Assembly: GCF_023650955.1 (NCBI RefSeq)
Contig: NZ_CP098039.1
Coordinates: 434,001-498,000, forward strand
Reading direction: 5' to 3'
DNA length: 64,000 nucleotides
Source: Thermosynechococcus sp. HN-54
Lineage (GTDB): Bacteria; Cyanobacteriota; Cyanobacteriia; Thermosynechococcales; Thermosynechococcaceae
Shown here: piece by piece, positions 1 to 64,000 of the stretch
Layout: the number at the start of each line of letters is the position of its first letter
Position numbering within the stretch: the stretch's first letter is position 1
The notes under the pieces: model-generated
Told to the model about the DNA's origin: nothing
Database searches by the model: none
What the model saw: the letters and a program-made list of their open reading frames with translations, nothing else
Translations under genes and position numbers: made by a program

Positions 1-1254
1 GTCCTCATACAGTTCCAACAGCGATCCGGGAAACTCGCGCTGGATGTGATGGTAGTGAAAAAGATAAATGGTGCGCTCTTCCCCTGCTCCCGGAAACAGT
101 TCCCAAATCAGTTGGCGTCCCCGCGAAATATCACCGTGGCTAAAGAGGACATCCCCATAATTGCCATCCCAAACTTCTGGGGCAATGCCCTTGACGATCG
201 CCCCCACCGTGGGACAAACACTATCATAGGCACGACCGCCGTTCAGCTGACGGGCAATAGGGGAAGCAGTGCCCATCGCATCAATGAGGACACGGGCGAT
301 CGCCTGCCGTTGTTCTTGGGTCTGACGGTGCTGCGTTTGGAGAACCACGCCATTGGGATGAATCGTCGCTGTCTCAAATTCCGTCCAATCCCAAATCTCA
401 CCGCCCGCTTGGCGCAGTTTCTCACCACACAGATGCAGAAATTTTGCCGAATCAAGGGCAATGTTGAGAACGGTGGGAGTGTGCAGTACGGGTGCCCGAC
501 AATGGGCAGGGCTAGTGGCATCAAAGAACTTGTTAAAGCCATCGCGGTACTCGCGGGCAATCAGGCTCTCAAATTCCGCTGCCGTAAACAACCCCAGATC
601 AATGACGCTCTGAAATTCCATGCGAGAGATATTCCACTCCCGATTCATGCGGCCAAAGGGTAGTCGCTCGATGACCAGAACGCGATAGCCTAACCGCGCC
701 ATCACTGCTGCATGGATCACCCCCAAGGCACCGCCCACATAGACCAAATCATAGGTAGGCGCCTCACAGAGGGTCGTTGCCCTGTGCAAAACAGGCACTG
801 GGGAGGTGGGCTGTTGTACCCCTTGGCGCCAGCGTTGCTCCCACCAATAGACGCGCTCTAGATCCGCTTCTCCTTGGGGCATGCGTTGGAAGTATTTCAC
901 CGTTAGGGGATAGCGATCGACCAAGGCCTCAAAAATTGTCTTATCAGCAGGCCAAGGAGGAAGCACCTCAGGTTTGAGGGGAAAGGCCAAACGCAGCTCC
1001 CGCTGAAGGTGTTGGACACAGGCACGCTCTTGGGGGAAAGGCCGCTCTCCCCAGCGCATCACCTTGAGGTACGTGGTTCGCTGCAAGCTCCATAGGAAAA
1101 TGGCCAGTTCTGTTGCGGTCTCAGGAACCTGCCAACAACCCCCAGTTGGTTTTGGCGCAATAGTGCCAATGCGCGGCTCAAAGCTGTGGTGCAGCCAGTG
1201 AATTACCGCTGCGGTATTGGGGGTGGGTACCTCAAGGTATAACAGTTCTTGCAT
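1..1254 (-). CDS. cruA: Lycopene cyclase CruA, 5' part (runs off the window)
   Basis: The minus strand is open from an ATG at 1254 to the window edge, 418 codons; the C-terminal part is outside. The product is a flavoprotein of the CruA/CruP family, which cyclises lycopene in carotenoid synthesis at the membrane. A dinucleotide-binding motif (VYVGGALG, residues about 171-178) is followed by the family's hallmark REWNISR (205-211), preceded by ERLPFGRMN. The Arg-Glu-Trp form after GRMN fits CruA rather than CruP. The N-terminal 160 residues lack a recognisable domain, as is usual for CruA. The reverse-strand reading of this stretch is a shadow. Family assignment is firm; CruA over CruP is from remembered motif differences. 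Confidence 0.85.
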   Translation of the reverse strand, partial: MQELLYLEVPTPNTAAVIHWLHHSFEPRIGTIAPKPTGGCWQVPETATELAIFLWSLQRTTYLKVMRWGERPFPQERACVQHLQRELRLAFPLKPEVLPPWPADKTIFEALVDRYPLTVKYFQRMPQGEADLERVYWWEQRWRQGVQQPTSPVPVLHRATTLCEAPTYDLVYVGGALGVIHAAVMARLGYRVLVIERLPFGRMNREWNISRMEFQSVIDLGLFTAAEFESLIAREYRDGFNKFFDATSPAHCRAPVLHTPTVLNIALDSAKFLHLCGEKLRQAGGEIWDWTEFETATIHPNGVVLQTQHRQTQEQRQAIARVLIDAMGTASPIARQLNGGRAYDSVCPTVGAIVKGIAPEVWDGNYGDVLFSHGDISRGRQLIWELFPGAGEERTIYLFHYHHIQREFPGSLLELYED

Positions 1255-1366
1255 TTTGTTTCAAAAGTCCGCTACGGCACTTGACAACGGCACGATTTGG
1301 CGTAAACTGCACTGTACTAAACAGTTTAAGAGAGTTTACGATTTCTCAGAATTGCCCTGTTGCCCT

Positions 1367-1636
1367 ATGCATTATCCCATTCCTCGGAGTCTCGAAGAAA
1401 TGACTGCCCTAAGCCAGCAACCTGTCAATGGCGATCTGGTAGCGGCAGCGATCGCTGGCGTGATTACGATTTGCCGTGCCCAAGGCTATAGTCTGGCGGA
1501 GGTTCAGGAATGGGTGCTCGCTGAGGATGATCTGCTGGATCAAAAAACGCGCCAATGGCTGAGTGAGGCGGTGGAAATGGCTTGGTCAAGCGTGGAAGCA
1601 GGGGCAGTGACGACTGGCCGTGAGGGCGATCGCTAG
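1367..1636 (+). CDS. Small conserved cyanobacterial protein, unknown function
   Basis: An 89-residue protein starting [16 protein letters not shown] do not recognise a named domain. It looks like a soluble, acidic, mainly helical protein with Leu/Trp spacing ([16 protein letters not shown]). An upstream in-frame extension to 1217 would be cysteine/serine-rich and not protein-like, so ATG 1367 is preferred; ATG 1388 is an alternative. Its last 51 bases overlap the 3' end of ruvC on the other strand. It is divergent from cruA across about 110 bases that must hold both promoters. Confidence 0.6.
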
Positions 1637-2065
1637 GGCATCGGCAGCGTCATCGGGCTTGGGCAGCGTGCTGAGATTGAGTTCCCGTTGCACCGCCTGT
1701 TGAACGTCTATTTTTGCGGCATTGCCATAGCCAGTGAGGGCTTGCTTCACTTGGGGAGGAGTGAATTCCATTAGCTGACAGTGCAGTTGACTCAGGACTA
1801 AAAGAATCACGCCCCGGGCTTGAGCAACCACAATCGTATGGCTCATTTTGTAGAAAAAGAGTCGCTCCAAAGCCACTAAATCCGGTTGGAGGGCAGGAAT
1901 GAGCATGTGCAGATCGGTGTAGAGACTCTGGAGGCGATCGCCCATGGGGAGATTGGCAGGGGTGGTAATGACGCCAAAATCCCCCACTTGGCAAGTGTTG
2001 TTCTGTACTTCAATACAGCCATAGCCAAGGGTGGCTAAGCCGGGGTCTAGGCCAAGGATACGCAC
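1586..2065 (-). CDS. ruvC: Holliday junction resolvase RuvC
   Basis: RuvC cuts four-way DNA junctions made by RuvAB during recombination repair. The 159-residue product has the normal family length and the RNase H-like acidic residues: Asp7 in RILGLDPG, Glu67 in LVALERLFF, and the C-terminal Asp cluster at 138-142 ([10 protein letters not shown]). It begins only 5 bases after ndbB ends, so it is probably the last gene of the thf1-HAD-ndbB-ruvC run. Its 3' end overlaps the convergent small gene by 51 bases, so the two C-termini share DNA in opposite orientation. Confidence 0.95.
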
Positions 2066-2070
2066 TCGCC

Positions 2071-3273
2071 CTAATTGGCAATGCCGGTAAAAAGATCCAA
2101 CAGAGGCTTCGCCATCCAGTTCAACCCCACCTTCAGTTGATGTTCAAAAGTGGGCATGCGGTAGAGGTAGGCCAGTCGCCGTGCCAAGTAGGCCAGAGGG
2201 CCATCGAGGGTCAGTCCCAACCCTGCCAAGGCGGCGCGATCGGTACCGAGGGTGAGCATTTCACCGAGATGGGAGTAGCGACAGGGGAGTAGCGGGCGAT
2301 CCCTCAGACTGGCCCAAAGATTCCAAGCGGTATAATCCGCCTGTTGAAAGGCCGCCTGCGCCGTATGGGGAATGGGGTCTCCCTGTTCATCCACTGCATC
2401 GGCAGCATCCCCAAGGGCAAAAATCTCTGGGTGATCAACCACTTGCAATGTTGGCGTGACTTGGAGGCGGCCTGTGGGCGTTTTCGGTAAATCAAGGGCA
2501 GCAATCACCGGCGAAACTGCCGTACCCACCGTCCACAGAACAATATCAACGGGCAGCTCATCCACGCGGTCTTTATATTGCAGTGCAATCTGATCGACAG
2601 TGACAGCAACCGGGGTGGTCTCCAAATCAATCCAAACACCCCGCTCTTCAAGGGCACGCAGAGCCGCCTTGCGATTAAATTCCGGGGAAGACTTGAGAAT
2701 CTCCGTATTGCGATCCACCAGACGAATGCGACCTCGGCTGCCCAGTCGCTCTGCTAGCTTACAGGCCAATTCCACGCCACTCGGCCCCGCACCGACCACC
2801 ACCACCCGGATGCGATCGCGATCGGAGCGCTCCTGCCGTTGCAGTGCTTCTTCAAGACGGTAGGCATCACTCAGGGTTCGGAAGGTCAAGGCATACGCTG
2901 CAACACCGGGAATACTGTTTTTAGGGGTTTCTCCCCCCAAGGCAAGAACCAGTTTGTCGTAGGTGAGCGAGGCGCCCTCGCTCAAGTGCACTGTTTTTTC
3001 CTTGAGATCCACAGCGCTCACAGTTCCCTGATGGAAGACCCCTGGAGTATCCTTGAGCAACTCCACAAAAGGCGGGGCAATTTCCCATGCCTGTAGCTCT
3101 CCAGTAATGAGTTCATAGAGTAAAGGCGTAAAGACAAAGCGATCGCTATGATCCACAAGGGTGATCTCTGGAGGTGAAGACCAAGGGAATTGGGCAAGGC
3201 GGAGGGCAGTGTAAAGGCCGCCGAACCCACCACCGAGAATGCAAATTTGGCTTTTCACCGCTGATTCCGTCAT
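2071..3273 (-). CDS. ndbB: Type II NAD(P)H dehydrogenase / demethylphylloquinone reductase NdbB-like
   Basis: A 400-residue single-subunit flavoprotein with two Rossmann motifs: FAD-binding [14 protein letters not shown] near residues 10-23 and an NAD(P)H site [14 protein letters not shown] near 158-171. A third FAD contact, ALGDAAD, lies near 286-292. The C-terminus is amphipathic, as in NDH-2 enzymes that sit on the membrane surface. It resembles the Synechocystis NdbB branch (Slr1743 type), shown in that organism to reduce demethylphylloquinone before its final methylation; this assignment is from remembered similarity, and general NDH-2 activity is the safer statement. Its ATG overlaps the HAD gene's stop as ATGA, which indicates translational coupling. 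Confidence 0.85.
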
Positions 3274-4016
3274 GATGCTATCCCTCTCAGTATAACTTGG
3301 GCATCTGTGAGGTCAGTAAGTTGGGGTACGGCTAGGGTCTCGTGGATGACTGGCTCTGGTAGCAAGGGGCGATCGCGCCGCAACCAAATCGCTTGCAGAC
3401 CGGCACCTTGGGCACCAAGGACATCATCCTCCCAACTGTCGCCAATGTGCCAGACCTGAGAGGTCGCATAGGAAGCCACTGCCCGCTCAAAGATCAGCCG
3501 ATCCGGTTTCGCTGCCCCCACCTCACTGGAAATCCACACCTCCTTGAAAAACGGTGCTAACCCCAAGGCTTCGAGGACACCATACAAACGGCTATCAAAA
3601 TTCGACACCACCCTCAGGGGAATATCCTGCGCTTGCCAATCCTTCAAAGCAGGCAAGACATCTTGGTAAACGAACCAAGGTTCAGCCGTGGCGTAGTAGG
3701 CAAAGACAGGGGCAAAAAACCTATCAAAATCAGCAAATTGATCCAAGACACCTGCACGGCGAAATGTCTCTGCCGCAACCCCTTGCCACCACCGCAATTC
3801 TGCCTCTGCCCGTTGTGCAGCCTCAAGCTCAGGGAAAGCACAGGGCGGAGCGGCCTTAAAGGCCTTAAAGAAGGCCACATCCAACGCGGCTGGATCAACC
3901 TGAACCCCCGTCGCGGCCGCAAAGCGACCATAAACCGTGCCCACCGATTCCCGTAAACCAAAGAGAGTGCCGACGGCATCGAGGGTAATGAGTTGGGGTG
4001 GATCAAGCGGGAGCAT
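3270..4016 (-). CDS. HAD-superfamily hydrolase (REG-2-like, subfamily IA)
   Basis: A 248-residue phosphatase-like protein of unknown substrate. Motif I is LITLDAVGTLFG (nucleophile Asp, with Ala-Val in place of the usual Phe-Asp-Gly, as in the REG-2-like branch). Motif II is VVSNFDSRL, motif III the Lys in AAKPDRLIF, and motif IV GDSWEDDVLGA. Possible starts are 4061, 4028 and 4016; 4016 gives the shortest leader before motif I and overlaps the thf1 stop by 14 bases. It lies between thf1 and ndbB with overlaps on both sides, so it is probably translated with them. Confidence 0.8.
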   Translation of the reverse strand: MLPLDPPQLITLDAVGTLFGLRESVGTVYGRFAAATGVQVDPAALDVAFFKAFKAAPPCAFPELEAAQRAEAELRWWQGVAAETFRRAGVLDQFADFDRFFAPVFAYYATAEPWFVYQDVLPALKDWQAQDIPLRVVSNFDSRLYGVLEALGLAPFFKEVWISSEVGAAKPDRLIFERAVASYATSQVWHIGDSWEDDVLGAQGAGLQAIWLRRDRPLLPEPVIHETLAVPQLTDLTDAQVILRGIAS

Positions 4017-4671
4017 CGGAACTGGCATCCACAGCGGGTGGGGGAGAGGCCTGCTGGGCACGGCGCTTGCGCTCTTGCTCTACGAGTTCTTTCATGAGAC
4101 TGCGAGCTTGATTAATTTTGTCGAGGTTACTGCGGTAGAGTTCAAGGTCGCGCTTGACTTTTTCGATGGGGAGCTTGATGACCGGAGCCAGTTGATCTAA
4201 GGTGTCATTGAGATTAGTCGTGAGATCCCCTGCCAACTCCTCCAGCAAAGCATACAGTCCTACGGCATGGAGGCGGCTATATTTGCCCTCATGGTTGAGG
4301 CTGTTGAGGGGGGCGCTGGGGTGGTCGCTGTTGAGTTCGTCAAGGATTTGACTGAGAGGACGGCCTTGATATTGTTGCCAACTGGCAGCATCGTCCTTCA
4401 GCTGTTGCGGGTTCATTTCCTCAGCCACACAGAAGGCATGGAAAATACTGGCGCGATCGCTCTCTAGCTGATAACCGTCCATAAATTGGTTAAAGGCGGT
4501 AACGACCCCAAGGGCAAACAGGGGAGAGTAGCGAAAATCTACATTAACGCGCAGTAGGTGAACTTCAACAAGGAGTTCTTCAATAAAGCGGCGGTAGATC
4601 GAGTGAATCGGTCGCGTGTGGGCCGCATAAAAAGCGCGTTTGGTATCAGAGACAGTTCGAGGATTTTGCAC
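4003..4671 (-). CDS. thf1: Thylakoid formation protein Thf1 / Psb29
   Basis: The 222-residue protein begins MQNPRTVSDTKRAFY and has the conserved block RPIHSIYRRFIEELLVEVHL typical of Thf1/Psb29, a mainly helical protein of cyanobacteria and plastids. It is associated with photosystem II biogenesis and, in cyanobacteria, with stability of FtsH protease complexes. The C-terminus is a helical, charged, coiled-coil-like stretch ending in an Ala/Ser/Asp-rich tail. It is the first gene of the minus-strand run, and the divergent DUF309 gene starts 56 bases upstream. Confidence 0.93.
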   Translation of the reverse strand: MQNPRTVSDTKRAFYAAHTRPIHSIYRRFIEELLVEVHLLRVNVDFRYSPLFALGVVTAFNQFMDGYQLESDRASIFHAFCVAEEMNPQQLKDDAASWQQYQGRPLSQILDELNSDHPSAPLNSLNHEGKYSRLHAVGLYALLEELAGDLTTNLNDTLDQLAPVIKLPIEKVKRDLELYRSNLDKINQARSLMKELVEQERKRRAQQASPPPAVDASSDAPA

Positions 4672-4727
4672 AAGCTCTGCCGATATTCGTTAAAAAATGT
4701 CATGATTCTTTACTATTATCCCCCATT

Positions 4728-5090
4728 GTGCTCCCCCAATCAAACATGCCGCCTGAGCTTGCCTTAGCCATTGGCCAATTCAACAGTGGTGAATTCTATG
4801 CTTGCCATGACACCCTCGAAGCCCTCTGGATGGAGGCCAGTGAACCTGAGCGCACGTTCTACCAAGGACTCCTGCAAATTGCCGTGGCTTGCTATCACCT
4901 CAGTCGGGGTAACCAGCGAGGGGCGATGTTGCTTTTGGGAGAAGGACGGCGGCGTCTTGAACAGTCTGATCCTGACTTTTACGGTTTAGACTTAGCAGCC
5001 TTCTTGACGGCAGTTGCTGAGTTACAGGCGCAGCTTCAGACCCCTCTTGAATCGCCGCCGAAAATCCCATTGCAGATTCTCAAACCATAG
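4728..5090 (+). CDS. DUF309 family protein
   Basis: A 120-residue protein with the DUF309 signature: FNSGEFYACHDTLEALWME (His and Glu residues in two antiparallel helices) and FYQGLLQIAVACYHLSRGN. The family is small, helical and of unknown biochemical function; the conserved His/Glu pattern suggests a possible metal site, which is inference. The first start is GTG at 4728; ATG 4746 (MPPELALAIGQ) also fits the family N-terminus. It is divergent from thf1 and tail-to-tail with dnaX, leaving 44 bases. Confidence 0.85.
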   Translation: MLPQSNMPPELALAIGQFNSGEFYACHDTLEALWMEASEPERTFYQGLLQIAVACYHLSRGNQRGAMLLLGEGRRRLEQSDPDFYGLDLAAFLTAVAELQAQLQTPLESPPKIPLQILKP

Positions 5091-5134
5091 ATCCCATAGA
5101 TCAAGCCTAAACCCCTGCCGTGGCGCGGCGGTAC

Positions 5135-8100
5135 TCAAAACTCCAGATCATCCTCCTCAGGCAGCGGCACGTCAGGACTGTCTTCCCCATCTGGTAAACG
5201 AATCAGGACACCGTTAAAGAACCGCGCGAGTTTTTCTGCGGACTCACGCACTGGATCAGCAGTAGTGGTCAGCAGGGATGAGGGGGGGGCAGGGGGGGGC
5301 TGTGGCGGCGGTGGCGCTTCCCGTGGCCGCAAGGGAATCACAACAGCGGATGGAGACGGTTCCTTCGCCTTTGGGGCAGGAGAGGTTTTTGAGGGCAAGG
5401 GCGCAATCTCAAAGATGACTTTGACGCGTCGGCCGAGCACTTGGGAAAAGGCAGCTTCAATTTTGGCTTGGTTATTTTTTGTCAAGTTGAGCAGGGTTTG
5501 GTTAACAATACCGATGTGCACCTCGCGATCGCTAATTTGTCGCAGGTGACCGTGTTGGGACAGCAGTGCATAGGTACTCATTTGTATCTGCTGCAAGGCC
5601 TGTAGTGCCTGTTGCCACACCTCCTCGCGATGATCGGCTGGCGACTCAGAGGATGGCTCTGGTTGAAGCGTTGGCGAAACAGTGTTTTTAATTGGAGCGG
5701 GTTTAACTGGCGATTCAGAGTCCTTGGGAGGTGGTTCTGAGGGCTTGACGGGCGCAGCAACGGCTTTAGGTTCAGTCCGAGGGGGTGCGGCGATTGTAAG
5801 TTGTGGACGCCTGGTGGGCGTTACTGGCGTTGCAGGGGCTTGCAGAACGGTCTGCGGTATCAGCCCCAAAATGCTAATTTCCAGCCAGAGACGGGGTTGA
5901 TTGCTCTGTTTGATTTGGCCTTCGCAAGTGCGCAGATGTTGTTGGGCGTGCAGAATCTCCTCAACTGACCAAGCCTCAGCAAGGGCAATCAGTGCCTGCC
6001 ACGTTTCCGCGGTCAGGGCAACCAAGTCCTGTCGTTCAGGAACGGTTTTTGCCAAGAGCAAATCGCGATAAAGACTGGCTAGATTTTGCAGAATCGTCAG
6101 TGGATCGCGACCCCGTTCCAGTAATTGGCGGGTGTGCTCAAGAACGGCCACCACATCGCGACGGGCGATCGCCCCCAATAATTGCCGCAGATCCTGCTCT
6201 GGCACGGCTCCTGCCAGTTGCCATACGTGTTCTACCGTGATGCGTTCAGGATATAAACTCAACTGATCCAAGAGGCTTTCGGCATCCCGCAGTCCTCCTT
6301 GGGACAATTGCGCCACCAGTGTCAAGGCCTCAGGCTCAATGTCAATTTGCTCCTTGTCGGCAATGTGCTGAAGGTGGGCAACCATCTCCCCTAGGGGAAT
6401 ACGGCGAAAATCAAAGCGCTGACAGCGGGAAATAATCGTTGGCAAGACTCGCTGTGGATCCGTGGTGGCAAGGACAAAGACGACATGGTGCGGCGGCTCC
6501 TCTAGGGTTTTAAGGAGGGCATTGAAGGCTGACACACTGAGCATGTGGCAGTTATGCACCAATAGCCCATTGGCAACAAAGTTGTGGTTATCTTCCACCT
6601 CAATGTCGTAAACTGGCTCAGCCCCAGCGGGGGTCACAGCTATGACCGTCTCCAAACTTGTATTCCATTGCAGGGATGGCAAACTGTCGGATGTCTGCCA
6701 AGAAGCTGCGGGCAGCGTCTGCTCCCAAGGCAATGTAGTTGTACTGCTTGTTAGTACGTACTCTTGTGTAGGATCGGACTTTTGCAGTGTATCCCAGATT
6801 GGTAAGCCACTCAGCGATGAGGTAGTTCTCGTCCTCGGAGTAGCCTTCAGTGTGAAACTGGATTTGGGGGCTGCCCTGTGGGCTAAGGCTGAGCAAACCG
6901 TCGTCCAAGTACCACCAAGCCAGTCCTGCCAAGGTGATTTGAGAGAGCCAAGCCATCGAGACAGTCTTTTGTCCAGCCTTGCCTTTAACACAGGCGAAAA
7001 CGGTGACAAGATCTGGATAGCAGACAGTTCGGCAACAGATTGAGCGATCGCTGTATCCAGAATTTGCGGTTGTGCAGATTTTGGGTCGCAAGTCAGCCAA
7101 TTTTGAAGCCTTGTACTCCATCCACAGCTGCTGCTGCTCCCCGTGAGTCCAAGCGAGTCGAGGGAAGCGGCTGTGTTTATTAGGGTAAGTAATGAATCCA
7201 TCCCCCAGAAGCGTGCCGTAAATACATCCGAGAATATCAGGCTTAAGAGGGTTGAACTGGTTGCAGAAGTGTTTAGTGCGGATGTCCCAAAGCCCATGCC
7301 CTTTTTTATAGGGATGCCTGCTCCAGTAGCTTTGAATACTTTTGAGTCCTTTTCCGTTTTGCTGAAGAAAGTCTGGAATAGCCAGTTTTTCACCACAGCC
7401 ACATTTGCAAATTGGCCGCAAAGGCTCAGTGTGTTCGAGGATGGATTCCAAGTTGTAGGACTTTTGCCCGTAGGTATTGCCCCTAAATTGGTGTCCTCGA
7501 ATGAAGCGACGCGGTCGTCGGTCGGAACTGACACTGTCAACAAGGGTGCCGCATCCACAGGCGCAGGGGACAAGATTTGGCTTCCTACTGTGATGTCCCT
7601 TGCGGCTATCCATCCCCGATTCGTCCTAATTGGGTGATTTTCAGTACACCTGATCCTACGATGGGTCGTCTGAATTTCCAAGACATCGCGGGTGCCTTGG
7701 TCAAGCCAGCGGACAATTCGCTTGAACTCCCATCGGCCACTTTGCTCGTTATAGCTGAGCACCTGCTTGCCCCTAATCGCTGGATCATCAATCCTCATCA
7801 GTCCATTTTGGGTCAGCACGAGGGAATCACCCGTGAGGCATTCGTCAATCACATAAACTTTGTAGCGACACTGCACGGGGGCAAATTGCGCCTTCTCAAT
7901 TAGTTCGCGAATGTTGTCCACCCCCGTGTGGCTGGCAGCATCAATTTCAATCACATCTAAACTGGTGCCATTGGCCACCTGCTGACAAACTTCGCACTGG
8001 CCACAGGGATCAGGGGTAGGCTTAGGGCTACTGAGGCAGTTCAAGGATTTGGCCAAGATGCGAGCACTAGAGGTCTTACCTGTGCCGCGGGGGCCAGAAA

Positions 8101-8227
8101 AGAGATAAGCCGGGGCAATGCGCTCCTTGAGGAGGGCTTGGGTGAGGGTGGTGGCGATCGCCCCTTGACCCACTAGATCCGCAAAGCGTTGGGGACGGTA
8201 TTTGTGATGCAGGGGTTCGTAGGTCAC
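5135..8227 (-). CDS. dnaX: DNA polymerase III tau/gamma subunit, intein-containing precursor
   Basis: DnaX is the clamp-loader ATPase of the replicative polymerase. GTG 8227 (VTYEPLHHKYRPQRF) matches the usual cyanobacterial N-terminus; an ATG at 8293 would add 22 atypical residues. The N-extein carries Walker A (SGPRGTGKTSSARI) and a zinc-binding set (CGQCEVC). Walker B (VYVIDE/CHML) is split between Glu and Cys by a 430-residue intein. The C-extein has a complete AAA+ lid, sensor regions (SRCQRFDFRRI) and a long proline-rich tail. After splicing the protein would be 600 residues (129 + 471). Codon 22 of the longer reading is also close enough to be an alternative start. Confidence 0.95.
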   Translation of the reverse strand: MTYEPLHHKYRPQRFADLVGQGAIATTLTQALLKERIAPAYLFSGPRGTGKTSSARILAKSLNCLSSPKPTPDPCGQCEVCQQVANGTSLDVIEIDAASHTGVDNIRELIEKAQFAPVQCRYKVYVIDECLTGDSLVLTQNGLMRIDDPAIRGKQVLSYNEQSGRWEFKRIVRWLDQGTRDVLEIQTTHRRIRCTENHPIRTNRGWIAARDITVGSQILSPAPVDAAPLLTVSVPTDDRVASFEDTNLGAIPTGKSPTTWNPSSNTLSLCGQFANVAVVKNWLFQTFFSKTEKDSKVFKATGAGIPIKKGMGFGTSALNTSATSSTLLSLIFSDVFTARFWGMDSLLTLINTAASLDSLGLTGSSSSCGWSTRLQNWLTCDPKSAQPQILDTAIAQSVAELSAIQILSPFSPVLKARLDKRLSRWLGSLKSPWQDWLGGTWTTVCSALAHRAAPKSSFTLKATPRTRTTSSLSGLPIWDTLQKSDPTQEYVLTSSTTTLPWEQTLPAASWQTSDSLPSLQWNTSLETVIAVTPAGAEPVYDIEVEDNHNFVANGLLVHNCHMLSVSAFNALLKTLEEPPHHVVFVLATTDPQRVLPTIISRCQRFDFRRIPLGEMVAHLQHIADKEQIDIEPEALTLVAQLSQGGLRDAESLLDQLSLYPERITVEHVWQLAGAVPEQDLRQLLGAIARRDVVAVLEHTRQLLERGRDPLTILQNLASLYRDLLLAKTVPERQDLVALTAETWQALIALAEAWSVEEILHAQQHLRTCEGQIKQSNQPRLWLEISILGLIPQTVLQAPATPVTPTRRPQLTIAAPPRTEPKAVAAPVKPSEPPPKDSESPVKPAPIKNTVSPTLQPEPSSESPADHREEVWQQALQALQQIQMSTYALLSQHGHLRQISDREVHIGIVNQTLLNLTKNNQAKIEAAFSQVLGRRVKVIFEIAPLPSKTSPAPKAKEPSPSAVVIPLRPREAPPPPQPPPAPPSSLLTTTADPVRESAEKLARFFNGVLIRLPDGEDSPDVPLPEEDDLEF
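6551..7840 (-). other. DnaX intein (430 residues)
   Basis: The element interrupts dnaX exactly inside Walker B (VIDE/CHML). All expected splicing residues are visible: Cys1 in block A (CLTGDSLVL), the block B Thr-x-x-His (TENHPI), block F (VYDIEVEDNHNFVANG), penultimate His429, Asn430, and the +1 Cys of the C-extein. It is therefore predicted to splice. Between block B (ends about residue 91) and block F (starts about 410) the in-frame translation is Ser/Thr-rich with no endonuclease motif. That same DNA encodes a LAGLIDADG endonuclease in another frame. A DnaX intein is established in Synechocystis sp. PCC 6803, so the insertion itself has precedent. Confidence 0.95.
6618..7613 (-). CDS. LAGLIDADG homing endonuclease encoded out of frame inside the dnaX intein
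   Basis: A complete 331-residue gene with its own ATG at 7613 and TGA at 6618, on the same strand as dnaX but shifted by one base (-1/+2 frame). An in-frame TAG lies five codons upstream of the ATG, so it is not an in-frame extension of the intein. The two LAGLIDADG helices are IYGTLLGDGFI (about 131-141, Asp138) and LAGLAWWYLDDGLL (about 228-241, Asp237/238), the form seen in the LAGLIDADG_2-type family. The N-terminus has two C-x-C-G-C-G modules, at 17-22 and 69-74. A weak AGGA lies about 10 bases before the ATG. The stop falls 4 bases before block F of the intein, so the gene fills precisely the space between the splicing blocks. Predicted role: cut intein-free dnaX alleles. Confidence 0.88.
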   Translation of the reverse strand: MDSRKGHHSRKPNLVPCACGCGTLVDSVSSDRRPRRFIRGHQFRGNTYGQKSYNLESILEHTEPLRPICKCGCGEKLAIPDFLQQNGKGLKSIQSYWSRHPYKKGHGLWDIRTKHFCNQFNPLKPDILGCIYGTLLGDGFITYPNKHSRFPRLAWTHGEQQQLWMEYKASKLADLRPKICTTANSGYSDRSICCRTVCYPDLVTVFACVKGKAGQKTVSMAWLSQITLAGLAWWYLDDGLLSLSPQGSPQIQFHTEGYSEDENYLIAEWLTNLGYTAKVRSYTRVRTNKQYNYIALGADAARSFLADIRQFAIPAMEYKFGDGHSCDPRWG

Positions 8228-8404
8228 TGCTAGGCTGCAATTGATCTGCCAAAGGAATTTTGTGCTTGGCTCACTGTACAAAGCGCATACCACCTGCCAA
8301 CGCGAGAATAGGGGCGTGCAGGTTAAGAGGGTTCAATCCGCGCATGTTATTCTAGCAGGCCAACGATGATCCTTCCTGTCCCCTGATGGAATCGCTACTA
8401 GGCT

Positions 8405-8665
8405 CTAGAACCAGCCTTTTTTGGCAGCGATGTAGGTATTGTAAAACTCCTGATCGCTCTTGGTGAGGTAGATAATTCCTTCGATCAAGCCAATAATGCC
8501 CATGACAGGGGCGACCAAACCGCAGGTCAAAAGGCTGACCAGTAGCATGATCAAGCCTTCCGTATTGTAGCCGAGAACAAATTTGTGGATGCCGAGGGCA
8601 CCCAAGAGAATACCACAAATGCCGGCTGCAATTTTTTTCCCTGAAATATCGGAATTCGAGGTCAT
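8405..8665 (-). CDS. TM2 domain membrane protein
   Basis: An 86-residue protein with the TM2 pattern: a first helix (GICGILLGALGIHKFVLGY) containing the conserved G-x-x-G-x-H-x-F-Y/V-L-G loop, then a second helix (LIMLLVSLLTCGLVAPVMG) and a third hydrophobic stretch (IIGLIEGIIYLT). TM2 proteins are small membrane proteins of poorly defined function. It stands alone between dnaX and ndhN, with about 130 bases on either side. The start MTSNSDISGKK gives the normal short polar leader before the first helix. Confidence 0.88.
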   Translation of the reverse strand: MTSNSDISGKKIAAGICGILLGALGIHKFVLGYNTEGLIMLLVSLLTCGLVAPVMGIIGLIEGIIYLTKSDQEFYNTYIAAKKGWF

Positions 8666-8794
8666 CGTCCCTTCCCCAATGGTTATTTTTGATACAGCGC
8701 GATCGCACCCGCCTCGCCTCTATCCTTCAGGGTTTGGCAGGGACTGTCAAGGGGCAGGTAGGCAGTTTGCTGATTGACGTAGAGATATCCAGTT

Positions 8795-9247
8795 CTAAGC
8801 AGCGGCAACCCAATCGGCAAGGGGTTCCCAGCGCACATAGCGATCGCCCCCCACTTCCACCACCACTTTGAACTTCGGTAGGGTCTGGGTTAACTGTGCC
8901 AAGTAGGCAAATTCTTGCCTTGAGAGACGCTTACCATCAATCAGCCAGAGCACCAGTCCCTTGGCATTGGGGGGCAGGTTTTCCAAGTGGTAGGTCACTA
9001 AGGGGGGCTGGAAATAAACGCGAATGTCTTCTTTGCCTGTATGAGCCGGACGAATCCCGTGCTCTTGGGTCAAGTAGGCTGCTAAATCCCCTAAGCCCGG
9101 TGCGCTCATATGCAAGGTGGTATAGCCCTTGGAACGCAGTCGCCGTTGATAGCGACCCTCAAAACCGCCCTCCGGGGGAACAAAAAGTGCCAATGCCCCC
9201 GCAGATTCTAAATCTTTGACAAATTGATAGCCAGCCAGCAGACCCAT
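8795..9247 (-). CDS. ndhN: NAD(P)H-quinone oxidoreductase subunit N
   Basis: NdhN is a peripheral subunit of the cyanobacterial/plastid NDH-1 complex, which carries out cyclic electron flow and respiration at the thylakoid. The 150-residue product has the family's conserved segments PPEGGFEGRYQRRLR (about 24-38), GLGDLAAYLTQEHGIRP, NLPPNAKGLVLW and VVVEVGGDRYVRWEPL near the C-terminus. Length agrees with the family. It has no other ndh gene beside it, as is usual for this subunit. Confidence 0.93.
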   Translation of the reverse strand: MGLLAGYQFVKDLESAGALALFVPPEGGFEGRYQRRLRSKGYTTLHMSAPGLGDLAAYLTQEHGIRPAHTGKEDIRVYFQPPLVTYHLENLPPNAKGLVLWLIDGKRLSRQEFAYLAQLTQTLPKFKVVVEVGGDRYVRWEPLADWVAAA

Positions 9248-9316
9248 AGATCTTTTCTCACAGGTTTTAGCATTCCATTCAGCACTTTACCATGGTCATT
9301 CCTACTGCGGGTATGC

Positions 9317-9988
9317 CTAAGTTAATAGCAGTGCAAATAACCCACATAAGGCAATACCATCAAAGACACCCGCACCACCAATACTCAGCACTCCCGCCGA
9401 CATCCGCTCAATTTCCCGTAGATGGAGTAAATCTGCGCCAATCAGGGTTCCCAGCACACCTCCAGCAAAGGCAATGGGTGCCGCCGCCACGCCCCCGGAA
9501 ATCAAAATGGCTGTCATTGCTGCTGTCAGGGGCGCGACCAAGGCATTCATTTGAATACCAATCCCCGGTACCACCTGAGCAGAGTAGTAACTGACAACGG
9601 CCACAATCGCCGTCACCAAGAGAATTGCCAAGGGACTGACGCGGGTAAATTGATAGAGCGCCAGCACCGTCGGGATCAAGCCGCCCCCCACATTCAACGC
9701 CACAATGGTTTTTTGCTGAATTTTGCGCAGGGGAATTCCCCAAAACCGACTGAGCCAGAGTTCTTCAAAATCAGGGACAATCGCCACTGTTGAAACTCGT
9801 TCATAGAGGGGGATATTGATTGTACTGCCGAGAATCACCAGCAGTAGTAAGACAGAAGCGGCAGTGGGTGAAAAACCCAACTTGGCAACCGCCGCTTGCA
9901 AGGCATCGAGGGCGATCGCTAGCCAAAGAAAGGGCAGCAACAGCAGCAGCAGCACAAAAAGCAGGGCAGTAACCGGCAGATAAATCAT
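9317..9988 (-). CDS. DUF1614 integral membrane protein
   Basis: A 223-residue, very hydrophobic protein with about six predicted membrane segments. It has the family-like pattern of a small-residue-rich pair of repeats (LVAPLTAAMTAILISGGVAAA and FAGGVLGTLIGADLLHL) ending in GAGVFDGIALCGLFALLL. The conserved polar Asp in GADLLHL and in GVFDGIAL inside hydrophobic context suggests a transport or binding site, but no substrate is known for DUF1614. It begins 17 bases downstream of the FHA kinase's stop on the same strand, so the two may be co-transcribed. Confidence 0.75.
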   Translation of the reverse strand: MIYLPVTALLFVLLLLLLPFLWLAIALDALQAAVAKLGFSPTAASVLLLLVILGSTINIPLYERVSTVAIVPDFEELWLSRFWGIPLRKIQQKTIVALNVGGGLIPTVLALYQFTRVSPLAILLVTAIVAVVSYYSAQVVPGIGIQMNALVAPLTAAMTAILISGGVAAAPIAFAGGVLGTLIGADLLHLREIERMSAGVLSIGGAGVFDGIALCGLFALLLT

Positions 9989-10005
9989 AGGAATTGACGA
10001 TCACG

Positions 10006-11250
10006 TTAAACTTGCGAGGATTCTTGGGGCAGTGCCGCAAGGGCTTCCTTGAGGGCTTTAGCCAAGGCGATCGCGGAAGGGTAGCGATCGGGCAACAGGG
10101 GAGCTGTGGCACGGTGTATCACGTCTTTCAAAGGATCGGGGATTTCTGGGCGATCGGATACATCGAGGCGATGAAAGCCCTCACGGTGGTGATAGAAACG
10201 AATTGGACTATCCCCCAACAGTAAAAAAGCCAACGTTGCCCCCACCGCAAACAGATCTGACTGAATGGTCGGTTGACCCATCATCTGTTCGGGGGCGCTG
10301 TAGCCCTCCACGGCAATGCGGGTGCTATCGGGGGAATGTCCCAGTTCTTTGACCGCCCCAAAGTCAATCAAAACAATTTGGTTATCCCGCGATCGCACCA
10401 GTAGGTTACTGGGTTTGAGATCCCGATGAATCACCGGTGGCTCCTGATTGTGCAGATAGTCCAAGATGCCGCAGGTTTGAATCATCCATTGCACTGCTTG
10501 GGGAATCGGCACCGTACCATTGCGCAGTACCCAGCGTTCTAGGTCAATGCCATGAATAAGTTCCATGACCAAATAGCTCTTGCCGTCCTCGACAAAAAAA
10601 TCATAGAAGCGGGGAATGCCGGCATGATCTAGGAGTTGCAAAATTCGTGCTTCCCGTTCAAATAGCTCCTGGGCTTTCTCATTGTCCTCCATATCAGACT
10701 GCAGTTCCTTGAGCACCCGCACCTCCGGTATCTTGCCAGTCCATCCCCCAAGGGGTTGCGCTTCACAGGCCAAGTAGGTGGTGCCAATTCCGCCATGCCC
10801 TAAAAGGCGCAGGATGTGATAGTTGCGTACGGTGCGCTGCACATTCAGGGGTTGACCGCAGTGAATGCAAAACAGGTTGCCTGGCATGTTGCCTGCATGG
10901 GTACACTCACTGAGAGTTGGCGCACTGCGGCGAAAGGTTTGCTCATGGAATTCGAGAATCGGACCTGTAGGCCCCAGTTGAATCAAGCTGCCATTAGCGA
11001 GCCTACTTTCATCCACAAGGCGACCATCGACAAATGTCCCGATCGCCCCCAAACTTTTGAGATACCACCGACCGAGATTTTCTGGATCCCGATAACAAGA
11101 TAGTTCCGCGTGATAGCGGCTAATGAGAATATCGTTGAGAATGACATCGTTATCTGCAGCACGACCAATGCGAATGGTTGTTTTAATCGGAAAACGCCAT
11201 GTTTTGACCGGAGTGCGTTTCCAAGGATTCAACAGGTGCAGGATAATCAC
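10006..11250 (-). CDS. FHA-domain Ser/Thr protein kinase with zinc ribbon
   Basis: A 414-residue signalling protein in three parts. Residues 1-105 form an FHA phosphothreonine-binding domain (IGRAADNDVIL with Arg30, then SRYHAEL). Residues about 115-135 form a small cysteine cluster (Cys116, 128, 131 in CIHCGQPL). Residues 143-405 form a Hanks-type kinase: glycine loop GHGGIGTTYL, catalytic loop HRDLKPSNLL (Asp277) and DFG 297-299. All catalytic residues are present, so it should be active. No membrane segment is seen. It is divergent from the tRNA-Thr gene, and the next gene downstream is the DUF1614 protein. Confidence 0.92.
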   Translation of the reverse strand: MIILHLLNPWKRTPVKTWRFPIKTTIRIGRAADNDVILNDILISRYHAELSCYRDPENLGRWYLKSLGAIGTFVDGRLVDESRLANGSLIQLGPTGPILEFHEQTFRRSAPTLSECTHAGNMPGNLFCIHCGQPLNVQRTVRNYHILRLLGHGGIGTTYLACEAQPLGGWTGKIPEVRVLKELQSDMEDNEKAQELFEREARILQLLDHAGIPRFYDFFVEDGKSYLVMELIHGIDLERWVLRNGTVPIPQAVQWMIQTCGILDYLHNQEPPVIHRDLKPSNLLVRSRDNQIVLIDFGAVKELGHSPDSTRIAVEGYSAPEQMMGQPTIQSDLFAVGATLAFLLLGDSPIRFYHHREGFHRLDVSDRPEIPDPLKDVIHRATAPLLPDRYPSAIALAKALKEALAALPQESSQV

Positions 11251-11492
11251 AGGTGTGCAACTGCCACAGCAAACTAATCAGAATTTAGCCTATTTTCCTA
11301 CGCTTTGCCGATGTCTGCGGTGGTTTGCAATGAATCATCAACAGCTCAAGACTCCGCTGTCACTGTTCTAACTGGGCATGCCGCCTTGTTCTATCTAGAT
11401 TGACCAAAAAAATTGGGATACAAGCCCCGTCCTAAGAGGGCTATAGTCTAGGGTTCCCTGCTGCTGTCAAAGCGTAGTACACTAGGAATAGT

Positions 11493-11565
<73 letters not shown>

Positions 11566-11673
11566 TTGATCAACTTCCATTCATTTCAGCACAAAAGGAT
11601 TGTCCCTTGGGCTAAGCCTTGCTCGCAACGACAGGTCTATCATGATCAAGGAAGCGATCTTGCCACCCCTGCC

Positions 11674-13170
11674 ATGCTCGTCTATTGCACCCGTCCCTAC
11701 TGTAGTCACCCCCAGAACGATGTTCCAGAGCTAGACAACCCCAACAAACGATACAGTCGTGTGGCTGAACGATTTTGTACAGCCTGCGGAATGCCTCTGA
11801 TTCTGCGGGGACGGTATGTGGCAGAGCGGGTTTTGGGGCAGGGGGGGTTTGGGGCGGCCTATCTAGCACGGGATTTGGATACCCCCGGTCGGCGGGAGTG
11901 CGTGATCAAGCAATTTCGCCCTAATGTGTCCGATCCCCAGAGTCGGCAAAAGGCTCAGGAACTCTTTGAGCGAGAAGGACAAGTCCTTGATCAACTGGGG
12001 CAGCATGCTCAAATTCCGGATTTACTGGCATTTTTTGCTGAAGAAGTTCCCAGTGCCAATGGACAAGGAGTCGAGCAGTATTTCTACTTGGTGCAGGAAT
12101 ATATTGACGGCGAAACCCTCGAGGATGAACTGGCTCAAAAGGGATGCTTTAGTGAGGAAGAGGTGCGGCAGGTGCTGCGGGAACTCCTACCCGTGTTGCA
12201 GTACGTCCATGACCACAGCTCGATCCACCGTGATATTAAGCTCTCGAATATTATGCGCCAGCACCCCAGCAAGACAAAGTTTCCCGGCCAAGGGCGGCTC
12301 TACCTGCTGGATTTTGGGGCTGTGAAGCAAATTTCCCAAGCAGGGGGACAGCAAGGACACTTTACAGGTATTTATACCCAATACTATGCGCCACCGGAAC
12401 AAGCACGGGGGGAACGGGTCTATCCCAGTTCTGATCTCTATGCTTTGGCAGTGACCTGTATCATATTGCTGACCGGCAAAGATCCCAGTGAGCTATTTGA
12501 TGCCTATAACAACCGCTGGCATTGGCATTCTTATGCCCAAGTCAGTCCAAAATTGCAAGCCATTCTGGATCGCATGCTACAACCCGCTCCTAGCGATCGC
12601 TACCAATCGGCAGCAGAGGTCTTAGCGGACTTAAATACTTCTTCTACCCCCGCCCCAGCACCGCCCCCACCGCCACAACCGGTAACACCCCCCCCCGTCT
12701 CTCCTCCCGTTGTGTCGCAAGCAATACCAGCGTCGCCTTCACCGGTGCCAGTCACGCCTCCGACAACTACGCCCCGACCTAGGGTCAGACCGCCGCGGCA
12801 ACCGCCCCCACCCTTGCCCGCATTAAAAATTCTCATTGGTGCCGGCTTTACGGGCTTTGAAATGACCGCCTTGGGGCTGATGATTTTTAGTTTGATGACG
12901 GCTTGGCAGTTGCCCGTGGGTGTGAGTGCGGGGCTGATTGGCGCTCTATTTGCCTTTTTGGTGTTTTTGCAGTACAAACGCTGGATCGAACACTGGGAGC
13001 AGTTGATCATTGCGGTCATTTCAGGGGCAGTTCTCTTTTTTGTCCCCCTCTTGCAAGCAGGCCTAGGGGGTGTGACAGCGCTACTCATTTGTGGTTTAGT
13101 GGGGTTGGGTTGCGTCGTCGTGGGTAATCTCTTTTTGCTGATTTACAACATCTTGGCGCGGTTACTGTAG
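11674..13170 (+). CDS. Membrane-anchored Ser/Thr protein kinase with N-terminal zinc ribbon
   Basis: ATG 11674 gives a 498-residue kinase. It starts with four cysteines in two pairs (Cys5/Cys10 and Cys35/Cys38 in CTACGMPL), then a kinase domain from about 48 to 315: GQGGFGAAYLA, Lys79, HRDIKLSNIM (Asp187) and DFG 213-215. A proline-rich linker of about 70 residues follows, then about four membrane segments at the C-terminus, so the kinase faces the cytoplasm on a membrane anchor. An upstream start at 11566 would add unlikely sequence directly after the tRNA. The zinc-ribbon-plus-kinase plan is shared with the FHA kinase across the tRNA. Confidence 0.92.
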   Translation: MLVYCTRPYCSHPQNDVPELDNPNKRYSRVAERFCTACGMPLILRGRYVAERVLGQGGFGAAYLARDLDTPGRRECVIKQFRPNVSDPQSRQKAQELFEREGQVLDQLGQHAQIPDLLAFFAEEVPSANGQGVEQYFYLVQEYIDGETLEDELAQKGCFSEEEVRQVLRELLPVLQYVHDHSSIHRDIKLSNIMRQHPSKTKFPGQGRLYLLDFGAVKQISQAGGQQGHFTGIYTQYYAPPEQARGERVYPSSDLYALAVTCIILLTGKDPSELFDAYNNRWHWHSYAQVSPKLQAILDRMLQPAPSDRYQSAAEVLADLNTSSTPAPAPPPPPQPVTPPPVSPPVVSQAIPASPSPVPVTPPTTTPRPRVRPPRQPPPPLPALKILIGAGFTGFEMTALGLMIFSLMTAWQLPVGVSAGLIGALFAFLVFLQYKRWIEHWEQLIIAVISGAVLFFVPLLQAGLGGVTALLICGLVGLGCVVVGNLFLLIYNILARLL

Positions 13171-13180
13171 GAGCGGGGCA

Positions 13181-13936
13181 ATGCAGTTGACGTGGTTGGA
13201 GAGCAATACATGGCTGTGGGAGTTGGGTCATACTAGGATTTTGGTCGATCCGTGGTTGGTTGGCTCGCTGACCTTTGGCAATACCCCTTGGCTATTTCAG
13301 GCAGAGCGATCGCGCCCCTGTGCTATGCCAACCGATGTGGATGTCATTTTGCTCTCCCAAGGGCTACCGGATCACTGTCATGAACCCAGTCTACGCACCT
13401 GCGATCGCACCCTACCGGTCATTGCCTCCCCCAGTGCCGCCAAAGTTGCCCAGAGCCTTGGCTTTGAAACGGTGATTTCCCTGACTCCCCACCAAACCCA
13501 CACCTACCGCGATCTCACCATCCAAGCCACCAAGGGCGCCAGTATCGGTCCTAGTCAACAGGAAAACGGTTATCTTCTGCGTTGGGGAACGCAAAGTCTC
13601 TACTATGAACCCCATGGCTGCCATGATCCGTGGCTGCGCAGCCACGGCACGGTGGATGTCGTGATTACCCCCCTACTCGATGTCTGTTTGCCTCTGGTGG
13701 GTGCAATTCTGAAGGGGGGCAAAGCAGCGTTGGAATTGGGGCAATGGCTGCACCCCAAGGTGATGATCACCACCGCTGGCAATGGTACCCTCCACCTTCA
13801 GGGATGGCTACCGCGACTGCTCTCGGTCAAAGGCACCTTTGAGGAACTGCAAGTGTCGTTTCAGCGGCTGGGTCTGAACACTCGTTTGGTGGAACCAGTG
13901 GCCTACACTCCCCTTGTTCTTCTAGCTGAGGTCTAG
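13181..13936 (+). CDS. Metallo-beta-lactamase-fold protein (UlaG-like) with altered metal motif
   Basis: A 251-residue protein of the UlaG-like branch (COG2220 type): MQLTWLESNTWLWEL, ILVDPWL, and the segment VILLSQGLPDHCHEP at 55-69. In this fold the active motif is H-x-H-x-D-H; here the same positions read Gln60-Gly-Leu62-Pro-Asp64-His65, so the first two metal-binding histidines are replaced. A further His-Cys-His (EPHGCHDPW) follows. Homologues in cyanobacteria and plants, as I recall, share this change, so it is probably a functional variant rather than decay. It starts 10 bases after the kinase and ends 2 bases before the PsiE-like gene. Substrate unknown. Confidence 0.8.
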   Translation: MQLTWLESNTWLWELGHTRILVDPWLVGSLTFGNTPWLFQAERSRPCAMPTDVDVILLSQGLPDHCHEPSLRTCDRTLPVIASPSAAKVAQSLGFETVISLTPHQTHTYRDLTIQATKGASIGPSQQENGYLLRWGTQSLYYEPHGCHDPWLRSHGTVDVVITPLLDVCLPLVGAILKGGKAALELGQWLHPKVMITTAGNGTLHLQGWLPRLLSVKGTFEELQVSFQRLGLNTRLVEPVAYTPLVLLAEV

Positions 13937-13938
13937 GG

Positions 13939-14430
13939 ATGCGACGCTGGCTACGGCCTTTGTTTCTCTTTTGGCAAGAAACGATCCTTCTACTTCAGGA
14001 CAATCAGCGGTTTTTGCAGTTCCTCAGTCAGATTGAGGGGATTGCAACTCGGGTGCTGGCGATCGGGATGCTGCTGGTGGTCATCGTCGCCATTATTGAT
14101 TTGGGGCGGATTTTAACCATAGAGCTATTCTCACCCCCTTTAGGGCAGTTTAGCCTTGAACTGGTGAAAATCTTTGGCCTCTTTCTCAACGTGCTTGTGG
14201 CTCTGGAGATTCTCGAAAATATCACCGCCTACCTGAAAACCCACGTCTCGTCGCAAATCGTTGAGCTGGTGATTGTTACGTCTCTGATTGCCATTGCCCG
14301 CAAAATTATCATTCTGGATATTGGTCAACCGGAAACGGTGGCGAAGCTCTTGGGGCTGGCGATCGCCATCTTGGCCTTGTCTGCCAGTTACTGGATTGTG
14401 CGTCGTCTAAACTACCGGCGGCGTCCCTGA
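13939..14430 (+). CDS. PsiE-like integral membrane protein
   Basis: A 163-residue protein with four hydrophobic segments and the PsiE-family arrangement: an N-terminal hydrophilic helix, LAIGMLLVVIVAIIDLGRIL, FGLFLNVLVALEILENITAYL, then VELVIVTSLIAIARKIIILD and a last helix. PsiE is known as phosphate-starvation-inducible in enterobacteria; the function is not established and no Pho box is evident here. It is tightly linked to the MBL-fold gene and overlaps the 3' end of tyrA by 24 bases. Confidence 0.8.
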   Translation: MRRWLRPLFLFWQETILLLQDNQRFLQFLSQIEGIATRVLAIGMLLVVIVAIIDLGRILTIELFSPPLGQFSLELVKIFGLFLNVLVALEILENITAYLKTHVSSQIVELVIVTSLIAIARKIIILDIGQPETVAKLLGLAIAILALSASYWIVRRLNYRRRP

Positions 14431-15270
14431 GGGATAGACCTGCTCGCGGTAGGCTTGCGCCTGTTCCAGCGTTGTTTGCAGCCGCTCCCAGTCCTCCTGT
14501 TCCACTTGGCGAATCAGATCATCAAGGGTGGCACGGTAGTGGACCAGGCAGTGGCGCAACGCCGCGCGGTTATATTCCGCCATCATCCGTCCCAACTCTG
14601 GATTGCCACCCCCCACCCGGCTCGTGTCCCGAAAACCGGAGCTAGCCAACCGCTGTGCAAGCTTCCGAATCGGCTCATTGGCTTCTTGGGCATTCGCAAG
14701 AATTAGTGCTGCACTCACTAGGACAGGCAGGTGGGAAATCCAAGCAACGGCGCGATCGTGATCCGAGGGGGTGGCATAGAGTAGCTTTGCGCCGAGATCA
14801 TTGACCACACCAGCCACACAGTCAATGGCCGCACTGTCAGTGTAGAGGGTTGGAGTGAGAACATAGGGGGCATTCTCAAAGAGATGGGCTTGCGCCGCTT
14901 CAATGCCAGATTCTGCGGTACCGGCCATCGGGTGACCACCGACATAGCGAGACCAGAGTTTTTCAAGGGCAGGGACAATTTCTCCCTTGACGGATGCCAC
15001 GTCTGTCAGCACTGTTTCTGGACTGAGATAGGGGGTAATGTCGAGTGCCACACTGAGGATGCTGCCAATGGGAGGACAGAGAAACACCAGATCAAGGGCA
15101 CGCAAAATTTCTGGCTCGGTACTGCCCCAGTCAATGGCACCCTTGGCGATCGCCCGCTCACAGGTTTCAGCCCGCCGGCTCAGCCCAACCACATAGTGCC
15201 CCTTTGCCCGCAAATCAATCCCAAGGGAACCGCCAATCAGTCCCAACCCCACGATGCCAATGCGCAGCAT
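14407..15270 (-). CDS. tyrA: Prephenate/arogenate dehydrogenase
   Basis: ATG 15270 gives 287 residues that begin directly with the NAD(P) fold, MLRIGIVGLGLIGGSLG. It also has the conserved VFLCPPIGSIL and TDVASVKGEIVPALE segments, and the substrate-loop histidine motif YVGGHPMAGTAESG. TyrA makes tyrosine by oxidising arogenate or prephenate; characterised cyanobacterial enzymes prefer arogenate and NADP, which I infer here. An upstream start at 15393 would add 41 unlikely residues. It overlaps the convergent PsiE-like gene by 24 bases. Confidence 0.93.
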   Translation of the reverse strand: MLRIGIVGLGLIGGSLGIDLRAKGHYVVGLSRRAETCERAIAKGAIDWGSTEPEILRALDLVFLCPPIGSILSVALDITPYLSPETVLTDVASVKGEIVPALEKLWSRYVGGHPMAGTAESGIEAAQAHLFENAPYVLTPTLYTDSAAIDCVAGVVNDLGAKLLYATPSDHDRAVAWISHLPVLVSAALILANAQEANEPIRKLAQRLASSGFRDTSRVGGGNPELGRMMAEYNRAALRHCLVHYRATLDDLIRQVEQEDWERLQTTLEQAQAYREQVYPSGTPPVV

Positions 15271-15422
15271 GCTGCCTCTAACTTGAACTCCTTTCCAATT
15301 GTGACATTGATTCTTGTTTTGAGGGACAGTCCCTGCCCATGCAGATTTGCGTTTTGGATTTACAGCTAGAGGGGATGCCTTGGATACAATCAAAAATGAA
15401 TCTGTTGCACTTTAGGCCATCC

Positions 15423-16550
15423 ATGATGAAACGCCTTGCCCATTTACTTCAGCAGACCCTCAAATTCTGCCTTGGCCTTGCCCTTGTCGGGTGCCTCAGT
15501 AGCGGTACACCAGTGTGGGCAGCAGCAGCTCACCATAGTTTTGTCGCAGCCGCCGTGGAACGAGTTGGCGATGCGGTCGTTCGTATTGATACCGAACGCA
15601 CGATTGTACGCACACCGGATCCCCTTTTGAGCGATCCCTTCTTTCGCCAATTTTTCCCCGGTCTAGCCTTGCCCCCCCAAGAGGATCGGCTACGGGGTCA
15701 GGGGTCGGGGTTCATCATTGATCCCAGCGGCATTGTCATGACCAATGCCCATGTGGTGAGTCAAGCGGATACCGTGACGGTGCGCCTCAAGGATGGCCGA
15801 GTCTTCGAGGGAGAAGTGCGCGGCGTGGATGAGGTATCCGATCTAGCGATTGTCAAACTCAAAGGGGTCACCGAACCATTGCCCACTGCGCCCCTCGGTG
15901 ATTCCAGTGACGTGAAAGTGGGGGACTGGGCGATCGCCGTTGGGAATCCCCTTGGCCTTGATAACACAGTAACATTGGGGATTGTCAGTACGCTGCACCG
16001 CTCCAGCGCCCAAGTGGGCATCCCCGATAAGCGCCTTGATTTTATTCAAACGGATGCTGCGATTAACCCCGGCAATTCTGGAGGACCGCTGCTCAATGAA
16101 GAGGGGGAAGTGATTGGCATTAACACTGCCATTCGTGCCGATGCCATGGGGATTGGCTTCGCCATTCCAATCAATAAGGCCAAAGCCCTGCAAGCCCGCT
16201 TGATTCGCGGTGAAAAAATTCAACACGCCTACATTGGCATTCAAATGACCACCTTCACACCGGCAATGGCCAAGGAAAACAATGCTAACCCCAACTCACC
16301 AGTGATTCTGCCAGAGGTCAGTGGCGTCCTCGTCCTGCAAGTGTTGCCCAATACGCCTGCGGCAAAAGCCGGTCTGCGCTGGGGGGATGTGATTACATCC
16401 GTGGATGGGGAACCGATTACCAGTGCGGATCAGTTGCAGGGCATTGTTGATAGTGCCGCTGTGGGGCAAGTTCTCAACCTAACGATTCAACGGGGCGATC
16501 GCAGCCAACGGATTGCGGTGCGCACAGCGGAGTTGCAGGGAGCGGCTTAG
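15423..16550 (+). CDS. Deg/HtrA-family serine protease (HhoA/HhoB-like)
   Basis: A 375-residue periplasmic or lumenal quality-control protease. It has an N-terminal signal segment ([22 protein letters not shown]) whose Gly-Cys could alternatively be a lipobox, then a trypsin-like domain with His110 (TNAHVV), Asp140 (SDLAIVKL) and Ser219 ([10 protein letters not shown]), and one PDZ domain near the C-terminus ([19 protein letters not shown]). Single-PDZ architecture fits the HhoA/HhoB/HtrA trio of cyanobacteria; which one cannot be decided here. Starts at 15396 and 15339 are possible; 15423 has the better leader. The PMT-family gene starts 2 bases after its stop. Confidence 0.9.
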
Positions 16551-16551
16551 G

Positions 16552-17814
16552 ATGCCCTTGGGGCTACTGCTGCTGTGGCTCTTTGCCCTTGCCACCCGCT
16601 TTTGGGGGCTGACCCGCTTTCCCACGCTGGTATTTGATGAGGTCTATTTTGCCCGCTTTGGCCGCAACTATCTCGCCGGTGTCCCCTTCTTTGATGCCCA
16701 TCCCCCCTTGGGAAAATACCTGATTGCCCTGAGCATTTGGCTGGGGGGTGGTTTTCACCCTTGGGGCTATCGCTGGTTGAATGCCCTGATGGGATCGCTG
16801 ATTCCCGTGGCGGTGGCGGTGTTGGCCTACCTCCTGACGCGGCGATCGCGCGTGGCGTTGTTGTCGGGACTCTTTGTTGCCCTCGATGGCCTCTTTTTGG
16901 TGGAGTCCCGCTATGCTCTCATCAATATCTCCCTTGTGCTTTTTGGGGTGGTGGCACAGATTCTCTGGCTCTGGGGGTTGCGCTACCAAGGCAGGGCGCG
17001 ATCGCTCTGGCTGATGGCCGCAGGAGCTGCCTTTGGTGCCTGTGTGGCGGTGAAGTGGAGTGGCTTGGGATTCCTGTTGGGCGTAGGTCTGTTCTGGGTT
17101 CTCCAGCAGGGGTTACCCCTATCTGCTGAGTGGAAGACCACGTACCAGTGGTGGCAGATGTGCCTACTGTTGCCCCTTGTTGTTTTTGTGGTTTATACCC
17201 TGCTCTGGCTACCCCATCTCCAGTTTCATCCCCACCAGAGCCTACTTGACCTCCATCGCCAAATGTTTAACTTTCACCGCAGTGTTGCCAGTACTGCCCA
17301 TCCCTACTGTTCACCCTGGTGGTCTTGGCCGCTGTTGCTGCGCCCCATGAGCTACTTTTTTCAGCGAGTACAAACCCTTGGTGAACCAGTTCCCGTGATT
17401 GGCCCGCCCCTGCCAATGGCAGATACGCAGTGGGTTTATGCTGTTTATGCCCTCTTTAATCCCCCCCTCCTGTGGCTTGGCACCTTGGCCACATTGGCTC
17501 TTGTACCCCTTAGATTGACCACAACCGCAGGCCGTTTTGTGCTCTTAAACTATGCTGCCAATCTCCTGCCTTGGGTACTAGTGAGTCGTTGTGTTTTTAT
17601 CTATCACTACCTCCCCGCTGCCCTCTATAGCTTTATGGCCTTGGCCTTGGTCTGGGAAGCCAGCCACGATTGGGGAGCGTGGGCACGCTGGGCACGGATT
17701 GCCGTCTTAGGGGTGGTTGTTGGGGGTTTTCTTTACTGGCTCCCCCTGTATTTAGGATTACCCCTGACGCCCCAAGGCTTTTTTAGGCGGATGTGGTTGC
17801 CCTCTTGGATTTAG
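16552..17814 (+). CDS. PMT-family membrane mannosyltransferase (dolichyl-phosphate-mannose type)
   Basis: A 420-residue, GT39-like protein with about ten membrane helices. The first extracytoplasmic loop has the family's acidic signature FDEVYFARFGRNYLAG followed by FFDAHPPLGKYLI. Such enzymes transfer a sugar from a lipid-phosphate carrier to protein or glycan outside the membrane; donor and acceptor are unknown here. ATG 16552 follows the protease stop immediately, and an earlier start at 16513 would lie inside the protease. Co-transcription with the protease is likely. Confidence 0.88.
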   Translation: MPLGLLLLWLFALATRFWGLTRFPTLVFDEVYFARFGRNYLAGVPFFDAHPPLGKYLIALSIWLGGGFHPWGYRWLNALMGSLIPVAVAVLAYLLTRRSRVALLSGLFVALDGLFLVESRYALINISLVLFGVVAQILWLWGLRYQGRARSLWLMAAGAAFGACVAVKWSGLGFLLGVGLFWVLQQGLPLSAEWKTTYQWWQMCLLLPLVVFVVYTLLWLPHLQFHPHQSLLDLHRQMFNFHRSVASTAHPYCSPWWSWPLLLRPMSYFFQRVQTLGEPVPVIGPPLPMADTQWVYAVYALFNPPLLWLGTLATLALVPLRLTTTAGRFVLLNYAANLLPWVLVSRCVFIYHYLPAALYSFMALALVWEASHDWGAWARWARIAVLGVVVGGFLYWLPLYLGLPLTPQGFFRRMWLPSWI

Positions 17815-17816
17815 AG

Positions 17817-18179
17817 CTATCCCAAGAGCCGTTTGACGGTGGCAATGAGTTCTGCGGGATCAAAGGGTTTGGTGATGTAGGCATCTACCCCCTGCTTTTT
17901 ACCCCAGTGAATATCAAACTCTTCACTTTTGGTGGTGCACATGATCACGGGCACATTTTGGGAGGCCGCTTCCCCCTTAATCCAGCGGCACAGTTCATAG
18001 CCATTCATGCGCGGCATCACCACATCGAGAATCACCAAATCAGGGCATTGAGCCTTGATCTTTTCTTGGGCTTCGACACCATCCTCGGCCTCAACAACGT
18101 CGTAACGTTGCTCTTTCATCAGTTCAACAATCATTGCCCGCAGGGTGGGGCTGTCATCAACAACCATAATTGTGGCCAT
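17817..18179 (-). CDS. CheY-like single-domain response regulator (PilH/PixH type)
   Basis: A 120-residue receiver domain with no output domain: MATIMVVDDSPTLRAM (acidic pair), phosphoacceptor Asp in VILDVVMPRMNGYEL, CTTK and the conserved Lys in DAYITKPFDP. The HWGKKQGVDAYITKPF segment resembles PilH/PixH regulators of type IV pilus motility and phototaxis, but no chemotaxis-like partner genes are next to it. ATG 18179 is preferred over 18245, which would add a non-conserved 22-residue leader. It is convergent with the PMT gene, two bases apart. Confidence 0.88.
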   Translation of the reverse strand: MATIMVVDDSPTLRAMIVELMKEQRYDVVEAEDGVEAQEKIKAQCPDLVILDVVMPRMNGYELCRWIKGEAASQNVPVIMCTTKSEEFDIHWGKKQGVDAYITKPFDPAELIATVKRLLG

Positions 18180-18295
18180 AGAGGTTCTGCCTGATGCCGC
18201 AAATAATACGCTGGTAATTAGTGAACAGTTGGATATCCTATCCATCGCCTAGCTTATCATTTTCACCTGAGTCCTGAACATTGGCACCTTGGTCT

Positions 18296-19156
18296 TTAGG
18301 CGCGATCGCTGCGCTGGAATTCCTGAAAGAGGGCGGCCAATTCTTGACTCAAGGCTAGGGCGGTACGGGGCAAGGGTCGCTGGCGACGCCAAAAGGGCGG
18401 AAATTGTTGCCACAGGTGCAGTAGAATAGGGGTTCCCAATTCCGGGGCAAGGGTCGGCCACTGCCCAAAGACGTGGGAAGCGCGATCGCTCACGGTGACC
18501 TGACCATTGACGAGCACCATGATCCAGTCTGCCCAGCCATAGGCAAAATCAAGATCATGGGTGGCAATCATAATCGTGGTTCCCTGCTGGTGAATGTTCT
18601 CTAGGGCTTGCTCCAGTTGCTGCCGCTGCTGAGAGTCCAGATAGGTGGTGGGTTCATCGAGCAGTAATAGGGTCGGCCCTAAGGCCATTACTCCCGCCAG
18701 TGCCACTCGCCGTTTTTGCCCCAAACTGAGATGATGCAGGGGGCGATCGGCAAGATCAACTAAATCAAAGTCCTGTAGGGTTTGGTACAAGCGTGCTTCA
18801 ATTTCGGCGGTGGGTAGGTCTAAGTTGCACAGCCCATAGGAAATGTCTTCCGCCACGGTGGCTGCCACCAATTGCTGTTCGGGGTCTTGAAAAGCCAAGC
18901 CAATCCGTTGCCGCCACTGCCGCAGTCGTTCTGGTTGATAGAGGAGCCGTTGCCCTTGCCAATAAATTTCACCGCGATCGCGCCGATAGAGGGCCGCCGC
19001 CAAATAAAAGAGCGTTGATTTGCCTGAGCCATTCAGTCCCAGAAGAACAACTTTCTGTCCCGCCTCGAGGGTAAACGAGCAGTCCTGAAGCACGGGGGTG
19101 GTTGTATTGGGATAGCGAAAGCCAACCTGACGAAATTCGAGGAGGGGGACAGACAT
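18296..19156 (-). CDS. cbiO: Cobalt ECF transporter ATPase CbiO
   Basis: A 286-residue ABC ATPase that powers the Co(II) importer. It has Walker A LLGLNGSGKST, Q-loop AFQDPEQQL, signature LSLGQKRRVALAG, Walker B LLLLDEPTTYLD and the switch His in IATHDLDFAYGWAD. The C-terminal extension of about 60 residues after the ATPase core is hydrophobic and basic and specific to this protein. It is last in the cbiM-cbiN-cbiQ-cbiO run, one base after cbiQ ends. Confidence 0.93.
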   Translation of the reverse strand: MSVPLLEFRQVGFRYPNTTTPVLQDCSFTLEAGQKVVLLGLNGSGKSTLFYLAAALYRRDRGEIYWQGQRLLYQPERLRQWRQRIGLAFQDPEQQLVAATVAEDISYGLCNLDLPTAEIEARLYQTLQDFDLVDLADRPLHHLSLGQKRRVALAGVMALGPTLLLLDEPTTYLDSQQRQQLEQALENIHQQGTTIMIATHDLDFAYGWADWIMVLVNGQVTVSDRASHVFGQWPTLAPELGTPILLHLWQQFPPFWRRQRPLPRTALALSQELAALFQEFQRSDRA

Positions 19157-19157
19157 C

Positions 19158-19949
19158 TCAGCCCATGATTGTGTTTAGCAGGAGGAGGGCACTGCCACCA
19201 ATGACGATTTCGAGGCCATAGCGTTGCGAATAGGCATAGGACTGGGGACGTAATACCCGAAACTGCCCCTGAAAGCCACGACTCAGCAATGCAAGGTTGA
19301 TTTGTTCATAGCGGTACAGAGACTGCCGCAGGAGTTGAGCGGCCAATAAACTGACACTAAACAACCAGCGCGATCGCCGTTGATAGCCGCCCCGTGCCCG
19401 CTGCGCCAACTGAAGCGTGAGAGCCGTCTCTAGGAGGGTGAAAATATAGCGGTACATCAGCATCAGGATATCGAGGATAAAATGGGGCATGCCCCAGCGC
19501 TCAGCCACTGCCAACAGTGCCGGAAAAGGGGTGGTCAACAGAATCAATAGTAAACAAGTGCTAGCAACAATTGTCCGCAGTCCCACCGTTAAACTTTGGT
19601 CGAATTTCTCGGCACTGATAAAGAGAGACCAGCCCATTAGGGAGATTTCACTCAGAACCGGTTGCCCTGAAGCCCTCAGTGTCTCCGTAGGAATGAGTTG
19701 CACGAGAAATCCCGGCAAACTCACGAGCCAAAAGAGGGCGACTGCGGCTAAGAGGGTGAAATAAACCCGCCACGGAATGCGGGCATAGCCGAGAATCCAC
19801 AGGCTCAACCACAGCCAAAGCAAACTCTGGACAAGGGGACGAGCAAAAAAACTAAACAGCAGGCTGGCGATCGCGAAAATCAGCTTTTGCTCGGGGTGTA
19901 GATGCCGCAGACCATTGGTGTAGGTATAGGTATCGAGGTGATGGTGCAT
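19158..19949 (-). CDS. cbiQ: Cobalt ECF transporter T-component CbiQ
   Basis: A 263-residue membrane protein of the CbiQ/EcfT family, with about five helices and the cytoplasmic coupling motifs that contact the ATPase (LQLAQRARGGYQRRSRW and INLALLSRGFQGQF, each with an Ala/Ser-Arg-Gly core). The N-terminus HLDTYTYTNGLRHLHPEQKL is typical of CbiQ. It sits between cbiN and cbiO with only a few bases on either side. Confidence 0.92.
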   Translation of the reverse strand: MHHHLDTYTYTNGLRHLHPEQKLIFAIASLLFSFFARPLVQSLLWLWLSLWILGYARIPWRVYFTLLAAVALFWLVSLPGFLVQLIPTETLRASGQPVLSEISLMGWSLFISAEKFDQSLTVGLRTIVASTCLLLILLTTPFPALLAVAERWGMPHFILDILMLMYRYIFTLLETALTLQLAQRARGGYQRRSRWLFSVSLLAAQLLRQSLYRYEQINLALLSRGFQGQFRVLRPQSYAYSQRYGLEIVIGGSALLLLNTIMG

Positions 19950-19956
19950 TGAGGCC

Positions 19957-20262
19957 TTAGGACTGTTGCGACTTTGAGGCGGCGGCTGCCTTTTGGCGAT
20001 GGCGTTCGCGGTACTGCCCCAAGATAAACCCCATCGCCCCTGCCCCTAGGGCTGCTTGCAGAGCAAAGAGCAGCGACTCGACTTCCGCGCTCGGTGGTTC
20101 AAACAATGGCTCTGCCCAAGGTTCAAAGTTTGGCGCCACCTCACGAATCAAGGCTTCGGCTTGGGCGTCAGCACCTTCAAAGTCACTCTTGACAAACAGC
20201 AAAGGGAGTCCCCCCAAGAGAATCACTCCCCCCAGTAGGAGTGCCACTGTTTTTTTATTCAT
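19957..20262 (-). CDS. cbiN: Cobalt transport accessory protein CbiN
   Basis: A 101-residue protein with two membrane helices (VALLLGGVILLGGLPLLFV near the N-terminus and ALQAALGAGAMGFILGQY near the C-terminus) and a periplasmic loop with the CbiN-like FEGADAQAEALIREVAPNF and PWAEPLFEPPSAEVESLLFA segments. CbiN assists cobalt loading of CbiM. Its start overlaps the end of cbiM by 8 bases, which indicates coupled translation. Confidence 0.92.
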   Translation of the reverse strand: MNKKTVALLLGGVILLGGLPLLFVKSDFEGADAQAEALIREVAPNFEPWAEPLFEPPSAEVESLLFALQAALGAGAMGFILGQYRERHRQKAAAASKSQQS

Positions 20263-21031
20263 CGCCTTTCCCTGCGGATAACAGTTTTAAGGTTTGCAAT
20301 TCTGCTGTGCAGTACGTGGTCAACCAGTTCCACACCAACACTGTGAGTAACCCTTCACTGATGGCGAGGGGAATCTGCGTCACGGCAAAGAGCGCTGCAA
20401 ACTTGGCAAAAGCCGTCGCCACCCCACCCATGGGATCCGGAAAGGCCAATGCCAATTGCAAAGCAGTTACTGAGTACGTGGCCAAGTTGCTGACAAAAGC
20501 CGCACTAAAAAGAGCGATCCCTAGCTTAGTCGTCACACGAGACAATCCTCCATAGGTCAGCCAAGCCAACCACGAGCCTACAACGGCCATCGAAAAGGCA
20601 TTGGCTCCCAGCGTGGTTAAGCCGCCATGGGCAAGCAGCAAGGCCTGAAAGAGCAGCACCAATGTCCCCAGCACCGCCATCAGGGGTGGCCGAAAGAGAA
20701 CAGCGCCAAGGGCAATTCCCATGGGATGGGAAGAGCTACCCGTGACGGAAGGAATCTTCAACGAGGAGAGCACAAAGGCATAGGCGCCCGCCAAAGCAAT
20801 CAGCAGAGTTGACGCTGGCTGGTATTTGATCTGTTGACGCAGTGCCCATAGTCCCCATGCCAAGAAAGGAAGGAAGGCAAGCCACCAGCCCACCGCCCAC
20901 CCTAGGGGCAGAAAGCCCTCACTAATGTGCATTGCCAAGGCAGAGTTGGGACTTGCGACCACGAGATAGGTGGTTAGGAGGGCGATCGCCCCAAGGGAGC
21001 CATATTGCCTTGCTGGGCTGCTCTTGCTCAT
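20255..21031 (-). CDS. cbiM: Cobalt ECF transporter substrate-binding component CbiM
   Basis: ATG 21031 gives 258 residues. A signal-like leader precedes the conserved metal-ligand N-terminus MHISEGFLPLGWA; in this family processing exposes Met-His for Co/Ni binding. Later motifs SSSHPMGIALGAVLFRP and LLAHGGLTTLGANAFSM hold further family His residues. Six to seven membrane helices are predicted. It heads the operon. I looked for a cobalamin riboswitch in the 250-base divergent region and saw no canonical B12 box; a tandem repeat at 21214-21233 is the only candidate operator. Confidence 0.93.
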   Translation of the reverse strand: MSKSSPARQYGSLGAIALLTTYLVVASPNSALAMHISEGFLPLGWAVGWWLAFLPFLAWGLWALRQQIKYQPASTLLIALAGAYAFVLSSLKIPSVTGSSSHPMGIALGAVLFRPPLMAVLGTLVLLFQALLLAHGGLTTLGANAFSMAVVGSWLAWLTYGGLSRVTTKLGIALFSAAFVSNLATYSVTALQLALAFPDPMGGVATAFAKFAALFAVTQIPLAISEGLLTVLVWNWLTTYCTAELQTLKLLSAGKGDE

Positions 21032-21213
21032 GAACACATTCCTCAACCTAAGTGCGCCTATTCTAGTGCGCAACGGGCGACTTGGATATGCCCAGTGGGG
21101 GCTGAAACAGATATTAGCAACGGCGATCCATTCTCAAGAATTCATTGGTGGCAAGACTGTAAGCCTGAAATTTGCATAAATCTTGATGTAGTCGGTATAA
21201 CAGGATGAAGTCT

Positions 21214-21233
21214 AATGTCATTAAATGTCATTA
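21214..21233. promoter_or_regulatory. Tandem 10-bp repeat between cbiM and sepF, candidate operator
   Basis: Two perfect, abutting copies of AATGTCATTA, one helical turn apart. Each copy contains the dyad AATG-T-CATT. The site lies 45 bases upstream of the sepF-like start and about 180 upstream of cbiM in a divergent intergenic region, where a regulator binding both copies on the same face of the DNA would be well placed. No known cyanobacterial regulator site is matched with confidence. Confidence 0.4.
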
Positions 21234-21277
21234 TTGAATCGTAGGTACTGTTGCTATGTTCCCAAGGGGGAGTTGTC

Positions 21278-21583
21278 ATGAGTGAACTGACTGCCTTTGG
21301 TCATTCCTTGAGTAGTGGCTATGAAGTCGTGGTGATCAAGCCGCAGTCCCTCAGTGATACGACCCTGATCGTTCAAGCGCTGCGGGCTGACAAGGCAGTG
21401 ATTCTCAACCTAGAGCACCTCGATGTCACCGAGGCACAGCGCATTTCTGATTTTGCCGCTGGTAGTACCTATGCCATTAATGGCCATCAGTCGCGCCTTG
21501 GGGATGGTGTCTTTCTCTTTACGCCCAATGTGATTAATATCCAAGAATCCACAGCAGCACCCACACCTGCTGGACTGGCTTAA
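21278..21583 (+). CDS. Short SepF-family cell division protein
   Basis: A 101-residue protein that is essentially only the SepF globular domain: YEVVVIKPQSLSDTTLIVQAL, AVILNLEHLDVTEAQRISDF and FAAGSTYAINGHQSRLGDGVFLFTP are recognisable SepF segments. SepF links FtsZ to the membrane, but canonical SepF begins with a membrane-binding amphipathic helix and a linker, both missing here. It may be a paralogue of a full-length SepF elsewhere in the genome. ATG 21278 is preferred to 21251, which would add MLCSQGGVV. A same-strand unknown gene starts 7 bases after its stop. Confidence 0.8.
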   Translation: MSELTAFGHSLSSGYEVVVIKPQSLSDTTLIVQALRADKAVILNLEHLDVTEAQRISDFAAGSTYAINGHQSRLGDGVFLFTPNVINIQESTAAPTPAGLA

Positions 21584-21590
21584 GCCGTTC

Positions 21591-21977
21591 ATGAACCCTG
21601 AGGATCTGCTCACCGTCAGTGAGTGTCAAGAGATTGATCAACTGCTCTTGCCAGCAGCAGATCGCTTTGCAATTCGAGTAGCGGTGTATGCCCAACGCTA
21701 TCTGCGAGCCAAGACAGAGGTGACCCGCCTCGAAGACCTGACAGAAGCCCAAGTCTATGAACTCGTTGCCGCCGATCCCCAGTTGCAAGCAGAGGAGCAA
21801 CGCCAAGGGGGATTCCTGACGTGGTATGGCCAAATTCTCATCAGTGCCCTCAAGCAACTACGGCAAATAGCTGAACAGGAGGGGGTGCCCATTGCTGAGC
21901 TAACGATTCCGCAGATTAGTTGCTGGTTTCAGCAGCAGTGTCAGGCACGCTTGCGATCCTCCCCGCCGTCACCTTAA
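21591..21977 (+). CDS. Conserved cyanobacterial protein, unknown function
   Basis: A 128-residue, mainly helical, acidic protein (MNPEDLLTVSECQEIDQLLLP...). No domain is recognised. The central region LEDLTEAQVYELVAADPQL and the C-terminal LKQLRQIAEQEGVPIAELT suggest short amphipathic helices. It follows the SepF-like gene by 7 bases, so both are probably on one transcript. Its last 62 bases overlap the 3' end of recF on the opposite strand, the largest such overlap in the window; the Ser/Pro-rich end could be non-essential sequence. Confidence 0.6.
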   Translation: MNPEDLLTVSECQEIDQLLLPAADRFAIRVAVYAQRYLRAKTEVTRLEDLTEAQVYELVAADPQLQAEEQRQGGFLTWYGQILISALKQLRQIAEQEGVPIAELTIPQISCWFQQQCQARLRSSPPSP

Positions 21978-23055
21978 GAATTTGGGCATGTTTGCGCCAA
22001 GGGGTGGCAAAGGGGGTGAGGTGGGTGGTGGTAATCAGCGTTTGGTAGCGATCGCCCATCACTTCTAGCAAAATTCCCTGTCGCTGCAAATCCAATTCTG
22101 CGAGGACATCATCTAAGAGCAAGAGGGGGGTGTCGCCCACCACACTTTCGACAAGAGCCAGTTCCGCCAGTTTCAGTGCCAATACCAGCGTGCGCTGCTG
22201 CCCTTGGGAGGCAAATTGGCGAGCATGTTGCCCATTGAGACAAAAGCCGACATCGTCCCGGTGTGGCCCCACAAGGCTAGTTTTTTGCAACAGTTCAATA
22301 GCCCGCCGTGCCGCCAAAACCTCGTTAAAGGCTGCAACAATGGCCTCGGAGGTGCCATCCCCAAGGGGCACATGGCTTTCGTAGGTCAAGGTCAGTCGCT
22401 CGCGATCGCCACTCAACACCCGATGCCAATCCTGTGCCAAGGAAGCCAGGCGTTCAATGAGGCGCTGTCGGCGGCGGATGATACGGGTGCCATTGATCAC
22501 CAATTGCTGATTCCATGCTTGCCAGAGGGCCTCATCCCATCCTCGGCTGCCTGTCTGTTTGAGGAGAGCATTCCGTTGGCGCAGGGCTTTTTGGTAGGTT
22601 TGCAGAAGTTGGCTATAGAGGGGTTCCAACTGCACCAATATCCGATCCAACCAGTTGCGGCGAATGGCCGGTGTGCCCCGCACTAGTTCCAAATCCAAGC
22701 AGGAAAATTCCACCGCATTGAGTTGACCCAGAAATTCCGCAGTGCGCTTAACAGTACAACCATTGACCCGTAGAACACGGCCTGCGAGGGGGCGCAAACT
22801 CACCGCCAGATCAAGGGGCACACCTTGGCGTTCAAGGGTGGCTTCAATTTGAGCACTCTCTTGTCCCTGCTGAATCAAGTCGCGATCGCGATGGGTGCGA
22901 TGGGACTGCAACGTGGCGAGCCACTCTACGGCCTCTAATAAATTCGACTTCCCTTGGGCATTGTCCCCCACAAGAATTGTTTTCGGGGCGGCAAACGTCA
23001 CCCATTGCTCGCTGTAGTTGCGGAAGTGGCGCAGATAGAGTGATTTCAGAAACAC
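21916..23055 (-). CDS. recF: DNA replication and repair protein RecF
   Basis: RecF is an SMC-like ATPase that helps load RecA at single-strand gaps. The 379-residue protein starts (GTG 23055) MFLKSLYLRHFRNY, with Walker A LVGDNAQGKSNLLEA, signature ARQFASQGQQRTLVLALKLA and Walker B TPLLLLDDVLAELD. The GTG directly abuts the TAG of the upstream DUF427 gene (TAGGTG), so translation is probably coupled. It is not next to dnaA or dnaN here. Its 3' end overlaps the convergent unknown gene. Confidence 0.95.
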   Translation of the reverse strand: MFLKSLYLRHFRNYSEQWVTFAAPKTILVGDNAQGKSNLLEAVEWLATLQSHRTHRDRDLIQQGQESAQIEATLERQGVPLDLAVSLRPLAGRVLRVNGCTVKRTAEFLGQLNAVEFSCLDLELVRGTPAIRRNWLDRILVQLEPLYSQLLQTYQKALRQRNALLKQTGSRGWDEALWQAWNQQLVINGTRIIRRRQRLIERLASLAQDWHRVLSGDRERLTLTYESHVPLGDGTSEAIVAAFNEVLAARRAIELLQKTSLVGPHRDDVGFCLNGQHARQFASQGQQRTLVLALKLAELALVESVVGDTPLLLLDDVLAELDLQRQGILLEVMGDRYQTLITTTHLTPFATPWRKHAQILKVTAGRIASVPDTAAETSN

Positions 23056-23544
23056 CTACCAACCCCAAGTCCCCGGCGCTCCCTTAAAAGGGCCAACAAT
23101 GTCCGGGGTAATCCAGCCGCCATAAAAGCCCCCCGGTTGGGGAATGACAACCACGCCATCCACCGTACATTCATCCATCAGACTCGCATAGAAGGCAATG
23201 AAGTTGCGGATTGGGGCAAAAGGGGGGGTGGGGTTGGGGTAGTACCAAGCAGCATTATTGGCTTGGCGATCGCCCACCTTGACATGGTAGTAGGCGCCTT
23301 GTCCCTTCCATTCACAAAAGGTTTGCCGCGGCGAGGGCACCAGATACTGTGACTGCACATCCTCTGGCGGAAAGTAGTACACAGGGGGGTGACTGGTCTC
23401 TAGCACCCGCTGTCCCCGCTGGGTATCGGCAATCACCACATCATTAAAGACCACCCGTAGGTGTTTTGACGTGGGTTCAACACGGGGCGGACGGGGGTAG
23501 TCCCAAACCGATTCTTGGCCGGGGGTAGGGGGAATCCGTTGCAT
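23056..23544 (-). CDS. DUF427 protein
   Basis: ATG 23544 gives 162 residues of a DUF427 protein: VFNDVVIADTQRG, YYFPPEDVQSQYL, FCEWKGQGAYYHV, AAWYYPNP and FYASLMDECTVDG are the family's segments. DUF427 is a small beta-rich fold of unknown function. A longer start at 23595 would add 17 unlikely residues. It lies between the response regulator and recF with almost no spacing, so these three may be co-transcribed. Confidence 0.85.
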   Translation of the reverse strand: MQRIPPTPGQESVWDYPRPPRVEPTSKHLRVVFNDVVIADTQRGQRVLETSHPPVYYFPPEDVQSQYLVPSPRQTFCEWKGQGAYYHVKVGDRQANNAAWYYPNPTPPFAPIRNFIAFYASLMDECTVDGVVVIPQPGGFYGGWITPDIVGPFKGAPGTWGW

Positions 23545-23591
23545 CGGGTTGCAGTTCCTGAACACTCTTCTTTGACCGTAACAGCTATGGC

Positions 23592-24245
23592 TCAAGCTTG
23601 GGAACTGGTTTGCCGCTCCACCAAGCCCTGTTCAATGGCCAGTCGCACCAGCTCTGCCCGATTGTGAACTGCGGTTTTCTGAAACAGGCTACTGACGTGT
23701 TTTTCAATGGTTCGGGCACTCAGGTGCAGGCGATCGCCAATCTGGGCATTGGAGAGTCCCGCCACCAGCAAAGCCAAAACGTCTTTTTCCCGCTGCGTCA
23801 GATCAACCGTAATCTGCTGAGTTTTCGGTGCCGCGAAGGGTTGCTGTCGCTGTTGCCATTCCATTTGTATCAGCTGCGCCCGATCCAACAGGTTACGTAC
23901 CACCGCTGCCAACTCATTTAAGTCAAAAGGCTTGGAGAGATAGACATCGCCCCCAGTGCGATAGGCGCGAATCCGCTCCTCCAGTTCTGTGCGTGCGGTG
24001 AGGTAAATCACTGGCAGTAACCGTAACGAGGGATGCTGGCGCACCTGCCGCACCAACTCATAGCCATTCATATTCGGCATGGCAATATCCGTAATCAGCA
24101 GGTGAGGCTGATAGCGATGGATCATTTCGAGGGCTTGGGCACCATCTCCCGCCGTCAGACAACAGTACCCTTCGGATTCCAAAAAGCGACTCACCGAAAG
24201 GCGGATGCCGGCATCGTCGTCAGCAATGAGTACCGTGAGGGACAT
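23592..24245 (-). CDS. NarL/FixJ-type response regulator (Ycf29-like)
   Basis: A 217-residue two-domain transcription factor. The receiver domain (1-125) has the acidic pair in VLIADDDAGIRLS, phosphoacceptor Asp in LLITDIAMPNMNGYEL, and Lys in VYLSKPFD. After a Gln-rich linker comes a LuxR-type helix-turn-helix: LTQREKDVLALLVAGLSNAQIGDRL followed by SARTIEKHVSSLFQK. The sequence resembles the plastid/cyanobacterial Ycf29 group, from memory. No histidine kinase is nearby. Target genes are unknown. Confidence 0.9.
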   Translation of the reverse strand: MSLTVLIADDDAGIRLSVSRFLESEGYCCLTAGDGAQALEMIHRYQPHLLITDIAMPNMNGYELVRQVRQHPSLRLLPVIYLTARTELEERIRAYRTGGDVYLSKPFDLNELAAVVRNLLDRAQLIQMEWQQRQQPFAAPKTQQITVDLTQREKDVLALLVAGLSNAQIGDRLHLSARTIEKHVSSLFQKTAVHNRAELVRLAIEQGLVERQTSSQA

Positions 24246-24252
24246 AGGGAAT

Positions 24253-25461
24253 TTATGTCTCCACTAGACCACAGTATTTCTCCACACAGCGGACAAACAG
24301 CTCAACCCCAATACTTAAAACGGTTTCGTCAAAGTCAAAGCGGGGATGGTGGTGGGGGAAATCTAACCCCAGTGTGCCATTGGCTGACCCCAAAAAGAAG
24401 TAGCAGCCTGGAACAGCTTTCAGAAAAAATGACATATCTTCTGCGGCCATCGTTTGACAATGGGATGTGACCCCAGCCGGCACTTCGACCACGGATTCAG
24501 CAACAGAGCGCACTAATTTCGCCATCTTGGCATCGTTGACAGTGGGGGGATACATCCGCTCGTAGTGAAAGTCATAGGTTGCACCATGACTCTGGCAGAT
24601 GCCGGCAATCACCTGCTCAATGCGCTGGGGCAACCATTCTCCCAACTCTGGCTTAAAGTATCGCACCGTTCCCCGAAACGTCGCGGTATCGGCAATCACG
24701 TTCTTTGCGGTGCCTGCATGCACTGCCCCCACGGAGATCACCGCCGTCTCTAGGGGATCCACGTTGCGCGAGACAATGGTGTGCAATGCCGTAATAATCT
24801 GCGCAACAACGAGAACCGTATCCACGGTAAACTGGGGTAAAGCTGCGTGTCCCCCCTTGCCGTGTACCTCACACTCAAAGAATTCTGCCGCCGCCATCAA
24901 CGGCCCACTACGCACCCCCACCGTACCAACGGGCAGAAAGTTCCAGAGGTGTAGGCCAATAATGCCATCCACTTTCGGAGCATCGAGAACCCCCCCTTCA
25001 ATCATGGGTTTGGCACCACCGGGGCCTTCTTCCGCCGGTTGAAAGATGATTTTGACCGTACCAGCAAAATCGCGGTGCTGAGCAAGGTATTTCGCCGTCC
25101 CAAGGGCGATCGCGATGTGACCATCGTGGCCGCAGGCGTGCATTTTCCCCTCATGGAGAGAGCGGTAAGGCTTATCGTTTTCCTCCTGTATTGGCAGGGC
25201 ATCCATATCAGCGCGAATCGCCAGCACAGGCCCTGGACGTGTTCCTGGAATGACTGCCACAACACCCGTCTCGGCAATGCCCGTGCGATGCTGAATGCCC
25301 CACTCCCGCAGTTTCTCACTGACGAAGGTCGCCGTCAGGTGTTCCTGAAAACCCAATTCGGGTCGCTGGTGCAAATGGCGTCGCCACTGCACAAGTTCTG
25401 GCTGTAATGCAGCTATCTCTGGACGCAGTTGGCAGCTCAGTTGCGGGAGATGGAAAGGCAT
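24253..25461 (-). CDS. M20-family amidohydrolase (N-acyl-amino acid / IAA-amino acid hydrolase type)
   Basis: A 402-residue metallopeptidase-fold hydrolase that cleaves N-acyl or N-acetyl amino acids. Metal-ligand segments are visible: AIRADMDALPIQEEN (Asp), KMHACGHDGHIAIALG (His/Asp/His), FQPAEEGPGGAKPMIEGG (Glu pair), SHCQTMAAEDMSFFL and PHHHPRFDFDE. Substrate is not known; the family includes hippurate and auxin-conjugate hydrolases. It precedes the response regulator by 7 bases on the same strand. Confidence 0.9.
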   Translation of the reverse strand: MPFHLPQLSCQLRPEIAALQPELVQWRRHLHQRPELGFQEHLTATFVSEKLREWGIQHRTGIAETGVVAVIPGTRPGPVLAIRADMDALPIQEENDKPYRSLHEGKMHACGHDGHIAIALGTAKYLAQHRDFAGTVKIIFQPAEEGPGGAKPMIEGGVLDAPKVDGIIGLHLWNFLPVGTVGVRSGPLMAAAEFFECEVHGKGGHAALPQFTVDTVLVVAQIITALHTIVSRNVDPLETAVISVGAVHAGTAKNVIADTATFRGTVRYFKPELGEWLPQRIEQVIAGICQSHGATYDFHYERMYPPTVNDAKMAKLVRSVAESVVEVPAGVTSHCQTMAAEDMSFFLKAVPGCYFFLGSANGTLGLDFPHHHPRFDFDETVLSIGVELFVRCVEKYCGLVET

Positions 25462-25729
25462 GGGGGCAATCTTTAGATTTTGTTTAGCATTGCTCTTATC
25501 TAGGATAAACGATGCTCTTGGGCAGCGGCAGCAAATGCCACCTCAAGACCAGGTTAAGAGCAGTTTACTTCCACCAACAGTAGGATTTTTTCGTCAGAAC
25601 CCCCTGACTTAGGAAACATTTGTTATTATGGCAGGTAGCTCCCTAGGGCAAAAATTAAAATAGTTCAGTATTGGAAATTACACTTTACCCATTCTGAACG
25701 CTAGGGTCTCTTCACCAAACGAGGATGTT

Positions 25730-25951
25730 ATGGTTCAATCCCTTCAATATTCCATCGAACTCGTCAAAGAGGAAGCACGGCGACTGGTGGCCAAAGGTGT
25801 GGTGAGTCGGCAGCAGCCCATCTACACCCTCTGCCAATTTGTCCCCGTTCGGGAGTGGCCCCTCATTGAAGCCGAGCTAGAGCGCTGTGACTTTATGTTG
25901 CGCGATCGCATTGGTGACCTTATTGGTCGTGAGTGCTGGGACAACGACTAA
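25730..25951 (+). CDS. DUF4327 family small protein
   Basis: A 73-residue protein matching the cyanobacteria-specific DUF4327 pattern: YSIELVKEEARRLVAKGVVSRQQPIYTLC, then PVREWPLIEAELERCDFMLRDRIGDLIG. It is short, charged and helical; function unknown. It stands alone with 268 bases upstream, which is long for this genome and probably holds its promoter; there is otherwise nothing recognisable in that gap. Confidence 0.85.
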   Translation: MVQSLQYSIELVKEEARRLVAKGVVSRQQPIYTLCQFVPVREWPLIEAELERCDFMLRDRIGDLIGRECWDND

Positions 25952-25997
25952 AAAACTCAAAGTGCTTTAGGGCACCTGCTCCCCCCAACTTCAAATC

Positions 25998-26351
25998 TTA
26001 GGAAGTGGGTGCCTCTGAATCCTGCTGTAGGTCTTGACGAATGGCGCGTAGGGTTTCTAAGAGAGTTTGCAGATCGGCAGCCAACTCAGCACTCTCGCGA
26101 GTGGCAGAGGGGGGAGCCGCAGAGGATTGCTGTTGCTGGGCAATAAAGGCTTGAATGAGTTCCCGCGCTTGCGCCTCTGTAAGACGCCCTTTTTCGGCAC
26201 AGACGGTAGCGAGTTGGCGAGCATCCACCCGCAGTTGCGTCAGGTATTCTTGACGCTTGGCTTCATCCTGTAGAGATTCAATGGCAGCAGCGGCAGCCCC
26301 AATACTAGTGTAGTAAAGTTGCTGTGCTAGTTCAAAGGGATTGCGATCCAT
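25998..26351 (-). CDS. Conserved helical protein, unknown function
   Basis: A 117-residue protein (MDRNPFELAQQLYYTSIGA...) with long amphipathic helices, a Gln/Ser/Ala/Pro-rich linker near residues 70-85, and a C-terminal coiled-coil-like helix (LAADLQTLLETLRAIRQDLQQ). The overall plan recalls phasin-like or poly-3-hydroxybutyrate-associated helical proteins, but I see no decisive motif. It stands alone between DUF4327 (convergent) and panC-cmk. Confidence 0.65.
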   Translation of the reverse strand: MDRNPFELAQQLYYTSIGAAAAAIESLQDEAKRQEYLTQLRVDARQLATVCAEKGRLTEAQARELIQAFIAQQQQSSAAPPSATRESAELAADLQTLLETLRAIRQDLQQDSEAPTS

Positions 26352-26418
26352 AGGGTTGACCCTGAAGGGAGTGAACTCTCCTTTGTTACTCTACGGGAAA
26401 TGCCCCTAACTCAGCAAG

Positions 26419-27963
26419 TCAGCAAGATTGAGGGAAGCGGCTGCGGTACAAATGAACAATCTTACTCACGACCTCATCGATCCCTAGGTTGTCGGTACAG
26501 ACTTCAATGGCATCAGCCGCTTTGCGAAAGGGGGCATAGGTACGTTGCCGATCAGCAGTATCGCGAGCAGTAATTTGGCTCAACAGCTCCTCGTAGGAGA
26601 GGTCGCATTCTCCCTGCTGCTGTAATTCCTGCCAGCGGCGTTGGGCACGCTCTTCCGGAGAGGCTGTCAAAAAGATCTTCAAACCCGCGTCAGGAAACAC
26701 ATGGGTACCAATGTCTCGGCCTTCGGCAGCAATTCCGCCATTGGCCCCAATCGCCCGCTGTTGTTGTACCATGAGTCGTCGCACACCCCGCAGGGCGGCA
26801 ATTTGGGAGACTCGCTGCGTCACCTCTAGGGAACGAATCGCTTGGCTGATGTCGCGCTCGTTGATCCATACCCGTGGGGGTTGGTGGGGATCACTGCTTT
26901 CTAAGCGCAATTGACAGTGGGCAATCGCCTCCACTACGGCTGGTTCATCGTCGAGATCAATGTGGTTTTCTAGACACCACCAAGTTACCGCTCGATACAT
27001 GGCACCGGTGTCAAGGTACTGCAACCCTAGGGCTTGGGCAGCGCGTCGTGTGACGGTGGACTTCCCCGCCCCCGCAGGGCCATCGACTGCTAGAATCGGT
27101 AACCGCCGATCCAATAGACAATTGTCAATGAGGCGCGTTTGCCCCACCCAACCAGCGATCGCCAGCAGCCCCACGGTCTCAATGCGTTCCAAGGGCACAA
27201 GGGTCTGGGGATGCACCAATTCGGCATAGTCGAGGCGCAACTGCGGAAACTGGCGCAGATGGTTGTGAACCTGCTGCAAGAGATCGCTGGCGGCAAAGCA
27301 GCCCTGATGAAAAGCAGCAGTCGCTACCTCTAGGCTCTGGCTTAGGGCTAAGGCCGTGGCGCGATCGCGCTCACTGAGGTATTGATTGCGGGAACTGAGG
27401 GCGAGGCCATCGACATCGCGGACAATCGGGCAGCTAATGATCTCCACGTCCAGATTCAAATCGGCGACACAGCGGCGAATCATCGCTAACTGCTGGGCAT
27501 CTTTCTGACCAAAGTAGGCGCGATCTGGCTGCACTAGGTGCAACAGCTTCAGGACAATCGTCGCCACCCCGCGAAAATGGCCAGGGCGCGATCGCCCACA
27601 GAGACGCTCTGTTAACTCCCTTGGTGGCTCAACCACCGTGAGACCGTCCATGCCTGCTGGATAGAGTTCACCGACACTGGGTGTAAATAGGATGTTCACG
27701 CCCAACTGCTGGCAAAGGAGGGCATCAGCCTCAAGGGTACGGGGATAGCGGTCTAAATCCTCCTGAGGACCAAACTGAAGAGGATTAACAAAAATACTGA
27801 CAACGACAACATCGCACTCTTGCCGTGCCCGTTGGATCAGGGCAGCGTGACCCCCATGGAGTGCTCCCATTGTGGGCACAAAACCAAGGGTCGTCCCAGA
27901 GGGGAGGGTGGCAAGGGCAGCCTGTAAGCCCGCCGTGGTGGTTAAATGGTAAAACTTACCCAT
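26419..27963 (-). CDS. panC-cmk: Bifunctional pantothenate synthetase / cytidylate kinase
   Basis: A 514-residue fusion found in cyanobacteria. The N-terminal part (1 to about 280) is PanC: LGFVPTMGALHGGH, VVSIFVNPLQFGP, YFGQKDAQQLAMIRR and SSRNQYLS mark the ATP/pantoate sites. The C-terminal part is CMP kinase: P-loop AVDGPAGAGKSTVTRRA, LDTGAMYRAVT, and RDIGTHVFPDA. PanC makes pantothenate from pantoate and beta-alanine, and CMK phosphorylates CMP/dCMP. ATG 27963 is chosen over 28005 because PanC-like sequence begins there. The panB partner lies about 19 kb away. A perfect 14-bp palindrome with a HIP1 core lies just upstream. Confidence 0.95.
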   Translation of the reverse strand: MGKFYHLTTTAGLQAALATLPSGTTLGFVPTMGALHGGHAALIQRARQECDVVVVSIFVNPLQFGPQEDLDRYPRTLEADALLCQQLGVNILFTPSVGELYPAGMDGLTVVEPPRELTERLCGRSRPGHFRGVATIVLKLLHLVQPDRAYFGQKDAQQLAMIRRCVADLNLDVEIISCPIVRDVDGLALSSRNQYLSERDRATALALSQSLEVATAAFHQGCFAASDLLQQVHNHLRQFPQLRLDYAELVHPQTLVPLERIETVGLLAIAGWVGQTRLIDNCLLDRRLPILAVDGPAGAGKSTVTRRAAQALGLQYLDTGAMYRAVTWWCLENHIDLDDEPAVVEAIAHCQLRLESSDPHQPPRVWINERDISQAIRSLEVTQRVSQIAALRGVRRLMVQQQRAIGANGGIAAEGRDIGTHVFPDAGLKIFLTASPEERAQRRWQELQQQGECDLSYEELLSQITARDTADRQRTYAPFRKAADAIEVCTDNLGIDEVVSKIVHLYRSRFPQSC

Positions 27964-28058
27964 AGAGCGTTGGAGGGGCGATCGCCCCGTGCAGTTTTGA
28001 TACAATCTGTCATACTACAGCCCTTTTCACACCGAGAGAAGACATTCAAGCTTGTGAA

Positions 28059-28212
28059 AGCAACGATCAGAGAGGCGGGTTGGGTGTATCCGAATTTTAG
28101 AAAAGGGTTGTCCAACGCTCTTGGCCGCTTTTTCTGACCAAAGTTTGTACATTTGTTGCAAAGACTTTAATCTTTGGGGTAGGTTTTCTAAAATTCGAGT
28201 ACTTTCGTTGCT
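28059..28212. repeat. Nested inverted repeats in a gene-free stretch, candidate structured RNA or small element
   Basis: The 348 bases between panC-cmk and the next gene hold no coding sequence I can support. They do hold concentric inverted repeats: AGCAACGA (28059-28066) with TCGTTGCT (28205-28212), then a perfect 14-bp pair CGAATTTTAGAAAA (28091-28104) with TTTTCTAAAATTCG (28184-28197), then CAAAGA (28159-28164) with TCTTTG (28171-28176). All are properly nested, so one strand could fold into a long stem. It could be a regulatory RNA, a leader of the downstream membrane-protein gene, or a small element with 14-bp terminal repeats. No flanking target duplication is obvious. Confidence 0.5.
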
Positions 28213-28311
28213 CTGTACTAGCTAGCAGTGTAACGCGATCTCAACTTTCATCCCCAACTTAGCGAACGCTCGTTTTTTAACTGCTCAGCATACGCCGCGA
28301 GGATAGCCCCT

Positions 28312-28632
28312 ATGGCCAATGAACTACAAAATGGTTTACAAAAATACCGTTTCGTCTGCACCCTCACCTTCGGGGATATTTATGGCCAAGTCATTGTTTG
28401 GCTGATTGTGATCTTTATTGGTTTGGCTGCGTCCCTCACCCTCTACAACAATCCCGTGCAGGCGTTTCTGGTCGGGGGGCTAATTTTGGTTCTAACCTTG
28501 CCCTTTTTGCTCTTTGCCTTTGTCACCACACTGCTCAACCATATTGAAATGCGACCTGTGACCGTCACAGAGAAGAAAAAGCGCAAAGATGCCGCCGTGG
28601 CCTCAACCACTGAGGTGGCTCCAGCGAATTAA
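28312..28632 (+). CDS. Small two-helix membrane protein upstream of flotillin
   Basis: A 106-residue protein with two predicted membrane helices (VIVWLIVIFIGLAASLTLY and FLVGGLILVLTLPFLLFAF) and a short charged C-terminal tail (EKKKRKD). I do not recognise a family. A GAGGA lies about 11 bases before the ATG. It ends 71 bases before the flotillin gene on the same strand. Flotillin genes in other bacteria often have a small NfeD-type membrane partner; this protein may fill that role but shows no NfeD signature that I can see. Confidence 0.7.
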   Translation: MANELQNGLQKYRFVCTLTFGDIYGQVIVWLIVIFIGLAASLTLYNNPVQAFLVGGLILVLTLPFLLFAFVTTLLNHIEMRPVTVTEKKKRKDAAVASTTEVAPAN

Positions 28633-28703
28633 AGAACCCTTAAAAATAGCGGGCGATCGCCCCCAAAATGCCATACTGGAGTTACCGCTGAGGGGGCAGA
28701 TTG

Positions 28704-30539
28704 ATGCTGTACTGGCTCACATTTCTCCAAGCATTACCCAACCCAGAATTGCCAGCTCCACCCCGAACGCAAACCCAAGCAACGGTACTTGCGGAACCTC
28801 CCCCTCTTGTCATGGGCAGCATGGGTGGGTTGCTTTTCTTTCCCAGTGTGATTGCCGGTATTGTCATTTTACTGCTGCTGAGCATTTGGGCCTATACCCG
28901 CGTCTATGTGATTACCCCCAACAACGAAGCCTTTGTGCGCACGGGGGGTGTTTTTGTGAAGAAAAAAACAGTCATCCTCAATGGTGGCTGCATTGCCCTG
29001 CCAGGGTTCCATGAGTTGACACGGGTGCCCCTGCGAGAAATCTCCATTGATGTGGAACGGACGGGCAAATTGGCGGTGCGTACCCAAGATTACTTGCGGG
29101 CTGATATGCGGGTCACTTTCTATGTCTGTATTAACGCCACCGAGGAAGATGTGCTCACCGCCGCTGCGCGCCTCTCCCAAAATAATCGCATTACTCCGGA
29201 AGACATTAAAAATGCCCTCGAAAAACGCGCTGACGATGCCATTCGTGCCGCGGCAAAACACAAGTCCTTAGCAGAAATTGACTCCGACAAGCTAGGCTTT
29301 GCCCAAGAGGTGCTCAACCTGATGCAGCAGGATCTGCAAAAAGTCGGACTCACGCTCAACAACATTGCTATTTCAGAGGTTCAGGAGAGCGACACCTACG
29401 ACGAAAACAACTTTTTTGATGCCCAAGGGGTGCGGTTGCGCACGGAAACGATTCAACGCTCCATCCAGCAAAAACGAGAAGTCGAACTCTCAACCCGGGT
29501 GGCGATCGAACAAAAGGAACTGGATGCCCAAAAACGCTCTCTGCAAATCGAAGAGGAAAAAGAAGCGGCTCTGTTGAGCCAACGCCTGAAGGTGGAAGCG
29601 CTGAAAGCACAGCGGGAAAGGGAAATTGAGGAGGCCAAAGCAGCAGAGGCAGCCGCGATTCAGCGGGCAAAATTGCTCCAAGCCCAAGCGGTTGAGGAAG
29701 AAGAAATCCGCAAAAGACTCGCCATCCAACAGAAGGAAATTGAGGCCAGCATTGAACTGGAGGAAAAAAATAAACTCCTCAAGGTGACGCAAGCCCAACA
29801 ACAACAGGAGGCAGAAATCGCCGAAATCAGTCGCCAGCAGCAGGTGGAGGCCAACCGTCTGCAAGCCCAAGCAGCTATTGCGGAGTCGGAGCGCCAAGCG
29901 CGCCTTGCCCAAGAGGAGGTGGCGATCGCCATCGCCATGAAGAAAAAAGAAAGTCTGATTGCCGAAGCCGAGCGAGCACGGGCAGAATCCGCGGTCACCA
30001 CCGCCATCGAAGTGGAAAAAGCCGATCGCGAGAAAAACCTAGCCATCATTGCTGCAGAACGGGAAGCGGCTGAAAAGCGGGTGCTAGAGCAAAATGTGGT
30101 GGAGATTGATGTCTTCCGCCGCCGTCGTCAAGCGGAAATTGCCCAGCAGGCAGCTGAACTTGAAGCCGAAGCCATTCGTACCCTTGCTGCTGCCAACCGC
30201 GATAAAGCCCTTGCCGAAGCTGAAGGGATAGAGGCCATGCTCGCAGCGAAGAATGTCATTAGCAACGCCAACCTGACGGCTCAAGTGATTACAGCCCTCT
30301 GGCCAGAACTGGCACCGCAACTGCCCCAAGTGCTCCAAGCCCTTGCCCCCCAACCTGGTGTGATTGGTGACGCCAAAATCTACACTTTTGCCAATGGTGG
30401 GGCAACCCCTGATCTCAATAAATTGCTCCTGTCCACCAGTGGTCTGGCCTTGATCAATGCCCTTTTTGAGGAAGGAAAGCTGGGACAACTCTTAGCGCAA
30501 ATCAAATCCCTGTTGCAGGAAACACCCCCCACTGCCTAA
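28704..30539 (+). CDS. Flotillin-like SPFH-domain protein
   Basis: A 611-residue membrane scaffold protein. It has an N-terminal membrane segment (FFPSVIAGIVILLLLSIWAY), an SPFH/band-7 domain to about 250 (VITPNNEAFVRTGG, VPLREISIDVERTGKLAVRT), a long Glu/Ala-rich coiled coil (about 250-490, many AEAE/EIE repeats) and a C-terminal part with helices. Flotillins oligomerise on membranes and organise lipid microdomains. ATG 28704 is used; the TTG at 28701 is the base-shifted alternative. The reverse-strand openings here come from the highly charged coiled-coil codons. Confidence 0.92.
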   Translation: MLYWLTFLQALPNPELPAPPRTQTQATVLAEPPPLVMGSMGGLLFFPSVIAGIVILLLLSIWAYTRVYVITPNNEAFVRTGGVFVKKKTVILNGGCIALPGFHELTRVPLREISIDVERTGKLAVRTQDYLRADMRVTFYVCINATEEDVLTAAARLSQNNRITPEDIKNALEKRADDAIRAAAKHKSLAEIDSDKLGFAQEVLNLMQQDLQKVGLTLNNIAISEVQESDTYDENNFFDAQGVRLRTETIQRSIQQKREVELSTRVAIEQKELDAQKRSLQIEEEKEAALLSQRLKVEALKAQREREIEEAKAAEAAAIQRAKLLQAQAVEEEEIRKRLAIQQKEIEASIELEEKNKLLKVTQAQQQQEAEIAEISRQQQVEANRLQAQAAIAESERQARLAQEEVAIAIAMKKKESLIAEAERARAESAVTTAIEVEKADREKNLAIIAAEREAAEKRVLEQNVVEIDVFRRRRQAEIAQQAAELEAEAIRTLAAANRDKALAEAEGIEAMLAAKNVISNANLTAQVITALWPELAPQLPQVLQALAPQPGVIGDAKIYTFANGGATPDLNKLLLSTSGLALINALFEEGKLGQLLAQIKSLLQETPPTA

Positions 30540-30899
30540 AACTGCATTGCATACTCCTAAGGTCAAGATTGGATAACTTTACAGCAGGCTGTTGCAGCAA
30601 GTGAACCAATAATTGACTCGATTCGTCTATATTTCCGAAATTCATAGGACTTTATCAATGGGGCAAATATAAAAAAAAGATTAAGAACCGTCAAAGGTCA
30701 GTGTTAGTATTCCGAGGAACAGATTTAGAAATGTTAAGATTCTTAATATATGTGACATATCTCCGCAAACACTGTTAAAGCACCGTTGGCTTGGCCGCGA
30801 TCTTTAGCAGGGGCGATCGCCCACCCTATAGAGTAAAGCGATATTCCTAAGCCTTGGACGAATCACTGCTGTCAACCTTGAGAACGAGCGAGAGGGACT
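30540..30899. other. Gene-free A/T-rich stretch upstream of the sigma factor
   Basis: These 360 bases hold no coding sequence I can support. They contain a dyad TTAAGA-T-TCTTAA at 30734-30746, a HIP1 octamer at 30813-30820 and a TATAGA at 30827 that could be a -10 element for the sigma gene. The stretch from about 30620 to 30770 is visibly A/T-rich compared with its surroundings. The length suggests a regulated promoter region for the sigma factor gene, which is inference. Confidence 0.35.
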
Positions 30900-31847
30900 A
30901 TGGATACCTCAAAAGATTTAGTGCGCACTTACCTACGGGAGATTGGCCGTGTGCCATTGCTCACCCACGAACAGGAAGTGATCTACGGCAAACAGGTGCA
31001 GCAGCTTGCCGCCATGAACGAGATTCGCGAAAAGCTCGCGGCAGAACTCAACCGTGAACCCACCCGTGCTGAGTGGGCGGCAGCCGCTAACATCAGTGAA
31101 GAGGAACTGGAGACGATTATCGAGAACGGTGAGCGCGCTAAACGGAAAATGGTGGAGGCCAACCTGCGGCTCGTGGTCTCAGTGGCCAAAAAGTACATCA
31201 AGCGCAATGTGGATCTCCTTGATCTGATTCAAGAGGGGACGATTGGCATGCAGCGGGGGGTAGAAAAATTTGACCCCACCAAAGGGTATCGTTTCTCCAC
31301 CTATGCCTACTGGTGGATTCGCCAAGCGATTACGCGGGCGATCGCCGAAAAAGGCCGCACCATCCGCCTGCCCATCCACATCACCGAAAAGCTGAACAAA
31401 ATCAAAAAAGCCCAGCGACAACTATCCCAACGTCTTGGTCGCGCTGCCACGATTAATGAACTGGCAGCAGAACTGGAGTTGACCCCTGCCCAAGTGCGGG
31501 AATATCTTGAACGGGCGCGGCAGCCCCTCTCCCTTGATGTCCGTGTCGGCGATAATCAGGATACAGAATTGGGGGAATTGCTCGAGGATCCTTCCATTTC
31601 ACCGGAGGAGTTTGCGGCTCAATCCTCGTTGCGCAGTGACCTTGAACGGCTGATGGCGGATCTGACCCCACAGCAACGCCATGTTCTCTCCCTACGCTTT
31701 GGTCTAGAGAATGGCCAGCCCCTCACCCTTGCCAAAGTGGGCGAACTGCTTAACATTAGTCGCGAGCGGGTACGCCAAATTGAGCGGGAAGCCCTCACCA
31801 AACTCCGCAAACGCCGTGGGGATATTCACGAGTACCTTGCCAGCTAA
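30900..31847 (+). CDS. Group 2 RNA polymerase sigma factor (RpoD-like)
   Basis: A 315-residue sigma-70 family protein without the long acidic N-terminus of the primary SigA. Region 1.2 is [21 protein letters not shown], region 2 includes [41 protein letters not shown], region 3 follows, and region 4 is [18 protein letters not shown] with [20 protein letters not shown]. This matches the cyanobacterial group 2 factors (SigB/C/D/E), which redirect transcription under stress, nutrient or light change. Which member it is cannot be settled here. cobO starts 4 bases after its stop. Confidence 0.92.
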
Positions 31848-31850
31848 CCC

Positions 31851-32453
31851 ATGCTCACCGACGAACAGCACCGCCAAAAAATGCAGCAGCGCAAAGCCGT
31901 GCAGGCTCAACGCCTCGCGGAGCGCACCCGTGAAAAAGGTCTGATTATTGTCCATACGGGTAACGGCAAGGGCAAAACCACGGCGGCTCTGGGCATGGTG
32001 CTGCGTTCCTTGGGGCATGGCTACCGAGTGGCCATTATCCAGTTCATCAAGGGGGCGTGGGAGCCAGCGGAAAAAACAGTTCTTAGCCATTGGTCAGCCC
32101 AACTAGCCTTTCATGCGATGGGGGAGGGCTTCACCTGGGAAACCCAAGACCGCCAGCGGGATATTGCCTGTGCCCAAGCGGCTTGGGAGCTTGCCCTGAG
32201 CTACATCAGGAACCCTGAGTACCGTTTGGTGCTACTGGATGAAATTAACGTTGCCCTGAAGCTGGATTACCTGAATGTCGCGCAAGTGCTGGAGGGTCTT
32301 GCCCACAAGCCAGAAATGACCCACGTGATTCTCACCGGGCGCGGTGCTCCCCCAGCCCTGATTGACGCCGCAGATTTGGTAACGGAAATGACCCTTGTTA
32401 AGCATCCCTTTCGCGAGCAGGGAGTTAAAGCCCAGCCGGGGATTGAATTCTAA
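31851..32453 (+). CDS. cobO: Cob(I)alamin adenosyltransferase CobO/BtuR
   Basis: A 200-residue enzyme that adds the adenosyl group of ATP to reduced corrinoid, a step of B12 synthesis and salvage. It has the P-loop VHTGNGKGKTTAALGMVLRS, IIQFIKGAWEPAE, a conserved YRLVLLDEINVAL (Walker-B-like) and TGRGAPPALIDAADLVTEM near the end. An extra N-terminal basic helix (QHRQKMQQRKAVQAQRLAE) is normal for BtuR. It follows the sigma gene by 3 bases and shares a CTAA tetranucleotide with the convergent phzF-like gene. The cobalt importer lies about 11 kb away. Confidence 0.95.
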   Translation: MLTDEQHRQKMQQRKAVQAQRLAERTREKGLIIVHTGNGKGKTTAALGMVLRSLGHGYRVAIIQFIKGAWEPAEKTVLSHWSAQLAFHAMGEGFTWETQDRQRDIACAQAAWELALSYIRNPEYRLVLLDEINVALKLDYLNVAQVLEGLAHKPEMTHVILTGRGAPPALIDAADLVTEMTLVKHPFREQGVKAQPGIEF

Positions 32454-33247
32454 AGCAGGAGTTCGCCAGCGAAAATCGTAACCGCCTGACCCAATAGCAG
32501 CAGGCGATCGCCCCCATGGGGATGAATTTGAATCACCCCTCCCCGCGCTGAGGCTTGATAGGCCATTAATTCGTCCTTCCCCAGTTTTGCTCGCCAGTAG
32601 GGATACAGGCTACAGTGAGCCGAGCCAGTGACGGGATCCTCAGGGATGCCCAGTTGCGGGGCAAAAAAGCGGGAGACAATGTCGTATTCGGGGTCATCGG
32701 CCTGTGCCGTCACAATCAGTCCCCGACAGGGCAGGCGGGCAATTTCAGCTAAATCGGGTGTCAGCTCTCGCACGGCAACTGTCTCCCCCAGCTCAACCAA
32801 GAGATCGCTCCCCGCTTGCCCCATAAACACTGGGGTGATCCCCAACGCCCCAACAATCAATGCTTCTACCTGCTGATTCTCAAGGGGGGTCACCGGCTGC
32901 TGCGGAAAATCAAGGGCAATCCACTCGCCAAGACGCCGTGCTTGGAGCAAGCCACTGCGGGTATGAAAGTCTAAATCGCCGCTAACCCCCTGATGCTGCC
33001 AGAGGACATGGGCCGTTGCGAGGGTGGCATGACCACAGAGATCCACTTCTGCCACAGGGGTAAACCAACGCAAATGAAAGCCACTGGCCAGCGGTACGAC
33101 AAAAGCCGTTTCCGAAAGATTCATTTCGCGGGCGATCGCCGCCAAGGTCGCATCCTCAAGAAACGCATCTAGAACACAAACCGCCGCTGGGTTGCCGCGA
33201 AAGGGTTCTTGGCTAAAGGCATCAACTTGGTACAGTGGTAGCGGCAT
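32450..33247 (-). CDS. PhzF-family isomerase/epimerase
   Basis: ATG 33247 gives a 265-residue PhzF-like protein: LPLYQVDAFSQEPFRGNPAAVCVLD is the family N-terminus, MNLSETAFVVP carries the catalytic Glu, VDLCGHATLATAHVL and EDPVTGSAHCSLYPYW follow. PhzF-fold proteins are isomerases and epimerases; the substrate is unknown. A start at 33325 would add 26 residues that read through the ndk promoter region. The convergent cobO shares its stop region (32450-32453). Confidence 0.9.
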   Translation of the reverse strand: MPLPLYQVDAFSQEPFRGNPAAVCVLDAFLEDATLAAIAREMNLSETAFVVPLASGFHLRWFTPVAEVDLCGHATLATAHVLWQHQGVSGDLDFHTRSGLLQARRLGEWIALDFPQQPVTPLENQQVEALIVGALGITPVFMGQAGSDLLVELGETVAVRELTPDLAEIARLPCRGLIVTAQADDPEYDIVSRFFAPQLGIPEDPVTGSAHCSLYPYWRAKLGKDELMAYQASARGGVIQIHPHGGDRLLLLGQAVTIFAGELLL

Positions 33248-33302
33248 CCGACCCCCGAAAACCGTAAAATCAATCCTGTAGATCGAGCAGAGGACATACT
33301 GC

Positions 33303-33755
33303 GTGGAACGGACATTTTTAGCCATTAAGCCCGATGGTGTTCAGCGTGGGCTAGTGGGGACGATTATCCAACGATTTGAACAAAAAGGCTACACACTGGT
33401 CGGTCTCAAACTGATGCGGGTCAGCCGCGAATTGGCAGAGCAACACTACGGCGAACACAAAGACAAGCCCTTCTTTCCGGGGCTTGTGAATTTCATTACC
33501 TCTGGACCAGTGGTGGCCATGGTCTGGGAAGGACGCGGCGTGATTGCCACTGCCCGCAAACTGATTGGGGCGACCAATCCTCTCAATGCTGAACCGGGAA
33601 CCCTACGGGGCGATTTTGCCGTGGATGTGGGTCGGAATGTGATTCACGGCTCCGATAGTCCCGAAAATGCCGAGCGGGAAATCAATCTCTGGTTCCAAAC
33701 GCAGGAACTGGTGCCTTGGGAACCGGCCTTTACCTCTTGGGTGTATGAGATGTAG
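33303..33755 (+). CDS. ndk: Nucleoside diphosphate kinase
   Basis: A 150-residue enzyme that transfers gamma-phosphate from ATP to other nucleoside diphosphates. GTG 33303 starts [18 protein letters not shown]. The active-site histidine is in [16 protein letters not shown], and [19 protein letters not shown] is the Kpn-loop region. Length fits the family. Its 3' end overlaps the convergent TerC gene by 26 bases; the shared part encodes the C-terminus of both. Confidence 0.96.
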
Positions 33756-34470
33756 GCTCATGGGTTGACTTGGAAAGGGTTGGAGGGGTGTCTGGCTCCT
33801 CCACCTCCCGCTTGGAAAAGCCCCACGTAAAGCAAAGCGCAATCAGGCTAATCATTAGCCAGTCAGAAGGCACCAGTTGCGGATTTAGCACGCGAATCAG
33901 CAGCCGCAAACCCACTAGCGTTACCGTAAAGTAACCTGCATCCTCCAGCCGAGGAAATTCTTTGAGCCAGCGGATAAATAGCTCCGCCATAAAGCGCAGC
34001 ATGATCACCCCAATCGTGCCGCCGAGTAATACCAGCCAACGCTCATCCGAGAGGGCGATCGCCGTTGTCACGCTATCGAGGGAAAAGGCCAAATCCGCTA
34101 AGGCCAGCAGGGGCACCGCTTGCCAAAAAGAACGAATCACCCGCTCGTGTTCATGTTCTGGCTCGGTCGTAAAGAAAAAGTACTTTGCCGATAACCACAG
34201 CAGATAGAGTGCCCCCGCCAACTCAAACTGCCAGAATTTCAAGACCCACGTCGCTGTGAGGATTAGCCCAATCCGAAAAACATAGGAAATGGCGAGTCCC
34301 AGATTGAGTGCTCGCCGCTGCTCATCTAAGTTTTCGATGCCTCGTACCAAGGCCGCTAGGGCGATCGCATTATCCGCTGAGAGAACTGCTTCCAGTGCCA
34401 ACAACACCACAAGTAACAACAGGGTATCCAGTCCCCAATTGGGCGAGAGTTCCAATAGTTCATCAATCAT
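33730..34470 (-). CDS. TerC-family membrane protein
   Basis: A 246-residue protein with about seven helices and the TerC pattern of acidic residues in the membrane: [22 protein letters not shown] and [21 protein letters not shown]. TerC-family proteins are linked to metal (often manganese) export and membrane-protein biogenesis in various bacteria, and to thylakoid formation in plants. The C-terminal tail is charged and Pro/Thr-rich. It overlaps ndk at its 3' end by 26 bases. Confidence 0.9.
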
Positions 34471-34580
34471 CGGGCGAGGGAAGTTCTCCAGATTTTTGGC
34501 TGCTTATATTTATCGTCGCACAGTAGCGGTACAGCCTTTTTCCCAAGGGGGGAACACCCTCAAATAAGTACAAGGAATCC

Positions 34581-35492
34581 TCAGCCCTGAGGTACGATGC
34601 GGCGGCTAAACTGCTGAATCTCCTCGCGAATGCCTCGTGGTAATTGATTTTGTTTAGCGATGGCTTGCTGGAAGTATTGCTGTGCCTGCGATCGGTTGCC
34701 ACTGGCGGCTAAAATTTGCGCTTTCAGATAAAGGAGTTCTGGATTGTTAGGGGCAAGTGCCAAGGCTTGATCAACGGCGTTTAAGGCTTGCGGCCATTGC
34801 TTGCGATCGCGATAGGCCAAGGCCAAGCCTCGATAACTCAAGTAATTGGGAGCAGCGTAGGTTTGCAGCGTTTCAATGGCCCGATCCATACTGACAAAGC
34901 CGACATTACTGGCAATGCCCCATTCCATAAAACCGCGGATCAGGTTCAATTCCGGATCGCGAGGATTGACAGCTTCGGCTCGCCCCACATGGTCAAGAAC
35001 CCGCTGTACGCGCAACAGAGCGGCTGGGGCACCGGCCACAGGACCTGAGCCAGCATCGGAGATCTCATAGCCAGCGATCAGAAAATGACCGACGGCTTGG
35101 TAAAGGTTCCCCCGCAGGGGATCGCGACTCGTCAGAGCTTGGGCAGCGCGGAGGGTCTCCTCTGCATAGCGTTTGTACCCTGCCCAGTCTTCATTGAGAT
35201 AGGCAATGGCAGCCGCCAATGTCAGGGTAAGGGGTTCGCGGGAATCGCGCTCCAAGGCCGCAGGCAGTAACTCCTTACCTTTGACATAGTTGCCATCGCG
35301 AAAGAGGGCGACAAAGACGGCTTCCGTTTGATCCGAAATCGGTCGCGCCTGTGAGCCGGTACGAAAAGGATCTCCCGCAAGGGCAGCAGTACTCAGTACC
35401 CAGGGGGCGATCGCTCCACTAAGATAGAGAGCAAAGCGTTGCCACAGGCGCAATTGACGTACTTGCACGATCCTCACCTCCGGAGTCTGCAT
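34581..35492 (-). CDS. Secreted TPR-repeat protein (Sll0314/Alr1548-like)
   Basis: A 303-residue protein. Residues about 15-40 (LWQRFALYLSGAIAPWVLSTAAL) form a signal or anchor segment. The mature part contains TPR-like helices, most visibly LSYRGLALAYRDRKQWPQALNAV and PNNPELLYLKAQILAASGNRSQAQQYFQQA. It resembles a conserved cyanobacterial TPR family (Sll0314/Alr1548 type) of unknown role; recalled, not verified. ATG 35492 lies one base from the TTG start of the divergent ECF ATPase, so promoters must sit inside the opposite gene or one start is wrong. GTG 35477 is an alternative. Confidence 0.8.
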   Translation of the reverse strand: MQTPEVRIVQVRQLRLWQRFALYLSGAIAPWVLSTAALAGDPFRTGSQARPISDQTEAVFVALFRDGNYVKGKELLPAALERDSREPLTLTLAAAIAYLNEDWAGYKRYAEETLRAAQALTSRDPLRGNLYQAVGHFLIAGYEISDAGSGPVAGAPAALLRVQRVLDHVGRAEAVNPRDPELNLIRGFMEWGIASNVGFVSMDRAIETLQTYAAPNYLSYRGLALAYRDRKQWPQALNAVDQALALAPNNPELLYLKAQILAASGNRSQAQQYFQQAIAKQNQLPRGIREEIQQFSRRIVPQG

Positions 35493-35493
35493 C

Positions 35494-36159
35494 TTGTTTT
35501 CAGTTCACCATCTCAGCTACCACCCTGCCGCCACCCCCCAGCCCATTTTGCAGGATATTAATTTAGACTTGGGCATGGCTGAACTGGGATTGATCATCGG
35601 ACCTAGTGGATCCGGCAAGACCACCCTACTAGAGATTCTAGCGGGCTTGGCCACCCCCAGTCGCGGGATCATCCAGTGGCAGGATCAGGTACTGACACCT
35701 GACCATTTACAACAGTTGGCTGGATTGGTCTTTCAGTTCCCGGATCGCTACTTCTGTGGCCGCACGATTCTTGAGGAACTGCGCTTTGGCCATCCTGAAA
35801 TTCCCTACGAAAACTTTTACCGTGCCCTTGCCGATGTTGGCCTTGATCATCTCCCCTTGCACACTCGCCCTGAATCCCTCAGTGGTGGTCAACAGCGTCG
35901 CTTGGCTCTAGCGGTACAACTGGTGCGGCAGCCCTACTTACTCTTGCTCGATGAACCGACCGCTGGCTTGGATTGGTCAATGCGCCGACAATTGGTACAA
36001 GTACTGCGCCGCCTCAAGGAGCATTGGAGCTTGCTGGTGGTGACCCACGAAGCAACGGAACTACAAGAGATTAGCGATCGCGCGTGGCGGCTGGAAAACG
36101 GTTGTCTGGTACCATTGATTTCTCATCAGTCAAGTCATGTAATAAGTTTTAATACTTAG
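35494..36159 (+). CDS. ABC ATPase of ECF type, orphan
   Basis: A 221-residue ATPase with all motifs: Walker A IIGPSGSGKTTLLEI, Q-loop VFQFPDRYFCG, signature LSGGQQRRLALAVQL, Walker B LLLLDEPTAGLDW and switch His VVTHEATELQ. The QFPDRYF Q-loop and the short size fit EcfA-type ATPases. No membrane partner is adjacent; an orphan T-component lies at 50779. Plant plastids have similar half-ATPases (ABCI type), a possible relation. The start is TTG 35494, preceded by GGAG about 8 bases upstream. No ATG gives a full Walker A domain. Confidence 0.82.
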   Translation: MFSVHHLSYHPAATPQPILQDINLDLGMAELGLIIGPSGSGKTTLLEILAGLATPSRGIIQWQDQVLTPDHLQQLAGLVFQFPDRYFCGRTILEELRFGHPEIPYENFYRALADVGLDHLPLHTRPESLSGGQQRRLALAVQLVRQPYLLLLDEPTAGLDWSMRRQLVQVLRRLKEHWSLLVVTHEATELQEISDRAWRLENGCLVPLISHQSSHVISFNT

Positions 36160-36185
36160 GTAGCAAAACTTTGCAATTTGTTACC
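36159..36185. promoter_or_regulatory. Dyad between the ECF ATPase and chlH, candidate operator or weak terminator
   Basis: GGTAGCAAA (36159-36167) and TTTGTTACC (36177-36185) form an 8-of-9 inverted repeat with a G-T pair, around a second dyad GCAAA-AC-TTTGC. No T-tract follows, so it is a poor terminator. It lies about 100 bases upstream of chlH and begins at the ATPase stop codon. It could act on either gene. Confidence 0.25.
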
Positions 36186-36287
36186 ACAGGGGCGCAAAGT
36201 CGCTCCACAGCTTGATTTTCTGCTACAACCACAAGAGGTATATCCCACTTGGGGTTTGGTCTCGATCGTTACAAGGAGTTTGAACGC

Positions 36288-39200
36288 ATGTTCACCCACG
36301 TCAAGTCCACAATTCGGCATATCGCGCCAGCGGCGTTAAATGGGCGATCGCTGTTGCGAGTAGTGTATGTGGTACTTGAAGCCCAATACCAGAGCGCGCT
36401 GTCGGCAGCGGTTCGCAGCATTAACGACACCCATCCACAGGTGGCCATTGAAATCAGTGGCTATCTCCTTGAGGAACTGCGCAATCCCGAAAATTATGCC
36501 GCCTTCTGTGAGGACGTGGCGCGGGCGAATGTATTCATTGCCTCCCTGATTTTCATTGAGGACTTAGCGGATAAAGTCGTCGAAGCCGTCCAGCCCTATC
36601 GTGATCGCCTTGATGTGGCAGTTGTCTTCCCCTCACTGCCCCAGGTAATGCGCCTCAACAAGATGGGCAGTTTTTCCTTGGCTCAAATTGGCCAATCCAA
36701 GAGCGTCATTGCCAACTTCATGAAGAAGCGCAAGGAGAAATCCGGCGCTGGCTTCCAAGATGCCATGCTCAAACTCCTGCGAACCCTGCCCCAAGTCCTG
36801 AAGTACCTCCCCATTGACAAGGCTCAGGATGCCCGCAACTTCATGCTCAGCTTCCAGTATTGGCTGGGGGGGTCACCCGAGAATCTGCAAAACTTCCTGC
36901 TGATGCTGGCCGATCGCTACGTCTTCAAAGGTCAGCAAACCAGCAACCTCAGCTACCAAGAACCCGTCACCTACCCCGACACCGGCATTTGGCACCCCCT
37001 TGCACCGCAAATGTTTGAGGATCTCAAAGAGTACCTCAACTGGTTCAACAGTCGTCGCGACATTGGTGCCGATCTCAAAGACCCCCTCGTGCCCACCATT
37101 GGCCTGCTGTTGCAGCGTACCCACCTTGTTACCGGTGATGACGCCCACTATGTCGCCATTGTGCAAGAATTTGAATCCCAAGGCGCACGGGTGATTCCCG
37201 TCTTCTCTGGCGGACTGGACTTTTCGACACCGCTGGAAAAATTCTTCTATGATCCCATCAACCCTGAAAAACCCGTTGTTGACACCGTCGTTTCCCTCAC
37301 GGGATTTGCCCTTGTGGGGGGGCCTGCCAAGCAGGATCATGCCAAAGCTGTGGCGGCACTGAAAAAACTCAACCGTCCCTACATGGTAGCACTGCCCTTG
37401 GTGTTTCAAACCACTGAGGAATGGGAGGAAAGTGATCTGGGGCTGCACCCGATTCAAGTGGCGCTGCAAATTGCTCTACCGGAACTGGATGGTGCCATTG
37501 AGCCAATTATTCTTTCCGGTCGCGATGGCATGACCGGTAAGGCGATCGCCCTCCAAGACCGCGTCGAAATGATTGTGCAGCGGGCACTGAAGTGGGCGAA
37601 TCTGCGCCGCAAACCCAAGGTGCAAAAGAAAGTCGCCATCACCATCTTTAGCTTCCCGCCGGATAAAGGCAACGTCGGTACGGCTGCCTACTTGGATGTC
37701 TTTGGCTCCATCTACAAAGTCATGGAAGCCCTGAAAAACAACGGCTATGACGTGCAGGACATGCCCGAGAGTGCCGAAGCCCTGATGCAGGAAATCCTCC
37801 ACGATGCCCGTGCCCAAGTGGGGAGTCCCGAACTCAACATTGCCTACCGCATGAGCGTGCCGGAATACGAGCGCCTCACCCCCTACGCCAAGCGCCTCGA
37901 AGAAAACTGGGGCAAACCGCCGGGGCACCTCAACAGTGACGGCCAAAACCTGCTTATCTACGGCAAAACCTACGGCAACGTCTTTATTGGCGTGCAGCCC
38001 ACCTTTGGCTACGAAGGAGATCCAATGCGGCTGCTCTTTTCTCGCTCCGCCAGTCCCCACCACGGCTTTGCTGCCTACTACACCTTCCTCAATCACATTT
38101 GGCAGGCGGATGCGGTGCTCCACTTTGGCACCCATGGCTCCTTGGAGTTCATGCCGGGTAAACAGATGGGGATGTCTGGGGATTGCTACCCCGATAATCT
38201 CATTGGCTGTATTCCCAACCTCTACTACTACGCCGCCAATAACCCCTCCGAGGCCACCATTGCCAAGCGCCGCAGCTACGCCAACACCATTAGCTACCTC
38301 ACCCCACCGGCGGAAAATGCCGGTCTCTACAAAGGGCTGCGGGAACTCAGCGATCTCATTGGCTCCTACCAAACCCTGAAAGATAGCGGTCGGGGGGTTC
38401 AGATTGTCAACACGATCATGGACAAGTGCCGCATGGTGAATCTCGATCAGGATGTGGCTCTTCCCGATAAGGACGCGGCAGATCTCAGTGCCGAGGAGCG
38501 CGATACCCTCGTGGGCAAGGTCTATATCAAGCTAATGGAGATTGAAAGCCGCCTCTTGCCCTGTGGCCTGCACGTGATTGGCAAACCACCGACAACGGAA
38601 GAAGCAGTGGCCACATTGGTGAATATTGCCAGCTTGGATCGCTCTGAGGACGGCATTAAGAGCTTGCCCCGGCTCATTGCCGAGAGCCTAGGGCGAGACA
38701 TTGACGAAATCTATCAAAATAGCGATCGCGGGGTACTCGCGGATGTCGAACTGCTGCGCCAGATTAATGAGGCCACCCGCGCTGCCGTCAGTGCCCTCGT
38801 CCAAGCCCAAGCCGATGCCGATGGTCGTGTGTCGCGGGTCTCGAAGCTGAACTTCTTTAACATGGGGCGCAAAGAGCCGTGGATTGAATCCCTCCATGGC
38901 GCGGGCTATACCCAAGTCGATGCCGCTGCCCTCAAGCCCCTGATGGAATACCTCGAATTCTGTTTGCAGCAGATTGTGGCTGACAACGAACTGGGGGCAC
39001 TGCTGCAAGCCCTAGAAGGGGAATATATCCTCCCCGGTCCCGGTGGCGATCCGATTCGTAACCCCGATGTCCTACCCACCGGGAAAAATATCCACGCCTT
39101 GGATCCCCAAGCCATTCCCACCGCAGCGGCCGTGCAGTCCGCCAAAGTTGTGGTCGATCGCCTCCTAGCGCGGCAAAAAGCGGAAAACAACAACCAATGG

Positions 39201-40268
39201 CCAGAAACGATTGCCATGGTGCTCTGGGGCACAGACAATATCAAAACCTATGGCGAGTCCCTTGCCCAAGTGTTGTGGCTCGTGGGTGCTCGGCCTTTGC
39301 CGGATTCCTTGGGGCGGGTCAACAAGGTGGAACTCATCCCCCTAGAGGAGCTGGGGCGACCCCGCATTGATGTTGTCGTCAACTGTTCTGGGGTCTTCCG
39401 CGATCTCTTTATCAACCAGATGGCGCTCATTGACCGTGCCATCAAGATGGCTGCCGAAGCCGATGAACCCCTTGAGCTGAACTTTATCCGCAAGCACGCC
39501 CTGCAACAGGCCTCAGAATTGGGGATTGACCTGCGCCAGGCGGCCACACGGGTCTTTACCAATGCCTCCGGCTCCTACGCAGCCAATGTCAACCTAGCGG
39601 TGGAAAATAGCTCTTGGGAACAGGAGTCAGAACTTCAGGATATGTACCTTTCCCGCAAGTCCTTTGCCTTCTCGGCTGATTCACCGGGGACAATGCAGCA
39701 GGCGCGGGAACTCTTTGAAACGGCTCTCAAAACGGTGGATGTGACATTCCAAAACCTCGACTCCTCAGAAATCAGCCTCACCGATGTCAGCCACTACTTT
39801 GACTCGGATCCGACCAAGCTGGTGGCGGCACTGCGCGGCGATGGCAAACAACCCAAGGCCTATATTGCCGATACCACCACAGCCAATGCTCAAGTGCGTA
39901 CCCTCTCGGAAACCGTTCGCCTCGACAGCCGTACCAAGCTCCTAAATCCCAAGTGGTATGAAGGAATGCTCTCCCACGGCTACGAAGGGGTGCGCGAGAT
40001 CTCGAAACGGCTCGTGAATACGATGGGCTGGTCGGCGACGGCAGGGGCTGTGGATAACTGGGTCTATGAGGAGGCGAATGCCACATTTATTCTCGATGAG
40101 CAGATGCGGCAGCGGCTTCTGAATACCAACCCCCACTCCTTCCGCAAAATGGTCAGCACCTTCCTCGAACTCCATGGGCGCGGCTACTGGGAGACCAGTG
40201 AAGCTAATCTGGAACTGCTGCGGCAACTCTATCAAGAGGTCGAGGACAAGATTGAGGGAGTTGAGTAA
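36288..40268 (+). CDS. chlH: Magnesium-protoporphyrin IX chelatase large subunit ChlH
   Basis: A 1326-residue porphyrin-binding subunit of Mg-chelatase, the first committed step of chlorophyll synthesis. ATG 36288 is preceded by AAGGAG and starts [14 protein letters not shown], the normal N-terminus; the 36249 start is too early. Length and the conserved CobN-like segments ([16 protein letters not shown] near 615, LHAVGLY-independent metal region, [17 protein letters not shown] near 1245) fit ChlH. ChlD and ChlI are not in the window. A strong terminator follows at 40292. A candidate dyad lies 100 bases upstream. Confidence 0.97.
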
Positions 40269-40291
40269 GCAACGTTAAACGTTAATCGCAT

Positions 40292-40315
40292 GGGGGGAAG
40301 CTCTCCCCCCTTTTT
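40292..40315 (+). terminator. Rho-independent terminator after chlH
   Basis: Seven-base-pair stem GGGGGGA (40292-40298) with TCCCCCC (40304-40310), a 5-base loop, then TTTTT (40311-40315). It lies 24 bases after the chlH stop and is the clearest intrinsic terminator in the window. Confidence 0.85.
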
Positions 40316-40399
40316 ATTTGGTCGCAGATGTGATCGGAACCCTCCCTATAAATTGAGCGTCAGACCCCGCAGTACGTTTTTTCTGTGGAGGAGTTGACG

Positions 40400-40726
40400 A
40401 TGTTGAAAACACTCCAAGTCGTTGGCCTGTCGTCCTTGACTGGTTTAGCTGTCCTTTCCTTTGCGGATACAGCCGCTGCGCAACTGAATGTCAACGTAAA
40501 TCTTGGTGGTTCCCGTCAGCCGGTGTATGTGGTGCCGAGTCCCCCCAGCCAACCCGTCTATGTGGTGCCCACCCCTCAAACGCAACCAGTGTATGTGGTA
40601 CAGCCAGGACTGGTTAGTGTTCCGCCAGCCTCCCTGCGATCGCGCCCTCACCGCAAAAAGCCCCATCCCAATCAACCGCAGTATGTGATTCCCGCCAATC
40701 CTAGTGGGGTGCTGATCACGTTTTAA
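40400..40726 (+). CDS. Small secreted protein with PVYVVP repeats
   Basis: A 108-residue protein with an N-terminal signal peptide (LKTLQVVGLSSLTGLAVLSFADTAAA, cleavage after Ala-Ala) and a mature part rich in Pro, Val, Gln and Tyr. Three imperfect repeats of QPVYVVP are separated by short Pro/Ser/Thr linkers (PSPPS, TPQT), then a basic HRKKPHPNQ stretch and QYVIPANPS. ATG 40400 has GGAGGAG just upstream; the GTG at 40385 is part of that signal. Function is unknown; the repeats look like a cell-surface or periplasmic extended structure. Confidence 0.8.
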   Translation: MLKTLQVVGLSSLTGLAVLSFADTAAAQLNVNVNLGGSRQPVYVVPSPPSQPVYVVPTPQTQPVYVVQPGLVSVPPASLRSRPHRKKPHPNQPQYVIPANPSGVLITF

Positions 40727-40811
40727 GGATTCCAGCCAGAATCGCCACCCCTTCTGCTAAGATGGATTTACACATCGGTATTCCGACCGACTTATCGTAG
40801 ATTCATGCAGC

Positions 40812-41858
40812 ATGGGTAGTTGGCGACGAATTAGGGTTTGGTTGGTACTTTTCTTGCTTGGACTCGGTCTGAGTAGTCTCACGGGGGCTTGTCAATTTCA
40901 GGCCACCCTGCCCGATGGTCGCCCTGCTCAAGTCAACCTAACCCTTTCCTCCTTTGCTGTGACCAAAAAAGCCCACGAGGCTATTATGCCCTTGTTTGCA
41001 GCCCAGTGGGAACGGGAACATCAACAAAAGGTTCGCTTTCGCACCAGCTATGGCCCCTCTGGGAGTCAGTCACGGGCAGTGATTGATGGCTTAGAGGCCG
41101 ATATTGTGCATTTGTCCCTTGGGTTGGATGTGGATCGCATTGCTCAGGCAGGGTTAATTCGTCGAGATTGGGCGAGTCAAGCTCCCCATAACAGCATTGT
41201 CACCACATCGGTCTGTGCCCTGATTACCCGTGGGGGGAATCCCAAAAATCTGCAAACATGGCAGGATCTCACTCGTGAGGGGGTGACGTTTGTCACTGCC
41301 AATCCCAAAACCTCTGGGGCAGCCCGCTGGAATTTCCTTGCCCTATGGGGATCGGTGACCCAAACCGGGGGAACCCCTCAGCAAGCCCAAGCCTTTGTGA
41401 CAGAGGCATTTCGCCACGTGGCTGCTCTCCCCCGCGATGGCCGTGAAGCGACCGATGCTTTTTTGAAACAAGGACAGGGGGATGCCCTGATCAACTATGA
41501 AAATGAAGTCATTTTGGCACGACAAAAGGGGAAGACCCTGTCGTATAAAATTCCCGAGGCCAATATCCTGATTGAAAACCCAGTCGCGATTGTGGATAAA
41601 TACGCCGATAAGCACGGTACCCGTGAGGTAGCCGAAGCGTACATTCACTTTCTCTATACCCCTGAAGCCCAAGAAATTTTTGCTCGCTATGGCTTTCGGC
41701 CAGTGGATCCAACCGTCCTTGCGGCTCATGCCCAAGAATTTCCACCCGTGCCCACGCTCTTTACCGTGGCCGATCTAGGGGGATGGGAGACCGTGCAAGC
41801 CCAATTTTTTGCCAATGGTGCCCTGTTTGATCAAATTCAGCAGGAGAATCAAGCCTGA
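40812..41858 (+). CDS. sbpA: Sulfate ABC transporter substrate-binding protein SbpA
   Basis: A 348-residue periplasmic sulfate/thiosulfate-binding protein. It has a lipobox-like or cleavable N-terminus (LVLFLLGLGLSSLTGACQF) and the family segments VRFRTSYGPSGSQSRAVIDGL, DIVHLSLGLDVDRIAQAG, WASQAPHNSIV and ANPKTSGAARWNFLALWGS, which surround the sulfate pocket. It is the first gene of sbpA-cysT-cysW. The stop TGA overlaps the ATG of cysT (ATGA). No cysA ATPase follows. Confidence 0.95.
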   Translation: MGSWRRIRVWLVLFLLGLGLSSLTGACQFQATLPDGRPAQVNLTLSSFAVTKKAHEAIMPLFAAQWEREHQQKVRFRTSYGPSGSQSRAVIDGLEADIVHLSLGLDVDRIAQAGLIRRDWASQAPHNSIVTTSVCALITRGGNPKNLQTWQDLTREGVTFVTANPKTSGAARWNFLALWGSVTQTGGTPQQAQAFVTEAFRHVAALPRDGREATDAFLKQGQGDALINYENEVILARQKGKTLSYKIPEANILIENPVAIVDKYADKHGTREVAEAYIHFLYTPEAQEIFARYGFRPVDPTVLAAHAQEFPPVPTLFTVADLGGWETVQAQFFANGALFDQIQQENQA

Positions 41859-42709
41859 TGACCGTTACAAATCCCATGCCACCCGCCTTTGCTTCCCAAA
41901 AATCTCGCTGGCAGTTCCCTTGGGTCTGGAGAATCACGGTCTTTTACTTACTCGTGATGCTGGCTGTGCCCATTGCTGCCCTCTTGAGCCGTGCCAGTAG
42001 TGCTGGGCCGCTGCATTTTTGGCAGGTGGCAACGCGGCCGATCGCCCTCTCGGCCTACGAAGTCACATTTGTCACTGCTTTACTCACTGCCTTAATTAAT
42101 GGTGTTTTTGGCACCCTGATTGCTTGGGTTTTAGTGCGCTACTCCTTTCCGGGGAAGCGTTTCTTCGATGCTGTTGTGGATCTCCCCTTTGCACTGCCAA
42201 CGGCGGTGGCAGGTCTGACCCTAGCTACGGTTTATAGCGAAAATGGTTGGATTGGCAGTTTATTCACCCCTTTGGGAATCAAAATAGCCTTTAGCCGTTG
42301 GGGGGTAGCGGTGGCCATGCTCTTTATTTCCCTGCCCTTTGTCATTCGCACGGTGCAACCGGTGCTGACAGAGATGGAAAAAGAGGTGGAGGAGGCAGCT
42401 TGGTCGTTGGGCGCCAGTCATACCCAAACGTTTTGGCGAGTGATTTTGCCGCCGTTGATGCCTGCCATTCTCACGGGGGTTGCCTTGGGGTTTTCGCGGG
42501 CGGTGGGGGAATTTGGCTCGATTGTCATTATTTCCTCCAACACCCCCTTTCGGGACTTGATTGCCGCGGTGCTGGTGTTTCAGAGCTTAGAGCAGTATGA
42601 CTATGAGGCAGCAACCATTATTGGTACGGTGATGCTCTTGGTGTCCTTGGGAATTTTATTTGTGATCAACCTACTGCAAGCGTGGGGACGTCGCTATGCG
42701 AAGTGTTAA
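41858..42709 (+). CDS. cysT: Sulfate ABC transporter permease CysT (CysU)
   Basis: A 283-residue permease with six membrane helices and the binding-protein-dependent EAA motif in the cytoplasmic loop (EEAAWSLGASHTQTFWRVILPPL). N-terminal helix VFYLLVMLAVPIAALLSRAS and segments LPFALPTAVAGLTLATVYSENG and SRAVGEFGSIVIISSN match CysT. It imports sulfate with cysW and an ATPase. It starts on the sbpA stop codon and overlaps cysW by 14 bases, so all three are translated together. Confidence 0.95.
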   Translation: MTVTNPMPPAFASQKSRWQFPWVWRITVFYLLVMLAVPIAALLSRASSAGPLHFWQVATRPIALSAYEVTFVTALLTALINGVFGTLIAWVLVRYSFPGKRFFDAVVDLPFALPTAVAGLTLATVYSENGWIGSLFTPLGIKIAFSRWGVAVAMLFISLPFVIRTVQPVLTEMEKEVEEAAWSLGASHTQTFWRVILPPLMPAILTGVALGFSRAVGEFGSIVIISSNTPFRDLIAAVLVFQSLEQYDYEAATIIGTVMLLVSLGILFVINLLQAWGRRYAKC

Positions 42710-43535
42710 ACCCTCGCCCACGCAGGAGAACCCGTGGCTGCATGCCCTTTTAATTGTCATTGCCATCGGCTATCTTGCCCTTGTGCTTTTGATGCCGGCG
42801 GCCAATGTCCTTTTCCAAGCCTTTCACAAGGGAGTCATGCCCTTTTTGGAAAATTTGCTGGAACCGGATTTTCTCCATGCGGCGTGGCTGACGTTTGCCC
42901 TTGCCTTGGTAGTGGTGCCCCTAAACACGATCTTTGGCCTCTGTGCCGCTTGGGCGATCGCCCGCCATCGCTTTCTGGGACGCACCCTCTTGCTTAGCAT
43001 TATTGACTTACCTTTTTCCATCTCCCCCGTTGTTGCCGGACTGATGCTGGTGCTCGTCTATGGCCGCAATGGCTGGTTTGGGGGCTTGCTGCAAGCTTTA
43101 GATATTCGCGTTATTTTCTCTTTTCCGGGGATGGTGCTGGCAACAGCTCTCGTGAGTTTGCCCTTTGTGGCGCGAGAAGTCATCCCTGTGCTGGAGGAAA
43201 TCGGCACTGAGCAGGAGGAAGCCGCAAAAACTCTTGGAGCCAATGAGTGGCAAACCTTTTGGCGAGTCACGCTCCCCAATATCCGCTGGGGTCTGCTCTA
43301 TGGGGTCTTGTTGACTAATGCGCGAGTGATGGGGGAGTTTGGTGCTGTGGCAGTTGTCTCTGGCAATGTGGCAGGTCTGACGCAAACCCTGCCCCTCTTT
43401 GTCGAAGACGCCTACAAAAACTACAACACGGAGTCGGCCTACGCAGCAGCAGTGATCCTTGGTTTGCTCGCCCTCGTGACGCTGGTGGTGAAGGAAATTT
43501 TGGAGCGGAAAACAGGGATCAAGTCCAACCCCTAG
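42696..43535 (+). CDS. cysW: Sulfate ABC transporter permease CysW
   Basis: A 279-residue permease, second transmembrane subunit of the sulfate importer, with EAA motif EEAAKTLGANEWQTFWRVTLPNI and the family ends IDLPFSISPVVAGLMLVLVYG and TNARVMGEFGAVAVVSGNVAG. It starts inside the end of cysT. No ATPase gene (cysA) lies downstream; instead the convergent hom gene shares its stop tetranucleotide (CTAG, 43532-43535). cysA must be elsewhere in the genome if the importer is complete. Confidence 0.95.
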   Translation: MRSVKPSPTQENPWLHALLIVIAIGYLALVLLMPAANVLFQAFHKGVMPFLENLLEPDFLHAAWLTFALALVVVPLNTIFGLCAAWAIARHRFLGRTLLLSIIDLPFSISPVVAGLMLVLVYGRNGWFGGLLQALDIRVIFSFPGMVLATALVSLPFVAREVIPVLEEIGTEQEEAAKTLGANEWQTFWRVTLPNIRWGLLYGVLLTNARVMGEFGAVAVVSGNVAGLTQTLPLFVEDAYKNYNTESAYAAAVILGLLALVTLVVKEILERKTGIKSNP

Positions 43536-44818
43536 GAGGTACCCAATACCCGCAAAATCGAGGGTACAGCCTCAATATCCGCCATTTGGGCAATCTCGGC
43601 CATCGCTTGGCGAAACTCCCCTTCACGCACATGGTGGGTGACAATGACAATTTCTGCCAGCTCGTTGTGGCTGCCAATTTGAACCAAGGATTCTAGACTA
43701 ACGTTATGGTTACCAAAGCAGGTGCCGAGTTTCCCCAGTACCCCCGGATGATCTTGGGCATGGACACGGGCATAGAAGCGACTATCCACCTCTGTCATGG
43801 GCAGCAGCGGGACGAACTGATCGTGCTGGCAGGTGAGTAGGGGATGACTGGCGCGTCCTTGGGGTAACAGTGCCGCAATGTTGATTAAATCCGCAACCAC
43901 GGCACTGGCGGTGGCGCCGGCACCCGCCCCTGGACCATAGAACATCACCTGTCCCAACGGCTCTGCCTCCAAGAGGATGGCATTAAAAACCCCATTTACG
44001 CCAGCCAAAGGATGTTCAAGGGGCACCAGTGTGGGGTGAACACGCACCTCTAAGGGCTGACCGCTGAGTTGGCGGGCGATCGCCAGCAGTTTAATGCGAA
44101 ACCCCAGCTTCTCGGCATAGGCAATATCCACGGCCGTGATTCCACGAATGCCCTCGCAATATACTTCCTCGCGGCGAATTCGCCCCCCAAAGGCAAGGCT
44201 GGCAAGGATGGCAATTTTGTCGGCCGCATCCCACCCCTCAATGTCAGCACTGGGATCGGCTTCGGCATACCCTAGGCGTTGGGCATCGGCGAGGATGGGA
44301 GCAAACTCCCCCTGCTCCTGCTGCATGCGGGTCAGGATATAGTTGGTGGTGCCATTGAGAATTCCCGTAATGCTGTGGATGCGATTTGCCCCCAGACTTT
44401 GTTTCAGGGCTTGAATGACGGGAATGCCACCAGCGACAGCCGCCTCCAGCATCACATAGACCCCTTGAGCATTGGCGGCGTCAAAAATTTCCGCGCCATG
44501 ACGGGCAATGACGGCCTTGTTGGCGGTCACAATGTGCTTGCCATGGGCAATGGCCTTAAGCATCAGCGATCGCGCCGGTTCAATGCCGCCCAAGACTTCG
44601 ACAACAATGTCAATCTCAGGATTAGTCACAATGCTTTCTAAGTCTGTTGTCAGGAGTTTCGGATCAAGGGCAACGGCACGAGGCTTATGGGGATCCCGTA
44701 CCCCTACTTGGGCGATCGCCAGTTCCTTGAGTAGGGGATGGCGCCCCACTGGATCCGCAAGAATTTGGGCAACACCACCACCGACAGTGCCCAACCCCAG
44801 TAAACCAATGTGATACAT
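43532..44818 (-). CDS. hom: Homoserine dehydrogenase
   Basis: A 428-residue enzyme that reduces aspartate semialdehyde to homoserine, feeding Thr, Met and Ile synthesis. N-terminal Rossmann motif YHIGLLGLGTVGGGVAQILA, the core TANKAVIARHGAEIF, AEADPSADIEGWDAADK (substrate site Lys/Asp), and a C-terminal ACT domain (RFYARVHAQDHPGVLGKLG) for feedback control. It shares a CTAG tetranucleotide with cysW at its 3' end. Confidence 0.96.
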   Translation of the reverse strand: MYHIGLLGLGTVGGGVAQILADPVGRHPLLKELAIAQVGVRDPHKPRAVALDPKLLTTDLESIVTNPEIDIVVEVLGGIEPARSLMLKAIAHGKHIVTANKAVIARHGAEIFDAANAQGVYVMLEAAVAGGIPVIQALKQSLGANRIHSITGILNGTTNYILTRMQQEQGEFAPILADAQRLGYAEADPSADIEGWDAADKIAILASLAFGGRIRREEVYCEGIRGITAVDIAYAEKLGFRIKLLAIARQLSGQPLEVRVHPTLVPLEHPLAGVNGVFNAILLEAEPLGQVMFYGPGAGAGATASAVVADLINIAALLPQGRASHPLLTCQHDQFVPLLPMTEVDSRFYARVHAQDHPGVLGKLGTCFGNHNVSLESLVQIGSHNELAEIVIVTHHVREGEFRQAMAEIAQMADIEAVPSILRVLGTS

Positions 44819-44863
44819 CAGACCCGTCCTAGTGCACTGTTCCTATTATCCGCCGCCCTCGCC

Positions 44864-46405
44864 CTAGTCACACACATGGCGAACGTAGGGTTCCTCCTCA
44901 GGCAGAAAGGATTCAAAACTAGCCATCTGGGCAGCAATGAGATCGGGTGTGGCCTCGGCAATATCCCCCTGGCGATCGCTGAGACGACGGCGCAGTTCCT
45001 CTGGCGGCGCACTACAAAAATGAATCTCTAGGGGCACGTGCAGTTTTTCGGCTAAAGCAATCACGGGCTGCCGCAGAGCCCCGCGATCGTACTTCGCATC
45101 CAAAATCACCGTTTGTCCCTGCCGTAGCAACAATTCCGCATAGGCCAAGATCTGATCATAGGTTTTTTGGGTCATGGCCTCGGAGTAGAGAGCCACCTCG
45201 GGAAAATCACTGCTGCGGCGGTCAAGGGGTAAACCCGCCAAATGTTTGCGCACAGCATCGGAGCGGATTTGAATGGCTTGCTCCGCTTGGGCTAGCCCCC
45301 GTCCCCGTGTACTTTTGCCTGCCCCTGAGAGACCGCACATGACATAGAGCTTTGCTTGCCGCGGTTGGGTATAGCGATAGGCAGCTTCATAGTAGGCCGC
45401 AGCAGTGGCTTGAATCTGTGCCTTTTCGGCCTCGCTAATGGCGGGATCATTGAGGGCCAAGGCATTCACATTGCCGCGAATATAGGCCCTTACACAGAGG
45501 TACAGCGGCAAGAGCACTGCTCCCTCATAGTCACCACTCCATTCCAAGTAGGTGTTGAGGAAGAGATTGGCCAAGTCGCCGCGCCCGCGAAACTCCAGAT
45601 CCATCAGCAAAAAGGCGGCGTCATAGATGCCATCAATATTGCGAAATTCTTCGTTAAACTCAATACAGTCAAAAATTTGCACCCTGCCATCGTAGAGACA
45701 GATATTGTTCAGGTGCAGATCGCCGTGGCATTCGCGGATTTTACCCCCAGCTTGCCGCTGCACAAACCACTCTTGATGACGGGTCAAAAAGTCGTCGGTA
45801 AAGGCTTGAATCGCCGCATACTGCTCTGGGGATTGACAACGACCGACAAACGGCGCTGCCAAGGCATGGCAATTGTTAATCACTTGGGCGATCGCCCGCG
45901 GCGAACCAAATTCACTAATGTGGGGACTAGTGGCAGCGGTGCGGTGGAAGTGGGCCAATGCTTTGCCGAGGGATTCAATCAGACTAGGGGTGACTTGGTT
46001 GGCAGCAAAGAGGTGCGATAACAGTTGCGATTGATCAAACTGCCGCATTTGCACGGCATAGTCAATCACCTCAGCCCCAGCCGGCAGATTTTCAGAGTCA
46101 GCAACCCAGTAGCGATCGCCCACCGCCACAATGGGCACCACGGCCAAGTACAGATCGGGAGCCAAGCGTTGATTAAGCCGCAGCTCCTCCTGACAGTAGA
46201 ACTGGCGTTTTTCTAGGGTTGTAAAGTTCAAAAAACCAAAATCCACGGGCTTTTTCACCTTGTAGGCATACTCCCCCGTGAGAAACACATAGGAAATGTG
46301 CGTTTGCAGCAGTTGAATTGGGGGGGTCACCGCATGGGGGTAAGCAGCAGGCGTTAATAACGCTTCAACAAAGGCAGGCAAAGACATGCGTACTGTGGCC
46401 GACAT
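44864..46405 (-). CDS. Aminoglycoside-phosphotransferase-like / P-loop kinase fusion
   Basis: A 513-residue two-domain protein. The N-terminal half has an APH/kinase fold with the catalytic loop IRECHGDLHLNNICLYDG (Asp of HGD) and IFDCIEFNEEFRNID (DFG-equivalent). The C-terminal half is a P-loop NTPase of the gluconate/adenylylsulfate-kinase-like type with YVMCGLSGAGKSTRGRGLA and Walker-B-like VILDAKYDRGALR. Such fusions (COG2187 + COG0645) occur in cyanobacteria and many other bacteria; substrate unknown. It precedes hom by 45 bases on the same strand. Confidence 0.85.
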   Translation of the reverse strand: MSATVRMSLPAFVEALLTPAAYPHAVTPPIQLLQTHISYVFLTGEYAYKVKKPVDFGFLNFTTLEKRQFYCQEELRLNQRLAPDLYLAVVPIVAVGDRYWVADSENLPAGAEVIDYAVQMRQFDQSQLLSHLFAANQVTPSLIESLGKALAHFHRTAATSPHISEFGSPRAIAQVINNCHALAAPFVGRCQSPEQYAAIQAFTDDFLTRHQEWFVQRQAGGKIRECHGDLHLNNICLYDGRVQIFDCIEFNEEFRNIDGIYDAAFLLMDLEFRGRGDLANLFLNTYLEWSGDYEGAVLLPLYLCVRAYIRGNVNALALNDPAISEAEKAQIQATAAAYYEAAYRYTQPRQAKLYVMCGLSGAGKSTRGRGLAQAEQAIQIRSDAVRKHLAGLPLDRRSSDFPEVALYSEAMTQKTYDQILAYAELLLRQGQTVILDAKYDRGALRQPVIALAEKLHVPLEIHFCSAPPEELRRRLSDRQGDIAEATPDLIAAQMASFESFLPEEEPYVRHVCD

Positions 46406-46510
46406 CGCGCAATCATCATATCACTTCTACCCTATTCCCTGTGGCTAAATTGACGTTTTCGCCCTTCCTTTAGAGGATGGGGATACAACCCTCCGATGGT
46501 ACATGGAATT

Positions 46511-47296
46511 ATGGTGCGTCGCCCCGTGACATTGCCCCAACTCCAACAAAAAAAACAGCAGGGAGAGCCGATTACCATGCTCACCGCTTGGGATTATCTC
46601 TGGGCACGCCTATTGGATGCCGCTGGCGTGGATGTGATCCTTGTCGGGGATTCCCTTGGTATGGTTGCCCTTGGCTATCAAACGACATTACCGGTCACCC
46701 TCGACCAGATGATTCACCATGCGCAGGCGGTCCGCCGAGGAGTTACCCATAGTTTCCTCGTGTGTGATCTGCCCTTTTTGAGCTACCAAGAAAGCCCGGA
46801 ACAGGCTCTGCGCTCAGCGGGGCGCTTAGTCAAAGAAGCGGAAGTCCAAGCGGTGAAAATGGAAGGTGCCTCGCCCGTAGTGTGTGCAGCAACACGGCGC
46901 CTAGTGGAGGCCGGCATTCCCGTGCTGGGTCATGTGGGCTTGTTGCCGCAGCAGGTGCATCAGTTGGGGGGCTGGCGACAACAGGGGAAGACGCCTCAGG
47001 GAGCGGAAGCGATTCTGGCAGATGCCCTTGCTCTGGCGGAAGCAGGTGCCTTTGGCATCATTTTGGAGCATATTCCTGGGGATTTGGCGCAGCAGATTAC
47101 CGCCAAGCTGGAAATTCCCACAATTGGAATTGGGGCTGGCCCCCACTGTGATGGTCAGGTGCTCGTCACGGCTGATGTCTTGGGCTTGAGTCCGCAGGTG
47201 CCTCCCTTTGCCAGAGTGTATGCCGACTTGGGAACCCAAGCGATCGCTGCCATTGAAACTTACTGCCAAGCCGTGCGATCGCGACAATTTCCCTAA
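46511..47296 (+). CDS. panB: 3-Methyl-2-oxobutanoate hydroxymethyltransferase
   Basis: A 261-residue TIM-barrel enzyme that makes ketopantoate, the first step of pantothenate synthesis. [58 protein letters not shown] and GIILEHIP match the family. ATG 46511 ([11 protein letters not shown]) is preferred; ATG 46496 would add five residues (MVHGI). The next pathway enzyme PanC is encoded with cmk about 19 kb away on the minus strand. Convergent with the J-protein gene, 35 bases apart. Confidence 0.95.
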
Positions 47297-47331
47297 AACT
47301 TAGGCAAAAATTTCGACAACACTAGCCCACC

Positions 47332-48273
47332 CTAGACCAGCCAATGGGCACGAGGATTAAACGTACGTAGCGATCGCAACTTTTCGTAGAGTTCTTTTTC
47401 TTGGGCACTCAGGGATTTGGGAGGCACAATTTGCACCTTGGCAAGCAAATCTCCGGCACTGCCCCCACTGCTGCGCCACCCTTTGCCTCGCAACCGCAGC
47501 AATTGCCCGGATCGCGTGCCAGGAGGCACATTCAAAACCACATTTCCAGAGGGAGTGGGGATCGTGACTTGAGCACCCAAGGCGGCTTCATCCGGCGTGA
47601 TTGGCAAATCAATCACCAGTTGATCCTCTTCAAAGCGGAAGAGGGGATGGGGTGCCACCTGTACCGTGAGATACAAATCACCCCGCTGTTGGGTGTAGGG
47701 GTTATATTGACCTTTGCCCCGCAGCCGCAACTTCGTCCCCGGCTTAATACCAGCGGGAATGGTGACTGTCACCTGTTCATCGCCAATTTTGAAGGTTTTT
47801 TGACACCCCTGAAAGGCTTCTTGGAAGCTAATTTGCACTTCCGCATCGACATCGGTACCCCCAAATGCCGATGGATCAAAGCCAGCGCTGCTCCAAGTGC
47901 GGGTACGCCCTGTGGTCGTGCCTGTGGCAAATCGCCCTAGCAATTCATTAATAAAGTCTTCAAAGCTGCTAAATTGGCTAAAATCAGCACCAAAGTCACC
48001 GATATTGACATTAAAGCCACCAGCTCCCGCCGCACTGGCCTGTTGCCAATACTGACCAAATTGATCGTATTTGCGCCGTTTTTCTGGATCAGACAGAACT
48101 TCGTGGGCTTCGTTAATTTCCTTAAAGCGAGCTTCTGCCTCTTTGTCCCCCGGATTTAAGTCAGGGTGATACTTGCGCGCGAGGCGGCGAAAGGCTTGCC
48201 GAATTTCGGCATCCGTGGCATTTTTGCTGACCCCGAGGATTTCGTAGTAATCTTTGAAGTCGGTACGCGCCAT
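47332..48273 (-). CDS. DnaJ-like co-chaperone (CbpA type)
   Basis: A 313-residue type B J-protein: N-terminal J domain with the HPD motif (RKYHPDLNPGDKEAEARFK), a Gly/Phe-rich linker, and two DnaJ C-terminal substrate domains (VTVTIPAGIKPGTKLRLRG and RLRGKGWRSSGGSAGDL). The zinc-finger domain of type A DnaJ is absent. It stimulates Hsp70 (DnaK). It is convergent with panB; upstream 114 bases separate it from the divergent hisC. Confidence 0.92.
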   Translation of the reverse strand: MARTDFKDYYEILGVSKNATDAEIRQAFRRLARKYHPDLNPGDKEAEARFKEINEAHEVLSDPEKRRKYDQFGQYWQQASAAGAGGFNVNIGDFGADFSQFSSFEDFINELLGRFATGTTTGRTRTWSSAGFDPSAFGGTDVDAEVQISFQEAFQGCQKTFKIGDEQVTVTIPAGIKPGTKLRLRGKGQYNPYTQQRGDLYLTVQVAPHPLFRFEEDQLVIDLPITPDEAALGAQVTIPTPSGNVVLNVPPGTRSGQLLRLRGKGWRSSGGSAGDLLAKVQIVPPKSLSAQEKELYEKLRSLRTFNPRAHWLV

Positions 48274-48387
48274 AGGAACATTCGCCTCTACGTAATCAAA
48301 AGATGAAGATTGAGTGTCAGGGCTGGCAGCAAATTAGGGCAAAAAGCTCAGTGTTATTATAGTTGAATCCCTTTATACCGTCTTGGC

Positions 48388-49488
48388 ATGGCGACGTTTC
48401 TTCGTCCAGAACTGAGCAACCTCCGCGCCTACTCCACCCCCCCGAGCGACTCCCTACCGCCAGAACTGGATTACCTCGATACCAATGAGTTTCCGTGGGA
48501 TTTGCCCACTGCCCTTAAGGAGGCGTTAGCTCAACAGTACGTCAGCACCCTCGCCAGTCATCGCTATCCCGACAGTCACCATTGGCCGCTGCGGCAGGCG
48601 ATCGCCCGCTATGTCAGTGAACATAGCCCAACTCAAATCTCCCCACACCAAATTGCGGTTGGCAACGGCTCGGACGAGCTGATTCGCTCGATTCTGCTGG
48701 CCACAGCGATCGGGGGCTACGGTTCTATCCTAGTGGCCGAACCGACTTTTTCCATATACGGGATCCTCGCCCAAACCCTAGGGATTCCCGTCCATCGGGC
48801 AAAGCGAGATCCTGAGACCTTTGTCGTGCAAATTACTGAAGCCAATACCCTCATTGCCCAAGCAGATCCCCCTGTGCGCGTCCTCTTTATGCTGCAACCC
48901 AACTCGCCAACGGGAAATCCCCTAACCGCAGCAGAGGTGGACTGGCTACGGCAGCTGCCGGAGGAGATTTTAGTGGTGATTGATGAGGCCTACTTTGAAT
49001 TTTCCGGCAAAACGCTAGTGGGTGAATTGGCCGAGCATTCCAACTGGGTGATTCTGCGCACGTTTTCCAAAGCCTTTCGACTGGCAGCGCACCGCGTGGG
49101 CTATGCCATTGCCAATGCAGAGGTCATTGCTGTTCTGGAAAAGGTACGTCTGCCCTATAACCTACCAACATTTTCCCAAGTGGCAGCGCAAGCTGCCCTA
49201 GAGCATCGGCAGGAGCTATTGGCAGGGATTCCCACAGTCCTTGCGCAACGGGAGCACCTTTATCAGCGGCTTCAGGCGTGCCCCCACCTGCGGGTATGGC
49301 CGAGTGTGGCCAATTTCCTCTTTTTCCGCTTGCAGGAGCCAGAGCAGACCCAGCCCCTGTGTGAGGCCTTGCGCACTCAGGGCACCCTTGTGCGGGCGAT
49401 CGCCGGCGGAATTCGAGTCACCATTGGCACGCCAGCGGAGACGGAGCGCTTTTGGCAACGGCTGCAAGCTTTTTTGAACCAGCTTTAG
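48388..49488 (+). CDS. hisC: Histidinol-phosphate aminotransferase
   Basis: A 366-residue PLP enzyme for a late step of histidine synthesis. PLP Lys lies in RTFSKAFRLAAHRVGYAIA; LMLQPNSPTGNPLT and VVIDEAYFEFSG are fold I aminotransferase segments, and VGNGSDELIRSI is the HisC-type N-terminal pocket. It starts ATG 48388, 114 bases from the divergent J-protein gene, and its TAG abuts the stop of the convergent pentapeptide gene with no bases between. Confidence 0.93.
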   Translation: MATFLRPELSNLRAYSTPPSDSLPPELDYLDTNEFPWDLPTALKEALAQQYVSTLASHRYPDSHHWPLRQAIARYVSEHSPTQISPHQIAVGNGSDELIRSILLATAIGGYGSILVAEPTFSIYGILAQTLGIPVHRAKRDPETFVVQITEANTLIAQADPPVRVLFMLQPNSPTGNPLTAAEVDWLRQLPEEILVVIDEAYFEFSGKTLVGELAEHSNWVILRTFSKAFRLAAHRVGYAIANAEVIAVLEKVRLPYNLPTFSQVAAQAALEHRQELLAGIPTVLAQREHLYQRLQACPHLRVWPSVANFLFFRLQEPEQTQPLCEALRTQGTLVRAIAGGIRVTIGTPAETERFWQRLQAFLNQL

Positions 49489-49905
49489 CTAATCGGACAA
49501 GCGGCCATTGGGCAGGACTGTGCCCCGCAGGGCTGCCGTGGCTAAAGAGGTGTGGGTCAGTGTGGCACCCCGCAGGTTGGCGCGACTCAGGTTGGCTTGG
49601 TGCAATTGCACACCCGTTAGTTCGGCATTAATCAGCTTAACTTCAATCAGCTTGGCATTCGTCAAATCCACGTTGGTCAGTGTGGCATTGCTTAAATCCG
49701 AGCCACTGAGATCTGCCCCTGCCAAATTCACATCTTCTAGGGTGACACCGCGCAAATCCAGTCGCCGAAAGTCACGCCGCCCTTTAGCATAGTCTGCCAG
49801 CATTTGATCGGCTCTATTTTGATTAATAATGGCTGGGGCGTAGCGACTGAGAAAACCGTGTTTATCAAAGGCGTCTGAAGGTCGCCCCGAAGAAGCAGAC
49901 ATCAC
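49489..49905 (-). CDS. Pentapeptide-repeat protein
   Basis: A 138-residue protein whose central 75 residues are tandem A(D/N)LXX-type repeats (LRGVTLEDVNLAGADLSGSD, then LTNVDLTNAKLIEVKL...), expected to form a right-handed beta-helix. The N-terminal 45 residues are a non-repeat helical cap. No enzymatic motif is present. Function is not predictable from this repeat type. It is tail-to-tail with hisC and divergent from vipp1/pspA. Confidence 0.88.
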   Translation of the reverse strand: MMSASSGRPSDAFDKHGFLSRYAPAIINQNRADQMLADYAKGRRDFRRLDLRGVTLEDVNLAGADLSGSDLSNATLTNVDLTNAKLIEVKLINAELTGVQLHQANLSRANLRGATLTHTSLATAALRGTVLPNGRLSD

Positions 49906-50037
49906 TAAAGTAGGATCAGGATTCTATCTTACTATAGCTTAAGCCTAGGGCAGCAACCGTTTTTTGGACTCGTGGCCAAAGAGCCTAAAGAAAGTGGCAT
50001 ACTGCTATAGATAAGGAACCAATAGGGAGATAACGCT

Positions 50038-50769
50038 GTGGGACTGTTTGATCGCATCAGCCGTGTGGTTCGCAGTTGGATGAATGCGGTGGTGAGCGCT
50101 GCCGAGGATCCCGAAAAAATTCTCGAGCAGACCATGATTGAAATGCAGGACAATCTGGTCACACTGCGGCAAGCGGTGGCTCAGGCGATCGCCTCCCAAA
50201 AACGGCTAGAGCAACAGTTCAACCAAAATCAAGAGCAGGCAGCAGAGTGGGAACGCCGTGCCAAAATTGCCCTGCAACATGGGGATGAGCAACTCGCTCT
50301 TGAGGCCTTGAGTCGCAAGAAAACAGCACTGAATGCAGCCATGGCACTCAAAGGGCAACTGGAGCAGTCCGTGACCCAAGTGGAAGCCCTCAAAAAACAA
50401 ATGCAGCAGCTGGAAAGCAAGATTGCCGAAGCGAAAACCCGCAAAGAAATGCTGGTGGCACGGGCACGGGCAGCCAAGGCCTCAGAGCAACTGCAACAAA
50501 CCTTTAGCAGCATCAACACCCATGCCCCCATGGCCGCCTTTGAGCGCATGGAGGAACGCGTTCAGGAAATGGAGGCTCGCTCCCAAGCCGTAGCTGAACT
50601 CAACAGTGATACCCTCGAAGCCAAGTTTGCTGCCCTAGAAGCGGGTAGTGTGGATGAGGATTTAGCCCGACTGAAGGCAGAATTGGCCAATCCGCAACTG
50701 TCACCGAGCAGCCCCCCTGCCTACGATCCAGAGTTGGAAGCCCTGCGGCGGGAACTGGAGAAAAACTAG
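50038..50769 (+). CDS. PspA/IM30 (Vipp1) membrane-remodelling protein
   Basis: A 243-residue ESCRT-III-like protein (GTG start). The N-terminal amphipathic helix MGLFDRISRVVRSWMNAVV is followed by AEDPEKILEQTMIEMQDNL and a long coiled coil with AREAL/ALEALSRKKTAL. The tail ends DPELEALRRELEKN, resembling the extra C-terminal helix of Vipp1/IM30, joined by a Ser/Pro linker; plain PspA lacks that. Vipp1 acts in thylakoid biogenesis and membrane protection; I favour Vipp1 over PspA but cannot exclude either. A GGGAG lies 8 bases before the GTG. The orphan ECF T gene follows by 9 bases. Confidence 0.88.
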   Translation: MGLFDRISRVVRSWMNAVVSAAEDPEKILEQTMIEMQDNLVTLRQAVAQAIASQKRLEQQFNQNQEQAAEWERRAKIALQHGDEQLALEALSRKKTALNAAMALKGQLEQSVTQVEALKKQMQQLESKIAEAKTRKEMLVARARAAKASEQLQQTFSSINTHAPMAAFERMEERVQEMEARSQAVAELNSDTLEAKFAALEAGSVDEDLARLKAELANPQLSPSSPPAYDPELEALRRELEKN

Positions 50770-50778
50770 TTATTTTCC

Positions 50779-51681
50779 ATGGATCTGTTGCGATCGCTCC
50801 CTTTGGGGCTGTACCTTGAACAACCGGTGACTTGGTTGCACCGCCTTGATCCGCGGGTTAAGTTGGCATGGTTGATGACTTTTTTATTGGCACCCATTTT
50901 GGCGGATGTCACTTGGCGGTTGGGGCTAGTGGTCAGTTTAATTCTCTTGACGCTCCTGGGGGGGATTCCCGCGCGGGTGTGGCGGCAGCAACTGCTGTGG
51001 CTCCTCTTGGTGGGTAGTTTAATTCTGGTGATCACGGCTTTAATGCCCGATGGGATGGCGGTCACCTATCAACCCCGTCGTCCGTTGGAACCCACCGTTC
51101 CGCCAACGAGTTACAGTTATATCCTGTGGCAATTTCGTGCCCAAGTGGGTCAGTTGCCCATTCATCTGCAAGTCTCCCAGCGATCGCTGGAGTTGGGATT
51201 ACGACTCAGTACGCTCCTGTTTACCCTGCTGTACAGTACCCACCTGTTTTTGCTGACAACTGCCCCCGAAGAGGTCACCGCCGGCTTGGAAAATCTGATG
51301 CAGCCCCTCAAGCGCTTTAAGCTACCGGTAGCAGAAATTGCCCTGACCTTGACGCTCTCCCTGCGTTTCATCCCTTTGGTGTTGGAAGAGGTGCAAAACC
51401 TGAGTCGCTCAGTGCGGACTCGTGCCATCAATTGGCGGCTGGTGGGCATTAAGGGCAGTATCAAGCTGTGGCTAGCCCTAGCTGTGCGGCTGTTGGACAA
51501 TTTGCTGCTGCGGGCAGAACAGGTGGCCTGTGCCATGCAGGTACGCGGCTTTCAAGAACCGGGCACCTATGATAACCCGTGGCATCATCTGCGACTGCAA
51601 CGGCAAGATTGGTTGGCTTTGGTGGGCATGGCGCTGTTTTGGTTGGTGCGTTTGGGTTGGTTGGGGGTTGAGCACTCGTGA
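50779..51681 (+). CDS. ECF transporter T-component, orphan
   Basis: A 300-residue CbiQ/EcfT-family membrane protein: MDLLRSLPLGLYLEQ, LDPRVKLAWLMTFLLAP and the two Ala-Arg-Gly-type coupling segments VRTRAINWRL and CAMQVRGFQEPG. A periplasmic insertion near residues 95-125 is proline-rich. No S-component or ATPase gene is adjacent; the likely ATPase is the orphan at 35494. Substrate is unknown. Its TGA overlaps the GTG of the next gene (GTGA), so translation is coupled to the chorismate enzyme. Confidence 0.85.
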   Translation: MDLLRSLPLGLYLEQPVTWLHRLDPRVKLAWLMTFLLAPILADVTWRLGLVVSLILLTLLGGIPARVWRQQLLWLLLVGSLILVITALMPDGMAVTYQPRRPLEPTVPPTSYSYILWQFRAQVGQLPIHLQVSQRSLELGLRLSTLLFTLLYSTHLFLLTTAPEEVTAGLENLMQPLKRFKLPVAEIALTLTLSLRFIPLVLEEVQNLSRSVRTRAINWRLVGIKGSIKLWLALAVRLLDNLLLRAEQVACAMQVRGFQEPGTYDNPWHHLRLQRQDWLALVGMALFWLVRLGWLGVEHS

Positions 51682-53054
51682 TCCGCCCCTGTCAGCCGTG
51701 GCTGTGGCGTTGTCTGCCCCTACGGGGTCGCACGGGTCGCGCTATTTTTCAGCAGTTATTTTTGGCGGAGCCGATTGCTGTTCTCCTCGAAAGTCCAGCC
51801 CAAGCCCCCACACCCCAAGCTCGCTATTCCATTTGCGCGGGGTCACCGCGGTGCGATCGCCAGTGGGTCTTATCCCTCGGTGATGTCTTGCCCACGTTAC
51901 GAACATTTCCCCAAGGGGCGGCTGTGCCCGATGAAGTGAGCCATCTGCCCTTTACGGGCGGCTGGTTGGGATGGCTGGGGTATGAGTTGGCGTGGGAAAT
52001 TGAGGCTCTTCCCCCTCTGAAGCCCGATCCTCTCCCTTTCCCACTGGCGTTCTGGTATGAACCCCAAGCCTTCGCAGTTTTAGATCATCGGGCAGATCTC
52101 CTTTATCTTGCTGCTTCCACCCCGGCTCAACTGGCTGTTTTGCAACAGGCCTTAGACCCAACACCCCCTGAACAGCCCCTGCTGGTTCCCGATCGCCCCA
52201 GCAAGATTGAATTGGCTGCGGGTTGGCAAGCCGATACCTACCAAGCAGCTGTAACCCAGATTCTCCGCCGTATTCGCGCTGGCGATATTTTTCAAGCCAA
52301 TCTTTCCGCCCGCTTTTGTCATTACGGTTCCGTTGATCCATGGCAACAGTACCTGCGGCTTCAGCAGATTAACCCCTCTCCCTTTGCCAGTTTTTGGCAG
52401 ACCCCCTGGGGCTACATTGTCAGTTGCTCACCCGAACGCTTGGTGCAAGTTCAGGGAGACAGCGTGCAAACGCGACCCATTGCCGGTACCCGTCCGCGCG
52501 GCCAAACGCCAGCGGGCGATCGCGCCCATGCCGAGGAACTCCTCAACAATACCAAGGAACAGGCAGAACACATTATGCTCGTGGATTTGGAGCGCAATGA
52601 CTTGGGGCGGGTATGCCAGTGGGGCAGTGTGGTGGTGGATGAACTTTTGACCTTGGAGTACTACAGTCATGTGATTCACCTAGTGAGCAATGTTCGCGGC
52701 CGTTTGCAATCGGGGATATCCCCTGTGGATGTCATCTGTGCCCTCTTTCCCGGTGGCACGATTACGGGCTGTCCCAAGGTGCGCTGTATGGAGATTTTGG
52801 CAGATCTTGAACCCTTTCCCCGCAATTTGTTCTACGGTTCCTGTGGCTACTGGGATCAGCGGGGACACCTAGATTTGAATATCCTCATTCGCACCCTCTT
52901 GGTGGCGGGCGATCGCCATAGGACTTGGGGACAAGTGGGCGCCGGTATTGTCGCCGACAGTGATCCAGAGCGAGAATGGCAAGAATCCCTCAGCAAAGCC
53001 CAGGCCCTGCTCCTTGCCCTTGGGACACCCAGCCCCATCGGTACAGGTGCCTAA
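51678..53054 (+). CDS. Chorismate-utilising enzyme, PabB/TrpE component I
   Basis: A 458-residue enzyme of the anthranilate / aminodeoxychorismate synthase component I family. The catalytic C-terminal domain has QTRPIAGTRPRG, AEELLNNTKEQAEHIMLVDLERNDLG, CALFPGGTITGCPKVRCMEIL and GQVGAGIVADSDPEREW. PIAGT is compatible with both TrpE and PabB. The N-terminal half has the glutamine-amidotransferase-docking fold (LPFTGGWLGWLGYELAWEIE), favouring PabB of folate synthesis; this choice is inference. GTG 51678 overlaps the T-component stop, and its 3' end shares a CTAA with DUF3122. Confidence 0.9.
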   Translation: MIRPCQPWLWRCLPLRGRTGRAIFQQLFLAEPIAVLLESPAQAPTPQARYSICAGSPRCDRQWVLSLGDVLPTLRTFPQGAAVPDEVSHLPFTGGWLGWLGYELAWEIEALPPLKPDPLPFPLAFWYEPQAFAVLDHRADLLYLAASTPAQLAVLQQALDPTPPEQPLLVPDRPSKIELAAGWQADTYQAAVTQILRRIRAGDIFQANLSARFCHYGSVDPWQQYLRLQQINPSPFASFWQTPWGYIVSCSPERLVQVQGDSVQTRPIAGTRPRGQTPAGDRAHAEELLNNTKEQAEHIMLVDLERNDLGRVCQWGSVVVDELLTLEYYSHVIHLVSNVRGRLQSGISPVDVICALFPGGTITGCPKVRCMEILADLEPFPRNLFYGSCGYWDQRGHLDLNILIRTLLVAGDRHRTWGQVGAGIVADSDPEREWQESLSKAQALLLALGTPSPIGTGA

Positions 53055-53527
53055 GCCTCCTCAATCAAGACGTGCCACTCCACAACCACAGCAGCGGGAA
53101 CCGCGATTTCAATGCCCTGCTCCTCTAGGGGCGGACGCAACACTAAGGGTTCACTCTGGGGGAGGTGGGGTACAAGGGGCAACAGATCAAACTGTCCCAC
53201 ATTGGCAACGCTGTCTGCCTTGGGAAAGTCATCCACGGCTGTCAGGGTTTGACCGCTCGACGTGATCAGCACCAAGGGATCGGGATGGCGAAAGTGGTAC
53301 TGCTCGGGAAACCCCACCAAGCGCAACTGCAACTGGTCACGACGGGAAAAGAGAATCACCTGCCATGTAAAGCCACGATTATCGCGCAACTGATGCCGAG
53401 ACTGCACCACCACTTGATTGGGAGCTTCCTCAATTGTGCGAATCATGGCATTGCTGCTAGGGGACACCGCAAGCCACAGGGGAATCACTAGCAGGATCAG
53501 CAGTAAACAACGTTGCCAAGGTGCCAT
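53051..53527 (-). CDS. DUF3122 protein, exported
   Basis: A 158-residue protein with an N-terminal signal segment (RCLLLILLVIPLWLAV) and a mature beta-rich part matching the cyanobacterial DUF3122: YHFRHPDPLVLITSSGQTL, ADSVANVGQFDLLPLVPHLP and VPAAVVVEWHVL. Function unknown. It lies 18 bases after the Tll0287-like gene on the same strand, so it may belong to an operon with it and the SQR-like gene. It shares a CTAA with the convergent pabB-like gene. Confidence 0.8.
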   Translation of the reverse strand: MAPWQRCLLLILLVIPLWLAVSPSSNAMIRTIEEAPNQVVVQSRHQLRDNRGFTWQVILFSRRDQLQLRLVGFPEQYHFRHPDPLVLITSSGQTLTAVDDFPKADSVANVGQFDLLPLVPHLPQSEPLVLRPPLEEQGIEIAVPAAVVVEWHVLIEEA

Positions 53528-53545
53528 TGGCGTTCCTCCTTCTCC

Positions 53546-54121
53546 TTAGGGTGAGGTTTGGAGGGCCTGTTGAATTTGCGGAATCGTCACGGCGTACATG
53601 CCCCGTAGATCGCCAACGCGAAAGTCAAAGGCGCGATCGCTGGGATATTTTTCTTGAATAAAGGCAGGGCGGCGATTTTTCGCCCCATGGCAGGCAAGGC
53701 AACTGGCTTGGACATCAATGCGACGGAAGTAATGCACTCCCTCACGATCCGTTTGCCAAAAGGCTTGCAGTTGACGATTGTTGTCAAATTGATTCAGGGC
53801 TTGAACTTCAAGAGCGGTACGCGGGGCGTGGTTGGGGTTGCGGTACTTTAGGGCTACCTGACGCACTTGCCAACCGTTGGTGGCAGCAATTTCCTTGGCT
53901 TTCTTGCCTACGGGCGCACAAACAGCCTTAAAGGTGTCAAGGGTGGGTTCGCTGGGACTCCCTTCTAGGGTAGAGGCAAGGCCAATGCGCATTTGATCCA
54001 ATTGTTCAATGGCGGTTACGGCTTTCCCCAGTTCATCGGGATTCACACTGGCCAATGTGGCTAAGGAACCCTGAGCCCATAGGGATACCATCAATAGCCC
54101 TATGAGAAAGATTCGCACCAT
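53546..54121 (-). CDS. Tll0287-like c-type heme protein (DUF3365)
   Basis: A 191-residue exported protein of the family named after T. elongatus Tll0287. The signal segment is FLIGLLMVSLWAQGSLATLA; one CxxCH heme-c motif (SCLACHGAK, Cys141-Cys144-His145) follows a helical PAS-like sensor domain. ATG 54121 has AAAGGAG 9 bases upstream; the earlier start at 54151 reads through it. The position next to an SQR-like gene suggests a redox or sulfide-related role, which is inference. The family protein has a known crystal structure but no firm function that I recall. Confidence 0.9.
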   Translation of the reverse strand: MVRIFLIGLLMVSLWAQGSLATLASVNPDELGKAVTAIEQLDQMRIGLASTLEGSPSEPTLDTFKAVCAPVGKKAKEIAATNGWQVRQVALKYRNPNHAPRTALEVQALNQFDNNRQLQAFWQTDREGVHYFRRIDVQASCLACHGAKNRRPAFIQEKYPSDRAFDFRVGDLRGMYAVTIPQIQQALQTSP

Positions 54122-54161
54122 ACAAGTTGCTCCTTTATTAAATTTTGTCAATGTTTACCTG

Positions 54162-55460
54162 TTAAACTTTCACGGTTGGTTGCTGCTCTAGCAACGCGGT
54201 GGATTGCAGGGGACGCACGAGGGAGAGGCCAAAGAATAGCCGCAGTCCCCACTGTTCAAACCAAGGAACACTTAGCCCCCATCTCATTTTCAGCAGGAAG
54301 TAGTGCTCAAAGACAGCCTTGACCCAACTGACCCACAATCCTTGAATGGCGTAGGCCAAGCGGCGCTTTTGCCCGAGGGCCTCAGGAATCACAGGAGCGG
54401 CAATATAGGCAATACCCGTATCACCAAAGTCAGCAAAACAGAGGGCATCCAGTGTTGGCACGACAGGGTCAGCGGCTAATTCCCCAAGGGCAACAGCAAT
54501 ATTGTGGCTGGCAGCGATCGCCATCTCCTCGGTCATTTGCCCGGTTTTGGGCAACCCCACGGGAACAGGGGTGACTTCTAAAGGCTGAAGGTGAACACTA
54601 ATGCCAACCCCATAGATCTCAGGATAGTTGGGATGTTGAAGGGTAGGCAGCAGGGGCAAAAATCCCTTTTCATTGCCAAGGCCGCAGGCGCGCACAAACG
54701 AGGCTCCGCGAAAGGACGGCAAAATCATGCTGTAGCCAAAGGGGATGCTCCGTCCATCTCGTAGCAGAATCCGATGCGGCTCAAGGGCGGTGATCTCAGC
54801 GTTGGTGATCGTTTCAATGCCCCGTTCCTCAATCAAGTTGCGGGTGAGTTGATCGCTGTTGGCCAAGCCGCCAATTCCCAAGTGGCCAACGTAGGGTTCA
54901 GGGGTAATGAACGTGATCTTGACGCGATCGCGCAACCCATGACGCCGCAGGGCATGCTCCGCCAAAAACAGAAATTCATAGGCAGGTCCAAAGCAACTGG
55001 CTCCCGGCGCCGCACCCACAACTAAGTCCTTGGGGTCTTTGAGAAATTCTTGCCATGCTCTATGGGCGGCCACTGCATGGGCGGGAGTACACACCGAATG
55101 ACTATGGATGCCAAGGCCGGGAATCAGATCGAGGGCGAGTTCTGCCCCTGTGGCAATCACTAAGTAGTCGTAGTCAAGGGTTTGCTCAGGCAAATAAACC
55201 TTCTTTGCTTCAGGATCAACCCGCTGCACTTTGCCCTGCACCCATGTCAACCGATGCCGACGGCTCACCGTCTCTAAGGGTACTTGTAGGCGTTCGAGGG
55301 AATTGTGTCCTAGGGCAACCGCCACTAGTCCCGGAATAAACGTAAAGCGATCCACATCGGAGACTAAGACCACTGCATGGCGATCGCCCAAACGATGCTT
55401 CAATTCATAGGCTGTGGGCAATCCGCCGATGCCCGCCCCTAGGACAACCACCCGTGCCAT
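54162..55460 (-). CDS. Sulfide:quinone oxidoreductase-like flavoprotein
   Basis: A 432-residue member of the SQR/flavocytochrome-c-sulfide-dehydrogenase-like family. FAD motif VVLGAGIGGLPTAYELK (5-20), LVIATGAELAL, and PGASCFGPAYEFLFLAEH. Cysteines at 124 (SVCTP), 156 (ASCFGP) and 341 (ALCFADFGDTG) are at the places of the redox cysteines of SQR, so real sulfide:quinone activity is plausible. It heads a run with the Tll0287-like and DUF3122 genes. GAGGA lies before the ATG, and the A/T-rich region upstream could hold an ArsR-type operator. The C-terminus is amphipathic, as for monotopic membrane enzymes. Confidence 0.85.
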   Translation of the reverse strand: MARVVVLGAGIGGLPTAYELKHRLGDRHAVVLVSDVDRFTFIPGLVAVALGHNSLERLQVPLETVSRRHRLTWVQGKVQRVDPEAKKVYLPEQTLDYDYLVIATGAELALDLIPGLGIHSHSVCTPAHAVAAHRAWQEFLKDPKDLVVGAAPGASCFGPAYEFLFLAEHALRRHGLRDRVKITFITPEPYVGHLGIGGLANSDQLTRNLIEERGIETITNAEITALEPHRILLRDGRSIPFGYSMILPSFRGASFVRACGLGNEKGFLPLLPTLQHPNYPEIYGVGISVHLQPLEVTPVPVGLPKTGQMTEEMAIAASHNIAVALGELAADPVVPTLDALCFADFGDTGIAYIAAPVIPEALGQKRRLAYAIQGLWVSWVKAVFEHYFLLKMRWGLSVPWFEQWGLRLFFGLSLVRPLQSTALLEQQPTVKV

Positions 55461-55638
55461 GACCGTATCCTCTGCAAATTTATTTAATTAACTATATGGT
55501 AGTATAAGAATATGCAATTGGCTACAACCGTCTGTGCTACGGAGAACCCTAGAGTCGCACTGAATTGATCCTGTGGCCTTGTCGCGGCAGCCGTTGGGAC
55601 TATACTGGAAAGAACACGACCTGTTGGAAGCCCATCGG

Positions 55639-56076
55639 ATGAATAGTTGCGTCCTCTTTGCAGAAGTGATTCAAGCGCCAGAACTGCGCTACACCCAAGA
55701 AAATCAGATGGCAGTGGCGACAATGGTGGTGCAGTTTGCCAGCTTGCGCAGTGAAGAGCCACCTATGAGTTTGCGGACAGTAGCTTGGGGCAATTTGGGG
55801 CAAAAAATGCAGGCGGAGTGCAAAGTGGGCGATCGCCTGATCCTCGAAGGTCGGCTAAAAATGGACACGATTGACCGCCCGGAAGGCTTCAAAGAAAAAC
55901 GTGCCGAGCTGGTGGTGAGCCGTTTCTACACCGTTGAAGGAAATATTGTGGATCATCCGGCACAGCCGGCAACCGCCCCCATGGCCACACCCGCAGTTAC
56001 AGCACCTGTGACACCTAGGGTGGCACCCCCACCCCCTGAACCCGAAGATATTAACCTAGATGAGGTGCCTTTCTAG
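55639..56076 (+). CDS. ssb: Single-strand DNA-binding protein
   Basis: ATG 55639 gives a 145-residue OB-fold protein: MNSCVLFAEVIQAPELRYTQ, MAVATMVVQFASL, VAWGNLGQKMQAECKVGDRLILEGRL. A Pro/Ala/Thr-rich linker leads to the acidic tip DINLDEVPF, the partner-binding C-terminal tail of SSB. The domain is slightly diverged from E. coli SSB (it is one of the cyanobacterial SSB types). Its stop shares CTAG with the convergent mannosidase. Confidence 0.92.
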   Translation: MNSCVLFAEVIQAPELRYTQENQMAVATMVVQFASLRSEEPPMSLRTVAWGNLGQKMQAECKVGDRLILEGRLKMDTIDRPEGFKEKRAELVVSRFYTVEGNIVDHPAQPATAPMATPAVTAPVTPRVAPPPPEPEDINLDEVPF

Positions 56077-59000
56077 GGGTGCAGTCGGCAGGTTTGAATT
56101 TGCCACGGGCTAAGGGTGACTACATCGGCATCCTCTGCGGGGGTCTCTAAGAGCGTTTGCAGTGCTTTGATCTGCCATGGGATGAGCGTTGAGTGCAGCA
56201 CCAAGGTGCCCCCTTCCCCAGCCACGTCTGCCACTCGCAATTGCCAACCCTGTCCATCCTCTGCCTGTTTTAGAGCAAGACATTGAATGTGGGCATCCGA
56301 CCAATGGAGCAGGTGGGCGTGGGGAGGTAAGGTTCCTGAGGGGTTGGGAGGGGCAAACAGCTTCGCTGTGCCATGGGCGATCGCGCTCCTGAGGGGATGA
56401 TTAAACTGAGCCACCCATTGGGGGACAGCAGCCGCTTGCCATGCGCCACTGTGGGGAAACACGCCATAACTAAAGCGGTGCTGACGGCGATCGCTCGTCG
56501 GATCGGGCCAAGTGGGCGATCGCAAGAGGGTCAATCGCAGTTGATTGGCTTGGGCATCAAGGCCGTGCTTGCAGTCAGTGAAGAGGCTCACCCCATACTC
56601 TGGCGTACTCAAATCCACCCAAGTGAGAAAGGGCACCTCCCATTTCGTTTGCTCGTGGGCGGGCAGCTGGGGATTGGGGAGGGTGGGGCGCACCGTGACG
56701 CCGCCGGGAGTTTCACAGGTGATCTGCTCAGCACGGATACCCAAGGGAAAGGCAGCCTTGAGGAGAATATGTTCCTCCTGCCAATCAATTTCCGTATCAA
56801 TGCGCAGCCAAGGGGTTTGATACTGCAACACATAGTCCTGCTGAATCCACGAGGACTGAAAGCGCCACCTCACCCGTAGCCGTTGCTCCAATTGATGCCA
56901 CGTCACCCATTCAATGGCTTCTAGGGTTGCCCCCGCCAGTCGGTGCTGCCCATAGTTGGGGTCAATGTTCCAAGCATCCCAGTACTGCCCCTGATCACGG
57001 AAAAATTGCAGTTGATTGCCGCGATCGCCCAAGCAGGGACGATGATTCAACTTGTCATACAGATTGGTGATTTCCCCGGTTGCTGGATCAATTTCAACGT
57101 GGAGATAGTTATTTTCCAAGACATAGCCCAAGGGTGGGGTTGGTAACGTATCAGGGCGCGATCGCGGGCAAAGCCACAGCAGCGTGTAGCCGATGCCCGG
57201 CACCTCAGGGGTACGAAACGTCAGGCAACCTTGGGGAGCATTCAACTGCACTGGTAAATCGTAGTCGCCCCGTGGACAATAAACCCGCCAAGAGGGAATC
57301 TCCTGCGGTAGCTGCGCCAAGTCAATGTGGACAACTCCGGCGCGATCGCCCACTAAGCCATTGAAGATCACAACGGGAATTGCCCCTGTCACAGGAGGGG
57401 CGCCGCAGTCAATAGACTGGTACAGTGCAGTTTGCGCTTCCTCTAGAACGGTCTCTGTCGTCCTCAGGAGTTGTTGCCACGTTGGTGCCACCTCAGCATA
57501 GACCTCTGGAATCGAGGAGCCGGGGAGAATATCGTGGAACTGATTAAAGAGCAGTTGCTGCCAGCAGGTTTTGAGTGCTTCTGTAGGATAGGAAAAAGAA
57601 GTCGTGATAGCTGCAAGAGCAGACCAACATTCTGCCTGCTGGAGTTGGCGTTGGGCGCGATCGTGGGCAGCCTTTTGATCCCCATGACTGGTGTAGCAGC
57701 CACGATGAAATTCCAAGTAGAGTTCCCCTTGCCAATGGGTGGTCGGCGGTGTTTCTTGGCTTAATTGCTCCAGATACTGCCGCACCGTTGTCCACCGCCA
57801 CTGCGGGCCAATTCCCCCCAGTTGTTGCCAGCGCCGCACCTGTTGCAGCATTGCCGCGGTTGGTCCACCGCCATGATCGCCCACACCGGGGAGCCAGAGA
57901 CTGCGCCGTGATCCCGTTTGTTGCCACCACTCTTGGGCGTAGGCAGCCATTTTCACTGGATCAATGCCCTCACCAATAGGCGCTGACATCAGCGCATTTA
58001 CCTCAGCCCCCGCCACATCCCGCCAAACAAACCAGCCGTGGGGAAAGCGCGTGGTATCATTCCAGCGCAATTTTTGGGTGACAAAGTAGCGAATGCCCCC
58101 CTGAGCCAAGAAACTAGGGAGTCGTTCGGGAAAGCCGAAGGTGTCCGGCAACCAAGCAATGGGACTGAGATTGCCAAAGGCCTGCTGCACATACTGCTGA
58201 CCATAGAGAATCTGGCGGACAATGGATTCACCGTTAATCAGATTCAGTTCCGGCTCCACCCAAAGACCCGCCGCCACATCCCACCAACCCCCTGCCACCG
58301 CTTCCTGAATCCGCCCAAAGAGTTCCGGGGCATGGGTTTGCAAATAGGCATAGAGGGCGGGGGTGGAGTGGGTAAACGTTAGTTCGGGGTAGTGTTCCTT
58401 CAGCTGTAAGATGGATCGAAAAGTGGACTGTGCCACTTGCCACGTTTCCGCGATCGGCCAGAGCCACGCCAAGTCCAAATGCGCATGGCCACAGAGGTGC
58501 ATGGTGAAGTCCCGCAAGGGGGTGGCGATCGCGTGCAATCTCCCGTGCAGCTTGGTGAGCAGTGGATCAAGGCTTGAGCGCTGCCCTTGGCTCTCTAAAA
58601 TCTCCTGAAGAAGCGGCTCTAGGGGTTGCGGGTTCAGTGTCTCGCCAAAGATCTCCAGAATCTCTAACTCAGTGGCGACAAAGTCCGGATCAATTCCCGT
58701 TGGCGAGGCAAACCGCAGGCGTGATGCCACCAAGGCGCCGTCATCGTGGCTGGGACTAAGGAGATGCAGCATCACCTCCCAAGTTTGGCCGGCGCTGACC
58801 GCCTCCTCCAAGCAAAAACTCACCGAATGATCAAACAAATCCCCCGCGTGAACCGCCTGCCCATTCACATACACCGTTGCCTGATCCGCCCACCACGTGA
58901 GATCGAGGTATAGGCTCAGGCCTGTGACATCGTAGCCTCGAACGGTTGCGGGTACTGTGATTCGCTGTCCCAACCAGAGGGATTGCTGCCCCTTCGGCCA

Positions 59001-59153
59001 AGCGAGGTGACCTTTGGCATTGACGGGATAAGGCGTATCACCTAGCTCTTTGCAGGAGGGCGAAGAAAGGGGGAACCACTGGTGATGGCTCTCAATCACC
59101 GCCAGTGAATGCAGGTAATCACGAGATTTTTTGATCAATTCTGACAAGTGCAT
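56073..59153 (-). CDS. GH38-family alpha-mannosidase
   Basis: A 1026-residue glycoside hydrolase. The catalytic domain starts near residue 215 with the metal-binding CGHAHLDLAWLWP; the nucleophile Asp is in WLPDTFGFPERLP; VTQKLRWNDTTRFPHGWFVW and WLPGVGDHGGGPTAAML complete the site. It is preceded by a beta-sandwich region (residues 1-200) and followed by the middle and C-terminal beta domains of GH38. No signal peptide is evident, so it is probably cytoplasmic and acts on alpha-mannosides of storage or turnover glycans. Shares a stop CTAG with ssb. Confidence 0.92.
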   Translation of the reverse strand: MHLSELIKKSRDYLHSLAVIESHHQWFPLSSPSCKELGDTPYPVNAKGHLAWPKGQQSLWLGQRITVPATVRGYDVTGLSLYLDLTWWADQATVYVNGQAVHAGDLFDHSVSFCLEEAVSAGQTWEVMLHLLSPSHDDGALVASRLRFASPTGIDPDFVATELEILEIFGETLNPQPLEPLLQEILESQGQRSSLDPLLTKLHGRLHAIATPLRDFTMHLCGHAHLDLAWLWPIAETWQVAQSTFRSILQLKEHYPELTFTHSTPALYAYLQTHAPELFGRIQEAVAGGWWDVAAGLWVEPELNLINGESIVRQILYGQQYVQQAFGNLSPIAWLPDTFGFPERLPSFLAQGGIRYFVTQKLRWNDTTRFPHGWFVWRDVAGAEVNALMSAPIGEGIDPVKMAAYAQEWWQQTGSRRSLWLPGVGDHGGGPTAAMLQQVRRWQQLGGIGPQWRWTTVRQYLEQLSQETPPTTHWQGELYLEFHRGCYTSHGDQKAAHDRAQRQLQQAECWSALAAITTSFSYPTEALKTCWQQLLFNQFHDILPGSSIPEVYAEVAPTWQQLLRTTETVLEEAQTALYQSIDCGAPPVTGAIPVVIFNGLVGDRAGVVHIDLAQLPQEIPSWRVYCPRGDYDLPVQLNAPQGCLTFRTPEVPGIGYTLLWLCPRSRPDTLPTPPLGYVLENNYLHVEIDPATGEITNLYDKLNHRPCLGDRGNQLQFFRDQGQYWDAWNIDPNYGQHRLAGATLEAIEWVTWHQLEQRLRVRWRFQSSWIQQDYVLQYQTPWLRIDTEIDWQEEHILLKAAFPLGIRAEQITCETPGGVTVRPTLPNPQLPAHEQTKWEVPFLTWVDLSTPEYGVSLFTDCKHGLDAQANQLRLTLLRSPTWPDPTSDRRQHRFSYGVFPHSGAWQAAAVPQWVAQFNHPLRSAIAHGTAKLFAPPNPSGTLPPHAHLLHWSDAHIQCLALKQAEDGQGWQLRVADVAGEGGTLVLHSTLIPWQIKALQTLLETPAEDADVVTLSPWQIQTCRLHP

Positions 59154-59281
59154 AAAACTTCGTTAATTTTTCTGCGATCGGCCTAGGCCAATTGCTATGC
59201 TAGGGGTGTGAGGAGCGGTCGTCATTTATTTAAGCAAACTGCCAATAAAATAAGTGAATTTTCTTCAAGAGGAGTGACCCA

Positions 59282-60076
59282 ATGGTAACCCGATTTGAGC
59301 CGTGGCGGGGCTTTTTGATCTCCTCGCTCTGTGGGGTACTCACAGCCCTCGCGATCGCCCCAGTGACACCTGCCCAAGCTCAGCGACCCTCAGCCCCCGA
59401 TCAACCCGTAGAAACAGTAGTCACAGATCCGCTTCAGAGTCCTTTCCCGCTGCCTTGGAAATGGATTGACGATGGCTACGCCGCTGCTGTCAAGGCCAAG
59501 AAATCTCTAAAATTCACTCAACAAACCCCCCAATACGTCTCTCCCGATGGCCGCTATGTGGCTCAAGCCACCCTCTACTTCACGGCTCATCCAGACGCTC
59601 ATCGGCAACAACTGGTGAGTGTCCTAGAGATTCGCGATCGCCAGAGCGGCAACCAGCAGCGGATTGAAAGTCTCAAGGAAATGCCGCGGGAATTTTTGGC
59701 AGAGGTGCCCCAAGGGGAAGGCCTAATTGCCGTGCTTGTCCCCGTGGGTTGGTCAGAAACGGGCAACCGTCTCTTGGTACGTCAGCTGGGTGGTCTTTTT
59801 GCCACCGATTTAATCAGCGACGGCGCGTGGATTTGGCAGGCGGGGGTGGGTCATGTGGCCACAGTGTATCCCACTGCTGAGGAATATGATTTTGCCACCC
59901 TCTTGGGCTGGAGTACCACGGATCCGCAACGAGTGCTCTTTCAAACCCAAACCATGGGGAACCCCAAAGCCACAATCTGGGCAGTGGATACCCAAGGCAG
60001 CACCCAATTGGCACAAGGCGATCGCCCCCGTGTCTATGGCACCACCCTACCTGCCACTGCGAATGCCCAGCGTTAG
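59282..60076 (+). CDS. Exported protein of unknown function
   Basis: A 264-residue protein with an N-terminal signal peptide (GFLISSLCGVLTALAIAPVTPAQAQ) and a mature part that reads as beta-propeller- or TolB-like blades: TPQYVSPDGRYVAQATLYF, VGWSETGNRLLVRQLGGLFATDL, DPQRVLFQTQTMGNPKATIWAVD. The VSPDGRYVA and IWAVDTQG segments recall WD40/TolB-like repeats, but no family is assigned. It is convergent with the alpha/beta hydrolase gene, 6 bases apart. Confidence 0.75.
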   Translation: MVTRFEPWRGFLISSLCGVLTALAIAPVTPAQAQRPSAPDQPVETVVTDPLQSPFPLPWKWIDDGYAAAVKAKKSLKFTQQTPQYVSPDGRYVAQATLYFTAHPDAHRQQLVSVLEIRDRQSGNQQRIESLKEMPREFLAEVPQGEGLIAVLVPVGWSETGNRLLVRQLGGLFATDLISDGAWIWQAGVGHVATVYPTAEEYDFATLLGWSTTDPQRVLFQTQTMGNPKATIWAVDTQGSTQLAQGDRPRVYGTTLPATANAQR

Positions 60077-60082
60077 ATCACC

Positions 60083-60970
60083 TCAAGGGGAGACCAACAA
60101 CTGGCCAAGATAGCGATCAATCAAGCCAATCATCACCGCAGGACATTCTAATTGCGGCGTCAGTCCCACCCCTGGAATCACATCAAAGGCACGAATCGCC
60201 TCGGGGTTTAACTGTGCCAAGCGTTGACCCACGGCCACCGGGGGGAGTTTGGCCTGTTCTCCCCAAACGATATAGGTCGGCACCGTCAAATGGGGTAGGA
60301 AGCGACTGAGGTCGCAGCAGAGATCACCCCGCACAAAGGCCAGTGCGGCAAATTCTGCCCCCGCCGACTGCGCTACTTGGGTATAGGTGGCAACCATTTC
60401 TGGGCTGATGCGGTTAGGTCGGGCAAACTGTTGATTGGCCATAAAGGACTGCACACTCAGGGCATTGGCCACGCCGAGGCGATAAAAGGTGATATCCACA
60501 TAGGGCTGGCGGGCAATCTGGGCAAGGGGAGTCTGGCGGTAGTCTTGACCAAAATCACTCAACCCCGTTGGGCAAGTGAGGATCAGGGCACGGAAGCGTT
60601 GGGGATGGGCGATCGCCCCCTGAATCGCAAAAGCCGCTGTCAATGAGGAGGTGATCACCACGGCCGGTTCAGTCGTCAAGTGACCAAGGCACTCTAGAAG
60701 GTGATCCACATAACCCGCCACCGTATAGGGTTGATCAAGATGGGCAGAGGCACCCCAACCCGGCAAATCCAAAGCAAAAAGGGGATACTCAGCCGCAAAG
60801 GCCGGATAGACCGCCGACCACTCATACCGACTAGAGCCGCCCCCCAAGCCATGCCAAAAAAACAGCGGTGGTTGGGAATGGGAATGTGAGATCGCTGCCA
60901 ACTCATTGCTGACATAAGCCACCTCACCCATCGCCGTCGTTAGGGTGCGCGATCGCAGGCAATCAAACAT
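60083..60970 (-). CDS. Alpha/beta hydrolase
   Basis: A 295-residue alpha/beta-hydrolase fold protein: PLFFWHGLGGGSSRYEWSAV (oxyanion region), YPLFALDLPGWGASAH, the nucleophile elbow VVITSSLTAAFAIQGA, PTYIVWGEQAKLPPVAVGQ. The elbow reads Thr-Ser-Ser-Leu-Thr, with small Ser/Thr residues instead of the usual Gly-x-Ser-x-Gly, which is found in a cyanobacterial branch. The final catalytic His is not certain (possible VIPGVGLTPQLECP region lacks it). Activity and substrate unknown. Confidence 0.85.
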   Translation of the reverse strand: MFDCLRSRTLTTAMGEVAYVSNELAAISHSHSQPPLFFWHGLGGGSSRYEWSAVYPAFAAEYPLFALDLPGWGASAHLDQPYTVAGYVDHLLECLGHLTTEPAVVITSSLTAAFAIQGAIAHPQRFRALILTCPTGLSDFGQDYRQTPLAQIARQPYVDITFYRLGVANALSVQSFMANQQFARPNRISPEMVATYTQVAQSAGAEFAALAFVRGDLCCDLSRFLPHLTVPTYIVWGEQAKLPPVAVGQRLAQLNPEAIRAFDVIPGVGLTPQLECPAVMIGLIDRYLGQLLVSP

Positions 60971-60996
60971 CGGAATTTCCTAAAAAGAAGAAACCT

Positions 60997-61004
60997 GCTA
61001 TGAT
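60997..61004 (+). promoter_or_regulatory. Candidate extended -10 promoter for the secE-rplJ cluster
   Basis: TGCTATGAT at 60996-61004 contains an extended -10 form (TGx then TATGAT), about 63 bases upstream of the secE GTG. A weak TTTCCT lies about 17 bases upstream. The region is short, divergent from the alpha/beta hydrolase gene, and the only place before secE for a promoter of the cluster. Confidence 0.4.
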
Positions 61005-61066
61005 AATAAATCGCGCTGAATTAAACGGGTAGCAATTGGGCTGCCCCCGCCCCAAGGAGTGCCGCC

Positions 61067-61282
61067 GTGACTAAGAGTACCGAAGGCGAAAAGCCCACTA
61101 GTGGCTTTCATCTAACCGAGTTTTTCCGTGAAACCAAGGAAGAACTCAGCAAAGTGGTGTGGCCCGATCGCCAGCGTCTGATTGGCGAATCTGCGGCAGT
61201 GATTCTTATCGTTTCCCTTTCGGCTGCGGTCATCTACCTAGTGGATGAACTCTTTCGTTGGCTGGCCACACTAATTTTCTAG
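61067..61282 (+). CDS. secE: Preprotein translocase subunit SecE
   Basis: A 71-residue SecE with one C-terminal membrane helix (ESAAVILIVSLSAAVIYLVDELF) and the conserved cytoplasmic amphipathic segment FFRETKEELSKVVWPDRQ. GTG 61067 has AAGGAG eight bases upstream. It heads the secE-nusG-rplK-rplA-rplJ cluster, the standard bacterial order. Confidence 0.95.
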   Translation: MTKSTEGEKPTSGFHLTEFFRETKEELSKVVWPDRQRLIGESAAVILIVSLSAAVIYLVDELFRWLATLIF

Positions 61283-61312
61283 ACAGCCAAAGATTTCTAC
61301 GAGTACGCGCCT

Positions 61313-61996
61313 ATGGTGAGTGAATTTACTGATCATTCTGATCTGAGTGATCCTCTTGACGACATCGTTGAAGTGGCCGAAGGGGATCAGGCGGGTAAGG
61401 TCAAGCGATTCTGGTATGCCGTGCAAGTGGCCTCCGGCTGCGAGAAAAAAGTGAAAAGCACCATCGAGCAGCGGCTCCATACGCTGGATGTGGCCGATCG
61501 CATCTTTCGCATTGAAATTCCCCAAACCCCCGTCATCAAAATCAAAAAAGATGGCTCGCGGCAAACCATTGAGGAAAAAGTTTTTCCCGGTTATGTTCTT
61601 GTCCAAGTGCGGGCACAGCAGTCCCCCGAAACGGGTGAATGGCAAATTGATGATGAAGCGTGGCAGGTGATTAAAAACACCCCCAATGTGATTAACTTTG
61701 TTGGTGCCGAGCAACGCCGCAGTACAGGCCGCGGACGCGGTCACGTCAAGCCCATGCCCCTGAGTCCGGCCGAAGTGGATCGCATCTTCCGCAAAGCCCA
61801 AGAACAAGAACCGGTTCACCGCATTGATCTCAACAGTGGTGATAAGATCAAAGTTCTCAATGGTCCCTTTAAGGACTTTGAGGGAGAGGTGATCGAAGTC
61901 AGTGCTGAACGCAGCAAACTGAAAGCATTACTCTCGATTTTTGGCCGCGAAACGCCGGTCGAACTCGAAGTGACTCAAGTGGAAAAAGTAGATTAG
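61313..61996 (+). CDS. nusG: Transcription antitermination factor NusG
   Basis: A 227-residue protein with an N-terminal NGN domain (KRFWYAVQVASGCEKKVKSTI, FPGYVLVQVRA) and a C-terminal KOW domain (GDKIKVLNGPFKDFEGEVIE). An acidic 25-residue N-terminal extension (DHSDLSDPLDDIVEVAEGD) is longer than in E. coli. NusG binds RNA polymerase and Rho or S10. It lies 30 bases after secE. Confidence 0.96.
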   Translation: MVSEFTDHSDLSDPLDDIVEVAEGDQAGKVKRFWYAVQVASGCEKKVKSTIEQRLHTLDVADRIFRIEIPQTPVIKIKKDGSRQTIEEKVFPGYVLVQVRAQQSPETGEWQIDDEAWQVIKNTPNVINFVGAEQRRSTGRGRGHVKPMPLSPAEVDRIFRKAQEQEPVHRIDLNSGDKIKVLNGPFKDFEGEVIEVSAERSKLKALLSIFGRETPVELEVTQVEKVD

Positions 61997-62010
61997 GACG
62001 CTAACTCACT

Positions 62011-62436
62011 ATGGCGAAAAAGGTCGTCGCAGTTATTAAACTTGCCATTCAAGCGGGTAAAGCCAACCCTGCTCCCCCCATTGGTCCGGCTCTTGGTCAG
62101 CACGGTGTGAACATCATGATGTTCTGCAAAGAGTACAATGCTCGCACCGCTGATCAAGTGGGGATGGTTGTTCCCGTTGAAATTTCAGTCTATGAAGATC
62201 GCAGTTTCACCTTTGTTCTCAAAACTCCGCCCGCTTCCGTGCTGATTCAGAAAGCTGCGGGCATTGAAAAAGGTTCTGGCGAACCCAACAAGAAAAAAGT
62301 GGGCAGCATTACCCGTACCCAACTGCGGGAAATTGCCGAGAAGAAAATGCCCGACCTCAATGCCAACGATATTGAAGCGGCCATGCGGATTATCGAAGGC
62401 ACTGCCCGCAATATGGGCGTGACTATTACTGATTAA
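62011..62436 (+). CDS. rplK: Ribosomal protein L11 (uL11)
   Basis: A 141-residue protein, [20 protein letters not shown], with the family's [24 protein letters not shown] and RNMGVTITD end. It forms part of the ribosomal GTPase-associated centre. It starts 14 bases after nusG. Confidence 0.98.
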
Positions 62437-62476
62437 AGCTTTCTGAGTGTGTTCCTGTTGAGTCCTTTGTTGTATT

Positions 62477-62506
62477 GGGGGAGAAACTTCGTTTCGTTAG
62501 TACCCC
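62477..62506 (+). promoter_or_regulatory. Stem-loop in the rplK-rplA gap
   Basis: The 86-base gap between rplK and rplA contains an inner hairpin GAAAC (62483-62487) / GTTTC (62491-62495) with loop TTC, enclosed by GGGG (62477-62480) and CCCC (62503-62506). The asymmetric internal loop resembles ribosomal-protein binding sites and could be a site for L1 autoregulation, which in E. coli lies in front of rplK instead. GGAGG of the rplA ribosome site follows at 62509. Confidence 0.35.
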
Positions 62507-62522
62507 GTGGAGGTAAATTCTG

Positions 62523-63236
62523 ATGCGTAAACTCTCGCGACGACTGCGCGAACTCTATACCAAGGTGGAGGATCGTCCCTACGCTCCCCTCGAGGCCTTG
62601 CAACTGCTCAAGGAAACGGCCACAGCCAAGTTTCCTGAATCGGCAGAAGCCCACATTCGCTTGGGGATTGATCCCAAATATACAGACCAACAATTGCGTA
62701 CCACCGTGGCGCTGCCCAAAGGCACTGGTCAAACCATTCGCGTGGCGGTCATTGCCCGTGGTGAAAAAGTGACCGAAGCCAGTGCCGCTGGTGCCGATGT
62801 CGTGGGTTCAGAGGAACTCATTGACGAAATTCAAAAGGGGCGGATGGATTTTGACCTAGTCATTGCTACCCCCGATATGATGCCCCAAGTGGCCAAAGTG
62901 GGTCGGATTCTCGGTCCGCGGGGGCTGATGCCTTCGCCGAAAGCGGGTACGGTCACCTTTGATCTACCCCAAGCCATTCAGGAGTTCAAAGCAGGGAAAG
63001 TGGAGTTCCGTGCCGATCGCACTGGGATTGTCCATGTGCTCTTTGGCAAAGCTAGCTTCAGCGCCGAAGACTTGCTGGTGAATCTCAAAGCCCTGCAAGA
63101 GAGTATTGACCGCAACCGTCCGAGCGGTGCCAAAGGTCGCTACTGGCGCAGTGTCTATGTGGCCGCCACCATGGGGCCGAGCATTCAAGTGGACATCAAC
63201 GCCCTGCGGGAGCTAAAACTGGCCGAAGCCGCCTAA
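62523..63236 (+). CDS. rplA: Ribosomal protein L1 (uL1)
   Basis: A 237-residue L1 of normal length: [18 protein letters not shown], the L1 signature segments [22 protein letters not shown] and [14 protein letters not shown], and [21 protein letters not shown]1 binds 23S rRNA at the mobile stalk and often represses its own operon. GGAGG lies 9 bases before the ATG. Confidence 0.98.
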
Positions 63237-63361
63237 GGAGGACTTGCCTATTGCCCAATGCTTGACAACTCAAGACGGCAACCGAAGACCGCAGGGGTCT
63301 GGCTCAGACATAATCTTCCTGCCGAGGTTTGCGAAGTCCATCCGTTGGGATTGGGCGATCG

Positions 63362-63386
63362 CCCCGGCACCACTGCTGGGGTTTTT
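63362..63386 (+). terminator. Attenuator-like hairpin in the L10 leader
   Basis: The 178-base rplA-rplJ gap is an L10-leader region. Its end holds an 8-base-pair stem CCCCGGCA (63362-63369) / TGCTGGGG (63374-63381, one G-U), loop CCAC, followed by TTTTT. It stops 14 bases before the AGGAGG ribosome site of rplJ. A terminator in this position suggests that L10 (or L10-L12) controls read-through into rplJ-rplL. Confidence 0.6.
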
Positions 63387-63414
63387 CTTTCACTGACTAC
63401 AGGAGGTGATGCGC

Positions 63415-63942
63415 GTGGGACGCACGCTAGCAAACAAAAAAGAAATTGTGGCGGAGCTAAAGGAACGCCTGAGCGAGTCACAAATGGCACTGGTGATTGA
63501 CTACCAAGGTCTCACCGATGCTGAGATGAAGGATTTGCGGCAACGCTTGCGCAAGTGCAATGCCAGTTGCAAGGTTACTAAAAATACGCTGATGGAATTG
63601 GCGGTCAAAGAAAGTGACGCTTGGCAACCCATGACCCAATTCCTCAAGGGACCTTCAGCGTTCCTGTTGGTCAAGGATGACATTGGCGGCACGATCAAGG
63701 CCTACCAAGAATTCCAAAAGGCCACGAAAAAAACCACCCTACGCGGTGGGGTCATGGAGGGACGTGCCCTTGACGAAGCGCAAGTGAAGGCCATTGGTGA
63801 TCTGCCCTCAAAAGAACAACTCATGGCGCAGATTGCTGGTGCCCTCAATGCCGTCACAGCGAAGATTGCCATTGGCATCAAGGAGGTTCCCGCTTCCTTG
63901 GCGCGGGCAACGCAGGCGATCGCCGACAAAGGCGCGGCATAG
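63415..63942 (+). CDS. rplJ: Ribosomal protein L10 (uL10)
   Basis: A 175-residue protein that anchors L7/L12 on the ribosomal stalk. The start is GTG 63415: AGGAGG at 63401-63406 is 8 bases upstream, and the product begins GRTLANKKEIVAELKERL as in the family. The ATG at 63409 lies only 2 bases after AGGAGG and is too close. KNTLMELAVK and PSAFLLVKDD segments, and the C-terminal helix AIADKGAA, match L10. A perfect hairpin follows at 63958. Confidence 0.97.
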   Translation: MGRTLANKKEIVAELKERLSESQMALVIDYQGLTDAEMKDLRQRLRKCNASCKVTKNTLMELAVKESDAWQPMTQFLKGPSAFLLVKDDIGGTIKAYQEFQKATKKTTLRGGVMEGRALDEAQVKAIGDLPSKEQLMAQIAGALNAVTAKIAIGIKEVPASLARATQAIADKGAA

Positions 63943-63957
63943 ATCGATCCTGCTTTT

Positions 63958-63975
63958 GGTTTCCCTTGGGAAACC
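63958..63975 (+). repeat. Perfect hairpin after rplJ
   Basis: GGTTTCCC (63958-63965) and GGGAAACC (63968-63975) form a perfect 8-base-pair stem with a TT loop, 15 bases after the rplJ stop. No T-tract follows directly, so it is more likely a processing or stability element before rplL than a terminator. Confidence 0.5.
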
Positions 63976-64000
63976 ACCTGTTCTTGTTTTCCAACTTTAA

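Follow-up and report, generated by a model that had tools for sequence, protein, structure and literature searches.

Genes for stand-alone Tll0287-type heme proteins recur in cyanobacteria beside genes for sulfide enzymes or low-oxygen psbA: at 86 of 105 such cyanobacterial loci an SQR gene, a non-standard psbA or a DUF3122 gene lies within 4 kb, which suggests that Tll0287 serves photosynthesis where sulfide is present or oxygen is low. The window (the whole 64,000-nucleotide stretch of the hot-spring cyanobacterium Thermosynechococcus sp. HN-54 analysed here) carries sqr, tll0287 and a DUF3122 gene in a row (Table 1), and our account, held tentatively and with somewhat less than even confidence, is that in these three Thermosynechococcus has its own version of a gene module with which cyanobacteria photosynthesise in the presence of sulfide and at low oxygen. 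Sulfide poisons water oxidation, but photosynthesis goes on in many cyanobacteria exposed to sulfide and little oxygen; to our knowledge, the parts that serve this besides SQR and variant D1 are poorly known. The survey brings into this set two exported proteins, Tll0287 and DUF3122, and Tll0287, which has a solved structure, is now tied to sulfide and to low-oxygen photosystem II (PSII).

Table 1. Features of the three-gene locus (positions in the window)
Feature	Position	Strand	Description
sqr	54162..55460	minus	type I-like sulfide:quinone oxidoreductase (SQR), 432 aa; FAD motif N-terminal; Cys124/Cys156/Cys341; no signal peptide
Tll0287 orthologue	53546..54121	minus	191 aa; signal-like N-terminus; CLACH heme-attachment motif 141-145; predicted axial-ligand Cys68
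DUF3122 protein	53051..53527	minus	158 aa; signal-like N-terminus; predicted beta-sandwich (pLDDT 90)
intergenic region, sqr/divergent ssb	55461..55641	minus	AT-rich block directly before sqr start

The first-pass annotation had described three minus-strand genes 40 and 18 bases apart, and the open reading frame coordinates bear this out to the base, the gaps between sqr and tll0287 and between tll0287 and the DUF3122 gene being exactly 40 and 18 nt when tll0287 is begun at the ATG at 54121. That ATG has AAAGGAG just ahead of it and is preferred to the TTG at 54151, a possible start from which the frame is listed (53546-54151). The DUF3122 stop shares 4 nt with the convergent pabB (51678-53054), while ssb begins divergently upstream of sqr. 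The AT-rich block before sqr reads TATAGTTAATTA, then ATAAATTT, and is kept in five Thermosynechococcus genomes; to judge from sequence it is a candidate control element. It is not visible before tll0287 in the sqr-less locus of Thermosynechococcus sp. M98_K2018_005, and a promoter and terminator scan gave matches no commoner than in shuffles.

The window flavoprotein, whose Pfam match is Pyr_redox_2, looks like a type I SQR. It matches the Aquifex (3hyv) and Acidithiobacillus (3kpk) enzymes with 303 and 299 bits over residues 3-412 and 2-407, its FAD motif begins at residue 3, and it shares with these and with Geitlerinema sqr1 a near-full-length match and the three redox cysteines, with no notable difference. 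Cys124, Cys156 and Cys341 occur in 59 of 59 aligned close relatives and align with the solved chains, confirming the earlier claim of three cysteines placed as in SQR; these are the type I redox-cysteine places. The fourth cysteine, Cys259, is not conserved among the 59 aligned homologues.

The second gene encodes an orthologue of Tll0287 of Thermosynechococcus elongatus, matching it end to end (5b82_A, 383 bits, query 11-201 on chain 1-191), and 5b82 is its only sequence match in the PDB. PF11845 (sCache_heme) is its single Pfam domain, matched at 112 bits against a cut-off of 24.1, with no fused output or transmitter domain of two-component sensors, and its sole hydrophobic stretch is N-terminal. 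CLACH and Cys68 together place it with the stand-alone redox type of sCache_heme proteins. For T. elongatus Tll0287 Cys/His ligation of the heme is known; its midpoint potential is low, a point on which the argument does not rely. A covalent c-heme is known for this orthologue, the fold is that of a Cache sensor domain, and in a stand-alone relative the heme is likewise ligated by Cys and His and the protein behaves like a redox protein rather than a gas sensor (PMC12889525).

Cys68 sets the group of proteins linked to these neighbours apart from its relatives. It is present in 104 of the 105 linked-group proteins, whereas the position is Ala in 19 of 19 HAMP-type proteins (those of 30 loci in which the script located the frame) and in all 10 other stand-alone relatives examined, five of them from a second stand-alone group (TLL2) and five from a distant group. 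Together with the neighbourhood survey, this residue opens the function of Tll0287 to direct tests in a thermophile used for PSII structures.

The neighbourhood survey was made in two parts. Set 1 comprised 34 loci from 15 families, hand-picked from a list with an open frame of up to ~263 aa; five loci of two other families, f32 and f36, where the search turned up no PSII gene, and the five TLL2 loci were omitted, and G239 fell below the profile threshold. Set 2 comprised 71 further loci taken by Tll0287 sequence alone, those left of 80 named loci once nine that were already in set 1 had been taken out. Within 4 kb of tll0287, set 1 had SQR at 17 loci, DUF3122 at 19, psbA at 10 and any of the three at 25 (24 of 33 without G270, which joined after its nearby psbA appeared), and set 2 had SQR at 28, DUF3122 at 41, psbA at 21 and any at 61, where the SQR counts take in other SQR types and partial genes and some contigs stop inside 4 kb. 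Six of the 34 loci in set 1 are without any marker gene nearby (G286, G109, G119, the second G111, G118 and G207). Control regions of 16 kb, drawn at random from these genomes, gave SQR in 0 of 40, DUF3122 in 0 of 40 and psbA in two of 40, one of the two PsbA-profile matches being weak (170 bits). At HAMP-type PF11845 loci (L002-L031) all three were absent (0/30), but the flank is only ~1.5 kb and this makes a weak neighbourhood control; the TLL profile also matched in five of these 30 loci.

The surroundings of Tll0287-like genes are conserved across many cyanobacterial families, so that the objection which the first-pass annotation itself foresaw, a neighbourhood that is not conserved, falls away on that point. 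It might be argued that the genes merely hitch-hike on an island with a promoter in common and no common function: order and partners vary, and on a tree of 110 rows, whose resolution is poor, linkage labels switch at least 17 times for SQR-I, 15 for psbA and 26 for DUF3122. We think this improbable, since association is repeated in different combinations while SQR and DUF3122 are missing from the random regions, which points to selection, and since Cys68 is restricted to the proteins of that linked group. Among 186 class-level genomes (the Fisher tests ignore kinship), SQR-I occurs in 23 of 33 with Tll0287 against 12 of 153 without, and Ala286 D1 in 25 of 33 against 25 of 153, the D1 pattern search detecting only Ala286 with its flanking motif. 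One or other is present in 32 of the 33 Tll0287 genomes; conversely, Tll0287 is absent from 25 of 50 Ala286-D1 genomes and from 12 of 35 SQR-I genomes.

The psbA genes within 4 kb of tll0287, at 31 loci, all encode non-standard D1, with Ala80 and Leu158 in 31 of 31, Ala286 in 30 and the Mn ligand Asp170 kept in 27, the remaining four being rogue types without Asp170. Ala80, Leu158 and Ala286 are presumably marks of low-oxygen D1. In 26 of the 31 the psbA lies upstream on the same strand, mostly directly upstream of tll0287, and these psbA-linked loci are often without a type I SQR. Such an arrangement, together with the title of Boussac 2013, which reports Tll0287 associated with PsbA2-PSII, would fit a Tll0287 that serves only PSII with low-oxygen D1 of the PsbA2 type, as a subunit or in its assembly (Pro144 and Met173 of PsbA2, PMC9709244), SQR adjoining merely because it is needed simultaneously. 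We consider this unlikely. Unlike the reported partner complex of T. elongatus Tll0287, which contains PsbA2 D1, the window genome carries two psbA genes of standard type and lacks psbA2, and yet it keeps tll0287 intact; a PsbA2 partner therefore cannot be the only role of Tll0287. Three further genomes (G085, G215, G121) combine SQR, Tll0287 and standard psbA only, and the four rogue genes also count against this explanation. Strict PsbA2 dependence was rejected on the absence of psbA2 from the window genome.

These loci resemble the sqr-arsR-psbA islands of Grim and Dick (2016, PMC5061849), which place SQR near group 2/3 psbA and arsR in the passages concerned. The same markers are found in relatives here, and some, such as L036, have both arsR and group 2/3 psbA; the window locus has neither in the ~20 kb mapped (L032), and its genome has no Ala286 psbA. 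DUF3365 has no occurrence in the text of PMC5061849 and Tll0287 goes unmentioned in the passages concerned; in the present survey Tll0287 and DUF3122 prove to be frequent members.

Our literature search found one review, from 2021 (PMC8396549), that in the passages concerned ties Tll0287 to sulfide, crediting the proposal to Motomura 2017 and calling the protein signal transduction related to sulfide metabolism. This description and the Cache sensor fold would suit an exported signalling input that senses sulfide or redox state and relays this to a partner controlling sqr and psbA. We give this a low probability: Tll0287 has no output domain, its stand-alone relative is redox-like, and no kinase is prominent among the recurrent neighbour families examined, an ArsR regulator recurring instead near tll0287 (12/34 in set 1, 18/71 in set 2).

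The first-pass annotation had proposed that Tll0287 senses or accepts electrons in sulfide or sulfur metabolism. The sulfide context stands in part, for the conserved neighbourhood includes SQR, but sulfide is not the sole common factor, given the 31 loci with non-standard psbA. Direct electron flow from SQR to Tll0287, favoured by their order and the 40 nt between them, is highly improbable and was rejected: SQR lacks a signal peptide and reduces quinone, c-type heme attachment occurs outside the cytoplasm, at many loci tll0287 is accompanied by psbA or DUF3122 but by no SQR within 4 kb, and M98_K2018_005 has no SQR match in its MAG and an intact Tll0287.

The best reading of Tll0287, as part of a module for sulfide and low-oxygen photosynthesis, is an exported Cys/His-heme redox module. 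SQR would oxidise sulfide and pass the electrons to plastoquinone, as shown elsewhere for type I relatives, while Tll0287, exported to the lumen or periplasm, would carry a low-spin c-type heme with His145 and Cys68 as its ligands and would act beside PSII, usually the low-oxygen-D1 form. With water oxidation inhibited, it may there sense, buffer or oxidise reduced sulfur or surplus electrons on the PSII donor side. Cys68 may be the working residue, leaving the iron and carrying sulfide-derived sulfur or becoming oxidised, and DUF3122 would be a second exported part, perhaps a partner of Tll0287.

By analogy one could go further, to a lumenal Tll0287 (perhaps with DUF3122) that oxidises sulfide or polysulfide or carries sulfur through a TsdA-like Cys68, a second sulfide entry point of anoxygenic photosynthesis; we regard this as a long shot, but were it true, low-oxygen PSII could run in sulfide. 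Such an entry point, 'USO', is postulated for cyanobacterial anoxygenic photosynthesis in passages of PMC5776472, and a donor-side sulfide site is mentioned in those of PMC5061849. PMC4423706 and PMC9562282 indicate that Cys can be a reactive site in the Cys-ligated cytochromes SoxA and TsdA, the Cys ligand of the TsdA c-heme carrying the sulfur substrate. TsdA and SoxA are different proteins, without a sequence match to the window Tll0287 (which matches PF11845 and 5b82 only), and the chemistry is thus an analogy only.

For DUF3122 the literature search found nothing. The window protein matches PF11320 at 142 bits (cut-off 25), and an AlphaFold2 model from 41 sequences has a pLDDT of 90 and a pTM of 0.75. 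A Foldseek search of the PDB had its best match at E 0.042 and none below 0.001, while a second structure comparison gave IalB (3dtd; Z 8.2, rmsd 3.9, 125 residues) and, at Z 4 to 6.4, unrelated beta-sandwich proteins including NEAT domains; as such matches may reflect just a common arrangement, we draw no function from the fold. The M98_K2018_005 copy reads as broken into three separate frames, which could be an assembly error because the MAG is of low coverage. DUF3122 is far wider than the cluster: 154 of 386 genomes have it, most of them lacking Tll0287, and none of 20 DUF3122 loci without Tll0287 has SQR within ~4.5 kb. The possible context that the first-pass annotation had offered for this family is nonetheless strengthened, DUF3122 being a recurrent neighbour in conserved cyanobacterial surroundings.

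The three minus-strand genes that the first-pass annotation reported in the window lie where it placed them, and its intergenic gaps of 40 and 18 nt hold when Tll0287 is started at the ATG at 54121; this start follows a Shine-Dalgarno-like AAAGGAG and gives a protein of 191 aa, the length of T. elongatus Tll0287 (5b82). It is the only PF11845 gene in the host genome (G000, a single contig of 2.71 Mb). The flavoprotein matches the SQRs of Aquifex and Acidithiobacillus over almost its full length, and 59/59 close relatives keep the three redox cysteines of SQR. A single Pfam family, and no other, is matched by Tll0287 and likewise by DUF3122, and both proteins have hydrophobic, signal-like N-termini; the SQR opens directly with its FAD motif.

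Features of the window, and gene arrangements and regions in the surveyed genomes
Feature	Position or loci	Remark
ssb		upstream of the trio, divergent
AT-rich block	window 55461-55510	directly before sqr; kept in five Thermosynechococcus genomes
sqr	window 54162-55460	minus strand
Tll0287 homologue	window 53546-54121	minus strand
DUF3122	window 53051-53527	minus strand
pabB		downstream of the trio, convergent; 4-nt overlap with DUF3122
SQR-Tll0287-DUF3122	L032-L035, L038-L040
SQR-ArsR-Tll0287-DUF3122	L036, L037
SQR-ArsR-Tll0287	L043, L044
psbA-Tll0287-DUF3122	L051, L052, L054	without SQR
psbA-Tll0287	e.g. L065	plus petC, another SQR type, hemN
Locus with sqr deleted	L194:7394-9040	Thermosynechococcus sp. 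M98_K2018_005 (MAG); only 3' tail of sqr left; Tll0287 intact, DUF3122 broken
DUF3122 without Tll0287	L103:2458-5624	adjoins ETHE1-like dioxygenase, rhodanese, TauE-like transporter

Of 386 cyanobacterial genomes searched, 98 have PF11845, 35 have an SQR of this type and 154 have DUF3122, and gene maps were drawn for neighbourhoods from 67 fetched regions. Within 4 kb of tll0287, a first set of 34 loci (15 families) carries SQR in 17, DUF3122 in 19, psbA in 10 and ArsR in 12, one or more of the first three being present in 25. A second set of 71 additional loci from named genomes, picked by Tll0287 sequence only, gave SQR in 28, DUF3122 in 41, psbA in 21 and any of the three in 61, while 40 regions of 16 kb taken at random from these genomes contained no SQR, DUF3122 or ArsR, and psbA twice. 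The suggested grouping is real, and conserved beyond what could be known from the window. The Rieske gene petC also lies close to Tll0287 in six loci (L057, L065, L176, L262, L266, L269), mostly together with a low-oxygen psbA.

All 31 psbA genes within 4 kb of tll0287 encode Ala80 and Leu158, and 30 encode Ala286, the remaining one being broken; standard D1 proteins examined for comparison have Gly80, Phe158 and Thr286. Asp170 is retained in 27, and 26 lie upstream on the same strand. Since the linked psbA are all non-standard D1 types, the genome context agrees with the title of Boussac 2013, which associates Tll0287 with PsbA2-PSII. T. elongatus PsbA2 has Pro144 and Met173, its gene being activated under microaerobic conditions (excerpt of PMC9709244), and both residues occur in PsbA2 of other Thermosynechococcus (G089, G179, G247). 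The window genome speaks against a strict link between Tll0287 and psbA2, because both of its psbA genes (L122, L126) are standard; it has no psbA2, which the three other members of Thermosynechococcus in the sample possess. S. lividus has two psbA copies, homologues of psbA1 and psbA3 (PMC7005997, in part).

Tll0287 of this kind occurs in 33 of the 186 genomes of the window's class. SQR is present in 23/33 genomes with it vs 12/153 without (Fisher p 2e-13, uncorrected for kinship), and Ala286 D1 in 25/33 vs 25/153 (p 7e-11, likewise uncorrected); 32/33 carry at least one of the two. Tll0287 can persist without SQR, since M98_K2018_005 keeps it intact after sqr loss; a search of the whole MAG found no SQR, and DUF3122 is broken and split over frames.

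One functional residue, Cys68, which we take as the heme axial ligand, sets the linked group (33/34 and 71/71) apart from its relatives. Position 68 is Ala in 19/19 HAMP-type proteins examined, in 5/5 of the second stand-alone group, TLL2 (L073-L076, L095), and in 5/5 distant relatives (L055, L056, L067-L069), in whose five cyanobacterial-phylum genomes no PSII reaction-centre gene was found. The TLL2 neighbourhood differs from that of the linked group, with SQR, psbA or DUF3122 near 0/5 loci. In TsdA, the Cys of a Cys/His-ligated c-heme carries the sulfur substrate; the likeness to Tll0287 is one of Cys chemistry, by analogy, and implies no kinship. Stand-alone sCache_heme proteins have recently been labelled redox-like (PMC12889525, in part).

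SQR close to group 2/3 psbA and arsR is already published (passages of PMC5061849), and a Tll0287-sulfide link was proposed by Motomura 2017, as cited in part of PMC8396549. In the literature searched, neither the conserved linkage of SQR, psbA, Tll0287 and DUF3122 nor the neighbourhood-dependent split in Cys68 was found described; papers beyond it may cover them. A role in low-oxygen or sulfidic photosynthesis is likely, in which Tll0287 would act close to PSII as an exported heme protein with a Cys ligand; its chemistry and the role of DUF3122 we infer. DUF3122 often occurs without nearby Tll0287 in small-genome cyanobacteria (L111, L112, L114, L115 and others), and this wide distribution points to a wider role.
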